Origin: Geosiphon pyriformis
Taxonomy: Eukaryota > Glomeromycota > Glomeromycetes > Archaeosporales > Geosiphonaceae
Direction of reading: 5' to 3'
NCBI GenBank assembly: GCA_016748015.1
Contig: JAAOMT010000690.1
Location: 295,039-359,038, forward strand
DNA: 64,000 bases
A program made the translations under genes and the position numbers. A model generated the notes under the pieces. The model was not told where the DNA came from, searched no databases, and saw nothing but the letters and a program-made list of their open reading frames with translations. Shown one piece after another: positions 1 to 64,000 of the stretch. Numbering within the stretch: the stretch's first letter is position 1; each line of letters begins with the position of its first letter.

Positions 1-1656
1 ATTTTATTATTAAATTATATACCTTGGTATTTTTACAATATGGAAACAAACTGACAAAGTTTCAGTCAAAAGCTATCATGGGTATGTAAAATATCACCGA
101 ATTTCCCGAATCTGTTTCCAGCTTTTCAAGCAGATTAACACCATTTATGGAAATAAGCAATTAGATTATTCTTGTTTTGTTTTTTTAATTGTTTCTTTTA
201 GTTAATAATCTCCAAAATATATTTTTAATGTTATTAAAATTTTTTATCATGTTATTATTGTCACAAATCCATAATTTATTTTAAGATTTATTAAAAAAAG
301 TATTCAAATATAAAAAAAAAGCTAAATCTGTTTGCGGTTTTTTAAGTAAATTAACACTAATTACAAAAATACTTATTTAAATTAGTTTTGTTTATTTGCT
401 CCAATGTTTTATTTTATTTATTTTTTCAATTCTGTTTTAACTTAATAATTATTTTAGAGCTATTATAATTACAAATACATAATTTCTTAATTGATATCTT
501 AGAAAATTAAGTTTATTAATATTCTGTAAATAATAAGTGTTTAGCAATCCAAAAAATCTAATAATTTTTTTGTTAATCTTTAGCTATATTACAAGCAGTT
601 CAAAACAATTTTATATATTATGTTTTGTATTATGCCAAAAAATTTCAAAAATAAAATTATTTTTTATTTCAAGTCTCTAATAAGTACTTTGATAATGTTT
701 GTTAAAAAAAAGTATAGAACTTTTAAATTCTGTATTAACTATTAAAATTTTGACTAAATTATTATTAAAAAATATTATCTATTGTCCTAATCTTAAATTT
801 ATTGAACCAATTATATTTTGTTCAAATGTTTACAATCTGAGCATATGCATTTCAAATATATTATAGTTATATTAAATATTTAATTATGTTATTTGGTTTA
901 AAAAATATATTTATTATGTTTTAATATTTAGTAAATAACATCTTTAGAAATTATTTAGTTTAATTTATTGTCTGTTATTTTAATAACATTTTTATTTATT
1001 TCCAAAATCAGAAGAATTACAATAAACATGTATATCTTAATTTTAAACAACTACAACAACAAAAATTATATATTAAACTTGAAAAATACACATTTAACCA
1101 ATTTCAAATTGAAATTTTTAGCTATATTATTTTATTAGAAAGTATTTCGATGAATTAAAAACAATTTTAAATAAAACAGTACTATATTCTGTAAAAAAAT
1201 ATTTAAAATTTTTTAATTTTTATTATTAATTTATTAAGAGCTATTTGAATTTTATTGCTATATTAATTGTTTTAACATATAAAAATAATTTTTTTGGATG
1301 AATTTAACAAGCTAATGCAGCATTCCAAATTTTAAAACAAATTTTTTCTATTATTTTTATTTTAATTTATGTTAAATTATATATTGTTAAAACTACTGCC
1401 TTAAATTTTGTTTAAAAAGTTATATTATTATAATTTAAATCAGATAACCATTTATATTCTGTTGTTTTTTATTTGTTAAAACTCTTTATTTATAAAATTA
1501 ATTATCAAAAAACTTTTAACAATTATTATTGCTTTTAAACAGTAATATGATTTTAATTTAAACTTTTACTTTATAGTTTTATTTATTGCTTAATTATAGT
1601 TAGTCATATATATTAGCCACTGATGTTATTATATAACCATTTTATTTTTAGAAATT

Positions 1657-1788
1657 AGTTACTAATATAATTATTAACTTGATTAATAACTTGATCATTG
1701 ACTTAATTGTTAACTTGGTTATTAACATAATTATTAACATAATTATTGACCAAATTACTGATTTAATTATTAACTTGATCAATTATTT
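1657..1788. repeat. 12-bp minisatellite, about 11 degenerate units
   Basis: Reading from 1657 in steps of 12 gives units of the type AATTATTAACTT, GATTAATAACTT, GATCATTGACTT, AATTGTTAACTT and AATTATTAACAT, ending near 1788. Units differ at 2-4 positions but keep a strict 12-nt phase. Because 12 is a multiple of three, one + strand frame stays open through the array and reads as a hydrophobic four-residue repeat (Leu/Ile-Ile-x-Asn/Asp). It has no start codon and is closed by a stop just upstream, so coding is doubtful. Confidence 0.8.
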
Positions 1789-3070
1789 CTTTTTAATAAT
1801 TTTAAAGCTGTAGAAAAATATTTTTTAGACAAACCAAAATCACTTAAAACAAAAATTAATATGATGATATTAATTTCTTTTTTTTACTATTTTTTTTAAT
1901 TTGTTAGTTTGTAAAATATATTGAATTAATATTTATTAAAAAATAAAACTGATATTTGATGTTAAATTTTAAGAATGCTAACATAAGACATAGAATTATA
2001 TCAGTATGTTATTTTTTTACTTTCAGATTTTTTTGTTATCTTTTAGGAAGAATAGCGATTGAAATATTTATAAAACTAACTTTGTACATTAAATTTTTAT
2101 TAATTCAATTTACTCATTAAAGTTGAATTATCATTTTAATTATTTTTATTATCATACAATACTGGTTTTCTTTGCTATCTATTAACATATTATATTTAAG
2201 TATAACAATATGAAATAATTGTTTTTTATAATTACGAAAACTTTAATATTTTTCAACAACTAAAATTTTTAAATAATTTCAAGTTTAATAATCGATTTTT
2301 ATGGTAGATTTCAATTTTGTAATTTTTATAAAACTAGATTGTTATAAAATAAAGCTAATGTTTATTATATTATGTATAAAAAGAAAAATAAAGTTTATGG
2401 CAAACAAAAGATTATATTGCTTAAGATTAAACATTTTTAAAATAGCTATTATTTTTGTATTTTGTTTGGATCTAAAATTTAAAAAAGCAATTAAACAATA
2501 TACAAAAATCAATAAATATTTCAAAAAATTGACAATAATATTTTAACTTATAATCTTTTAATTATAAAGTTTTATAATAATTTAATCCCTGTTTTTAAAA
2601 ATTTTAAATTATTTTCAAATTTAAAAAAAAAAGTTATAGCAGTTTACTTGTTGGTTATTTTAAAATCAATAAAACTTTAGAACTTATTATTGATAGTTTT
2701 GACAATAAAAGTTTGTTTAATTTTTTGTTTTAAACTTTTTATTATATTATAATTTTTTTTGACTTATGTCTTTTTAAACACATTATCATTGTTTTTAATT
2801 ATATATTTGTTTTTTTAGCTATTTATTTATTTTTTTTAATTATATTATTATTATTTAATTTGGGTTGTTGGTCACATGTAAAAAGTATAGAAACAATGGT
2901 AAGTATGTAATTTTTTATGTTATATGTAATAAATAATGGTTGTACTACACTTTTAAAAGCTGAAAAAAAATTATCTAATTAATTATTTGCTTAGTTAATT
3001 ACTTTTTAATTAATCGTCTATTTAATTAATTATTTCTTTAGTTAAGAACACTAAATTTTTCTATTCATAT

Positions 3071-3120
3071 TATAAGTTACAATGTTTTAATATCACTTTC
3101 ATATTATATTGTAACTTATA
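3071..3120. repeat. Inverted repeat, 13-bp arms
   Basis: The left arm TATAAGTTACAAT (3071-3083) is the exact reverse complement of ATTGTAACTTATA (3108-3120), with a 24-nt spacer. It could fold as a hairpin or be the core of a small inverted-repeat element. No target-site duplication was identified. Confidence 0.7.
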
Positions 3121-3270
3121 AATAGTTAAATATACAATAACAATTCTTTTTGTCTGATTAATATCAGTTATTACCTTTTATTCTTATAAATATTTGATTT
3201 TTTTTTTACCTGAAATTCTTCCAATTTATCTTAATAAAGTTTTCACTTTGTAAAAAATTTGTTTAAATTA

Positions 3271-6200
3271 ATCGTCGCTTAGTTAAAATTTGGAAATAGT
3301 TTTGGAATAATCGCCATTAATTGAAAAATTGGATGATTTTTGTGACAAACATGAGGAGAAAGACTGGATATTCTATTTGAGATTAGCAAAGAAATAAGGA
3401 GTCTATATAATCTTCTCTGCCAAAAAGTCTAGAATTTAAAAACACGTTAACAGTCAACTATGTCAATCTTGAAATATTTTAAATGTTAAAGCAATGAAAA
3501 GATGAATTTAGAGAAAAGAAAGAGAAAGGAAATACAAAAAAGTAGAAAATTTATCAATTCAAAAGAGCAAACAAATAAATTAACTAATGAAAAAAACAGA
3601 TTTGAATCCCTGATTGCTCTTGTGACACCATGTTCACTTTGTTTGGTGTTTCAGCAGTACAGCATGTCCCAAATAAAATGGTTTATGTAAAAGAGAACAA
3701 GTTGTAATACAATTATGGGCGTAAATGTAGAACATCACATGCACTAAAATGGGGTGATTTCAAAAGCCACCACCACCTAATCCTATAAGGCGCGATCTTA
3801 TTTTCATTACTTGATGTATGAAAGATAAAATTTTAATCGAAGAAAAATCCAAAATATTTTTCTTTCCAAAAATTACACACAAAAGCTAAATAAAATTTGA
3901 TATTGGAAATAACCGCGCGACAAGTAAACAATAATCCTTTTTTTTTTGAAATTTTTAATGGCAACAGCAGAGGAAACTTATTTTTTAAAATTAGTTTCTG
4001 AATGAATTTAACTTCAAGAACTTGCGATAGGACTTAAAACACCATATTTTGGCAAAAAAAAGAAGTTGAACAAAATTTAACTTTTTCTATCAGCCGAAAT
4101 AAAGTTTTCTTCTCATTTAATAAAGGAAAATCATTTTACCTAATCAACCTTTTAAATGTTCTCAATAGAAAGATTGTGCATTCTAACCTTCTAATTTTGA
4201 GTATTTATTCGATTCGACTTATCTCATCCTATTACTTAATATTGGTCATATTATAGTTAATATAACTACCATAAAATTTCCTTTGTACATGTAGCACGAA
4301 ATCTCAACGCCCACAAAAAATTTGATATCTTCATTTTTCACTAAAAATCTAGTTTAAAATCCTCGATTTCAATAATATTTTTTATCGAAAATCGTTAATA
4401 TTTTCCCTAAAAAAAGTTTATTCATTACAACATCAAATAATCAAAGGTTTATACTCCCAACATTTGTGAAAAAAGATTCAAAATATTTCTTATGCATTAA
4501 TTTAGTTCCAATTGTGAAAAATTTAAAATTCGCTTACATTATACACTTAATAGTATTAAGAAAGTTTCGACTGTTGATAAAATTAAATACTTTGAATTTA
4601 TTATGAATTCTCAACGTGGGATTGGGGAATATAAAAAATTAATTTAACATTAAAAATCGAAAAGGTTTAGCGAGATAAAACCTAATGAGTTCACAAAAAA
4701 GTTATGGTATTCTGTGAAAATGAAAAACGCTGATGTAACCCGAAAAATTTAAAATAAGATACAAACGAAAGGATAAGTCGTGACCCGAAAAATTGATTTG
4801 AACATCCGTGAGTTTCGAAATAAACGTAGTGAAAAATTCTTAGTTTTAAAGGTAGTCATATAGTAAAAATTGGAAATTGGAATGATGATTGGTAGTAAAA
4901 ATTTGAACGTGCCAAAAAATAAAGAAGAAAAAGAACAGAAAATTATTTAAATGAATATATACAAAATTGTGATTTACAATATTTACAAATAATGAGAGAC
5001 ATATAACCTAGTTTTTTTTGTAGAGCATAAGTATAAAAATTAAAATCTTAGTTGTGAAATGTTTCACAAGGGATATCTTAGTTGATTTTTGCTTTAGGTA
5101 ATGTTTTTTTGAATTAGGTAATGTTTTTTCTTTTTTAAGTTAAAAGTTTTTCCTGGACAACTTTTAACTCGGTAATCAATAATTCCAGAAATAACCTAAA
5201 TTTAGGTCGAAAGAGACTTATGGTTTTGTCTTTTTTTATCATATTTAGTTGAATGAGAATTTTGTTTAGAAAGGACTGTATTGATGATGATTATGATGAT
5301 AGGATAAATATAATAGGTAATTTCGAGTGGGAAGGAAAAATCTTAAAGATATATTTTTAGTGGTTTGAGCATTTCATTCAGTTTTTCTTAATTGCAAAAA
5401 TCTATTAAGAAACCCAAGGGAAAGAAAATCAACCGTTGGCACTTGATATAGCTGAAATTTTACCAAGTACAGAATATTCCTGATCTAATTTTTTTTTCAT
5501 TTCAATATGACACAACGCTTGAGCATTTGTTTACCAAACAAAATAAATGCTATTAGGAAAATCTTTTGCACACATGTGTATATGTAGATCTGCCTTTGAT
5601 GGAAAGACTATAATATACTTCATTTTAAAAATGAGAAAGTTAGTTTTTTTTAATAATAATTTGCATTTCAATGAAAATTCTTAGGGTATTCCCTTTGCTA
5701 TAATCTCTCATCAAATTAATATCATTGGTAAACTTCAAGGGAATACAATTGAATAAGATCTTGTAATTAAAAAAAAATTTCAAATTAAAAATTTTTCCAG
5801 AGAATTATGTATCAAATAAAACTTTCTTCGAATTTCCAAGCAAAAGTCAATCTGCAAGGAAACTTCATTCACACACACACAAAATTTTAATGCTTTAATA
5901 AAAAATTAGTTTTATTTAATACTATTAAAGACTTAATTATTGAGCAACCAAAAATAAAATGATTGGTGCTTTAAATGGGAAAAAGCTTTTAGTGCTTGTT
6001 GATTAGGTTTTTAACAACGTAGTACAATGCAGAATTCATCTGACCTTGCTTATTCATCCACATTTTTTTGTTCAATTTTGTTTACAAACCTTGACTTATT
6101 TGATGACTTAAATAATAATTTATAGTTCTTGTTTTATTTTTTTTATTATGCTTTAACAAAGTATAATCCAATTACTATTTAAATCCATTTAACATATATG

Positions 6201-9200
6201 ATTTCTAGAACAGTAAAGAATATTAAATTTTTTTAATATTAAAATTATCCTTGGATCAAATAATAAATTGACAAAAATTTTCAGAATTTTTTGATTTTCA
6301 TTCTAGATGCAGTTTCCAAGATCCTTGTGTACAGAAATACTTCATTATTTGAAAATCTAGGGAACCATTTTTTCAATCCAATCAAATTATTTGTTTATTA
6401 TGCCATTTTTTAAAGAAACAAATTAGATTTGTCTATATGAATGTTTTATTTCAAAGAATGAATCAGACGTACAGAGGAAAATATTCTTGTATTAAATTGA
6501 TCACTTTGTAAATGGTGAGGCATTCCAAGTATCATTGCACTGAAAATCATGAGAAGAATCCAGACTTTTAATTTTTTTATTATGTAGCATTTTTATTGGA
6601 GATGATCATCAATGTGCGATACCCTGCAGAAGATTAACCGCGCATTTTGCATAAGGCTTGGAACTTTATTTACCCACTCCCCTCCCTCACGTGTTTACCA
6701 TACTTATCCACTTGAGAAAATGGAATCCAACATTACGAATCCTTTTCAGTTTTCAAATAGAATATTGATATTTGAATAACTTTTATTGCTTAATCAATTT
6801 TCAAAATGAACAGTATCGGTAACATATTTTTAATTCAAAGGTTCCCCTGCATAAAAATAATTTATTCCGGTTGAGCATAGCTTCTAAGTTTTTTGCGGAA
6901 ATGCAGACAAAATTACACAACCCCATGAGACGAAATGTTCATAATAAATCAATATTTTTATTAAAGTAACCATTGAAATCAATGGATCATTTTATGAAGG
7001 GCTAGATGTTAATCTAGATGCTTAAAAACATTGCACAAACCGAAGAATATCTAGGGGAAATTTTTTCTGCATTGAAAATCAGATGATAAAAATTTCAGAT
7101 TTTTTTTATATAAAATAATTATTATGAAAAATAAAATCTAATTTCAAACATTCTAATTAAATTCATTGACCCATTTTTTTTTAGTTTACCGAAATTCCAA
7201 AATTCGGGTTTTTTCACGTTTTATTTTCAATTGGACCGAATCTATCAACATTGTGAATAAACAAATGATCCTATTGGTTTGTCATGGTATGAATGCAGTG
7301 TCTTCATAAATCTCCCCTAGTTATCTTAGACTTAATTGAATAGATTACCGAAATAAGTCAAATATTAAGTTCGAAATTAATCCATTTGTATTACAAATAT
7401 TTAACGTGTTCTAATTCGAAAAAACCGCCCAACCAGCTGACTGTAACATTATTTATCTCGTACATATTTCTTCAAAATTATATTCTCTCTATGAAGAAAC
7501 TAGCATCTTTAGACATAGAAGGTAAGATAGATTTACGTAGTAATCTTGTAATCCTTTCATAAGTTAAACTTGAAATTAGCTAGAATTCTTGATTATTAAT
7601 TTTCCTCAACCAGAGAGGTTTAATTCGGGCAAATTTCTATTTATTGCATTATTTATTTAATTTATTATATTAAAAATTATTTGTCATTCATATTTGTTTT
7701 ACACACCAAAAATAGTAGATCAAAAAAAAAAGAAAACAAAATAATTTACATTGATATATCCATATTTACAAGATTTCTAATAAGAAATCTTTCTTTCTTT
7801 CCAAAAATATTTTCGGCTTTAAATTAACCAAAATTGTAAGCGTTACTTATTTGGTGTCAAATTGGATATTTTTCTTTTATAAATTCTATAATATCATTTT
7901 TCAAAAGTTGTGATTTAGTAAAGCATTGAGTTATTCTATTAATTTTTTTTTATAAAATCACAATAAAAATCAAATGTTATGAAAAATATATATTTAAATT
8001 ATACTTTTGAATTAACAGAAATCCATAGTCTGATCAATATCAATTATTATTTCTTTATATTATCTACTTTTGATCCTTGATAAAATTTTCAATTTGTGAT
8101 AATTATATTCAAACTTTATTTAACCTTATCATACTTGATGATAGTTTGTCTAAAATTTTTAATTTAAAAGAATTCATTAAATATAAATGATTACGAATAA
8201 AAAAATTATTTTATTATATTTTCAGTTTATTCAAAAAAAAGTTTTAAAAATTCATTATCTTTTGTAATAAAATAAAACTTATACGATTGGTATTTTTTTT
8301 AATAATTTTTATATTTTCACCAAGTGACTCTATTAAGAAATATACTAATATTTATTTACATATTACAATTTGTCACAATAATTTAATAAATTTTCTAATA
8401 ATAAACAAGATTATCATGTTTAGTCTTAGATAGAAATTCATATTATTGTTTTTATAATATATAATTGGGTTTCATGATAATATTTGTTACATTGATTATA
8501 AATTTAATATTATAAAAAAAATTACAGTTTTAAAAAAATTTTTATTAACAATTTTATGCAATATAATTATTATAAAATAGAAATGCTTATATCTATGAAT
8601 ATTTTATTCAATTATATAATAAAAGTTTTGAAATTAAATACTATGTTTCTTGGATAAAATTAAAACTATTTCTTATTTTTTTATCAATAAATATTTCTAC
8701 AACTATATTATTTTTGCAAACATATTAATTATCAAATTCATAATGTATTATATTTGTAAAACAATAATATTTTGATATTAGAATTTTACTGAAATTTAAG
8801 AATAAATATTAAGTTTATTAAATACTTTGAAAAAAGGAGTCAAAAAAGAAAAAAAAATAAAAATAAATTAAAAGTTTAAAAAAAATGAGCCTTAAAGAAT
8901 CAAATTTAAAAATTACAAACAAAATTTTGGCTAATAAATTTATTCAACAGATAAAAAACCAGATTGAATTATTAGAATGATTAATTCAATATTATAATTT
9001 TTAATAAAATCAACACCAGGTCCAATAGATAAATTGGAAACTCAAGAATTAAAATACAGATATTAAATATGTAAAAGTAAAAATGAGAAATAAACTAATA
9101 TTTAAACATCAAAAAATCCAATGTAAAAAATGTTTAAAATTCTTATTTAAATATTTAATTTAAATTTATTTAAGATTCATCTTTTTGTCTTCAAAAATCT

Positions 9201-9334
9201 TTTCTATTTCTTGATATCAAAAAATTGTGCATTCAATGATATGACGGCATAATTTTTATTCAAACTTAAGTGGACTCATATGCTGGCTTCACAGATTTGC
9301 TGCTAGGATGTAATTTTCTCTAAATTTCCAAAAT
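3271..9334. other. Long intergenic region, no firm gene
   Basis: Mostly AT-rich. Slightly richer patches hold short open stretches: a 29-codon + strand run ending at about 3393, and a 62-residue Lys/Glu-rich frame at 3502-3690. Neither shows a recognisable domain or a convincing exon chain. A 31-codon ATG frame at 8886 is followed by a second short open stretch, but no splice donor links them. Nothing else is supported. Confidence 0.5.
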
Positions 9335-9359
9335 ACCCCGCATTCATTGAATGCGGGGT
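9335..9359. repeat. Perfect GC-rich palindrome, 12-bp arms
   Basis: ACCCCGCATTCA, a single T, then TGAATGCGGGGT: twelve perfect base pairs around a one-base centre. The run of C/G stands out sharply from the surrounding AT-rich DNA. It could be an imperfect-loop hairpin, a dyad binding site for a dimeric regulator, or the joined ends of an excised element. No T-run follows, so it does not resemble a bacterial terminator. Confidence 0.85.
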
Positions 9360-11567
9360 CTCTTCCCACGTAAATGCAAGATTTTTGCCAAAAGATCAGA
9401 GAAAATTTAAATTTCTTTATTCCATTTATTTGATCATAAACTTAAAGCTATTTTGTAGGAGGTGCATTGTGAGCCCTATCGATCAAACGCTCCTCAGCCT
9501 TGATAACCAATCACTGGGATTGAATGCTTGAGGCGAGACTGAAAACAATGGAAATCTTGTTTTAGTTAATGCACGAATTTCAACAATCAAAAAATCTAAA
9601 GTTCAGCCTGATTAATAAGAACAATGGCCAATCTGGTACGATCCAAATCTATGAAAACTTTTTTAGTGTAATAGCACTTGCATTATTATGATACACACGT
9701 CGATGCTGAATGGTGATCAGAACAAAAATAAAATCGACATCAAGCATTTCCCTGAAAAAGAAACCACGTGGAAGCTTCAGTGCACCATAGGCAGAATGGG
9801 AATCCGGGGTTGGTGCTGTCGGAAAAACTTTAGAGAAATCGACTGGTTTATTTCCATCTTTGAATATGTTCAATATATATGAAAGAAAATTTTAAATATT
9901 CAAAATGTTCAAGAGTTCTTTAAATGTATTGACGAAAGATTGTATCATTAAGATGATTCAATTTTATTCAAATAATTTGAATTTAAATTTAAATTTAAGC
10001 TTAATTTTTGATGAGATTACTTGCTTTAAAATTGCAATAAAAAATTATTCTTGAGAAAATCTTCTTTCAATTTCAAAATTTTGGTTTCAAGAAAAGTAAC
10101 CACAAATTAAGGCACACATACAGATTTTAGAAATCTAAATAGTTTTCCAAAAACCTTGTTTTTAATATGAAAAAATTTTAAATTATCAAAATTGATTAAA
10201 AGCATTTCTCAAATTTAGATTTTAATTCAAAGTATAAAACTATTAAAAAAAAAAAAAAAACAAGGGAATATTAAATATTTAATACTTTTCAAATTTATAC
10301 CAAAAGTTGGATGTGAATTACTGTAAAAAATTTTTGCCTGACTCATTTTAAAAATTTGATAAAAGCTTTGAAGTCACAAATAATTACTCTATGTAATCCA
10401 TCCAAGTTTTTAGGAAATTCAAAATTTTTCAGAATTCACTTTTATTAAAAGTTTATTACTCATTCTAGAATCACAAAATTATTTGAAGATATGGTTTGTG
10501 GAAATAGGATCAAGAATTCTATCAACAGTAGTTTTTTGTAGTTATTCCCCTTATCAATAATGCATGTCAAAGGTTGAGTATCAACAGCGTGTGAAAACAC
10601 AAAAATAATTTCCTTTTTTATTATTCCACGTGCCTGTGGCTGACACTGGCTAAGCTACATCGCATTTTTTGCTTCATACGCGCAAAAATCAAAAAGATGA
10701 AAATCAGTTTAGAAAGCAACGTTACATCAACATTGCAGTGTTTCTGAGATTTTCAGGGGAAAAATGATTCCACTGTTTACTAATTTTCTAGTTCGATTTA
10801 CAAAAACGCCAAAATTCTAATATTTCAGTTGACTAATAGTTTAGAAATTAGAAAAATTTTCGTAGAATAAATATAAAAAATAAAATTTTTTTGAGTCACA
10901 AAAGTATATCTAAATACTTGAGCAAATATACATAATAGTTTTTAATTATAATAGCTACTCGAATGAACAGATGCAGGGCAAAAAATTTTTTGAACTGTAT
11001 GTGAATCTAAACTCTCGAAAGTCACTAGAATTGATTTGAATTTATTAAAGGGTGCATGTGTTTCAACTATATTTTATCCCACATTTCCAAAATGTGACAG
11101 GACACCGCATTTTTGTTTGTTCTTGAAAACAATTCAATCATTGTCTTACTTAAGGCTATCACATCAGTTACTAATTAAGAATCAGGTACTCTGCATAATA
11201 ATTGGAAGAATATATTTTTTTAGAGGAAAGCCTTCGGGTTGAAAAAATCTAATTATCGAGCACATTCAAAACGCCTTATTGACTATTTATCAAATGAAAA
11301 TGTCGATTAATTAAAATTGAATTTCTTTTAACAATTTTAATTAAAATATTTATTATAGCTGCAAAAAAATATGATGCTTGTGTAACAAAAACCATTTTCC
11401 TGACCACTCATTCCAAACTCTGGAAAATAAATTTCTTAGCTATATCAATCCCCTTAAATCCACTATTTTTCAAATTTTCTTTGGTTGTCTTGTGCAAACA
11501 ATTCTTCCCATAAGCAAAATAAGAGTGTTTAAATGCCAAAATATTTTCATCGTCTATTCTACCTAAG
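9360..11567. other. Intergenic region with weak coding-like patches
   Basis: The patch 9460-9880 is less AT-rich and holds minus-strand open stretches with two splice-acceptor-like polypyrimidine tracts, but no exon chain could be fixed and the longest frame lacks an ATG. The minus strand of 11370-11567 also reads open in pieces and may continue the small frame at 11568-11832. The rest shows nothing. Confidence 0.4.
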
Positions 11568-11832
11568 CTATATGATCACCTTTTCAACCTCCTCGTCTGT
11601 AGGATGTGAGATGATTTCGATATTCAAACCCTTTGTTATTTTCCTAACGATCTGGCGATAATACAATCAAAATGCAAAAAACTCGATATTTGAAATAGAG
11701 ATGGCAATTGAGTCATCCCTATTTCCCTTTAGAATATATTATTTCGAACCTATTCAAATTGGCAGTTAACACGACCTCACACGCTATTTTATCTATGAAC
11801 GAAACAATCGAACAATTTTTCGAAATTGCCAT
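11568..11832 (-). CDS. Possible small spliced gene or gene fragment, unknown
   Basis: Proposed exons (minus strand): 11832-11776 and 11651-11568, phase 0, joined over a 124-nt intron with donor GTCGTG and acceptor CGCCAG. The product would be 46 residues: an N-terminal MAISKNCSIV, then IVRKITKGLNIEIISHPTDE and a stop. The second exon has a balanced, protein-like composition unlike the surrounding AT runs. Further open pieces lie downstream on the same strand (about 11370-11545) but in a different frame, so this may be the 5' end of a longer gene, or a decayed one. No family is recognised with confidence. Confidence 0.3.
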
Positions 11833-13547
11833 TTTGAACGAATTGATATGTCATAAACCGGTTTGTTGCTAGCCTTTTTGGTCTTTTCTTTGATTGTAAT
11901 TCATTTAAAAGTTATTGATTTGATTATATTTTAAAGGCTTGTATATTCGTTAAACCTAACGCAATTTACAAACACGAACAGTCGTTGCCAATTGAAAAAT
12001 TTTTAGATCTTATTTTGAAATTTGAGAAATAATTCGAATTAAAATGAACAAATTATTAATTATATTGTAGCAATATGTATCTGATCAATTTTCTTTGACA
12101 AAAAAACTTCGAAATAACTGTTCCTAATGTTTATTGGTTAGGTTGGTTCCCAATATCCCTTCTTTTTCGCTTTACTTGGTATCGTTCTGTTTTCGAGAAA
12201 TAAAGTACCTCTATTACCAAATTTTTTATCAGCGGTTTCATACTTGATCGAAAAAAAAAATTTCCAAATAAATATAAGAATCTAATTGCAAAAACTAAAA
12301 GGGACGCAAGTTGATAAATTAGACATAATGACTTTTTACTCGGTTGATTTAATTAAAACTACGAGAAGTTATTTTTATTATTTTCCTCAAAACAAAAGTT
12401 TTAATTACTTGAAAAAAAAAATTATATAAATCTCAGTTTTAAATGGCAGTAATCATAAAATTTTAGAAATAGTCAGAAGCACATTCACGATTCAAGATAT
12501 GAGCAGCTTTTGACAGATTTATTCATTTTTACAGGAAATTTTCCAATGAATTCGGTAAAGTCACAGTATTCCTTTTCATGTCACATCCTTTTAAACTCTA
12601 AAGATAGTTTTAACTATGTGGCAAAGCTATTATTTATTTATTTATTTATTAATTTATTAATTTATTTATTTATTGAATTTATTTATTATGACATGATAGT
12701 ATAATTTTAAAATTATCTAGTAAAAAATTTGTCAAGTCCAAAAAAAAAGCTGCAGATGAACAAACACTTGCTTACTAAATTATTTGTTACTCTGCATAAG
12801 AGTCGACTCAATTAAAGAAAAAAAACTTAAAAATTTCTTTTTAGACTAAATCAAATTTGGAAAGTTTTTCACGGATGATTCAAACTATGTATTTTATATA
12901 AATGATGCTAATTAAATTTATTATTACACTAAAATCCAGTTTAGGATTTTTCTTAAAAGCGACATTTGTTAAAAAAAAGATCAAACATAGATTTCTAATA
13001 TTTTAAAGAATGAAAATACTTTTAGATATTTAAATTTGTAAGTTTTTCTTAAGGTTCCAATATATCTTAATGATATTAATCTTAAGAAAAAATATAAATT
13101 TATGATTCAAAATTTTTGAAATGAATTTCATTGAAATCATATATTAAAAACAAAAGATAATTTTTTGTTTTAAGCTATAAAAATCATATTTTTTCAGTTG
13201 TTAATGTCATTAAGAGTAAATATTATTAATTAAGATCATTCTATTAAAGCTTGTGTTTATTCTTAAATAAACTAGCTATGTGAGAATAAGTGATTAAATG
13301 CACCAAAATTTATAATTTTAAAAATAAGAATTTTTTAGTTTTTTATCATTTAATATTAAAGAAATGATTCATTAGTTTTAAAATTATGACTATGTACATA
13401 TATCTTTTACAAAATGCCAAAATTAACAATTTTATATGTTATTTATTAATCTTAATTATTCTTTAAATTCAATTAAACTAAACCTAACTTTAATTTTTTA
13501 AGTTATCACATGAAGTTGATATTAGTGACTCTATATATAGATCAACA
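11833..13547. other. AT-rich intergenic region
   Basis: No gene is recognised. It includes a degenerate TTTA/TATT-type simple repeat around 12628-12690, which produces a spurious poly-Leu/Ile/Tyr reading frame. Confidence 0.6.
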
Positions 13548-14572
13548 ATGTTTCCAAGACTGCAAAACTATAACACCAAACAACTGATACGAGACTTGGA
13601 GAAAAACAAATTCGACTTGAAATATTTGCTCTCTATGTCTAAAAAAACAAATTTCCAATTTCTTTTTTATGTTGAAGATATCTTTTGAATCTAAAATTTA
13701 AAGGTGTTGAATTCTTTAAAAGCGCTTTTTTATAACAGTTAAGCATTTTTATTTGAATTTTTTTCAGCTAATTGAAATTTTTGTTTTAACAAGACTCGCT
13801 AATTGTAGCATTCAAGAGAGAACCATTTAATTTTGGGAAATCAATTTTAAACTTTCTCTTTAGCCAACCTTATGGTGCCTTTGAAAACTATCACGAGCTC
13901 TTTTGTTTCCTTGAATTCGGTATGACACCGAACTGGTTTAACAACAATAGTAATAATAAATTTAATAACCGAATTGCTCCTAAAGATTTTAATTTAAAAG
14001 TTTTAATTTCCGAATACCAAGTATTACGGGAGCAGTTGGCGTATTTCAACCAGCTGAATTTTCAAAAAACTATGCAACTTTTGAACTAAAAGCGGTGGCA
14101 ATATGTTTTTTAAAGAGATTAAGCAAAATCGATAAGATCGATTGCAAAATATGCAAATTTATTGATCTTTCTAGCCTAAAAGCATCATTGTAAATTTCAA
14201 TTTGCAAATTCCCTTCGATAATGAATAATTTCTTTGATTATACCAATCGATCATATCATCCTTTAAATTTTACTTCAAAAAGTATTTTTAGCAATCCCGA
14301 GAAATATCATTCCCTTTTAAAATCATCAAAACATCAAGGCATGTTTACACACTTCAAACCCGTGATATGTTCATCTATGAGTAACTGTTAGTATAACACA
14401 CACAAGATGAAAACATTTCGTTCAAATTAAACTAAACTCAAAGAGTTAATACAAAATGATGATTTTAGTTTTTGAACCGAGTGATTTGACCAAAGTAGAA
14501 ACTGGTTTTGCGAGACCTGCCTTTAATTTTGCGGCAAAGGAAACTAAAGAGTTTAGAAGTGATAACGAATAA
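13548..14572 (+). CDS. Putative multi-exon gene of unknown function
   Basis: Four protein-like open stretches lie in order on the + strand. 13548-13636 starts with ATG (MFPRLQNYNTKQLIRDLEKN...) and ends at a possible donor ATGTCT. 13864-14089 follows a good acceptor (TTTCTCTTTAG) and holds an Asn-rich run after a Phe/Trp-rich segment. The stretch 14221-14380 (MNNFFDYTNRSYH...) joins 14469-14572 through an 88-nt GTAACT..TTTTAG intron that keeps frame and ends in FRSDNE. The last junction is the best supported. The others need introns of about 230-250 nt or extra small exons, and the second stretch could also end at its own stop (14087-14089), so two genes are possible. No domain, signal peptide or membrane segment is recognised. 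Span and strand are more secure than the exact chain. Confidence 0.4.
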
Positions 14573-14812
14573 ATGGGGGATCTTTTTATCTCAGAGTTAA
14601 GTTACCTTATTTTATTTTCAATGATTAATTGATTGTCGTTCTGCAAGATTTCGAATTTAAATGTGCTGAGACATCAAGCTTTATTATGTAAATTTTTAAC
14701 TGTCACACGAATAAATTTGCTTTTATAGCCTTGTTTAAAAAATTATAAGAAAATGCTAATGACCTAGGTTCCCTATATAAAATTAGTAGGGTAGACATAG
14801 GTATTGATTATT

Positions 14813-16018
14813 CTATTCAGCTAAAGCTTTAAGAAAAACAAAGGCGAGACCAAGATGGGCTTTTGTAGTTATATGTTGGGGATCCCAAAAGAAGTAATCT
14901 TCAGGGCTAGAACAAGGTTTCGCCGATTTGTCTATAACATACTTAAAACAGGCATCTTTTGTATTTGTGATATCAGCGTACTGTTCTAAGCCAGTTGTAT
15001 TCCTCTGGTATTTATTGTAATCAGCCGTGTAGATTATGGCATCAGGATATTTCGTTTTAAAACTGGCGACGGAAGTTTTCAGGGCTTCATTGTGTTTGAG
15101 GTAAATTTCAAACGCTGCTGATTTTGATTCCTTCTTATTAACCAATTCGATGATGGGTAAAAGGGAGAAATCCGGGAGACTTGGTGCAAGGATATTTCGA
15201 ATTCCGATTTCGTATAAGCTAACCCAGATTTTAGCAAGTCTTCCTACAACTTCCTCAGGCACTGCTGATAGTTCAGTGGATTGATAATCTGATCCAACAG
15301 GCCAGGTCTATAAGAAAGTAAGAATTTTAAATTTTAATAATAATTTTTTCTGAAATGATTTAATATTCATTTTGTCAAATAGCAAAGGAAAAGGACTCAC
15401 AGCTACTAAGGTTTTGTTCAAATCAGTCCCAAATTTCAGTGTATCTTTGTATGATTCAACTTGCTGCTTGAGGCCTGGTATCTCGAGTTTCGTTTCGTTC
15501 AGTTGGAGAAAGCCTATACAAATAGATGCATATAAATTGTTATTAGGCATAAAAATTCTTGATTTTAAATTTATTTAATTACCTTGAATCGCATCATTGC
15601 TTTGATTTAACGAAGAAAAAGTTTAACAATTTGTTAAATCTTTATCAGATAAAGATCGATCTCTTTCTTATTACATACTCTGTAGATGCCCCAGCATAAG
15701 CAAAGTCCTCAATCTCCGCGCCTAAAAAACTAGCAAGATATTCTGGCCACACTAGACCATTTGAAAAACGGCCTTGGTAGTAATCGTCGGTAACAAGATC
15801 AGTTCCTGCCAACTTGTAGGCATTTCCATTATCTAGAACAAAGAGAGTTTACTCATTTTGTTTACTAGGATGCGACTTTTTTCATTTTGACACTCACCTG
15901 AATATGAATCACCAAATACTACTAGCTTATTGAATTTTTTTCTTAAGGCAGGAAAGCCATCTGTTAACGAGGCACAAGCCAAAAAGGATACGAACAATGC
16001 AAAAAAGTATGAATTCAT
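14813..16018 (-). CDS. Secreted GDSL/SGNH esterase (CE16-like)
   Basis: Five exons: 16018-15898, 15832-15679, 15599-15583 (a 17-nt microexon), 15513-15401 and 15307-14813, giving 900 nt and 299 residues with every phase consistent. Residues 1-21 form a signal peptide (Phe/Leu-rich core). Block I is FGDSYSD with the catalytic Ser at 38. Then come GRFSNGLVWPEYLA (block II region), YAGAST, and WDPQHITTKAH near the C-terminus, supplying Asp277 and His280 of the triad. Fungal proteins of this layout hydrolyse acetyl or acyl esters outside the cell, often on plant polysaccharide. Oddity: block III, normally GxND with an oxyanion-hole Asn, reads VGSDY (Ser at 141), so activity may be altered. The specific substrate cannot be told. 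Confidence 0.93.
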
Positions 16019-18838
16019 GATAAAATTTCGAAATGAATTTTAAATTCTGACATAGTTTCTTCTTTTGGGCAACGAGATAATTTATATAATTTCGGCAAAA
16101 ATTTCCCATAGTCATGACAAGTGTTATCAAGTCAAATATTTGATCAAACTTTTTGATTTGTTTCGACCAAGAAAATATAGTTATCATGTAACGTGCGGTA
16201 TGTTTTCTAGCGTGTCGAAAGAAGATCTCGCAATATCGGCAGAAATTTTCATGAGAATCGGCAATTTCATTCAAAATTTTCTAATTGTGTCGGATATTGT
16301 TCCCAAAAAATCTGATGCATAAAAAGGTTGACTGTCTGTTGTGATTTGAAATCAAAAATCACTTTCAATAATAATAACTTGAACGATCTATCAATAACTT
16401 ATTTTGCACACTAGTTAGATTTTGCCTTTTAAAGATTCAAATCTGAAGGCAAGATTTGTCTTTCTTTGTTGCCAAATAATACTCTATTCATTTGACGCTA
16501 TTGAATGAAGGTATAAGACTTTTCTTTGTGAATTATTAAGCAATTTCTCTGTTGACCTCTATCAAAATTTAGATTTTCTAATACCCATTGTCAATCTGAT
16601 ATGAAACAAACATTGAGCGACAAGCAAAAAATTAACTAGAAGGAATTTTTTCCTTAATGAAAAACATTCCAAGTTGAAGAATTCTTTTATATGCTTGAAT
16701 GAAATAGCAATGTGGATTTTTAATTACTTACCTCCCATTATATATCTTCTAAATCAAGAACGATGCTTGAGATCTTGAAAGATTCTCAATTAATAATAAG
16801 CATTAAAATATTAAATCAATAAATCATACACAATAGTTAAAATTACCCATATCATTGCATGTAAACTTTAACTATGAAAAATCCTTCTAGTTCCAAAAAA
16901 TTTCCATTATTAAAATTCTTTAAGTATTTAATATGGTAAGATTTTTCATTTTGATTAATATAATATTGATTGTAACATATAAAATATTTTATAAGATGGT
17001 GGAAAGTCATGAAAAATTAAAAAGCTCTTGACCTCATTAAAATAATATTACAAACGATTGATTCATTTTTAAGCTCTTTCAAAATTATTTTTCTACTGCA
17101 AAAATTCAAAGAATATTAATTAACTATGAATAACAACAATATTTAGAATCCTTTTTAAAATTTCGTTAAAAAAAGTGAAAGAAACCAATGCAGTCAAAAC
17201 TTGTTAAACCCAAATGGTTTATAATTTTGACAAATTTCAAGGAAAATCATCATTAAGAGTAATACCAACATTAAAAATATAAAATTCTTATTTTGATTGG
17301 TGGAAGTGCGAGACTATCTCGGATAAAAGATCGTTAGTAGTTTTAATTCACAATTACATGTATAAAGTTTGTTGTACGAATAAAATGGAAATGATTGGAT
17401 TTTATCTCTATTAAAAATTTACTCGCTATTTGGTGAGATTGGATGGTCAGCATTATGTGCTTTAAAACAATAAAGTATTTTCCTTCCGGCTTCATGTATA
17501 TATTTTTTACATTCTTAAATTCCCCGAGGAAATTGCCCTAAGGAATAAACAAACCATAGGTTTGTAAGTCTTTGTGATTAATATAGTATCAGCCTATTGC
17601 ATTGAGAATTATCCCGAGCAATACCAAACTTATTCAAATATTTCTAACATGATTTAACTTTTCAAGCTATTTTATTTTAGACTCATTGTCAGCAAATTGG
17701 ATTTCAATTCAAAAGATTCTTTACAATAGTGCTACGAAACATTCCAAATCAGGTCAAACAAAATTGTGTACTTTCTGAGTTATCAATTCTTAATATTTTT
17801 GAATAAAGATGCGGCATGATTATACATAAAATGAGGTGCACTTCATGGCACAAAGCTTCGAGTTGTGATTATACTCGTAATTCTTTTAATGATTTTAGAA
17901 TCAAAGCTTTTTCTTTTAAACTAAAGCAGGCATGTTTAATCGCCTTTTTTAAATGTTCACGTGAAGAGATTCAATTGGTTTACATAAAAAATAAGAAATG
18001 TGAGAAATCTTTTTAATAAAAAAATATATTGAATCATTATTTTGATCCAATTGCCAGCAAACCTAAGATCTTATCATTGATCCATGCTCTATACTTTTTT
18101 TAAATATTGAAATAACAAACTTTTATATGGTTTCACATCTGACGGATGAAGAAGCTTAAAGGATTCTTTGGGAATTGAGATCTATTCTAGCAAGTTTAAT
18201 AGGCCTCGTTTTCAAAGATATCAAACACATCAAGTTTGAAAATTTGATATGTATTTAATTTTTTTTCATTTTTTATTTCCTATTCAAGGGCTATGACGAA
18301 AAAGATATGCTTTTTTCACAATTACATGTATTATGAAATAGTTAACCTCCAAATTTTTGCATCCCCTGTGATTGGGACGCAAAATCTGACCTTGCAGAGT
18401 CTTTTCCACCATTACCAGGAATTTGGTGTTGATATTCCCAGTTTATGTGAACCTATCAGGAAGGTATCTTGGAAAATTTTTGTCCAGATTTGTGCCTTAA
18501 TATAATTTTCTGAAGGCTTACTTCCTGGACCTCTGCAAGGTATTAGTGAACAAAGCAAGACAGAACTAATTGCTGAAAAAGCTACCCTACATTAATAACA
18601 CAGTGTTCTTTTGTGTCAAAGGAACTTGTCAACTGTTTCTGTAGGTGGGGCTTTGTGTTTTTCATAATGTTTTTTGCAATTAGATTGTCCATAATTACAA
18701 CTCCATGTTGAATCTGCTCATTGGGAACTATCTTTGAGGACAAGCTCCAATAAAAGCATGTTGATAGATGGTTTAAGTGAAGACATTGGATTAGAGGCCT
18801 ATGAAAAAAGACTAGTCTACAACAGACCTGGTAAGCAT
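16019..18838. other. Intergenic region
   Basis: It holds the upstream region of the esterase gene and AT-rich DNA. Overlapping open frames on both strands at 15927-16322 shadow one another and neither has domain support. 18290-18830 is less AT-rich with broken open stretches on the minus strand, downstream of the two-exon gene at 18839-19378. It may be decayed coding or transposon sequence, but no motif fixes its identity. Confidence 0.4.
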
Positions 18839-19378
18839 TTAAGACAAATGCCTACCCCTTTGTGATTGCTCTTCAGTGTGATGATTTCTCATCTCCTGAA
18901 GGATTCTCCTATAGGACAGGAGTGTGGTGGCGATAGGCGCCTTAAATATTAAATTTCCCAGATTTTCAATCACAGGAGGTGTTTGTGGATTATTGAGGGA
19001 ATCGCGCTTGTTTGATTCTTTTTCCACAGTGGCATCAGACTTGAGAGAAATAGACCAGTACGCATTGGCTATTATGAGAAGCGTGTCAAGGCTGGTAAGA
19101 AAAGCAGGAAGCTGTTCAAGTGACATTGGGACATTGAGATGACCAATCTCCGTCACAACATATAAACCCATCGTACAAGAGAGTTGTAAGGTAGAACGAA
19201 ATATGTTGCCCTAATGAAAGTTTTTGTTTAATGATGTTTAATGATGTTAATTAAAAATAAAAGGAAAAATATCACTGCGAATCTTACCTACAACCTGAAA
19301 CCCAAACATGCACTCCATGTTGTAAAAATCAATCCCATCTTTGTTAAACACAGCGGTTGAAAGTTCCTCAACTGGCAT
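18839..19378 (-). CDS. Two-exon gene of unknown function
   Basis: Exons 19378-19295 (ATG, 28 codons) and 19210-18839, joined over an 84-nt intron (donor GTTGTA, acceptor TTCATTAG), give 151 residues. The junction reads MECMFGFQ|GNIFRSTLQL. The middle part (about 40-90) is rich in Leu, Ile and Val with short amphipathic stretches. The C-terminal third is polar and basic and ends GRHLS. A stronger GTAAG donor lies 6 nt downstream but breaks the frame. No catalytic motif or known family is recognised. It could be a lineage-specific gene or an element-derived fragment, since the flanking 18290-18830 looks decayed. Confidence 0.45.
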
Positions 19379-19770
19379 GATTTTTTTGATACTAAACGGC
19401 TTATTTTTCTAAAGAGATTAATCTTGATGGTTGTTCTTAAAAATGAGCGTTATTATAACAATATAACTATATTTTCGTTGATGTAAACAGAATTTTTGGA
19501 ATAAATAACGAGTCGTTCTCTAGTTTATTAAAGGATGAAACCCAGTTTTGTTAATTATAAGCGAGAGATCATCAGATATAGTGAACCTTTTATCAATGAA
19601 GATCAGATTATCAATCAAAAAGTCATTTTGTACCCGATATAGAGTATAATGGATAAACCCGAGATCTTGCGAGAGTGAGAGTAAAATTACAAATATTCAA
19701 AAAAATATTTTATCTTAAAAAAATTTCATGCCAATATTCGTTTTAAATGTTAATTTTTATAAATTTATTT
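19379..19770. other. Intergenic region
   Basis: Upstream region of the 18839-19378 gene, AT-rich toward the higher coordinates. Nothing is recognised. Confidence 0.6.
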
Positions 19771-19995
19771 TTAAAGATAAGAATTTAATTTCCTTTGATA
19801 TGGTAAAAAGCTTAAATAACCTGTTGTAAATTTATCTTGTGCATGAAAATAAATTTCTACTATAAAAGGTTTAAAGAAATTATTAAATAAACTAATCATA
19901 TAACTTAGAATATGATCTAAATTAGCATAATTAAATGGGTTATCTATGTAATTCGGTCTTTTGAATAATGATTTTTCTCCAAAAACTTTATTCAT
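19771..19995 (-). CDS. Small ORF, hypothetical
   Basis: A 74-residue uninterrupted frame from an ATG (MNKVFGEKSLFKRPNYIDN...) with mixed polar and hydrophobic residues and no obvious repeat. It is divergent from the reductase gene that starts 274 nt away. Codons are strongly AT-ending, as in the rest of the window. It has no recognised domain. It may be a real small gene, one exon of a larger gene, or a chance frame. Confidence 0.3.
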   Translation of the reverse strand: MNKVFGEKSLFKRPNYIDNPFNYANLDHILSYMISLFNNFFKPFIVEIYFHAQDKFTTGYLSFLPYQRKLNSYL

Positions 19996-20268
19996 TGATC
20001 GCAAATATATTGTAAAAGAAATGAAGTGATAATAGCTAAAATATTTACATACATAGCTATTTCATAAAGAAACTGACCTACTAAAAATTCCTAAAAAACC
20101 CACAGTTTATAAATTTGAATCCAAATCCCTAAAAATTAGTTAAACAAATGTAGTTATCTGAATAATTAAGCAATGTAACGCGCGCAGTCATCCTGATGGT
20201 TCATCATTTGATCAAATATTTGGATAAATATAATTGTACCCAATATCAAAATCTGACCTCAATTTACC

Positions 20269-21752
20269 ATGACAATAAACAAACTTGCTATAGTCACTGG
20301 CGCCGTAATTTTTCAAAATTTGATTCCTTCGAGTTTTTTTTATTTTTTAATTATTTCTTTACTTTTAGAACAAAGGGATCGGTAGAGCCATAGTCAAGAA
20401 TCTAGCACTTGAGCATACAAAAAAAATCCGTCCAAATACTACGCCTTTGCTCACAATATTTTTGACTTCACGAGATGAACAGAAAGGTATTGAAGCTACC
20501 AATGAAGTTATCAACGAATTAAAATCTCGAAATGCACATTATGATAGTGGAGGTGCAGTCAAAGTAAAGTTCCATCAATTGGATGTCACTGACGAAAATA
20601 GTGTTCAACAACTGAAGAATAATTTGCAAAGAGAATATAAAGGTTTGTGTTTCATCTAAAAACTAAAATTCATGCTGTATTAACATCTTTGACTCAAATC
20701 CATTTTATATAGCTATTGATATACTAATTAACAATGCTGCCGTTGGTAAGTTTTCACTGAATCAGCTTGAATTTTTTCTTTGAGCAAAAAAATAACCCAA
20801 TGATTTTATAAAGGCGATGAGTTCCACCAGGAACCCTTTACCTCAACTCTAGCTGAAAAAACCTTGCGCACGAATTATTGGAGCCTAAAAAAAGTAACCT
20901 TTTTTATTCTTAAAACATGTTTTCAACATTGAGCTAATTCACTAATAGTCTTTTGATTACTGTTCAAAAGATCACTCAGGTCTTATTACCTTTAATTCGT
21001 GATCCAGGTGGTCGTATAGTAAACTTAGCTAGTGGTTTAGGGCATTTGGGCTATATCCCATCTAAATCACTGCAAGATCAGTTTAATGCCAAGGATTTGA
21101 CATTTAAAACATTGGATGAGTTGATGAAAAAATTTGTCGTAAGGTCAATTAATAGTTGGAACATTTTAATACAGCTGTCTTTTATCTTAGTAACGCGAGA
21201 AATTTTTCATCCAAGAATGATGCAAATACTAATAACCTAAGAAAAGAAGGATGGCCAACTTCTGGTGAATAATTCAGCTGCAATATTATAATTTTATCAA
21301 GAAATTCTCCATTTTTTCCAACCAACAATATTTCGCAGGCACAATCGCATACAAGGTATCTAAAGTGGGTGTAATTGCTTACAGCAAAATCTTGGCTCAA
21401 AACCTTTCACAAAAAGGAAAGAAGATCATAGTTAAAGCTTGCTGTCCCGGATGGGTAAGCATTAAACTATTCGAAAATTTTCTATTCTTCTTAATTGCAT
21501 TTGTCCTCACACATATTATAACTTATGAAGGTTCGAACAGATATGGGTGGCCAATCGGCTGAACTTTCACCAGGTTTTGCATTTTCAGAATACATTAGCA
21601 ATCAAGAAAAGTTTACCAATTATTAATTTTCCTTTTGTTTGTATACAGATCAAGGTGCTGAAACCCCAGTGTATCTAGCAATCGGAGATGATGAACGTTT
21701 TCTTGAAAATAATTTGTTCTTGTGGAAGAGTAAGCAACCAATTGATTGGTAA
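20269..21752 (+). CDS. Carbonyl reductase-like short-chain dehydrogenase
   Basis: Nine exons: 20269-20304, 20369-20642, 20713-20745, 20814-20893, 20971-21138, 21216-21264, 21339-21454, 21531-21573 and 21649-21752, giving 903 nt and 300 residues in one frame. It is an NADPH-dependent Rossmann oxidoreductase of the CBR1 type. Residues 7-20 give VTGANKGIGRAIV (dinucleotide binding). NNAA at 110-113 is the structural motif. Ser162 in NLASG and Tyr218-x3-Lys222 in YKVSK form the catalytic set, and CPGWVRTDMGG is the typical C-terminal signature. The insertion before the catalytic Tyr, typical of monomeric carbonyl reductases, is present (about 165-213). No targeting peptide is seen, so it is probably cytosolic, reducing ketones, quinones or aldehydes. 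It converges on the neighbouring methyltransferase gene. Confidence 0.95.
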
Positions 21753-22136
21753 AATCTCACTACTTTGCTATTTGATGATTTAACAGAATGACTGTAATTT
21801 TTTTGAATGGCCTGACTTTTGTGCGATACTGGATTTTATTTTGGAAGTTTAGCGTTGGCAATTAATTTTTCCTTGGAAAATCCATAATTCAGGAAATTTT
21901 TCTGAATGATTGTCTCAAATTAGAATCTTCTCGAAATTTAAATTCAAATATTATGCTAAGGTTTCATCAAATTAAAATTTTATTTACAGTTAGAAAAAAT
22001 CCAAGATAGTTTGGATGGGGTTCGCATTAGGCTGGGCATAAATTTTCAAACTTTTGTTCCATATATCCTTGGAAAAAAAATTTTAATTATAATAAAATTT
22101 TAGGAAACTAATTTCTAAAAGATATGTAAATTTTAA
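21753..22136. other. Shared 3' region of two convergent genes
   Basis: AT-rich, between the stop of the reductase gene (+) and the stop of the methyltransferase gene (-). No gene is seen. Confidence 0.7.
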
Positions 22137-23533
22137 CTAATACCTGTGAATGGGTATGCATGTATTATACTGGTCCACTTCTGTAGTAAATAAGGCTTTG
22201 ATCATTTGTTCATAAGCGTCACAACTGATTTTTAGTAAAGGGGCCTGAAGACTTCGTTGTGATATACTCGCCTGTAGCATATCTTGAGCCATCTAAGGAG
22301 ATGTTACGATCTTTTAAAATTGCCAAAATTTTTTTAAAATAATGATAATCATATATGTAAACGAAACAAACCAGTTCCCCAAGTTTCCCGTGACTTTTTC
22401 CCATCTGAGCGTATAATACTTCATGATGTAGATCAATTAGCTGTTTAGTGTCCCTTAATGCTTCTGCTAATCGAAATCCTGGATTTAAATCTATACCTCT
22501 TCTGGTAAGAAATTGGGAGCCTTGAATTCGAAAACATGATCAGAAGAATGCGATTAACAATGATGAAAAGAAGATTATTTAAATTTGGATTATACATGTG
22601 TTGGCCATATATCGCAAGAGTGGTCCTGGGCTCTTCCATTCCAAGTCCATCTCGACAAATTCCAATATTCCACCAGATTTAGTTATTCTGAGTAATTCCG
22701 GAATGATTTTTTCAGAGAATTGAAACCGGGTAAACGCTGATGCCATATATCGTTGATGTACAAAATCAAAATGACCATTAGGAAATTGTAAACCATCGAA
22801 TAAGTCCATTTGTAAAAATGATGCGTTTAATGGGATCGAATCCTTTGGAATTACTGGTACTATGTCTATTCCGGCAAACTCTGAGAAAGGATAAGTAGAA
22901 GCCATATCTATTGTCCAGGAACCACCCCCGCAGCTAATATCAAAAAAAGCTTTTCTTCATCATTTGCATATTGTATTAATTAATATTCAAATTCTCTTGC
23001 GATAATTTGAAGATGCCATTTACCATGAATCAAGCACTTTTGCGTTTCCTGCTATTAGTCTCCCCTCTATTGGACCGTGAAAATTACCTTGCCAAAGAGC
23101 TTTTGATATGAAATGACTGATTGATCCGTGATCTAATTCTTCTAAATTCATAGGTAGCTGGAAAAAAATAAATAAATTTTTGGACAAATCAAAGAAAGCT
23201 TATTGGAAGTGATACATCTAAGATGCTACCAACAAATTTGAGGACCAATGGTTCCATATAATGAAACTGTCGTCCATCCAAATAACGATACTCGGAAGAA
23301 CAAGCTGTCGAAGAATCTTCTCTATCATCTTCAAAAACTGACTTTGCCTTTGTGGTAATTGATGAACCATTAATTGACATTTTTAAAAACTCTTCATCTA
23401 ATTTCTTTCGTCTTAATTTTGATGTGCGACGAAAAAGTGATGGTCTTCGTTTAGTAGGTTGTGGCTGTGGTTCAAACTGACTATTTTGTTTACTGATATT
23501 GTTTTTATTTCGTTTGCTTGAAATTTGGCCCAT
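22137..23533 (-). CDS. SAM methyltransferase paralogue 1 (LaeA/UMTA-like), motif I altered
   Basis: Five exons: 23533-23234, 23157-23024, 22933-22596, 22520-22372 and 22292-22137, giving 1077 nt and 358 residues. It starts MGQISSKR, which fits N-myristoylation (Gly2, Ser6, Lys7). A basic, Ser-rich linker follows to about residue 85, then the class I methyltransferase fold. Motif I at 141-149 reads VLDSCCGGG where the family has VLDxGCGxG, so the first Gly is Cys145. The beta-2 acidic signature GID is kept, as is FDFVHQRYMAS and the later PELLRITKSGG strand-loop. The C-terminal helical region ends in HRY. It is likely a small-molecule or protein methyltransferase in a membrane-attached pool, and the changed Gly may weaken SAM binding. 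Its first donor is GTTGGT, a weak site chosen because alignment with the paralogues requires it. Confidence 0.88.
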
Positions 23534-24870
23534 TATTGAAAATTTTGAAATTGGTGGAAATTGAGAGAGTTTCCTCGAAACTTTTTACTAAAGGGGGTGA
23601 TGTTTGAAAATATTTGAGCTTAAACCAACTTTTCATTTGGATATTTTTTTGATTTCTTGATTGAACACGGAGAAAGGCTGATTTAATGTACATGTATTAT
23701 AATTCTCAGTCGGAGATTGATCCCAAATAGATGATCAATCCTAATTTTATCCGTCAAAAAAAAACGCCGATAACTTTTGGTAGGACGATGATTCATTAAC
23801 GTAATTAAGAATACTTTCTACTAACGTAACATTTTCAAAAATTTGCCTCATGATAAGCCATTTGTTTGTTTTTACGATTTACATTACAGCCGGTTGTCCC
23901 CCACAACCATTTTATTTATTGGATTTGATTCAAAAATTGCCCAGGCAAGTAAGACTTTTTCCGAAAGGTTCTCGAAAATTCTTCCAGAAGGATAAAATGG
24001 AATTAGCAACAATTATATTACCGATTTTTCTTCTGCATGAAAAAGAGTTCTAGGTCGAACATTTAATTATTTTGGAAGAATCCATTAAGAAACGAGAAAT
24101 ATTTTTGTTTATTATATGAGACTAAATTTTGAAGAAGATTTAATACAGGTCAAATTTAACTTTTCGACAATCGGCGAGCGGGCCTTTATCGTGGTCACAA
24201 ACTTGTAGCATAAAATTTTGTTTTCTACTTTTTCTGCTCCCCTAAACTCACAAGTATAATTGGGCGTATCCAAAGATAAAAGTCCATGAATAATCGCGAC
24301 TTTTAGTTTAAATAAGTCGAAGAAAAAAAGGGTTGATATAAAACTTTTCCCATGTTAAAAAGTTCCCCAATTTTCATGAAGCGGGGGATTAGCAAAAAAT
24401 TTTAAGAATGCTCCGATAATATAAATACAGGGATGATCAATGAATTTCCCTCAGCATGTGTGATGCATGATGATCTAACCTACTATTCAAATTGATTGAC
24501 GAGATATTTACTAATGAGTAAAAATAGGGGCCAAAATAGTCAAATAATCGAATTAAAACGTATTCGAAATATTAGATACTTGCTCAATTTCCCCCATCTT
24601 TTGAAAAAAATCTTGGAACTATGACCTATTAAAAACATCTCGATGTTTCATAATAAATTAAGCCAAAAATGAATTTTTTTGTATTATATTTCCCATTATC
24701 AAGATGGTTACCTCATTTTGATCTCAAAGCTCCTTATTAGTTTAACCATTTTACAAAAGTGTGATTCTATCCTTCTATCACAAATTTTGAAAATTGAAAG
24801 AGTTTTATATTATGAATTTTTTCAGATAGATATGATGATGATTGATGTCCATAAGTTGAAAAAAATATAA
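23534..24870. other. Intergenic region
   Basis: Upstream region of methyltransferase paralogue 1. A 67-codon ATG frame at 23850-24053 on the + strand begins with a hydrophobic stretch but has no further support. The open + frame at 24679-24870 lacks an ATG. Confidence 0.5.
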
Positions 24871-25238
24871 TCAATCGTCTGTGAATATGGCCCTTTGAAT
24901 ATATGAAATGAACGCTGGATTTTTGAATGCAGGATCATTTTCCGGGGCCTGTGAATTTATTAAGAAGCCTCTGTTACACTTAAATAAAGAAACCAACCAA
25001 CAACAGTCACCAATAAAAATATGCTCACGTATTTTGCTTTGGGACCTTTGAAATCTGAATCGTTTTGCATCCAATAATTAGCCGAATTTCCTTTGGATTT
25101 GTGATATCGGCTCCCTCGTACCTTTTAATTAATTAAAAATCTCATAATATATTGGACGAATATTAAGGATGTCTTACTTTGAAATTTTTAACTTACATCT
25201 ATATCAACTGGATATGCAGCAATGCCACCGAAATTCAT
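24871..25238 (-). CDS. Small three-exon gene, 70-residue product, unknown
   Basis: Exons 25238-25197, 25121-25029 and 24948-24871 are joined by GTAAGT..TAAAAG (75 nt) and GTGAGC..TTCACAG (80 nt) introns. Both donors are strong, and the sum is 213 nt in a single frame. The product begins MNFGGIAAYPVDID, continues with a polar Lys/Asn/Tyr-rich middle (KSKGNSANYW) and ends KNPAFISYIQRAIFTDD. There is no signal peptide or membrane segment. Intron lengths and splice sites match the well-supported genes nearby, which is the main reason to believe it. Read-through of the second intron would give a hydrophobic segment then a stop, so an alternative form is conceivable. No family is recognised. Confidence 0.5.
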
Positions 25239-25793
25239 AAAAAAAATTGATATTGTAATAAATAAAAATTGGTTTATATCCATTATTATGAACAATTAAT
25301 GAAAGTTTGTTTGAAAAACTTATTGAGGAAAAATAGCGCTTTATAAGGCTTATAGAATTTTTCACGCTGATAATCTTTTCCGGATTAGTTGGCAGAGCCG
25401 ACTTGTAAATACGTTTCAGCCACCCACCTATCAAGCAGGAATAATTCCAATAAATTTAGGTTGATCTACCTTCTTATTGAGTCACGTTTTAGGTGTGAGC
25501 GATTTTTACAAAGTTAGAACTCTTTTCGCCATACAATCTCTAATTTAAATCATGTAAATTTTTTTATATTTTTTTATTAGCCACCCAAAGAAAAGCATCT
25601 TGAATGTTTTTAAAAAAAGCTCTGTGAGTTGACAAGTTTTTTATTAAAACTAAAAAATCACATTACGCGAAGCGAAGTTTTACAATTCATTAATGTATGA
25701 AGGCGCACTAACTTGTTAATAAACTACTCACCAAGCATCCCTTTTCCACTCTTATCTCTTTGAGGATGAAAGAATATATGAAGATAATTCAAT

Positions 25794-26072
25794 TTAGAAA
25801 AATGAATCAGCTACCTCTTCATCCTTCCAATCATCATCTAATTCTTCATTTTCAACCTTTGATTCTCATAAACTCAATTTTTTATCTAAACTGTGTCTAC
25901 TTTTGTCTACAAAATCTTAATCACTTACTATTTGTAGTCCATTTTTACTATCAGTATCTTGATCTATGTTGTTTATCAGATCTTTATTAACATTTAAATA
26001 ATACATTTGTTTAATTTGTTGAAATTCACAATTCTGATGAGATTGGTTTATTACATCTTTTATTTGGGCCAT
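25794..26072 (-). CDS. Small two-exon gene, acidic 68-residue product, unknown
   Basis: Exon 26072-25929 (ATG, 48 codons, MAQIKDVINQSHQNCEF...) joins exon 25856-25794 across a 72-nt intron with a consensus GTAAGT donor and TCAAAG acceptor in phase 0. The second exon is strongly acidic (VENEELDDDWKDEEVADSFF). The first is Gln/Asn-rich with likely helical character. No domain is recognised. A further 56-codon ATG frame lies just upstream on the same strand (26290-26120), so this may be the 3' part of a longer gene or remains of an element. Confidence 0.42.
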
Positions 26073-28938
26073 TGTTAATACTTTAGTACATTAAAAAAGA
26101 AATTAGAATAAATTTAAAATTATATTTGTTCATATGATAATTTTTTTAAAATTGATTTATTTTTTAAAATTAATAAATTTCTCAAAACAAAATGTAAATA
26201 ATTTATCAAAGACAATAATATTTCTACAGATGTGGCATTTAAATAAATATTCATGCTCAGAAATTCTCCAATTTCAATATCTGAATACATCTTGGTTGAA
26301 TTGATTAAAGGATATATTATTAAATGAAAATTTTTTGGTTTAATAATTTTCAAATTTTCACAAAATACTTATTAATGTGGCACAAATTCAAACAGCATAA
26401 TAATATAATAATTATTTACTTAAATCAATCTAAATTTAAATTTTGTTAAAACAAGAATTAATATAAAGTGTTCATAAAAAAATAATAATTGCTTAGCTTT
26501 ATTATTGTCATTCTTTTTCAATAATTTAATTAAATGTCAAACTACACATTGAAGAGTCCAGACCAAAAGTAATAAATTAATTACATTATAAAAATGTGTT
26601 TTATGTGCTTTATTTTGCTATAAATGTTTAAAAAGCCATAAATATAGCCAAAAAAGTTATTTAATAACCAGTATATTTTAATACAAGTGTTCTATATAAA
26701 AAACTAAAAGAACTATAATATAATAATAACTACAATAAATAATAAATAAATTTCAAATTCTCAAATTTAAATACAGATAATTAAATAATTTTTTATTATT
26801 TGCTATTGAATATACTATATATGGCTAATTCTTTACAAATTATTATTATTGTTATTATTTTATTTGTTACTGTTTTTAAAATAGCATTGATTTTGATCAT
26901 TTTTGTTTGTACTTTTTTATTACTAATATTTATTGCTTGCTAAATTAAAACTTTATCAGAATTTGTAACAAACAATTAATAGACCATTAAATAATTTTGC
27001 CTTTTATTAATTTTTTAAAACAAAACTTAAGAAATTGAATTATATGCTAAATTTTAAATAGATATAATTTTTTTGAATGCGAAATTTTAATGGCAATTAA
27101 TTTTTTTATATTATTTAAATTTTAAAATTATTAATTTATATAACTAATTTTCTCTTATTTTATATTTTTAGTTAAAAAATTCACATTTATAAAATAAATT
27201 TTATAGCATTTTTTAGTGTTTTTAAATTACTTTTTAAGAGCATAAATTTCTCAATTTAACTTAATATAAATTAAACATATTGTATAATTATTATATTGTT
27301 TTTGCATATTGATCAGATATTTCAATACAAAAATTTAATTGATAATGACTTTTTTGAATAAAAGGCTGCCAAATAATAAAGACTTTGATTAAGTTAGTTA
27401 TATTAATAATAAAAATTATTTCATATAATTGAAATACTATTAGACCAAAATATTTAAGTTCAACTATTTGCAATTCAATAAAATGAAATTGAAATGGAAT
27501 ATGTTTTTTAATGAACTGAACTAATTTGAATTAACAACTCTGTTATCAGGTATTTTTACAAAAAAAGTTTTTTTTCAATTTTACCGTTGAAAAAAATGCT
27601 TTGTTGAATAAAACAAAATGTCATAAATAAATTTGTGACTTCAAAAAAATTCTTATTAGCCATATAGGAAAAAATATTTTGGAGTATAAATAGAAAGTAT
27701 CAAAGTATTACAACTTGGTACTAATAATATATTTTCGAATTCTAATTGCTTCGAATTTCACTTGTAAAACGTTTTTAGTATTCATGTTCTTTACAGAAAA
27801 GGATATTCGATAAAACAATTTGCTGTACGAGAAAATGTAAGCTTATTTTTGATTGTATAAATATCCGAAAATAAAGAAGTTGCTTAATGCTTTAATGATA
27901 AACCAAAGTCAAGCGGTCCATAAATTATTTGGGTTTATATGTTGTTCGATAAATTCAGTATGGAAAATATTTACTGCTGGTCAAGCCAAAAAAAATAATT
28001 CTGTTGAAATATAAAATGTGTGTTCAAATAAATCGTTTATTCACAAGAACAAAACAAAAAGAGCCATTTCTTTAAAAAACTGACTAAATAATATCAAAAC
28101 TGGACTATTAAAAATTGGAGACAAGTTATTTAGTCTAATAAAAGTAAATATTTTATATTTAGAGTAATATTGTAGGTGTACATTTAATGGACTAACATGT
28201 CATCCCAAAAATCAAATTTGGGATGGCAAAATAATGGTTTGGGATTGATTGACAATTAATTACATTTCAACCTTTGTAAAATTGATGGAAATAAACGAAG
28301 AATATTATTGAAAATTGAAAAAATAAATAACATAATAAGAGTATATAAGATGAAATTAAACACATGTACCATAAAAATTTTCATCTTTACTAAAACTATT
28401 TAAAAGAAATGTAACATTCAATCAAAATAAAATTTGAATATCTTTTTTGTGTTCGATTTCTTTTGTAAGTCACTTTAATTAACACCTTACTTCTTAAAAA
28501 ACATTCTTTAAAGTTCTTTTGAAAAAATACAGTTATTGCATTGAAAAGTTTAAAAAACCATACAAATCTAAAACCAATCATTTCTTCTGATGATTACTGT
28601 TAACGATTGGATTTGATTCGATCATGCAACGTTGATTTGTAACCATTACTGTTTGATTCTTACACTGTAAAAATTCAGTTTTTCTTTTTTCTCAGGAACA
28701 AATATATGTTTGTTTAACAAAATTATAGATACTACCTTTATATTGGAATTTTAGCATACATATTTCACAAGTCAAAACAAATTCTAGAAAACGACGAAGA
28801 TTTTAATATGATAATTCCCAAGCATGCAAGTCATCTTTCTAATGTTAAACTGATCATTCAACCGCCCTGACTTGGGACCAATAAAAAATTTTTTACTTAT
28901 CAATTGGTTCACTACATAAAACTTAATTATTGATCAAA
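26073..28938. other. AT-rich block with a dispersed repeat
   Basis: Includes the 56-codon minus-strand frame 26290-26120 (MYSDIEIGEFLSMNI..., no domain), then extremely AT-rich DNA to about 27600, and the dispersed-repeat copy at 27684. No further gene is supported. Confidence 0.5.
27684..27800. repeat. Dispersed repeat, copy A
   Basis: It aligns by eye at roughly 75-80% to 44261-44378. Shared blocks include TTACAACTTGGTA, CTTCGAATTTCACT and TGTTCTTTACAGAAAA in the same order and spacing. A second shared block (GTGTTCGATTTCTT followed by a TGTRAGYCACT-like stretch) lies at 28449-28472, and again at about 44493-44519. It is probably a decayed mobile element. No coding capacity is seen. Confidence 0.6.
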
Positions 28939-28989
28939 ATGGGAAACTCAAACTCTAAAGCTATTAATTATAAAAATTTGGTGCAGTAA
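28939..28989 (+). pseudogene. Possible relic of a fourth methyltransferase N-terminus
   Basis: An ATG frame of 16 codons reads MGNSNSKAINYKNLVQ then stops. The MGxxxSK start matches the N-termini of all three methyltransferase paralogues nearby (MGQISSK, MGFHHSK, MGNCLSQ), and no methyltransferase domain follows. It may be a leftover 5' end after deletion, or a chance match. The short length limits confidence. Confidence 0.3.
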
Positions 28990-30915
28990 ACATTTAAGGT
29001 ACAACGCCAGATCTTCGTTTAAAATGCATAAACCCACTCAATCGCACATAAAATTTGCAAATTAGAGGTCAGAAATATTTCTATTGGTTGCTTTCAAATT
29101 CAAGTTTATTTGATAATGTTAATTGTCATAGAAAAAAATTCATATGAATATGGTTTCTCTAATATTTGTAAGTTTCGATTCTCTGGTAGATTATTGACCT
29201 AAGTTGCCAAATCAACTTTAGCAGAATTCGAATTTTCTCAAGAGATAATAATATATGATCAAGAGGCAGTCCATGCGTTTTTTTTGTAACTTTTTGTGAA
29301 TCAGTGTCGCCATCCGCATGAAATCTACTTTTTTCACGTAGGGGGACAAAATAGAAGACTAATTGCTTGAACAATCAAACTTTTTACCATTATCAATTCT
29401 AATCTGCTATAAAAACTACCTTTAAAAATTTTCATCGTTTCCCGAGTAAAACTTTTTCATTACATAATGACACAAATTTCTATTTAAGAGTTTGGCGTTT
29501 ATTTGCTAACTGTTCCTCGGCAATTTGTACATCGGATATTTTAAACATGTTATTCTTACAAAATCAATAGTCTAAATTAAATTAGGATGAAGTAATTTTG
29601 ACTAATTTATCCTCCTGAATATTGGGTGCTTATGTGAGTCAGATACTCAACCACCTGGGGTGATTTACAATATTTCTAAAAGTTTAAGGTCGTCGATTGA
29701 CGTTCTTGAATGAAGTTTATGATCGAAAGTTTAATTTTCTAATCTTTGACATATTAGTTTTGGGCGATTCTTATGTTTGAAAAAATATAACTCAAAAATT
29801 GAGTTTCCAATGATTAAGATTCGTAGCCTCGAAAAGGTTTCATTAATTAAATTCAAATTGACCGTTGATATATTAAATTTTACTTTTAAACTATTAAAAA
29901 ATATTTTCTAATTTAAATATATATATATCTTTTAACTTAACAAGTTCAAGAAATAGTCCCTTTTTAAATTACTCAGTTCTTTACATAACAAAAGGGTCAT
30001 TTATTAGCTGCTTCAATGAGCAGGCCTGAGAATCGTTTTTTGAGCTATAAATCATAAATTTCAAATGAATAATTATTTAAGAAGCGTTTTGAGTGCAATC
30101 ACTCAAAGAAAGCATCCAAAACGTTCAGAACTATATTGATAAAAACTATTTTTAGAGAATTAAATCACGATCTAGTTAATTGAAAAGCTTTAGAGTTTAA
30201 GGGATGTTGAACATACAATCCTTTAATTTTTAAAAAGTGTTGCTTATTAATGGTCTTTGCTCTTAGAAAATTGATGATCTAAGACAAAAAATCAATGCAT
30301 CATCAACTGCCCCGTGCGTCATTTAAATTTGTGTATTATTGGAATTTAAGGTTTCTCTTTATCAATGCAAAATTTTCACTGCAAGCTGTTTCATTCAACT
30401 TCTTTATCCGGAAATTCACTCAATTTGAAAGCTTTTAGAGGAATGTTTATGTATTCCATTTAAGACTGGTAATTGTCTTAAATTTTCAAATTAGAGAGTA
30501 GTTATTAAATGTAAGATATTAGAAAATTCAAAGTTGAAAAAACGCAAACATGCTTGACGTTTTTCAGATTCCCTATAATTTCTTGACCAGGCACTCTTAA
30601 AATCTAATACCAAATACAAGGATTCAAAAGAACTTCTATTTATGAACAAAACGTTCACAGTATTGTTGAAGGAGCTTTTCATTGGCTGAAACCTTATACT
30701 CCATATTAAAACTTAATTCTCGTTATCTCAGCTCCGTGATGTGTCACTCACCATTACACGGTCGATTTCGATCCCACCGTTTCTCATGTAAAATTTGTAA
30801 GCACGTGGATATTATTAATGCATGAAATTGAAGATTGAATTTCTCAAAAGCATAAATATGAGCCACCGGGGAAGCTTGTTGATTCCTCAATCTCAATCAA
30901 AAACTCTTTCTTAAA
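28990..30915. other. Intergenic region upstream of methyltransferase paralogue 2
   Basis: It contains minus-strand open frames 29374-29159 (no ATG) and 30682-30491 (63 codons from ATG), both with mixed composition but no domain. The last 150 nt is less AT-rich and probably holds the promoter and 5' leader of the + strand methyltransferase. No clear TATA element was singled out. Confidence 0.45.
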
Positions 30916-32249
30916 ATGGGATTTCATCATAGCAAACAAATGTCATATGCCAAAGTTAATGATAAGAACCATCGCAAATCCCCTTTCAAACATAAAAAAA
31001 AGCAATGTCATAAATTCCACTCGCAGAAACCCTTGAAAGAATCTTTTCGACACAATGATTCCAAAATTTCTGAAGAGACTGCAAACTGCTCATCACGCAG
31101 TAACAGCTCAAAGGTTTCGTATCATATGCTGGATGGTCGTCGGTATCTCAAAGAAGAGGAATGTGTTTATTTCTTCCCGGTAGATGTTAAAGAATCAGAT
31201 CGAGCTATTTTATGCCACTTCTTGCTGAAAGCTCTTTGGCAAGGAAATTTCAAAGCTCCAATCGAAGAAAAGTTGAGGAATGGTGAAATGAAAGTGCTTG
31301 ACATAGGGTATGTAATTAGATGGATTTTCTTTCAAGATTATTTTAAATTTTCTTTCCGCCAGACAATAATTTTCAAGAAATACTCATTCATGTAATAAAT
31401 GCTTCCTCTTATTTTTAAACTTTGTACAGCTGCGGACCCGGCCCCTGGGCATTAGAAATGGCATCAACATATCCGAATTCACATTTTACAGGCATCGACA
31501 TAGCACCAGATTGTCCGAACGAAATAAAACCAAAAAATACAAAATTTTCCCAAATAAACATTCTTGAAGGTTTACCTTATGTAAACAACCATTTTGATTA
31601 TGTTCATCAACGTATGATGTCTACATCATTTACATCCAAACAATACGATGAAATTGTGTTACCTGAATTAATTCGCGTGACTAAATCTGGGGGCGTAATA
31701 GAATTAATGGAATTCGACCAAACGTGTATTAAGATTGGACCAATCTTTGCTCAAATGGATGAGTTTTGTAAATTTAGAACTTAAAATTATTTATGTAATT
31801 TTCACGCGCTTCAGACACAAACCGACTAACTTATTTCCGATCAAATATTTTAGATAAAGACTTTCTAAAAAAAGTTGGTATAGATGTTTATCAAGGATCG
31901 AGGCTAAGAAAATTACTGGAGAATTGTGATGAACTTCGGGATATAAAAATGGGATCGATAGAAATACCATTCGGTTCTTCACATGGAAAAATGGCAAAAT
32001 TGGTGACTATCTTTGATACATTTTTTGGTTTAAATTTGAGCTTTAGGAATATAAAGACCAAACTAATTCATATCCGATTCTCAATAGATGGCCGAAAATT
32101 TTTATGAAGGATTCTTGGCAGCAAGAGGTCAAATCTCTGCTGTAATGAACATATCCCATGGGGAATACGATCAATTGATCGAACCTGTTTTTAAAACAGA
32201 GCTGAATCAAAACCAAACTGCCATCTTTGCTCACAGGTATTCATCTTAG
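30916..32249 (+). CDS. SAM methyltransferase paralogue 2 (LaeA/UMTA-like), intact motifs
   Basis: Four exons: 30916-31307, 31430-31767, 31815-32002 and 32088-32249, giving 1080 nt and 359 residues. The N-terminus MGFHHSKQ fits N-myristoylation, followed by a Lys/His/Ser-rich linker. The family block LDGRRY precedes a conserved KALWQGNF. Motif I is complete (VLDIGCGPGPW, 127-137). GIDI supplies the acidic residue after beta-2, and FDYVHQRMMS and PELIRVTKSGG are intact. This copy has the best-preserved SAM site of the three. It lacks the first intron of the other copies but shares the three later junctions, and its second exon (338 nt) equals the third exon of paralogue 1. An AATAAA lies about 207 nt after the stop. 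The substrate is unknown. It converges on paralogue 3. Confidence 0.92.
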
Positions 32250-33105
32250 CTAATTTAAGTTCACACTTATTTTTTCGTTCATCATTTTTTTCTGAAACTC
32301 TTGCATCCTTTTTACCGACAGATTTTATGCTACCAAAATTTAATGAGAGAAATTTCCCTCTTACCAAAATCTTGGTCACTTTTTATGATATTCTAAGATT
32401 TTGCATCTGTTATTGATATTTGTATATATATTTGTAGATGTTTGTACTAGTATTAAATAAAATAATCATTCTTACAATTGTACGCAAGCAAACGCGGAAT
32501 AGCTGAACTTTGTAGTCCAATAATTTATTATAACGACACGCAGTAATTTAAATTCCCTTTTCAATTGATTGCTAGAGAAACCAATATTGAGAGTTTTTTG
32601 AGTTTAGATCAAGTACTCGCAGAGTCATGGTTTTTATGTGGGAAGGCATTCATGCTTATTCTTTTTGATAAGTGCTTAATTGTGTCATGTGAAATTGAAT
32701 TCATGCCTTTTCTTGCACCAATTTAGAATGTGCTATTAACCGATAGCATTGACCAATCGCATTATCAGGCCAATATCTATTTTTAAGACTAAACTCGACT
32801 GCAAGGAAAAATTTTGAACATGATACGCGTTTTTCTACTTCCAAACACTTGAAAAATTCTTAGTCTATTATTTATCCGATTATTCTAGTGTGATATTTAT
32901 ATAAAAATTCCTCCGAAAACAATGTCAAACAAAGACACAAGCTCATATTATTATTTAAGTACGAATTACATATTAGAACAGGTTGCTTGTGGTTACTGCC
33001 ATTCAAATTTTGGTACAATAAATTCTGTAAATAAAATGAAGATTTTCAAAGTTCAGAAAGTTGGCTTCGTGATAGACTACGATATCTGAAGGCCATACAG
33101 TAAAC
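32250..33105. other. Shared 3' region of convergent methyltransferase genes
   Basis: About 860 nt between the stops of paralogues 2 (+) and 3 (-). It has an AATAAA at 32456-32461 for the + gene. No further gene is recognised. Confidence 0.6.
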
Positions 33106-34428
33106 TTACTTGTGAACTCGAATACAAGTATTATATAAATCCACTTCTGATTTGAATATCGTATCACACATTCGAATGAATTCGGAATCCGAGATTTTCA
33201 TAGAACATGATAAAATTGGTTGCTGCGCCAAGCATAAATGATACATGCTATTTTTGGACTAAAAATTTATTCAAGAAAAAGTTTGAGCCCGTAATAACGT
33301 GACTTTTCCATAGAAAAATTCTTACTCTTACCAGGTCACTGATACTCCCATTCTGTTTTCCAAGAGGAACAATTTTCTCTTCATAATGAATATTTTTAAC
33401 TTGTTTTGTTCTTTCTAGGGCTTGTTTTAATGTGGATCCTATATTACAATTTATCCCGTTTGATTCAAGAAACCGTAAGTCTGAATAAAAGTCATATAAA
33501 TTTAATTATAAGTGTTATGATAGTAAAAAAGCCCAATTTATAGGACAAACTCACAATAGTTGGCCAGGAATCTGAGAACAGGTCCTTGATTAATAAATTC
33601 AAAATTCATTTCTGTAAATTCTAACAAGCCCTCAGGCTTTGTAACACGCAGAAGCTCAGGAATGATGACTGAACAAAATTGAAAATCCGTCAAAGTAATG
33701 GCCATTAGCGTTTGGTAGACAAAGGAAAACGTCTCATCTGAAAAAGGCAACCCGGCCAGGATATTGGTATGCGTAAAGGTCACATTGTAAGGTGAAGTAC
33801 TATTAAATTTCTCAATAGATGGATCAATATTAATCTCTGTAACATTTAGTGATGGATAGGATTTAGCCATCTCGATTGCCCATGATCGTGTACCACAACT
33901 AAAAAATTGAGTGAGAAAAATCAGAAAGCCTGCGAAGATAAAAATTAATAGCTTTTTATCTATGAAAATTTGTGCTACTTGATGGTCAAAACTTTTTCAT
34001 TTCCTCCCTTTAAAATTGACTCAACAGGTGCCTGAAAATTTCCTCCCCAAACAGCTTTCATCCACACATGCTGAATATCGAGATTTGCTGGATCGGCAAA
34101 ATTATTCGAAATCTGTCAAGTAATTGATTCATCAAAATATTCAAAATTAAGCAGAAACAGCTAAAACTTAATTCACAATACTAACTTTTCCATCAATCAA
34201 CACACATCCTCCGGACTGAAGATTTTCCATACTTGAAATACTTTTTAACTTACTCCAAATTCCCTCAACCTCGACATTTGAGCTTTTAGAGGGTGTCTCA
34301 AATAAAAAGTCTTCCTTGTCTTCTGGTTCACTCTGGGTAGAAACAGTATTGGTAACGCAAATTAAACATTGTTGACATAAATCTTGCTGGTCTTGGATCT
34401 TGTGACTTTGACTTAAACAGTTTCCCAT
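33106..34428 (-). CDS. Methyltransferase paralogue 3, probable pseudo-enzyme
   Basis: Five exons: 34428-34186, 34112-33979, 33898-33555, 33480-33332 and 33258-33106, giving 1023 nt and 340 residues in one frame. Exon lengths 134 and 149 are identical to paralogue 1. The N-terminus MGNCLSQS suggests myristoylation plus a palmitoylatable Cys4. The fold is recognisable (KAVWGGNF, PELLRVTKPEG, the C-terminal SEVDLYNTC). However, the SAM site is lost: motif I reads VLTINCGTR (122-130) instead of VLDIGCGPG, the post-beta-2 GID is EIN, and FDxVHQR is FSFVYQT. The frame is nevertheless free of stops over five exons, so it appears maintained as a protein. A non-catalytic partner or regulator of an active paralogue is a possible role; slow decay is the alternative. 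Confidence 0.85.
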
Positions 34429-35859
34429 GGCTTTTAAAAAGTATTTTGAACCCTTTGAGTTGTTGTAAGAATTTAGGCTAGCTAGTTTTATATTCTTATT
34501 AAAACCTTCAAGTTATTTTTAAACAGCCAAAATTTTAAGGTTATTTAATAAACATGTTTATAAAATCTGCAATAGATTAATCCCTTGCAACTTGGGATTG
34601 ATTTAATACTTGCTTTCCAATTAATGAGCACAACTCCTTGGCCGGACAGATTTGCCAGAATTTAGCGACCAATTGTGCAGTTATTTCTATACTATTTGCA
34701 TACAATCCTTCGCATTTTGCATATTTTGGGAGTTCCTTCTAAATTCTTATTAAGCTTTAAGTGCTAAAATGATTCTCGTCATAATCAGGTCGACGGATCC
34801 CATGATTTCATAAGGTTTTTAACCTGATTTTAAACATTTCATCGGAGATAACGAACTGGGTAGAACAATAAATTTCTTTAAAATATAATTTAAAATATTA
34901 ATCACCACAAGGAGCGTTTTAATAATCGTTTGAATTCTCTGTGAAAAATTTGGTGGCCAAAAAATTTTCTTATTAACATGGTGTAAGTTTTTGGAAATGA
35001 GGTTTATTAAAATCAAGGATTGAAATTATCTATTCATCCACACTACAATGAAACATAGAAAAAAACCAATTTATCAATAGACTGATTATTTATAATCTTT
35101 ATGGTCACTTTCTATATTGATTCATCTAATCTGAGGTTGAATAAATAGAATTTGATCTATTTTTTCCCCCATCTTTTGAATGTAGTGCTATAGTTTGATA
35201 ATTTTAAGAAGTGTATTTCATGAAATCTTAGATGACAATAAAATAAATCTTGTCGCCCCAAATCCTAAGTACTGAAAAACAGACTTGCCCAAACTTCTAA
35301 TTCAAATACTCGAAAATATTTTTTCTATTTATATTTTTGCTCAAACATGTCTTGAAATTCCAAATAGGGAGTATACACTCGATCTGAGAGACTTCCGGGT
35401 TAAAACTGAGATAGTTTTCAATTTCTTTTGTAATCAAGGTGCTCTTATCTCAATTTTTGTAAAATTTGCACAGCACCTGCATATTTTTGATCAAGAAATC
35501 AAAAGGTCTAGCCGCGTCTCGAACACTCCTCTTGACGTTCTCGAACGATTCATTAAAAAATAAAATTCTCTCAATTGATTTCACTGGTAATCTTCCACCG
35601 AATCTTTTTTTTTGCATTTCTTGTCCTCTTTATCCTATTTTTTATTATTTGTGTAGAGTCTAGAATCAATTTAATCAACAATGTCGACCTGTGCGGTTTT
35701 GTGCTTTCATGTAAAATTATTCAATGATCATCAATTTGTGAATCTGTAGTAAGGAGAGGCATGACAAATATCTATCTAAAATTGCCCACAAGATCAATTT
35801 GCAATGGTTTGAAATGTTTTCGCATGTCTTGCTTCACGACTTTCTTTTTCAACTTCGAG
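34429..35859. other. Intergenic region
   Basis: Upstream of paralogue 3 and of the F-box-like gene. An open + strand frame at 35285-35563 (no ATG) ends in a polar LDVLERFIKK and might be a decayed exon. No other gene is seen. Confidence 0.5.
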
Positions 35860-36567
35860 ATGACCCTTCTCAAAATGAACGAAGGCCTGCCTACTGAGAC
35901 TATGATTCAAATCTTCTCTGAAGTTGCCGAACAAACAAGGTATACTTGTTTATCGCAAATTGGTTGTTTTTCTTGTGGCTCTGCTCAGCAATTTATTAAA
36001 TATATAAATGCACGCGTGATGGATGAATAGCTTAAGGAGAGTGTGGCGGTTTCGATGTCTTTCCAAAGATATGAAAATAATCATTGAGGCAGTTATCGCT
36101 GATAATTTTCGCCAAAATATTGAATGGCGTGTAACTGGATGGGTACAATATTTTTGGTGAGTTTTTGGAATCTGCGCTTTTTTTAAATCAGACTCAAATT
36201 TTTATAGACATATGACGAAGACAGCACATGGTCATGGGAAATCGTCCCATTTAAACCGCACGTCATCTTAGCGTCTTCGCGAGATGAGCAAGTATTTCGA
36301 ATTTTACCGATTGTGTGTTCCAAAGAAATTAATTGGTCATTAATGCTTCCCTGGTATGAATTCTGGCTTCGTGCAAAGAAAAGAGACCATTTTAAATGGA
36401 GGGATCTCAGTGAAAGGATTGAGAAAAGGCGGATGGTAGCTCATGGAGAAGAAAATTGGTTTGGAGATGTCTGTGTTGTTCACAGCTATCATGAGGCGGG
36501 TAAAAAATTGATCAAGGAATTTAAAATTGAGCTGGGACATTTGTTTTCACTTTTTGAAGGTGCTTGA
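35860..36567 (+). CDS. F-box-like protein
   Basis: Proposed exons: 35860-35939, 36031-36130 and 36208-36567 (about 179 residues). The first exon carries LPTETMIQIFSEVAEQT, and across the first intron (GTATAC..AATAG) the frame continues SLRRVWRFRCLSKDMK, the usual F-box layout: LP-x-E, Ile-Phe, then a Leu/Arg-rich helix and CxxxSxxW-like spacing. Such proteins link substrates to the Skp1-Cullin ubiquitin ligase. The rest (WSWEIVPFKPHVILASSRDE...) is acidic and aromatic with no known repeat. The second intron may start at GTAACT (36131) or at GTACAA a few codons later; both keep frame. In-frame ATGs also exist at 35761 and 35875, so the start is uncertain. Confidence 0.6.
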
Positions 36568-38358
36568 AGAATGACAAGGTAATTATTAATGGGTTTTTCA
36601 ATTTTATGAATATTATTCAGCTTGGCTTTTTCTGAGTGAATTAAAGTGATTAAAATTTTCTCCTAACTTTATAAGCACCCAGCTAAGATAATTCGGATTC
36701 TTAATCAACAAACTTGGGCATTGACATGCAATTTTTTGCAATACATGCTTAACAAAAACTCATTCTTAAACACTTTCCAACATAAATAATGTGAAGTCTG
36801 CGCTTTTTCTTTTATATTAAAAAACCATGATTACGAAAAGTGATATATGTTAGCCTTCGCAATTTGGGTTCCGGTATTCGCTGAGCTCAGAAGGTATAAA
36901 GATATGTTTATTACGAGAAACGGGATTGTGGTAAAAAAATCTAGTTAAATCACAAAACAGTTACTTTTGAAAGGAATGTAGTATCACTGACAGAAGATAG
37001 TTGATTCTGGATTTCATGTCATCAGTACAAAATTATAATACTTAAGTACAAATATAGCGGCTCAAAAATGACTCAGTTTAACACAAAATTATGTTATATG
37101 CTATTTCGTCTGATCTCGTACTAATTTTTCCAACTTTTTGGGGTGATTTACTTGAATAAAGATTTTTTCTTAAATTCGGTTGCTAGGTCTCATGGCCTTA
37201 TAGCTTTTGAAGATAATTCAGAGGCCAAATATAATGAAATTTTTAAAGCCTCAGAAAAGAATTCAAAGGTTTTGTGATTTATTAAATTAGAATTTTAATC
37301 ATGGCATATTTATGGCTTCAAAAATGGAAAAATTTAATTTTATTAACTTGATTTCTGTTTAGAAAAATCTAATGTTTACAGGAATATGATAAAGGGTTTT
37401 TAGGTTTCCATTATATATTTTAAGTTTTAGAGAAAGTGATTTAACAATTATCTTTTCTTTTCTACAATTTGCTTGCAAAAATAGATTTCCCATTGAACTT
37501 TTATTCATATTTTCTCCTTTTGTATAAACAAATAATTTTAGGTCCAATTTTTTCTCAACCTTTAGAACATAACATTCAGGTTAAAGAAATCAGGACAACC
37601 ATTTTTAGCTACTTGATTTTTTGAAAAGCATAATTTTTATAATTGAATGAAACGTGCAAAATTTAATATTAATTTAGTTTGAAGAAAGAAATCCAAAGAA
37701 AACTGTAATTTTTTTTTACCTCGATTTTTTTAGGCTCATATTCGATTCTTCACTTTCAAAAAAAATTTTGAGATCTGAAATGGTTCTTACCTCTACCGCC
37801 AGGTACCCCATTTTTTAAATTGGAAACTTCATCTCATTTTTACAATTTTAGTGGTTAAAACATGGCTCTTCAGAAAGTATTTTTGTGATATAAAGACTTC
37901 TTTTAATATATAAAAATTTTACAATAGGAATTCGGGAACAAAAAACAGGTACAAATAAAAATAAATGAAAATTTATTTTATTTATACCCTTAAAACATTT
38001 TCTTATTTTCAAGATGAGTAATTTAAACACCAAAAAGATAATGTCCAAGTATTCCTGAAACTATTTTGGAACACCCATACTGACAGAACAGCATCTCATG
38101 TTGCACAAAGAATGTCCAATATTTGTGATATTAAAAGGATTGTGATGTTTATTTCGGTTCTTTCTTAGGAAAATAAAGGGAGAAAAAATATCAACCTTCG
38201 TTATACTTGCACCAAATATCATGGCAAAGAATATTTCTGTTTTTTAGTTAAATATTTAGCACCATTACCTATGTCAATTAACGAAATACTATATACATGA
38301 CATCATACTTTTCACTTGTAAAGCTACTGGTGTTTTCGATGAAAAGTGGATTTGGTTT
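36568..38358. other. Intergenic region
   Basis: AT-rich, downstream of the F-box-like gene and of the Sel1 gene. Open frames at 37359-37547 and 37848-38048 (minus) have AT-type composition and no domain. Nothing else is recognised. Confidence 0.6.
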
Positions 38359-39105
38359 TTAAACTTTAAATATAGTGCTGAGAAGACACTTGATTTCGTT
38401 CTCGTTATTTTTTTCCATGTTTGCTGTGCAAAATTTGATAGCTGAAAATATATCAATATTGGTGCCAATTCCATTTTTAGAATAAAGTGCCAATTGTCTA
38501 CTGGCAAGTAAATTTCCTCCTTGAGCACTTTTTTCTAAACAAATTACAACGTTCCGTTTATTAGGTGTTCTCTCAAGATAGCATCTGGCGAGTTGATTGT
38601 ACGCTTCAGGATTACCACGATTAGCCGCATATTTATACCAATAAAAAGCGGACTGAAAATTTTCATTTGTTCCAATTTCCCACTCATAGCACCTTCCAAC
38701 CATAACTGCCCCATTCATATCTCCCATGTTAGCTGCCTTTTTATAATATTTGTAAGCTATTAGTTTATGATTGAGAACCTCCATGATCCTTTCGTAGAAA
38801 AATCCAGCCAACGTCATGCGAGCGGCATTTGTTTGATTAAAGTGTAATTCAAGCAAGATACCTCTGGCATCATACGCCTCCCATTTGATCGTAAGACGAA
38901 TTACATGAAGAATTTTATCCAGTGATGTTCCATTATTAAACGCTTTATTGAAGATTTCCAGGAGCGTATTGATAGCTGCCTCGATTTCTGGCCTTTTTGT
39001 TGGCTTTACATCATTCTCGTATGTCTCGTTAAACCAATATTTATTAGGAAATGCCGAGCCCCAAGGAATAACGGTCTCGTTAAAATTATGAGCCATGATA
39101 TTCAA
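38359..39105 (-). CDS. Sel1-repeat protein A
   Basis: Single exon, 248 residues. The N-terminal 110 residues are helical and carry an unassigned region (EAAINTLLEIFNKAF). From about 130 to 225 there are three Sel1-like (SLR) units with the usual pattern: AYKYYKKAANMGDMNGA, then SAFYWYKYAANRGNPEAYN, and CLEKSAQGGNLLASRQLALY, each with Ala/Gly at the helix-packing sites. SLR solenoids act as protein-protein scaffolds. No kinase domain, signal peptide or membrane segment is present, unlike many fungal kinase-Sel1 fusions. A second in-frame Met at position 4 could be the start. It is the most divergent of the three Sel1 proteins here. Confidence 0.85.
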   Translation of the reverse strand: MNIMAHNFNETVIPWGSAFPNKYWFNETYENDVKPTKRPEIEAAINTLLEIFNKAFNNGTSLDKILHVIRLTIKWEAYDARGILLELHFNQTNAARMTLAGFFYERIMEVLNHKLIAYKYYKKAANMGDMNGAVMVGRCYEWEIGTNENFQSAFYWYKYAANRGNPEAYNQLARCYLERTPNKRNVVICLEKSAQGGNLLASRQLALYSKNGIGTNIDIFSAIKFCTANMEKNNENEIKCLLSTIFKV

Positions 39106-41213
39106 AAATGTTTTATTGATGCTTGAAAATCAGGGCAGCCCGTTTTTTTTTTTATAGTAAGTTTGACATAACATGAAATTGCGTAACAAATTGATAATAA
39201 CTTCAGACCCACGATCACCTGACTACCAGCAAAGTGTCTGCCTAGAAATAATTGTTTCATTCTAAAATAGTTCAGCATTTATAATCTGCTATGGTAAAAA
39301 AGGCTAGTTAGATTTGTTATGGATTATCTATCGGGCCACATCTTAAACTATGGAATGCTGTTTATAGGCCTTATTAGTTTAATATAATAAGTTTAAGCTA
39401 TTTTCAAAAATCAGGACACAGCAACTTGTGTATTTATTCCATATATTGTACATTTTAGCTTCAATTCATACTTTATTTCATTTTATTTTGTTTAATTAGC
39501 GCTAGTTACTTTATTCTTGTAATTATAAAATCAGATAATTTCATAAATTTTTGAGCTTTTCAGTAACAATTCCATAAAAATGCTCAATTCATTATTGAAA
39601 ATAATATCTGTTTGATTTTACAAGTCTGGATATTTTATATCAATTTTTAAATGTAAACTGTACCTTTGAAAAATATTTTTGTAGTGATTACTATTAAAAA
39701 AAAAAGGTAATTAATTCGAAATAAAGTAGTCGAGTATTTTTAATTTTGGTCATTATTTTAAGCTTATCAAATTTAAAAGAAAAAGTACACTTAATTTATA
39801 AATTTATAATTTAAAAATTAAACAAATTTATAACTTATAAATTGTCTTAAACTTTAGAATATTTCTAAGGACTTGGTTAGTTTTAAAATTTTGCTAGTTA
39901 ATAATCGATAATTTTTTGCAATTTTTTAATCAATAATCACTTAGTATGTTTAGAAAATTTAACTTTATATGTTGTACTTGAAAAAACGTGTTAAAAAATC
40001 TGCGTCTTTACCTTTTCTCAAACCCAATTCAATCAAAAATTTATCAGAATTAATATAGTTTTAACTTTGAAGAAAATATTTAATGTGAAACCAATTTTTT
40101 ACTCATAAGTGGATTTTTAAATTACTATGAAAACTCAATTATTTTTTCTTATATTAATCGAATCATCAAGGTTAAGGTTCATCTTTTTTTTGTTGTGAAT
40201 GAATATTTTGAATACATGGAGCACCGAAAACATGTTTACTTTGATTCCGGTTAACAAGATTAGAATTTGAAAATATAAAAGATTTATTTTTTAAACTGGT
40301 ATAGTATTCATTTGAGATTTTCAAATATCAAATTTTCTAAAGCACTCTTTTTAGTTGAACATAGAAAGCCAAATTTAAAATTCTCCTAAAACTCAAATTC
40401 TGGATCGATCGTTTAATTCGGGAAAAAGTTAAGTTTTGATATGAAAATTTAGAGTTTGGGATTTCCAATATTTCTTTTTTTATTCCACATAAACAAACTA
40501 TAAAGTTTAAAAGAAAGCTAGATATCTATAGTGAGACAAAATTAAAGTTTTTTTTGAATTGATATTGTCACCTGAAAAGATTATTCTAATTTTCTCTATT
40601 AGAGGAAAATTTAAACCTCAAAGTCTTTCTGTTTAACATTGGATGAAATTCATAGGTATAACCGGCTTTATGACAAAAGGTTTTTCAAGGATCCATGACC
40701 ACTTATGAACCATCAAAATTGGTCAAGAAATTTAAGGTTACTTGAATTTTAAAAAAAGGCTTCATAAAACTAAAATTCTTATGGTTCAACTTGGAAGAGA
40801 TTTTACAATCCGAGTTTTTTGAACTGGTTAAAGGAATTTGAGTTTCATTATATTGTTGAAACTTTAAATCTCAATACATTCTGTAAAATATATCTTCAAG
40901 TATGAAAAAAAGGGAGAAAGTTGCTTAAGTTTGAGAATCTATCATAAAAATGTTTACAGCTTAAAAATTTTTTTTGGTTAAACTTTCTAAATCTTAATGG
41001 TACTTATATAGTTAGAAATTTGTAAAATCATCAACCTTTTAGGTCTTAATAAAAAGAAAATAAATTTAGTAAGGTAGTAAATCTTAGATAAAATATTATT
41101 TTAGAAAATTATACATGCTACATATATTCAAATTCCTGCTACAAAAATTGATAGTTTACAAAACTTTATAGCTGCTGCATTAAAGAAGATGTTTGACAAT
41201 ATTACTGCTTTTC
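39106..41213. other. AT-rich intergenic region
   Basis: No open frame of interest and no repeat noted over about 2.1 kb. It includes the upstream region of the Sel1 gene. Confidence 0.65.
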
Positions 41214-41912
41214 TTAATTTTGACCTTGCCTTTCTTCTGGGCTTTGATTTTTGGGTTTTGGAAAGTCAGGGCCAGTTAAAGTTTGACTTAAAAATGAACT
41301 GTTCTGCTTAATGGCATTTATATTAGGCTTAACACTTTCAAAAAAAGCGTTTGAATTTGTTCTGCTTAAATTTGAGATCAAGTGTGATATTGAAGGTAGC
41401 CAAGGGTGGTTTGGTAGTGTTGTAAATTGATTTCCCACTGTTTGTCGTGGAACTGGCAAAGTCCAGTTTTCTATCCAAGGAAATGTTGGCTGTGAGACTG
41501 TATTTGGATACCTTTGGCTCAATTTTGATATATTCGAAAATGAATTAAAGTTCCAAGATTCCACAATTTGTGGTTTAAAGGTTTGTTCTTTGGATGGTTT
41601 GACAAGAGTAAGTTTCGATCCGAGTATTGGGTCAGGATCTTCTGAAAAATCGCTTTTATTTTCGAGCAGGGGAAAATTTGGGCACTTTTGTAACATCCTA
41701 TCTATCCGTGTTTTCGTTGAGTAAATAACCTCTTTGGTCTTGGACTGAGGCCCTCTTTTTTTACTAATCGGTTTAAAGGTACAGCACAATTCGTTTTTTT
41801 TACAATTTTTGCATGGACCCGGAAAACCACTACATTTAATCTTTTTAACTTGGCAATAAGTACAAGCGTAACGAACCTTGAATTGCTTTTCTGGGACATA
41901 TTCGTCCGACAT
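41214..41912 (-). CDS. Zn2Cys6 (Gal4-type) DNA-binding protein, short
   Basis: Single exon, 232 residues. Residues 17-44 hold a canonical zinc binuclear cluster: Cys17-x2-Cys20-x6-Cys27-x6-Cys34-x2-Cys37-x6-Cys44, with an additional Cys43 and basic residues between the second and third Cys (QVKKIK). A Lys/Arg-rich linker follows. The remainder is Pro/Ser/Asn/Phe-rich and looks disordered (PTFPWIENWTLPVP). This class is essentially fungal. The usual middle homology region is absent, so the product is much shorter than typical Gal4-type activators; it could be a truncated regulator, a competitor for DNA sites, or incomplete if further exons lie downstream. Nuclear location is expected. Confidence 0.9.
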   Translation of the reverse strand: MSDEYVPEKQFKVRYACTYCQVKKIKCSGFPGPCKNCKKNELCCTFKPISKKRGPQSKTKEVIYSTKTRIDRMLQKCPNFPLLENKSDFSEDPDPILGSKLTLVKPSKEQTFKPQIVESWNFNSFSNISKLSQRYPNTVSQPTFPWIENWTLPVPRQTVGNQFTTLPNHPWLPSISHLISNLSRTNSNAFFESVKPNINAIKQNSSFLSQTLTGPDFPKPKNQSPEERQGQN

Positions 41913-44900
41913 TAAAGTGGGATCCCAGAAAAGCTTAAAAAGAAAGAAAATTCAAAAGTAATTATACCAAGGGTACTGTCAGAGGCTTAAAGTGTTTAGA
42001 AAAAAAAAATCTTTCCTAAAAGTAAATTTCGCGAGGAATTTTCTTCGAGTTTTAGGGAATTTGGTAGAGATAAATTTAGGTTCTTGTCCCATTAAATTTA
42101 TAGTTTTTAGAGGTTGTCCCTCAAAAAAATCTGATATTTTCGATTTCTAAAACCAATTTTTTCCCATTGTTCTGTAATAAGGCACAAGATTTTTTATCAG
42201 TGATCCTCACTAGACAAAAGAATACACATTTAAAAGGTCAGCTCACAGAAAATTAACGCGAAAAATAAAGCACATCACGAGTTTATCACCTTGTGTTTCA
42301 AAAGCCATGTGCAATATTTTCCATTAAAGTTTTATGCTTATAAAATTATTTAAGAAATTTATTTAATAAAACACAGCCTTTTCATTACAAAAATATTTCC
42401 TTTTTTATGAATTATATAGAAAGAATAAGGTTCACATGAATTGAAAACAAGATCAAGTCTTAGCTCAGTCTTAAATAATTACCTTTTTCATACTCATAAT
42501 ACAAGAAAATTATGTAAAAATAGCACATAAACCCGTTTCAAGGAATTAGAACACACAAATATCACTTATTGAATAAGTTAATTAATCATTGAAATACGTT
42601 TAGAGCAATTTGATGTGAACCAATAACATTGAGCTATTTTTTAAATTTTGAATTAGATCATCCTAATTTTTTTGATAAATATAAACCATATTTTTCTTTG
42701 TTTTTCATGAAATAAAGAATTATTTTTCTTAACTTTAAAAATCTCTTGATTATAAACTCTAAAAAATTTAATTAAAAATTTAAGTAATTGGGATTCAAAA
42801 CAAAGAAATATGTATTAAGATTGTTTCACTAACCAAAAATATATTAAACCAAACATAATTTTTTCTTCTAATAAAGTTATCGAATTTATTTAAAATTTTT
42901 TGCTGTAACGTTAAGCTCTTTTGTTTTAAAATTGTTGTACCCCAGATTATATGTGATTCTAAACCTAGCCTATGGTCTTTGATTTGCAACGCATATAAGA
43001 AACCAGGATTTTGGTAATAGCTACCACAAAAGAGCCTTTGTGTTTACGAGACTCAATTTAAGCTTTTCGATTAAACCTCCAAAATTTGTAATGTTTAATT
43101 TACCAAAACCAATAAAAATCAAGTCAATATATGTTTTTCACTCTGGATCCTTTAATTAAATAGATTGTAAGTAAAATGGATTTTAAAAAATTAAATTGGG
43201 AACGAATTTTGATAGAATTTAAAATTTAAAATTTTTTTTAGCATCTATGAATTCAAAGTTCAATCGCATGTTTCCCTATGAGATGAGATAAGCCCGAGCC
43301 ATGGTCTAGGCCTCATGAATACATATACGTTTAAGCTCTGGGATGATTGGAAATAATTTCTACTCATAAATATTTTCAGTAGCCTGATGGGTATTTTTTA
43401 GAAACTTTGTTTCATATTTTTCTTGAAAGATTTCTTTATAAGGAATTACAAGAATTTTATTTTATCTTTTTAAATTAAGAGCATCAATTTCGATATTCCA
43501 AAGTAAAATTTTCTAAGCAACATTCAAAATGGTATTTGAAATGTTTGTTAATGTTTTATTATTCAATTTGAGTTATCTCATTGTATATTTTGAGAATTAA
43601 ATACTACCAATCTGTTCAAAAAGATAAATAGCAGGCTGAACCTTATTAAATTTTCAAGGCCAAACATATTGAAATATTCTGTCAAATTAAAATTAAAAAT
43701 TCTTGGAAATAAAACAATTCTTTCTATGGATATCTTGTATTTTTCGCGGCATATATTTTTTGTAACTTATTCTAGTGGAATTATACCAAATCTTCTACTA
43801 TTTTCCAATGCCATTTTTAAGATTCAAAAAACTGCTCAAATTTTTATAAAATAAAAAATTTTCTCAAAAGCTTTATATTTAATTACGTCTTGACTTAAGA
43901 AAAGGAAAGTTTATCATTACTTTATAAACTTCAAATTTTGTCTTTAATTTATAACGAGTGTAAAGGAGGAAATAGGCTTAAGATAAATATGTTATAGATT
44001 TCCCCCCAAGTCTTAGAAAATTTTAAAAAGTCGAATTTATGATGAAAGAAACTCATGCGTTTCGACCTGAAAATCAGCCAGCGTCATAAAAACAGTTGCA
44101 ATCGCACACAAAAAAAATTCTCAAAATTTCAAATTATTTTTTATTTAAAATTATGAGACTTTTATTATTAATTACGGAAATACATACGACATTTATTTCA
44201 AACAAAAGACTGCGGAACTAATTAAGGTAAGCTTAGATAACAATTTTTTTCGCTACATCATATATACAGAAAGTATCGTTATTTTACAACTTGGTAGTAA
44301 TAATATTTTTATTTAAATTCAAAATACTTCGAATTTCACTCGAAAAAGATTTTCATATTCTTGTTCTTTACAGAAAAAAATAGTGAGGACAACATTTATA
44401 ATTATTAGAAATTAAATGAATATCTAAAATTCCTTTTGTTATTTTTCCAATCTCTAATTCTTATATAAAAAATGATGCGTACCAAAATTTTTGGTGTTCG
44501 ATTTCTTCTGTGAGCCACTGTAAATCCTCTGCTATACTTAAAAATGTTAATAGCGAAAGGTATTCATTAAATAAATACCAAAGGATGGAAAAGTCAATCA
44601 CGAGATTGATCATGTTAACAGTCCCTGATCAACTCATAATTTGTGAGTCTAACAAATTAAGCAATATTGGGAGGCATATCTGGCAACAGGATATAAAAGG
44701 CTTCAACAAATATGGATCTTAAAGGCACTTAATTTTTTTTATTCTGTTTGATAATACATAATGCGTATTCTATAAAATAATCTCCTAATAAAAGCCGGTA
44801 TACGTTGTTTTCATCCCAGGCCCGCAAAGATGCTTTGGAGAAATTTTAACCGTAAAACTTGCATCAGCTTTGATATGTTGAATTTCCAATTTTGGGCGAT

Positions 44901-45030
44901 AATTGAGAAATGATTTCAATTAATAGGTTACGTTTCGAAAATAGCGTTTTTTTCTCATGGAGTTGTTTTGCAACAAAAAAGATTTCTTGTATCAGGCATT
45001 TCCGCTGCAACACGATCTCTTAGAAACCCA
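41913..45030. other. AT-rich intergenic region
   Basis: Contains copy B of the dispersed repeat. A + strand frame at 44510-44722 ends IKGFNKYGS, which resembles a short piece of Sel1 protein B, but this is too brief to call. The frame of the NADH dehydrogenase first exon stays open upstream to about 44900 without an ATG. Confidence 0.55.
44261..44378. repeat. Dispersed repeat, copy B
   Basis: Counterpart of 27684-27800, in the same orientation, with shared blocks ACAACTTGGTA, CTTCGAATTTCACT and TTGTTCTTTACAGAAAA. The secondary shared block GTGTTCGATTTCTT lies at about 44493, only 115 nt away, against 650 nt in copy A, so the copies differ by a large insertion or deletion. Confidence 0.6.
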
Positions 45031-47527
45031 ATGTATCCGTTATTTCCCCCTTTATCTAAATTGATTATTCGAAGAAGCGTTACGTCTCTTGGCAAGACTC
45101 AAGGTATCTTAAAATCGAATCTCTGCTTCCAGTAATAAAGCCTTTTACTAATTAAATTGATTGAATTTTTAAATGTTTTAATCCAGGAAGATTGCTTATC
45201 CTAGGTATGAAATTTTAGATTTTCATAAACTTTGTTTGAATGACTTTCCCGCTTCTAATGTCATTCATTATTGAATCATAGGTTCTGGATGGGCAGGTAA
45301 ATTATTTGGTTCAATCTTAATAGCTTTTCGGTATAAAAATTTCTGATATTAAGCATTGTTTATTTTTAGGATTCAAGCTTTTAAAAGATATGCCGACAAA
45401 ATTTTATGAACTTGTCGTTATATCACCAAGGCAATTAATGCTCTAAATTTTAAAATCTGCAATTTGAATATCAAAGAACGTCAAAATTTAACTGGTTGTT
45501 CTGTATTCCCTATCAGAAACTACTTTGTCTTCACACCGCTTCTCGCGAGCACTTCAGTTGGGACTTTAGAATTTAGGTGTATAACAGAGCCTGTGAGAAA
45601 ATTTTCGCCTAAAGTTTTATATTACCAGGCATATGCTGATACGATAGGTAAAATAAAAAAGTAAATCTTTTTACTTCAATCGCAGAGGAGTTATTAATTT
45701 ATTTTCTTCTTTTAATTTCAAAGATTTTGATAAGCAATTAGTTTATTGCACATCCAATCTAGAAGACAAGCGTGATAAGTTCACAGTACCATATGATACC
45801 TTGGTCATAGCCGTGGGAGCGAACTCAAACACTTTTGGAATTCCTGGAGTTGGTGAACACGCACTCTTCTTGAAAGATATTTCTGATGCTCGAAAAATTC
45901 GATCAAGAGTTATTGAATGCTTTGAACATGCCAGTCAACCTGATGTTTCAGAAGAAGATCAATTAGGATTGCTACAGTTTGCTGTGATTGGAGGAGGGCC
46001 AACGGTAAAACAAATTAAATTTTGCTATGTACATGTAAATGGTTGTTAAAAATATTTTAAAATTCTAATTTTTTAAATATTGTCTCCTCTCTTTATTATC
46101 ACACACCATAGGGAATTGAATTTAGCGCCGAGCTGTACGTATCACCTTCTATGAAAATCTGATGAAGCTTGGTTAATAATCAGGATTCATTATTAGCTAC
46201 GATTTTATATCTGAAGATTTGACAAAATTATATCCATTGTTAATGACAAAAGTAAGTTGCACTTCAAAATTACTGAAATTTTTAAGGACTATCGTCTTTC
46301 AATTTTTGCTCTTGCCATTTCTCGAATTTTTCTAGGTTAGGCTTGCAGTTTATGATATCGCACCACAAATACTGGGGTCTTTTGATGTTGGTCTTCGTGA
46401 TTATGCAACTAAAAAGTTCACCAGAAAGGGCATCTCTATTCGCACTGGTAGAACTGTACTGGAAGTTAAAAAGACCCATCTTGTTATAAAAGAGGACGGA
46501 GAGGTTTTGTTTTTCAAATCGTTCGAAAATTCCCGAGTAAGATCCTCACACAAATTATCTGAAATTTTAGGTGCCATATGGAATGGTTGTATGGGCAACA
46601 GGTAAGTTGGAAAACCATGAATCATTCTACAAAACAACAATTTATCTTCATAATGCGATAAACTTCCGCAAGGTCTTACCGATAATCCTCTAACCAGAAG
46701 CATCGGAGACAGAATCATAAAAGATCAATCGGCGAAAAGGTATTTCTAAGAATAAGGGCTCTAATGTAGATTTAATAAAAAAACAAACCTTCGCTCTCTT
46801 TTCTTAGACTTTTAACTGACCCACGGCTAAGAATTTTAAAGAAAGACACTGGACTGCCCATGGCGAATGTGTAAGTTGTCTTTTTCATGTTGACCAACCG
46901 TTAATTTATTCACTCATTATCACTAGGTATGCAATTGGAGACTGTGCAACAATAAAAGATAATGATCTTCCGGCTACAGCACAAGTCGCCAATCAAAAGG
47001 CGATGTATCTTCGCAAAGGTCGGGGGACATCAATAACTCTCTTAGTACGCAATTATTTGAAACACTACTAATTGTATACCATCTTTTAGTTTTGGACGAC
47101 CTTTCAAGAGATCCTAATGCTGACGTTAAACCGTTTGTCTTTCACAATCTCGGTTATTATTTTCTATGCACTCAATTTTTGGTTTCTATGTCAATTTACC
47201 AGGCTCTATTAATTAACATGCGGAAAACAATTTATTTAGGTGTCATGGCATACATTGGCAAGAAAGAAGGTAAAATTTCAAATCATCATGTTTTTCTCAC
47301 TAACTTCGAACGTTCAATCTTACATTAATGAACCATATTTGTTTTAAAAAGCGCTTGTTGACCTGACAAAAGTTGTGAGCCCCAAGGCCAAGGAATCAGG
47401 GGTTCTTGCTTGGCTATTGTGGCGATCGGTTTATTTCAGTTATACAGTTTCCCTTCGAAACAAGTTGCTGATACCAATGTATTGGTTTCTTACCTTTTTC
47501 TTTGGTCGTGATATCACCCGATTTTGA
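45031..47527 (+). CDS. Alternative (type II) NADH:ubiquinone oxidoreductase, mitochondrial
   Basis: Sixteen exons: 45031-45103, 45187-45204, 45282-45296, 45370-45430, 45517-45647, 45724-46004, 46112-46134, 46197-46251, 46336-46503, 46571-46601, 46673-46739, 46808-46870, 46927-47018, 47090-47152, 47240-47269 and 47352-47527. The sum is 1347 nt, 448 residues, with all phases agreeing. It is a rotenone-insensitive, non-pumping flavoenzyme of the NDE/NDI group that passes electrons from NADH to ubiquinone at the inner mitochondrial membrane. The start has a basic, hydroxylated presequence (LIIRRSVTS). FAD site: LLILGSGWAG. Conserved core: [18 protein letters not shown] site: VIGGGPTGIEF. Second FAD contact: YAIGDCA. 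The C-terminal membrane-binding segment ends FFGRDITRF. No EF-hand insert is present. One intron (45431-45516) is GC-AG. The start may lie further upstream. Confidence 0.94.
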
Positions 47528-47845
47528 CCAAATCGCCTTTATTTGGAAGAAGATTTTTAACCTTAGTATGCATTTCAGTCATATTTTTAGTTTGAAATGA
47601 TATTTTATTTTGAAAACCGGACAGATATTAATCTTGTTACTTTTTAGAAGATTAATTCATTAATATTTTATTTAATTTGGTTTTGGAATAGGCCAAAGTA
47701 TAATTTCCGGTGACAATTTTTCAAACTTGTTATAGTGAGGAAAATATTTTTTCCTTGATAGCGTTTCTGTCTTGAAATGTCATTTTTATGAACTGGAGAA
47801 TTAAATCTCTTAAAAATATTTGCTCAGCTTCACAGATCATATTCA
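47528..47845. other. Shared 3' region of convergent genes
   Basis: 318 AT-rich bases between the stops of the NADH dehydrogenase (+) and Sel1 protein B (-). No feature is seen. Confidence 0.7.
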
Positions 47846-49210
47846 TTATTCAGTTAAAAATATTGCATCCACTATTTCTCTAGCAAGTATAGAAGCTTTT
47901 TCCGAACGACTACTTTGTTCAGCTATATATGCCCACCTGACAGCGGCATGTATATCCTGTTGCGTGCCCAGACCATCTTTGTAAAGTTTAGCTAGGTCAG
48001 CGCATCGTGAAGAAATGACAAGATCGTCTCTGGCAGATTTATAATAGCAAATAAAAGATTTCGCTGGATTTCGCAAAATACCTTTCCCAAACATATATGC
48101 ATATCCCAATACAGCCATTCCTTTTAGACATCCATGAGCTGCAGATTTGCGGAGCCATAAAACGGCAGTTTGCTTGTTCCAACTTGTGCCATCACCATAC
48201 CAATAACATAGGCCAAAATGATATTGCCCCATGGGATATTCATTCTTTGCTGAGATTTCAAACCATTTAAAAGCTTTTTCCAAATCTTGCACAGTTCCAA
48301 TCGCTTTAGTGTAACACATTCCAAGGGCATTTTCACCTTCGGGACAATATCCAGACTCTACCGATTTCTGATAACAATTAAAAGCATCCTTGTGATTTTT
48401 TGCAAATCCCCATCCATTTTCAATCGATTTTCCTAATTCATACCAGCCATAAGAATCTCCTTTCCTTCTTGAATAACAGTCAAACCCACTAGCACCATAT
48501 TTATTAAAACCTTGGATTACTTGACTAGCTTTTCTGCAGCCGTTTCTCGCGGCTACTTGATAAAAGTGAAATGCTGCATAATTGTCTATTCGAGTCCCAA
48601 TTCCAGAATGATAACACAGTGCAAGGCCAAATTGTCCCAGCGGATCGTCTGAACAAGCGGATAATTCGTAAAGCTTAAAAGCTTTTTCGTCATTTTTAAA
48701 AACGATGATTCCTTCAGAATAGTAAAAAGCCAGTTCGGATTGAGCAACAGAATACTCGTTTTTAGCAGCGGTATCATAAAATCTAATAGCTTTTTTTTCA
48801 TTGTACTCTGCTCCTATTTCCCATAAATGAAAAAATCCCAGAAGAAATGCATACTCAGGTCGATTTATCTCTGACCATAAAGTTTGCAACTTCTCAAATA
48901 CTTGAACTTCGTCTCCATTATGATCATGAATCCAGTCTACCAATCGGCCAGCTATATGATGCCTTTCATATGTTGTACATCGAAGTTTTAAGTAAAATTG
49001 AACGAGGTTGTTGAAAAAACAAAGATTACTTTGTGCATTTTCGGTTAGACTTTGAATTTCGGATGTTTTGGGGATATCCCCGTTTAAGTCTTTTTTTGGA
49101 TCTGTAATATCAGGCTCTATGTGTTTCCTAGTTTTCGGGTTACTTTTTAGTCGATTAATGAGATTCTTGATAAAAATTTTGCTCTTTTTTTGGAGAAATA
49201 CATTAGCCAT
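47846..49210 (-). CDS. Sel1-repeat protein B (long)
   Basis: Single exon, 454 residues. Residues 1-110 are a charged N-terminal region without repeats. About eight Sel1-like repeats fill 115-445, for example KAIRFYDTAAKNEYSVAQSE, KAFKLYELSACSDDPLGQFG, KAFKWFEISAKNEYPMGQYH and AVLWLRKSAAHGCLKGMAVL, each followed by GxxYxxGxGTxxD-type loops (LCYWYGDGTS). It forms an alpha-solenoid for protein contacts. No kinase domain is fused. A 20-residue spacer (GFNKYGASGFDCYSRR) interrupts the array near 230-245. Neighbours are the convergent NADH dehydrogenase and the Tc1 relic. The ATG is the first in frame after the 5' AT-rich leader. Confidence 0.93.
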   Translation of the reverse strand: MANVFLQKKSKIFIKNLINRLKSNPKTRKHIEPDITDPKKDLNGDIPKTSEIQSLTENAQSNLCFFNNLVQFYLKLRCTTYERHHIAGRLVDWIHDHNGDEVQVFEKLQTLWSEINRPEYAFLLGFFHLWEIGAEYNEKKAIRFYDTAAKNEYSVAQSELAFYYSEGIIVFKNDEKAFKLYELSACSDDPLGQFGLALCYHSGIGTRIDNYAAFHFYQVAARNGCRKASQVIQGFNKYGASGFDCYSRRKGDSYGWYELGKSIENGWGFAKNHKDAFNCYQKSVESGYCPEGENALGMCYTKAIGTVQDLEKAFKWFEISAKNEYPMGQYHFGLCYWYGDGTSWNKQTAVLWLRKSAAHGCLKGMAVLGYAYMFGKGILRNPAKSFICYYKSARDDLVISSRCADLAKLYKDGLGTQQDIHAAVRWAYIAEQSSRSEKASILAREIVDAIFLTE

Positions 49211-49800
49211 TTTGAAATATTGAGAGATATTTAGAAGACATTAATTAAATCAGGTGTTAGAACGAATTGGGTTGGGTTCTAAATGCGATGTAATCAAGGG
49301 GCAAAAATCCTTGCAATTTCCTGCAGATGCAATTTCTAAACAAATATCCTGGCGCAAGTGCAACCAATTAATTATCACGTGTTTGATATTCCGAAATATA
49401 TATAATGTTTTTTTCTATGGTCCAATCTGCGTGATTGATATGATTTGAATTTTAGAAAAAATAATGTCAATCGTAAAAATTAATCCACAATTTAATGAAT
49501 TGTTTGAATGCATCCTTGAACAAAATCTCATTCATACTCTACTTTCGGTTTTGGGCCAATTTTTTGGGAAAAACAAAATAGAGAAATAGCTCATATAAAA
49601 TAAGATTTTGAGCAATTATTTCAAATATCATTCATCATTCAGATAGATTTTGAAAATTGCACAATTTTAAATGTTTAGATTCGCTGATTGATACAGTTAT
49701 GGCGGACAACTTTTTTTTTGGATTACATGATTTTTTTAAACACAAACCTAGGAGATTTTTTTATTCAAAATACCTTAATACCAGTGTTATCAATATATAA
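49211..49800. other. Intergenic, upstream of Sel1 protein B
   Basis: AT-rich; probably the promoter of the minus-strand Sel1 gene. The sequence around 49690 may include one end of the Tc1/mariner relic, but no terminal inverted repeat was confirmed. Confidence 0.5.
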
Positions 49801-49814
49801 AAAACTGATAAGTA

Positions 49815-50420
49815 GTATGGCCCCCTGCATCTATGCAAGCTTGAATGTGGACAAGCATGCTTCGAATATTAGTAAGTACAACCTCCTCTGGAAGGCTTGC
49901 CATTCTTTTTTACTAGTCCAATAAAACCTCTTGAGACGCAGTTTTTTTTGCCCCATTCATTTTACTTTCTCTTTTTTATGCTTTAAAACAGCCAAATATT
50001 CTCAAAGAGGTTGAGGTCTAGGCTATATAATGTCCATGGCAGAACACTATATGTAAATCTTGATTGGAGGTCATCATGCACATTTTATCACAGGTGAGGA
50101 ACATGTTTGGGCAGAATCGCAGCTTGTCCCGGATAGTTTATTTGGGACTTCCAACCCTGTGTGGATTTCATTGAGTGCTTTGATTTCGGCTGCCGTGACG
50201 GAATGATTCCTGCACGATTTTGCTGATCTGACGACGTTTGCGAGAAGTAGGCTTGTGAATGAAATTTACCCGTTTTTGGGAAGTAGTGGATAGTTTGGTG
50301 ATTTTGGTTGTATTACGATGAAAATTGCGTCAAAAGTACTTAAACACTTCACGGTTGATTTTATGGGGTTTAGAGTGCATTAGGTAGGTGACAAATGGGT
50401 GGCGGCAGGAATAAATTAGA
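49815..50420 (-). mobile_element. Decayed Tc1/mariner-type transposase
   Basis: Minus-strand translation, across several stops and frame changes, shows Tc1 family landmarks in the right order. A helix-turn-helix region carries RKRRQISKIVQ and SVTAAEIKAL (about 50190-50245). A segment TIRDKLRFCPNMFLT follows (about 50095-50150). The catalytic C-terminal block reads WTLYSLDLNLFENIWLF (about 49985-50036), matching the family's WPxxSPDLNPIENLW. The C-terminal helix ends in DAGGHT (about 49815-49830), matching GGHTKY-type ends. The catalytic-site Asp of the DLN motif is present, but in-frame stops and frameshifts mean no functional enzyme. No terminal repeats or TA duplication were located. Confidence 0.75.
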
Positions 50421-51347
50421 GATTTGTGACATCAGGTAACCAAAAAATAACATTTACGGGTCGACCTTTTCTGCAAGGAGGTTCGTAACGCTAATGGTGT
50501 TACCACCATTACTTTCCGTCGGGACTGTAATATCAATTACCAATGGCTGGGAAGGTAGATTTAAAAAATTTTGCTCTGCAGACAGTAATCAAAATAATAT
50601 GAAATCGGATGCATTATCAAGAAATTGTTAAAGTCAAAGGTGAATTCCAAACAATTTTTGGTCAAAGCGGCCAAATTTTGATGAAATTGATTGTAAATGA
50701 ACCAATTAATTATACCTTGTAAGCTAATCTAAATTTTTTAAAAATTAGGTGAAATATGGCTAAAAGAAAGCTTTTTACTGGGAATATAAAATATTTTTTC
50801 AAAAATTCAGTAGATTGTATTTTAAGCTTTAAAACACTGAAATCGCTTAATATCAATTTGTCCAAAGTTAATGAGATAATTTAATCTGTCAGGTGCAGTT
50901 TAAGAACAAAAAGATAGTAATTTTTTCTTTAATGTAACTGTTATTTATTTTTGATAAGACATTCTTTCATCATTTCTAGACTTTCGTATATTTTTGAAAA
51001 TTCATGGTAAATATTTTCCAGAACAGGGAAAGATTGCCTTGGATTTATCCCTTTCAATTAAAATTTTCCATCAACTTTTGAATCCATTTCCAGCATCAAA
51101 ATGTATTTTAGTTAAAATCTTAGCTCAAAATACCAAAATCTGGTTACATGAAGAATTTATATTAATTGCAAATTGGCTCTTGGAGCAAAAAGAATAAAAA
51201 GTCAATTATTTGATGAGATTTTATTATCAGAGTTTGCCTTCTATATTCAAATTTATCCAAAGGAGTAACTCGGATTTGTAATATAAGAAATCTCCAAGTA
51301 AAATATCAGTTTAAACTTAAATAAGTGATATATTTTCGAGAACAGGA
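50421..51347. other. Intergenic region
   Basis: The part next to 50420 may be the flank of the transposon relic (it is less AT-rich to about 50570). The rest is AT-rich. The + strand frame 50994-51197 has no domain. Confidence 0.5.
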
Positions 51348-52151
51348 TCAGGAATTAAAAATTTCTTGAATCGAATAGGGGTCAAAGTTAACTCCGTTTC
51401 GAAGAGCGAGCCGACTAACTTTTAACCCTTGATGCTTATCAACCAAAGTTCCACGACCAGATAGATGATATTGTGCCAAAGCTTGAGATCCTAACGGTGA
51501 GCCTACCATTTGACTATTATTCTTTAACCAATGGAAGGCTTCAAGAACATTTTTCTTGACCCCAATTCCATTTTCATAACACCATAAAACCATTTCTATA
51601 GCGTCACTAAATCCAGCCTGAGCCGATTTTTTAATTAACTTGAATCCTTCTTCTTTTGATTCCGGACCAACAGGACATACTAAATACATTTTCCCTAGAC
51701 GAAATTGGGCAATTGCCATATCGGCATCAGCAGCTTGTCGAAACCAATACCTAGCTTCTGCCAAGTCTTCAACAATGCCGATTCCACGTTGAAGAAAGCA
51801 ACCAAGTTCTTGTTGACCCAGAGGATCATTATTTTCAGCGGCACGTTTGTACCATTTGTATGCTTCGTAACTGTGGTCACCCGATATTCCTACTTCACAA
51901 AGATTGAGAAATGCCAAAAGAGTCCAATAGCGTGGATTATCTTGATGGCTACTGACAATTTCGTAGACGTATTTCGGGAGGATTCTGTTTCTTGAGAGCC
52001 ATTGCAAAATGTTAGTTTTGATCTCGTCGTCATATTTCCATTTTGCATTTCCTCCGATGAATATCTCCAAAACTTTTTCAATTATCTTTATATCATCATA
52101 TTCTGATTTATTTGTATTTTCTGAAGTAGATATTTCAATATTTAGTGACAT
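51348..52151 (-). CDS. Sel1-repeat protein C
   Basis: Single exon, 267 residues. Residues 1-55 are a polar, helix-prone lead (IIEKVLEIFIGGNAKW), resembling the lead region of many fungal Sel1 proteins. From about 90 there are four or five Sel1-like repeats: EAYKWYKRAAENNDPLGQQE, EARYWFRQAADADMAIAQFR, GFKLIKKSAQAGFSDAIEMV and EAFHWLKNNSQ..GSPLGSQA, with GIGI/GIGV/GRGT loops between helices. No kinase or catalytic domain. Role by family: scaffold or adaptor. It lies 2.1 kb from Sel1 protein B on the same strand, with the transposon relic between them. Confidence 0.92.
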   Translation of the reverse strand: MSLNIEISTSENTNKSEYDDIKIIEKVLEIFIGGNAKWKYDDEIKTNILQWLSRNRILPKYVYEIVSSHQDNPRYWTLLAFLNLCEVGISGDHSYEAYKWYKRAAENNDPLGQQELGCFLQRGIGIVEDLAEARYWFRQAADADMAIAQFRLGKMYLVCPVGPESKEEGFKLIKKSAQAGFSDAIEMVLWCYENGIGVKKNVLEAFHWLKNNSQMVGSPLGSQALAQYHLSGRGTLVDKHQGLKVSRLALRNGVNFDPYSIQEIFNS

Positions 52152-52923
52152 TTTGTAAAGTTAACAAAAGGTTTCATAAAAAATAGAGCTCAGCCCACAT
52201 TCTTTTGAGCTCATTTGCTGGTTTCACGAGTACACTTGTTAGTCTGAAAAAGGAATAAACTTGATTGATCATCAAAATTTTTAATTCATATCTATATGCA
52301 TCAGTTGAAATATAAAATTTAATATTTTTAAGATAAAGCGATTATTTATTAATTTATCAATGGTGGGAAGAGTGATTTAAGGCTGCGAAAGAGGAAAGCT
52401 CAAATATCTTTATCAATTCATAAATTCGCGTGCAATTATTAAAACTCTTTTTCGTTTATGATTTGGAGAATATGCATACTTTTTTCTCTACACGTCATTC
52501 TTGGTAACGATGTTCACAATAAAAGCTCGTGATCAAACGAAGTGACCCTGTCAATAAATATTGCTTTTCCGCTTTTTGGCAAAAGAAATTTTCTCATTCC
52601 TTTTAAGAAACCTGATGTTAATTTTTCGATGAGAGTGTGAGGAATATCTTATTCTTTGATTCTAAAGATGACCAGTGGCGATATAACTCATTCTCGGTTC
52701 CATCTGGCAGTTGGAAGTAAGTATGAATTTATTTATTTTCCAAATCTCTTGTTTTAATGACACGTTCTTATAACCAACCGACTCAACCTGAAATAATATT
52801 TGAATTCGGTAACTCTAGAAAGTCCTACTAATATCGTAAAACAAATTCAATATGGATAATCTTTCACGATCCAAAAATAGTGTCGCTAAATCCAATCATT
52901 TTTATTACGATCCTTAGTATGCT
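52152..52923. other. Intergenic region
   Basis: It holds the upstream region of Sel1 protein C. A short + strand ATG frame at about 52669 (MTSGDITHSRFHLAVG) runs to a consensus GTAAGT donor, which looks like a first exon, but no second exon could be matched. Confidence 0.4.
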
Positions 52924-53534
52924 TTAAACCAGGCTGCCAATTCCAATTACACCAATTTTTTCCCTCGTAACTTGTACGATTCGTTCGTTTTCTTCATTTT
53001 TATCCTCTTTCAATTTTGTCTTCTTGACAATAACTTTAAAATAGGTGTTTCCTTTCAACATTATATTGTTCAATAATCCGTAAACAAAAAAGTTATTGGT
53101 CCCAAGACCTTCATCCTCATTTAGCCTTATTAAAACAATGTTTATTTTCCATCCAAATAACACTTGATTAGATATAGCGCAATCATTTTTGCAGATATAG
53201 AATGCTATAGGCTGCAATTTTTATTATTTCCAAGTGGTCATATGTTCCTAACCCATCTTGATCAAAAATTTGAATTTCATTTTACCACCCAATGTAAAAA
53301 AATCTTGATTTGCAGTTCTGAATTTGGGGGCCTTGAATCTGTACCAAGGGCTTCATAAAAGAATTTTGTCAAAAATATGGTTGTAAAAACCTTTCCCTGA
53401 AACCAATTTTGAAAATTGTTATCTCTATTACCAAATAAATATATATTAACACTAATTTCAAATATTTTGAGAAAAAAATGGTCCATAGCAATATGATCGG
53501 AATACATGTACAGTACCCTCAAAAATTTACCCAA
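52924..53534 (-). CDS. Possible spliced gene fragment, unknown
   Basis: A minus-strand frame open from 53534 runs to a donor at 53285/53284 (HWV|GTAAAATG). A 74-nt intron ends in AAATTGCAG, and the frame resumes in phase 0 at 53211 for 95 codons to a stop at 52924. The second part (LFGWKINIVLIRLNEDEGLG..., YFKVIVKKTKLKEDKNEEN) is well balanced and charged, unlike background. The 5' part lacks an ATG, so either an upstream exon is missing or this is a relic. An acceptor-like TTGGTTTCAG lies inside the first stretch. No family is recognised. Confidence 0.35.
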
Positions 53535-53724
53535 TTTGCATGTGTAATCATTTTTAAAAAATCAAGAAATCAAGATATTAAGTTTTCTCAAATAAACTTA
53601 CTTTTTACGCGCCAACATTATAATATCCTTTAACTAAAAAAGTGACATCCACTCGTACACAGCTAACGAAATTGAAAAAGGGAAGATTCTGGCATACATG
53701 GAAGCCATAAATACCGCTCAAAAT

Positions 53725-53913
53725 CCAAAATAGAGGGATCAATTCATGAGGATAGGATGTAGCTTACAAGAATTCGAATCTATATTGAGATAGGATGCCT
53801 AATAAAGGATGAGCCGTTTGATGGGTAGATTGGGTACTTCATGAGGTAATGTATTAAATCCCCAAAATAGAGGGATCGATTTACGAGGATAGAATGTAGC
53901 TTACAAGAATTCG
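53725..53913. repeat. Direct duplication, 52-bp units offset by 137 bp
   Basis: 53725-53776 and 53862-53913 match at 48 of 52 positions. Both contain CCAAAATAGAGGGATC and ATGTAGCTTACAAGAATTCG. All four differences are transitions. The 85 bp between them is unique. It could be a local tandem duplication or paired sites. Confidence 0.8.
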
Positions 53914-54504
53914 CAAAATTGGTGAGACGTAAACCCACAAAAATACACCACTTTATTGACAAATACCAAAGAACAGGAAAAAGTAAAACTTACCACGTTC
54001 TAGAATACTACCGATTCTTAGCAACCACGAAAAAGATTTACTCGTATGTAAAGCCAAGAAAAAACGATTTCAAAAATTTAGCTGCAAAACTCTTGTTTCA
54101 GAAACACATACTTATATCCGTGTCAAGTGATATGAGGAAATAAAAATAAAAATTCTTACGATTGGATGAATAAAAAAAATTAAATACGTAAAATAAAATT
54201 ATGATTATTAAATGAATAGCAAATTTGTCAATTGAGAAGATTTAGAAGTTGTCGAAGGAAAATACCCAAAAAATTAAAGTCTTTCCAAAGTCTGTGCTCA
54301 AACTTAAGACTGCGCTAAAGGAGGAATAGGGAGAAATTCAATGCCTCTGTTCTCGAAAAGGTTATTGCCTCGATGCCAAGCAGTATTAATGTAGAGCCGA
54401 AAAAGTATTAATTAGATATAATTTTTTTTGGTGTATTAATTGTTAAAAATAAAATAAAATAAAACAAATTTTCGCGTCTAACTTTGAATTGGGGGATTAC
54501 TTTT

Positions 54505-54518
54505 TTGGGGGGGGGGGT
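54505..54518. repeat. Poly-G tract
   Basis: An uninterrupted run of about 11 G on the + strand, in AT-rich intergenic DNA. A comparable C-run lies at 56757-56771. Confidence 0.6.
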
Positions 54519-55375
54519 TCTATAAAAATCTAATTTTATCTAATCTTCAGGGTTGAAAAGTGAATAGCTCGATAAGGGTGAGTAATCACAAACTCTTAAA
54601 TTTAGTAAAAGTTCGGTAAATTGAAATCGAAAAAGCTTTTTCGTCAAGATTAAAATTATTCTTATCCATATAGAGTTTTTTTTTTATATGGTTTGAATTT
54701 TTAATTAACCCCCCGAATAATTTTCCCGAAAAGTTTTTTTTTTTTTTTGAAAGAATATAGATTCATTATCGCAATATAAACAAGTGCCCCAGTTTCGAGA
54801 TCTGGCAAAAATTTATTAATAAGAATAGTACGTGAATTAATATTCCAAAACATGTAAATGATTTTCAAAGTGTTTACTATCTCAAACAGCGATAATCGTA
54901 GATTGCTTGAATTTTTCAAAGGTAAAGATAACTGATATTTGCCGCTCTTAGATTTTCAAATACCCATAACACCAAAGTTACAATAATAATGATTTTTTCG
55001 TTAATAAAAATTGAAAAATTTTTTTTTTTCTAAAAGCAACCTATGAAAAAAATTTCACGAGTTCAAAAAAACGTAAAGAGTTACACTTGGAATGGATAGT
55101 GTGCACTTTTTTTTTTTTTTATATTGGTGGGTAATTTACGATAACTTTTAGTAAGAATAATTTTTCGGCAGGATAGAAACAAAATCTCATTTTACCCCAA
55201 GATTTTCATAAATCATTGTTTGGGACCTCCTTAAGAATGTGTTTCATCTAAAGATCCTCTCAAAAAATGACTTAAAAACCCTGATTTTCCGTTGAAAAAA
55301 TATATTTAGTCATTGAGCGACATGAAAAGAGTCCGTTTCATTGGTTGTACTGATGGTTGTAATTGTTACTGTTTT

Positions 55376-55397
55376 TGTGTGTGTGTGTGTGTGTGTT
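55376..55397. repeat. (GT)n microsatellite
   Basis: About eleven GT dinucleotides in a row, intergenic. Confidence 0.85.
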
Positions 55398-56406
55398 AAA
55401 AAATATGAAGATACAACCTTTAAATTGTTTCTCCTTTCCTATAATCATTGCTAGCACCCAGAAATTAGGAACAAGGTTTTATTTTGAAAATTGAGTTATC
55501 GTTCATGTCTTTGGCTAGTGGCGGTAAAAAAAAATGCGGCTTAAATCTTGAATTCAGTCATCAAATTATGCTGCTAGCTGAAACGTAAACTCAAAAAAAA
55601 AAACGATATTTACCACAGATAGTAAATAAAATAGTGCTCCCTTTCGTTGGAGTATATTAAATTAAAAAAAAAAACACTTTGGAAAACTTCGTTCAGCTTT
55701 GACCGAAATTCTTACGAAGAAAAAACCTCCGTTAGTCAAATATACACGTGTAAGTCCTTTAAAAAAATTTACTTTACATACAATCTTAAAAATTTCAAAG
55801 TAGTTTTGGGTAAACATTGGGTAGTTAAGTTTTTTTGATAGATAGTGATACTATCCACATCTTTGATGTCATAGTGACTCTGATTTATTGTTAGAGAAAG
55901 TATTTTAAAGCCATATAACATCAACAATCATGTTTAGTTTTCACAATGAGATTTGATAAACCCGATTTATAATAATAAAACAATGATTAGTAATTAAGTT
56001 AATTACTGAAATTTGTCCAAAGATAGTGTTCTTACCCAAACCTGCATTCCCCTTCTCATTTAATATTAGACCATTCATTTAAAATGTCTTTTTTCGTAAA
56101 AGTTTTGTTTTTACACAAATTTTTTACACCTTGTTTCACTGATTAAAATTTTTTTTAAAAATATGATAAAAGAATAAAATAAAAAATGCTTTTCTCGAAT
56201 TGGTTATTCATAATTTTTTATTATTATTATTACTAACTAGTTCTGACCCTCAAAGCTAATAAATTAAATCAGTTTATTTCAAGTACATAGAAAGCTATCT
56301 ATGAATAATTTGTTCTATCCAACAATTGCTTCTCTTTGTAAATATTCTTGTTGAATTGTCAACACCATATTGCCAAGGAATTTGCACAAATAAGAGTTAC
56401 AATGAA

Positions 56407-56437
56407 CATACATACATACATACATACATACATACAT
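56407..56437. repeat. (CATA)n microsatellite
   Basis: About 7.5 CATA units. It creates a spurious minus-strand reading frame with a Tyr-Val-Cys-Met repeat. Confidence 0.9.
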
Positions 56438-56756
56438 CAATGAATTTTCAAGAGATGCAAGTATAGTTAAAGAATCATTGCCAAAATCTTGGCATATCTG
56501 AAAAATGTGAATTTTCATCCAATAATGCTTATTAAAATGAGCATTATTGAATTAAACATTGGTAAAAATCTATTTTTGTTATCGAAAAATCTCTTGTTTT
56601 CTATTTTTAATTATCTAATTTTCCCACAATCTGATGCTATTTTTAAACTAATTTAATCTTGAACTTTTAAAAGATTGCATGCATCAGCGATCTTTTGACT
56701 GGCAAATTAGATCTTCGTTTTTTTAGACCAAACCCGTATAAAGTATGTTTTTGATT

Positions 56757-56771
56757 ACCCCCCCCCACCCC
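56757..56771. repeat. Poly-C tract
   Basis: C-run interrupted by a single A, intergenic; the counterpart of the G-run at 54505. Confidence 0.6.
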
Positions 56772-57342
56772 AAAGTTCATGATTAAAATCGACAATTCGA
56801 ATTTTGCTGCGGCCCTTCAAAAAATCAGTTGAGATAATATCACCCTATCATGTGACTAGATAGCCAGCTTAACGAAACTGCGCCAAAATTTTTTAAAGGA
56901 TTTATTAACCGGAAAAACCCTATGCTTAAAGAAATTATACAAGAAAGGAAGATCATGAACTTTAAAAAAAAAAACGTGAATAAATCCGGTTGAATTAAGG
57001 TTTCATTAATGATTATATTTCTGTCCCACTTTTATTTCTAATTATAAAAAATTTTCCGATGGCGTACAATGATGTTATTTTTAGGGTCTTCATCCCTTTA
57101 CCCAATATGGATTTTCAAATGACTTTAGAGTTTTGATTGCTAATATTTTTTTCTTTTGAAAGTATCGCTCGAATATTCGCTTTAGGAAATTTTCTGATAA
57201 AATTCTTTGAAAGCAAAGAGTTTTCTTTAATAAACTTGTGTGTGTGTATGTGAAAGGAAAGTGAAAAAGATTTTACTTCCCTATAATATTAACTTTATTT
57301 AATTGCCCAATAATTATGAAAAAAATTAAATTTTCTAAAATC

Positions 57343-57344
<2 letters not shown>

Positions 57345-57384
<40 letters not shown>

Positions 57385-57385
57385 T
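57345..57385. repeat. (ATT)n microsatellite
   Basis: About 13 perfect TAT/ATT trinucleotides, intergenic. Confidence 0.9.
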
Positions 57386-59491
57386 AAAAACATATTTCAC
57401 GTGGGAGATACGAATAAGATTTTCAATCCTGATTAAGCTTCACATGCAGAAAAGCTGATTCGATAAGCTCATTTATTTTTTTCTGTCAAAATGAATTTTT
57501 ATCATAGCAAATTTTTTTTCAAAGAAAATGTTTCCTCGGAAAAAAAAAATGTCATTGTAAAAATTTCTGGCTTCATAGGTATTTACAGCTCGGTAAAATT
57601 TCATAACTTTCTTCCAAGTTTAGTGTTGCAAACAATGGGATTCAAAAATTTCCATCAGTTTGATAAACTCCTCTGATCATCTCCTCGTACTTTCAAAGGA
57701 TCAATCAACAATCACATGCTAGAACTGTTAATAATAAATTGAATCACTTCATGTTTATTAGTAAATTCATCATAGGCTTGATGTATAAATTTTTACAAGT
57801 ATATTTGTACTAAGAGTTACTATTTTTTAAAAATTTCAAATTCTAGATTTTCACGTGAAGTTTGTTTTCATAATATTGACTTTGAATAAAACTCAAATTA
57901 GAAGATGACGATATTTATCATCTTGATCAAATAATAAAAAAATTTATTATAACATTTATTCTTGTTACAATTGCTGACGTCAATTTTAAAGTTGAAATTT
58001 GAAAAAAGAATTTATAATTTTTTTGTCCAGAATGAACAAAAAGAGGAGTAATTAGTCCCGTAGAATTTGATTTATTATTTGTTAAATAAATTCATTGGAA
58101 TCAAATATTTAGAATCTTCTACATGCATAAAGTGAAGAAAAATATGTATATTGTTTAAAAGTTCCAATAAGCTTAAACCTCTTATCTCTGAAATTTTTAT
58201 ACAATCAAATAGCTCGTGATATTGACACTAAATAACCTTTTTATTATTTTTCAATCTCTTGGCGTTTGAATTTATTAATAGAATTTCGTAAAGAGAAAAA
58301 TTTATATATGATTACTCAGTTTCTTCAGAGTACAAAAAGGCACCAAAATAGAAAATAAATACGTAAATTGAATATATAGCCTTTTTTACTTTATGATATT
58401 CAATTAATTTTTATGATAAAAAAATGTATATTCACTAAAATTTAATCATGCTTATTTCTATTTTTATGTTAATCCCCTTCAAAAATTTTCAAGTTCACAT
58501 TTTAGTACTACATTCGTTAAAAATATAGATAATTCCCTCCTTAAAATAATAAAAAAAGGGATCATAATTAAAAAAAGTGACTTTTATGCTATAATTAATC
58601 TTTATCTTTATCTTTATCTATATCTTTAAATATTTTTTACAAGCTTTTCTTAAATTAGCATGAGATAATTGTTTTCCCGCTAAAAAAAAAAGATTATATA
58701 CTTGACACGTTTTTTTGTCAATTTTGATTTTCAAAAAAAACTAAAAATTCCTAAATTGATCTTTGGAAAAAAGACTCTGACTAGGGGCTTTGATACTTTT
58801 TCATTATCATAGAAAACAATATTTTCAGTCATTTGAATAAATGATCGGGAAAATCTTTTAGTAACAGATGAGGGTACAACAAAAAAATTGGTCGTACCAC
58901 TTTTTCGTAAAAATAGTAACAGACAATCTTTCCTTAAAAAAAAATACTGCATTTGGCTAATCATTTCTCAATAACAATTTTCTATTTTTAAATCAGAAAA
59001 TGATAAAAATAGACTAATTATGAATCAGCAAAATAGGCTTAGTCATATTTGTCTTTCAAATAAATAATAAATCTATTTTAAATTCAAACTAGTTGTATAT
59101 TATTTTTTTCAATTGTCGGAATAATTTATTTTATATACGTTACAAATATATTATTTTATATACTATATCACGAAATTTAACCTATCTGGATTCTAACCGT
59201 TTAAAAAGAGGTAACACAAATCATAATTTCGATTTTCAAATGATTACAAAATAAAACTATAAATTCTCAGGATTCGTGGTTCTCCAAAATCATCCAAAAA
59301 AGATATAAATAAAAAGGTTAATTTTAAAGATTTAAACGCGACGAAGAGAAATATTTGTTACATAAAGACAATTATTCATTCAAAAACTTTTGCTAATAAC
59401 GAATTGTACAATCCTTTTCAAATATTCTAAAAGATAATTTGGTCAATATAAAGTCATATTCAATCAAAAAAAACTTTCAAATCAAATCAAA

Positions 59492-60053
59492 ATGTCCAAT
59501 AGCCCCCTTCATAATCGTTCTGAACTTCAAGAACGTTTCCGAAAAAGAGTTGAACGAGGCACCGGTACTACAAGACCAACTCCAACAAAGTTTAATGAAT
59601 TACCATCCCATCTTCGACAAGCTCTTCCTGAAAATTATACATATATAATTAAATCGTATAAAGAGTTAGAGGTTGAACCAGTCCAAGGGGCTCCAACCGC
59701 TGCTTTTGATTCCACGTTTTACATAAATATTTCATCTGCTGAAGCAATCGAAGAATGGCGAAGTGCTTTCCACGAAAAAACTGGAACCATATTTCGAATT
59801 ACGAGGGCCGATAAAGTGAAAGGAATAAAAGTGATTTATCATAAAGATTTTCATTGTCGCCATGCTGATATTGCCGCTATAAAGTATATGCAAAAAACTT
59901 ATGCTCAAAAAACTGGTCAACGTAGAAGTCGAAATACGAATTGTCAATGTTTAGCGAAAATTCGACTTGAAAAAGCTCGACTTCAACTTTCCCACCCTTG
60001 TGAAATTCATTTGGTTTATAATCATAATCATCCGCTAGAAGGTTTTCCAACTC

Positions 60054-60088
<35 letters not shown>

Positions 60089-61417
60089 ATCCAATCAGTA
60101 CAGCAGCATGTTATTGCAGCAGATATTGTTGGTTCTTCACCTGCTCCAATTTTTCAACATTCAACTTCGCCTCTGATTCAACAAGCACAATTTTATGATT
60201 CACCATCCCCTCTTCATCAATCTCCTGCACTGATTCATCATTTATCTTCTCCACTTATTGCATCTCCGAGTGAGTCATCGACAGATACCGCGGCCTCCTT
60301 TAGTACCCACAGCAGTCCTGGATACCTGCCTGATCTTCATGAACTTGACTATCCTCAACCAAGTATGCAAAATCAGAACATCCTCATTCAAGATAATTCT
60401 GTTGTTATTCCCAGTGACATTATTTCTTCAGATGAAAATAACATTATTACTAGTCTTCATAGTCGAAATAATGATACTGAAAATGCTGTTGTAATTTCTT
60501 CTTCATCCTTACCTTCCATTTCAATTGCTCAAGATCATCAACAACAAAACACTAATTTATCAATTTTACCTTCTTCCTCCCCCTCCTCTTCACCACACCA
60601 ATCTCCTCCACCGAAATCACAATTTCACCCAACTTGTTTACAACGTTCACCTTCCAATTCTTCAATCATTTCTTCTCACGCTTATTCTGACAATAACAAC
60701 ACTATCAATCAAAATTCAAATGCTTCACCACTTTTAGCAGATTTTCATGAATTTGTCAAAGAAGCTCAAATTGATATTGTTGATGGAGATATGGAATATT
60801 GTGAAGGATTAAGGAGATTTGTGAATTTTCATCGAAAAGCAAGAAGAACGAGCCTTGCCCATGCCACTGAATTTTTAAAACAATTTGATTGGCAGGTTTA
60901 TACAGATGGCATGACAACCGATCCCCTTCAATTTGCAATTTATAATGATAATAGTCATCGTCATCATCATCATCATCATCAACAACAAATTGAATCGCAA
61001 CAACATTCATATAATCAGCAACACCTTCCACAAATAATCTCCGCATATCAGCACACGAGAACTCCCATTCATTTGATGAACACACAACATCAAGCATACA
61101 ACCAGCAGCAAGAACAGATACCACAATCTTATGAGCAACAATATCATCATGATCAATCACAAATGTTTCAAAATCATATTCCCCCGAGAACCTCTACCAC
61201 ATCGGACATGGTCAACTCTCGAAAACGAAGCGCTGATGAATTAATAGGCGAAACAATTGAATCTAACGATGAAATGCGTAAAAGATTTCGAAATCCTGTA
61301 CAAAAACGAGTTGCCATGGTCAGGGAAATGTCCCAAATCCCAAATAGACAAATTCAAAGGCTAGGTGATGTTGTAAATGACCATCACCATCAATTAGTCA
61401 TGCAGAGTCAATTGTAG
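59492..61417 (+). CDS. FAR1/FLYWCH-type zinc-binding protein with low-complexity tail
   Basis: Single exon, 641 residues. Residues 70-185 form a compact domain with the ligand pattern of the WRKY-GCM1/FAR1/FLYWCH group: Cys122 (with His121/His124), Cys151-x-Cys153, and His178-x-His180 in a YNHNHP ending. These domains bind DNA and are common in, or derived from, Mutator-like transposases; no transposase core follows, so this may be a domesticated regulator. From 187 on it is low complexity: a Ser run of about 11 encoded by TCA repeats, Ser/Pro/Gln/His-rich stretches, and a His7-Gln3 tract near 490. A short conserved-looking helical patch (YCEGLRRFVNFHRKARRTS) sits near 430-450. Basic clusters SRKRS and MRKRFRNP near 570-600 suggest nuclear import. 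Confidence 0.75.
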
Positions 61418-62929
61418 ATAATCAAAAAACCAGCATCAATTTTCTTTTTGAGGGATTTTGAAATTAGAGTTTCGCAATTGTAGATTATTCAAATTATATA
61501 TAACAAGACAGAAAAGACTTTTTTTTCTAGAGCAGAGCTCTAGAAACATTGGCAAGATTGATAAAAATTTTATCTTTTACGCCACAAAATTTTTACTGGA
61601 AAGTTGATTAATAACTTTGCTAGTATGTAAATATTTTTATTTTAAAAAAAAATTTCACTTAGTATATACTTTCTCAACACAAATTTTCAATATTTTTTTG
61701 TATCTATTGTTTTTTTTTTCTTTAACCCTTAAAGAGTGTCAATATTTAAACTTGTGCGCACCAAAATGTTTTAATTCAAAAAAAAATTCGTCCAATAAAA
61801 TCGAAGTTTTAAAAAATACTTGAAGACTGCCTGAAAGGAAGTGAACTAATAATGCATGTACATCACAGATGCATTAAAATTTTGCCTAAAAACTACTTCT
61901 CATTTCTGGAAAACAATAGCAGCATATTAATGTTTGTAACTTTGTTTTCCATTTTAAGGTTAGAATGTGTCGGTAATACCACATTACCAAACATAATATG
62001 TTTAAAATGGTGTCAATTGCAATCATAGGCCAAATTCTTAAATAGGCTTTTAAAATTATGACTTTGGTAAACATATGATGATCATGAAAAGGCGCGAAAG
62101 AACCCGATAATTCCCTTTGTGTTCGTAATCTATTTTTATATCAATTGACAAAAACAACCAAACAATCAACAAATAAAAAATGATCACAATATGATTGATT
62201 AAAAATAGATTTAAAGATGTTTCTTTAATGCGGATATGGTCTGGATGTCTGACGTTTTGTCGAATTTTTAGAGTTTTTGGAAATGAAAAAGTATCGCAGC
62301 TAGAATTTTCGAGATTTATCTTCAGGGTTTGTAACAAGCACACCTCAATGATAAGGAGATTTCCCGAATACGAAATCTTTTTTTTCACCGTCAAGACTGT
62401 TTTGACTCACGTTACTTAATTTATCAAAAAATTATATATGCTATCATATTGCGTCAAAATGAAAGAGATTTTATTTACCCGAAAAAAGTATCCTTCACTT
62501 TAGGCCTCTGGTTTTCACAATTCTCTGCCAATGAGAAACCATGTAACGCTCTTTTTTTAGGAAACCTATATCCGGTGAAAAACAGATCGAGAAAAAATAA
62601 TAGATATAGGACAATCCTTAATATATAAAAATAGAATTTGAACATGTAATGTCCAAAGGAAGTTAAATTGTGAATTGTTTTTAGAGTTTAAATTTTTCTG
62701 GCAAGATTTTTTTATTTGAATTTCAAAATTCGCAACTTTCAAAATTGTCACATTGATTGAATTAGTAGTGGTTCAACATAAAGATAATGATGAAAATTAT
62801 TAGTCAAATTTATGCCAAAATAAAACTGGTGGCTTCTTATGGATGTTTACACTAGTGATATTCTCTTTATAGTGTTTGGGATTGTAAAAATCTGTCTAAG
62901 GTGCTATTTGGCCAAGATTGTTCTTCAAG
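61418..62929. other. Intergenic region
   Basis: Downstream of the zinc-binding protein. Opposed open frames at 62056-62394 (minus, no ATG) and 62195-62419 (plus) overlap and neither has support. Confidence 0.55.
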
Positions 62930-63400
62930 TAAGAAATGGGTAAAGGCAAATCTCGCCAAGCCCATCCATCGCTTCAATGCTTCTGAGGGTGGTTTGTATA
63001 CATCCTGACTAGTAACGTGCGGTTAAGGATACCTTCCGTCTTCTGGCGTTCGTCACGGCTTTCCCTTGCATTTTTTTGTTCCTGCGTTCTCTTCAGTAGC
63101 GAGAAGCTCTCCTTCCCTGCATGCAGCAGATGAAGACTGTGTTGACGTCAAGAATATCCTGGAAGAGCTTGCGCCCGTCAGAGGTCGCATCGTCGAAGAA
63201 GACCATGAGTTTTGCAGAATGGAGGGAGAGGATATATTGTAGGGGGCCAAAGGCAAATAGGCAGAGCCAATCACAGTGAGTAAGGGTAACGCACCGTGGT
63301 TTGATCGTTCCAGTAGGGTCTTAAGCCACTTGAAGTTGACATCAGAGCCAATATTCCTGATGAGCCCATATGTTGGGAAATCCAACAAATATTTTTATTT
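62930..63400. other. GC-rich island, possible decayed coding sequence
   Basis: Near-balanced base composition in an otherwise AT-rich window. The minus strand reads protein-like in pieces of different frames: IGSDVNFKWLKTLLERSNHG in one, LMVFFDDATSDGRKLFQDIL in another, then RTQEQKNARESRDERQKTEG. One frame is open for 111 codons (63388-63053) but lacks a clear ATG. This pattern fits a gene or element fragment with frameshifts and a foreign or older codon usage. The family is not recognised. Confidence 0.45.
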
Positions 63401-63510
63401 GCTATCAATAAAAAACTAATCAGGTTCAAAATCGCGAAATTAAATACCCAACCTTTTTCCTCTTTCCTGAACTAACTTCGCAAACTGCTACCAAAAAAGG
63501 TTAGCTCTAG

Positions 63511-64000
63511 GCCCGTGTCTCTAGTGCAAAACAAAAAAAGGATATTTCTCAAAAAACTCCTTCGCTTGATTTTACTCTCGATCATTCGAAGTTTTTAGAT
63601 TCTGCTTGCTATATAGTTTTGAATTTTTTTCCCGAATGGGAACGGAAAGATATGAAGCTGGTAGAGAAGAAAGGAGGGCTTACTAATAAACGTAATAGAA
63701 ATACGATTTGTGAAGTTTTAAGATATTTTATTGATGAAAATTCTATATTGATTCAATAGTCGTCATTTGTGAAAACATTCAAAAAAAGTCAAAAATCTTG
63801 GTGCGTGTTTTTGGTAAAAATTCCGAGTTACTAATTGATCGTGAACAAGAACTAAGGGTAAGCTTTCTACCTGGAAAGCACGGTTTTTTCTTTGATCATA
63901 TCTCACCTTACTTGACCATAATAGACATTATTGAGCCTCTCGAAATTAGGATTATCACCACCCGTGTATGGAAGATTTCAAAACGGAATAGTCTATGGAT
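63511..64000 (+). CDS. Choline/ethanolamine kinase, 5' part (cut by window end)
   Basis: Three exons are visible: 63511-63691, 63760-63857 and 63925-64000, joined in frame over 68- and 67-nt introns. The translation shows the family's N-lobe in order: FFPEWERKDMKLVEKKGGLTNK (glycine-rich GGLTN loop), then ILVRVFGKNSELLIDREQEL (the conserved VRVYGKNTELLIDRExE block with the ATP-contacting Arg and the helix Glu), then LGLSPPVYGRFQNGIVYG. It phosphorylates choline or ethanolamine with ATP, the first step of the Kennedy pathway to phosphatidylcholine and phosphatidylethanolamine. The Brenner and catalytic motifs lie beyond the window. The first exon has no ATG and follows an acceptor (CTCTAG), so an upstream start exon is expected. 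Which of the two substrates is preferred cannot be decided. Confidence 0.9.

Follow-up and report, generated by a model that had tools for sequence, protein, structure and literature searches.

Geosiphon pyriformis encodes a large family of class I SAM-dependent methyltransferases, most of whose members are very probably N-myristoylated and held, with the help of a second signal, at the cytosolic face of a membrane. We infer myristoylation, membrane location, catalysis and substrate class from the sequences. The usual architecture of these proteins consists of an M-G-N/x-x-x-S-K/R signal, a basic or cysteine-containing stretch, a disordered linker, a helical W-x-x-NFSAP block, a Rossmann domain and a short C-terminal part. 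We picture a series of events in which methionine aminopeptidase would remove Met1 and a single N-myristoyltransferase (NMT) would attach a C14 chain to Gly2 as the polypeptide emerges. A second signal, either a patch of Lys and Arg or a palmitoylated Cys at positions 3-6, would then stabilise binding to the cytosolic face of the membrane, and the linker would allow the catalytic domain to reach membrane-near substrates such as lipids, small molecules or membrane proteins.

Three members of the family, genes A, B and C, lie in the window, by which we mean the whole 64,000-nucleotide stretch of DNA that was analysed. When the DNA is read with GT-AG introns (47-122 bases), all three can be followed from an MG start through to a stop, and their ATG-GG starts at 23533 (minus strand), 30916 (plus strand) and 34428 (minus strand) are in each case the first ATG past an in-frame stop. 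Gene A (22046..23533, minus strand) encodes a methyltransferase of 363 aa that starts MGQISSKRNK and is divided into six exons (23533-23234, 23157-23024, 22933-22596, 22520-22372, 22292-22144 and 22067-22046); it reaches 22046, slightly beyond the left edge (22137) of the stretch covered by the initial annotation. Its N-myristoylation-type signal, MGQISSK (23513..23533, minus strand), is followed by a basic stretch. Gene B (30916..32343, plus strand) encodes a methyltransferase of 362 aa in five exons (30916-31307, 31430-31767, 31815-32002, 32088-32236 and 32322-32343), and its signal of the same type, MGFHHSK (30916..30936, plus strand), carries Phe3. Gene C (33003..34428, minus strand) encodes 346 aa in six exons (34428-34186, 34112-33979, 33898-33555, 33480-33332, 33258-33110 and 33024-33003) and has the myristoylation-type signal MGNCLSQ (34408..34428, minus strand), in which Cys4 is a possible site of palmitoylation. 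The exon boundaries match among the three genes, the first intron of A and C being absent from B, and the final two coding exons measure 149 and 22 bases in each.

The initial annotation had described three paralogues with an MGxxxS start, and all three prove to be intact, with 5-6 exons, products of 346-363 aa and 32-39% identity (A/B 39%, A/C 38%, B/C 32%); on the family tree, A has C as its sister (support 99/90). Their assignment as methyltransferases likewise held, all three products exceeding the Pfam cut-offs for class I families (Methyltransf_25 E-values of 3.2e-9 for A, 2.1e-13 for B and 9.9e-8 for C). The SAM motif is intact in B (VLDIGCGPGPW), as it is in most paralogues together with the acidic residue after strand 2, altered in A (VLDSCCGGGSW) and damaged in C (VLTINCGTRSW), and C also has EINID in place of GIDI. 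These two changes suggest that gene C probably encodes a pseudoenzyme. It retains, despite the damaged SAM-binding motif (33555-34112), an open frame and a dual-acylation-type MGNCLS start; we regard its product as a candidate lipid-anchored pseudoenzyme.

The 124.7-Mb assembly, in which the window lies on contig C399, was searched with the first exon of gene B, the consensus of the W-x-x-NFSAP block and the consensus of the catalytic exon. All the loci collected were read individually, and the family comprises at least 69 of them; one further candidate, L062, does not belong to it. The catalytic exon was recovered in most of the 69. An MG start was found in 55 loci and not in the other 14. 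It shares an open frame with the conserved block in 31 loci; in a further 24, including A and C, the start sits in an exon further upstream or was recognised when the locus was read. Seven of these 24 (L031, L037, L039, L042, L051, L052 and L055) are without a clean single intron.

Of the 55 members with MG, 43 carry Ser at position 6, 3 carry Thr and 3 carry Cys; 32 have Lys or Arg at position 7 and 26 have Asn at position 3. Variability, measured as entropy, amounts to 1.33 bits at position 6 and 2.71 bits at position 7 and is 3.3-4.1 bits over positions 8-45. In these 55 of the 69 paralogues Gly2 and Ser6 are thus clearly better conserved than the 40 residues that follow, as the initial annotation had anticipated; its further statement that the N-terminus is otherwise unconserved was nearly right, except that Asn3 and Lys/Arg7 are also favoured across the family. 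The myristoylation rule is M-G-x-x-x-S/T (PMC5492501, PMC4692089), and Ser or Thr occupies position 6 in 46 of the 55. Residues barred from position 3 by a PROSITE-type rule occur there in only 6 of 55 members compared with an expected 44%, the depleted ones being Asp, Glu, Arg, Lys, His, Pro and the aromatics. The PROSITE PS00008 pattern is matched by 44 of the 55 and a looser rule by 49; A and C agree with the rule, and B departs from it at position 3 (Phe).

MG was itself used in finding these starts, and a fair test is therefore restricted to features that played no part in choosing them. Such a test matters because 24 of the starts were assigned via an intron or by hand, and the gene models come from sequence alone, so that the true N-termini could lie elsewhere and the MGxxxS matches could be chance products of picking ATGGG. 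However, in the 31 same-frame loci picked by ATGGG alone, position 6 is Ser in 25, whereas Ser makes up 13% of the linker (p 2.7e-17, a value that is overstated since paralogues are treated as independent, although the effect is still large and the family is widely diverged). Lys or Arg at position 7 (16 of 31) and Asn at position 3 (14 of 31), neither of which was used in picking, are enriched in the same loci. At other ATGs in the family loci MG occurs at 4.2% and MGxxx[S/T] at 0.86%, and these background rates together with the ATGGG-only subset rule out a chance origin of the MGxxxS starts. The MG starts also look real: 37 of the 55 have A at -3 (background 35%), an upstream in-frame stop is close by (median 10 codons away) and another in-frame ATG precedes the start in just 3. 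An artefact of start picking is accordingly hardly credible to us. Recent copying was also considered as the source of the pattern and rejected: near copies do occur among the MG members (L005/L015, L007/L008 and L052/L054), yet Ser6 is still present in 41 of 52 when one of each pair is left out, and the end branches of the family tree are long (median 0.49 changes per column).

Two further accounts accept the starts and dispute what they are for. MG could be retained because the N-terminus has to be processed or stabilised (by Met removal, N-acetylation or evasion of a Gly/N-degron), or because of the start context (G at +4), and not for a lipid. Start context would be satisfied by one G, so that Ala, Val, Asp or Glu would serve equally, and it leaves unexplained Ser6, Lys/Arg7, Asn3, the Cys enrichment at positions 3-6 and the depletion of charged residues, aromatics and Pro at position 3. 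We consider this account quite improbable, even though G at +4 together with A at -3 is a common start context and A at -3 is enriched in the family. All four Gly2 codons (GGA, GGT, GGC and GGG) are used and Ser6 is encoded by both TCN (33) and AGY (10) codons, which argues for selection on the protein rather than on a DNA element. Alternatively, the signal could be real and ancestral while many copies, gene C among them, are decaying or non-catalytic, leaving a family that is largely inert and an anchor of little present function. The damaged SAM motif of gene C, a stop inside the conserved block of L015, which is probably a pseudogene, and the degenerate state of L075 and L076 are in keeping with such decay. 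However, motif I (D/E-x-G-x-G-x-G), the GIDI-type strand and long open frames are kept in most members, and the persistence of Gly2 and Ser6 where linkers are no longer alignable needs continued selection; a largely inert family thus seems unlikely. We favor the model in which selection for lipid anchoring has kept Gly2 and Ser6, a proposal of the initial annotation that is supported, as a prediction, by 55 of the 69 paralogues and by the NMT that the genome encodes.

Conservation of Gly2 among homologues, on which that proposal leaned, is found in these 55 paralogues, whereas the 14 without MG tell in part against it. MG and non-MG states change 8 times on the tree compared with 12.9 expected in shuffles, and the clustered non-MG members look like losses of the MG start. 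In one group, around L016, L018, L021, L043 and L073, most members are without the signal, which has been largely lost there or was never present. L043 starts MDNSNS and L016 MKNLQS, which gives the impression that Gly2 was exchanged and Ser6 retained. Some non-MG loci have another plausible start (L041 MEENVNFD, L073 MSTFSWRN), and L009, L032, L040, L060 and L075 possibly have a missed exon or are dead genes. With 14 of 69 loci lacking MG, the predicted N-terminal anchor signal characterises most of the family but not all of its members. A genome-wide scan for MGNxxSK returned 22 sites compared with 6 in a reversed control; six of the 22 are family members and most of the remaining ones are without a long open frame. 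A single-sequence scan, which cannot establish absence, returned no bacterial relatives.

The residues around the MGxxxS core bear on how these proteins might be retained at a membrane. Cys occupies 30 of 220 places at positions 3-6 compared with 1% in the linker, and Lys and Arg fall from 35% at positions 7-13 to 11% at positions 35-45, with basic residues declining after about position 20. These predicted N-termini resemble those of doubly anchored proteins that combine myristate with palmitate or with a basic patch. On the tree, Cys is gained or lost about nine times, and the sister genes are unlike in this respect, A being basic and C having Cys. Members with Cys have a lower charge (1.6 versus 3.9, p 5e-4, before tree control), and we do not claim a trade-off between Cys and basic second signals, since tree control leaves just 3 independent pairs and is uninformative. 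The genome contains one NMT gene, with NMT and NMT_C exons, on contig C373, and several matches to DHHC palmitoyltransferases. The classical myristoylation rule bars Phe at position 3 (PMC4692089), and the product of gene B is therefore the weakest of the three as a predicted NMT substrate, despite its Ser6, Lys7 and basic linker.

A predicted model of the paralogue L053, made without the C-terminal part, is disordered over its first 48 residues and has a confident core, pLDDT >88, of the seven-stranded Rossmann-like fold. A structure search with this model gave 445 PDB matches at E-values up to 1e-3, the leading ones all methyltransferases. Among solved structures it comes closest to generic class I enzymes, for example phosphoethanolamine methyltransferase and LahSB, and similarity therefore does not reveal the substrate. 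Sequence and fold searches alike led to generic class I methyltransferase families alone. The Geosiphon family has in common with Pfam Methyltransf_25/23/31/11 (PF13649, PF13489) domain matches above the cut-off, motif I and the GIDI-type strand in most members, and the Rossmann core, whereas its acylation signal and linker lie outside these families; the matches point to no subfamily. The putative label LaeA/UMTA-type, which the initial annotation had used, agrees with the Geosiphon family in general fold and fungal origin. LaeA is a nuclear partner of velvet proteins, and a membrane anchor in the Geosiphon family would run contrary to this. If the anchor is real, many possible regulators or modifiers of small molecules would sit at membranes and not in the nucleus, where the LaeA label would suggest.

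Methyltransferase folds and myristoylated proteins are each ordinary, and several known systems display parts of the combination proposed here. The human methyltransferase-like proteins PCMTD1 and PCMTD2 have an MG start and are reported in human myristoylomes. They thus carry a myristoylation signal on a methyltransferase fold, as the Geosiphon family is predicted to do, but they belong to another subfamily (PCMT) and are two genes only, compared with at least 69 Geosiphon loci. Myristoylated proteins of the Src type (basic) and of the Fyn, G-alpha and eNOS type (Cys) likewise have MG-x-x-x-S/T followed by basic residues or Cys (for eNOS and the consensus, see PMC5492501); in the Geosiphon family, however, the catalytic domain is a methyltransferase and acylation is predicted from the protein sequence. 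The calcium-dependent protein kinases of plants (AtCPK5, PMC3668125) are a large family in which many acylated MG N-termini and a variable region precede the catalytic domain, but these are kinases and the likeness is in architecture only. In the open-access literature that we searched, we found no N-myristoylated methyltransferase family of such size described, and within that literature what appears to be new is the combination in a family this large. Usually about 0.5% of proteins are myristoylated (PMC4692089), so that some 50 members, if they are modified as predicted, would form a major part of the fungus's myristoylome.

Such a family would also raise the question of where the myristate comes from. 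Rhizophagus irregularis is reported to be without type I fatty acid synthase, to be unable to build fatty acids beyond C8 and to respond to myristate (PMC8793856; PMC8781679), growing better when fed with it (PMC8793856). A search of the Geosiphon genome for two domains that mark type I fatty acid synthase found neither, which fits a member of the Glomeromycotina, although absence is not proof with the search used. If this organism resembles arbuscular mycorrhizal fungi in being unable to make C14, the chain must come from outside. It is conceivable, though we think it a long shot, that the C14 on about 50 methyltransferases derives from lipid of a plant host or the medium and that the family acts as a readout of lipid supply, its members reaching the membrane only when such acyl-CoA is available. 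On this hypothesis host lipid supply would be tied to the location of enzymes.

Other features of the window lie outside the three genes. Between A and B, a short open frame reading MGNSNSKAINYKNLVQ before a stop (28939..28989, plus strand) has a start context like that of the family and is possibly the relic first exon of a dead fourth copy. It lies in otherwise empty DNA and, since no methyltransferase remnant was found beside it, may be chance. Three frames that by eye resemble Sel1-type repeat proteins (38359-39129, 47846-49240 and 51348-52160, all on the minus strand) are each without an MG start; families with Sel1-type repeats are commonly expanded in such fungi. An open frame at 41214-41951 (minus strand) contains a Zn2Cys6-type cluster (CTYCQVKKIKCSGFPGPCKNCKKNELCC) and likely encodes a fungal transcription factor. 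At 55250-56150 of contig C399, locus L089 contains a short frame, MGCLTSNESRQTSKLKELVK, reminiscent of the acylated N-terminus of G-protein alpha subunits.
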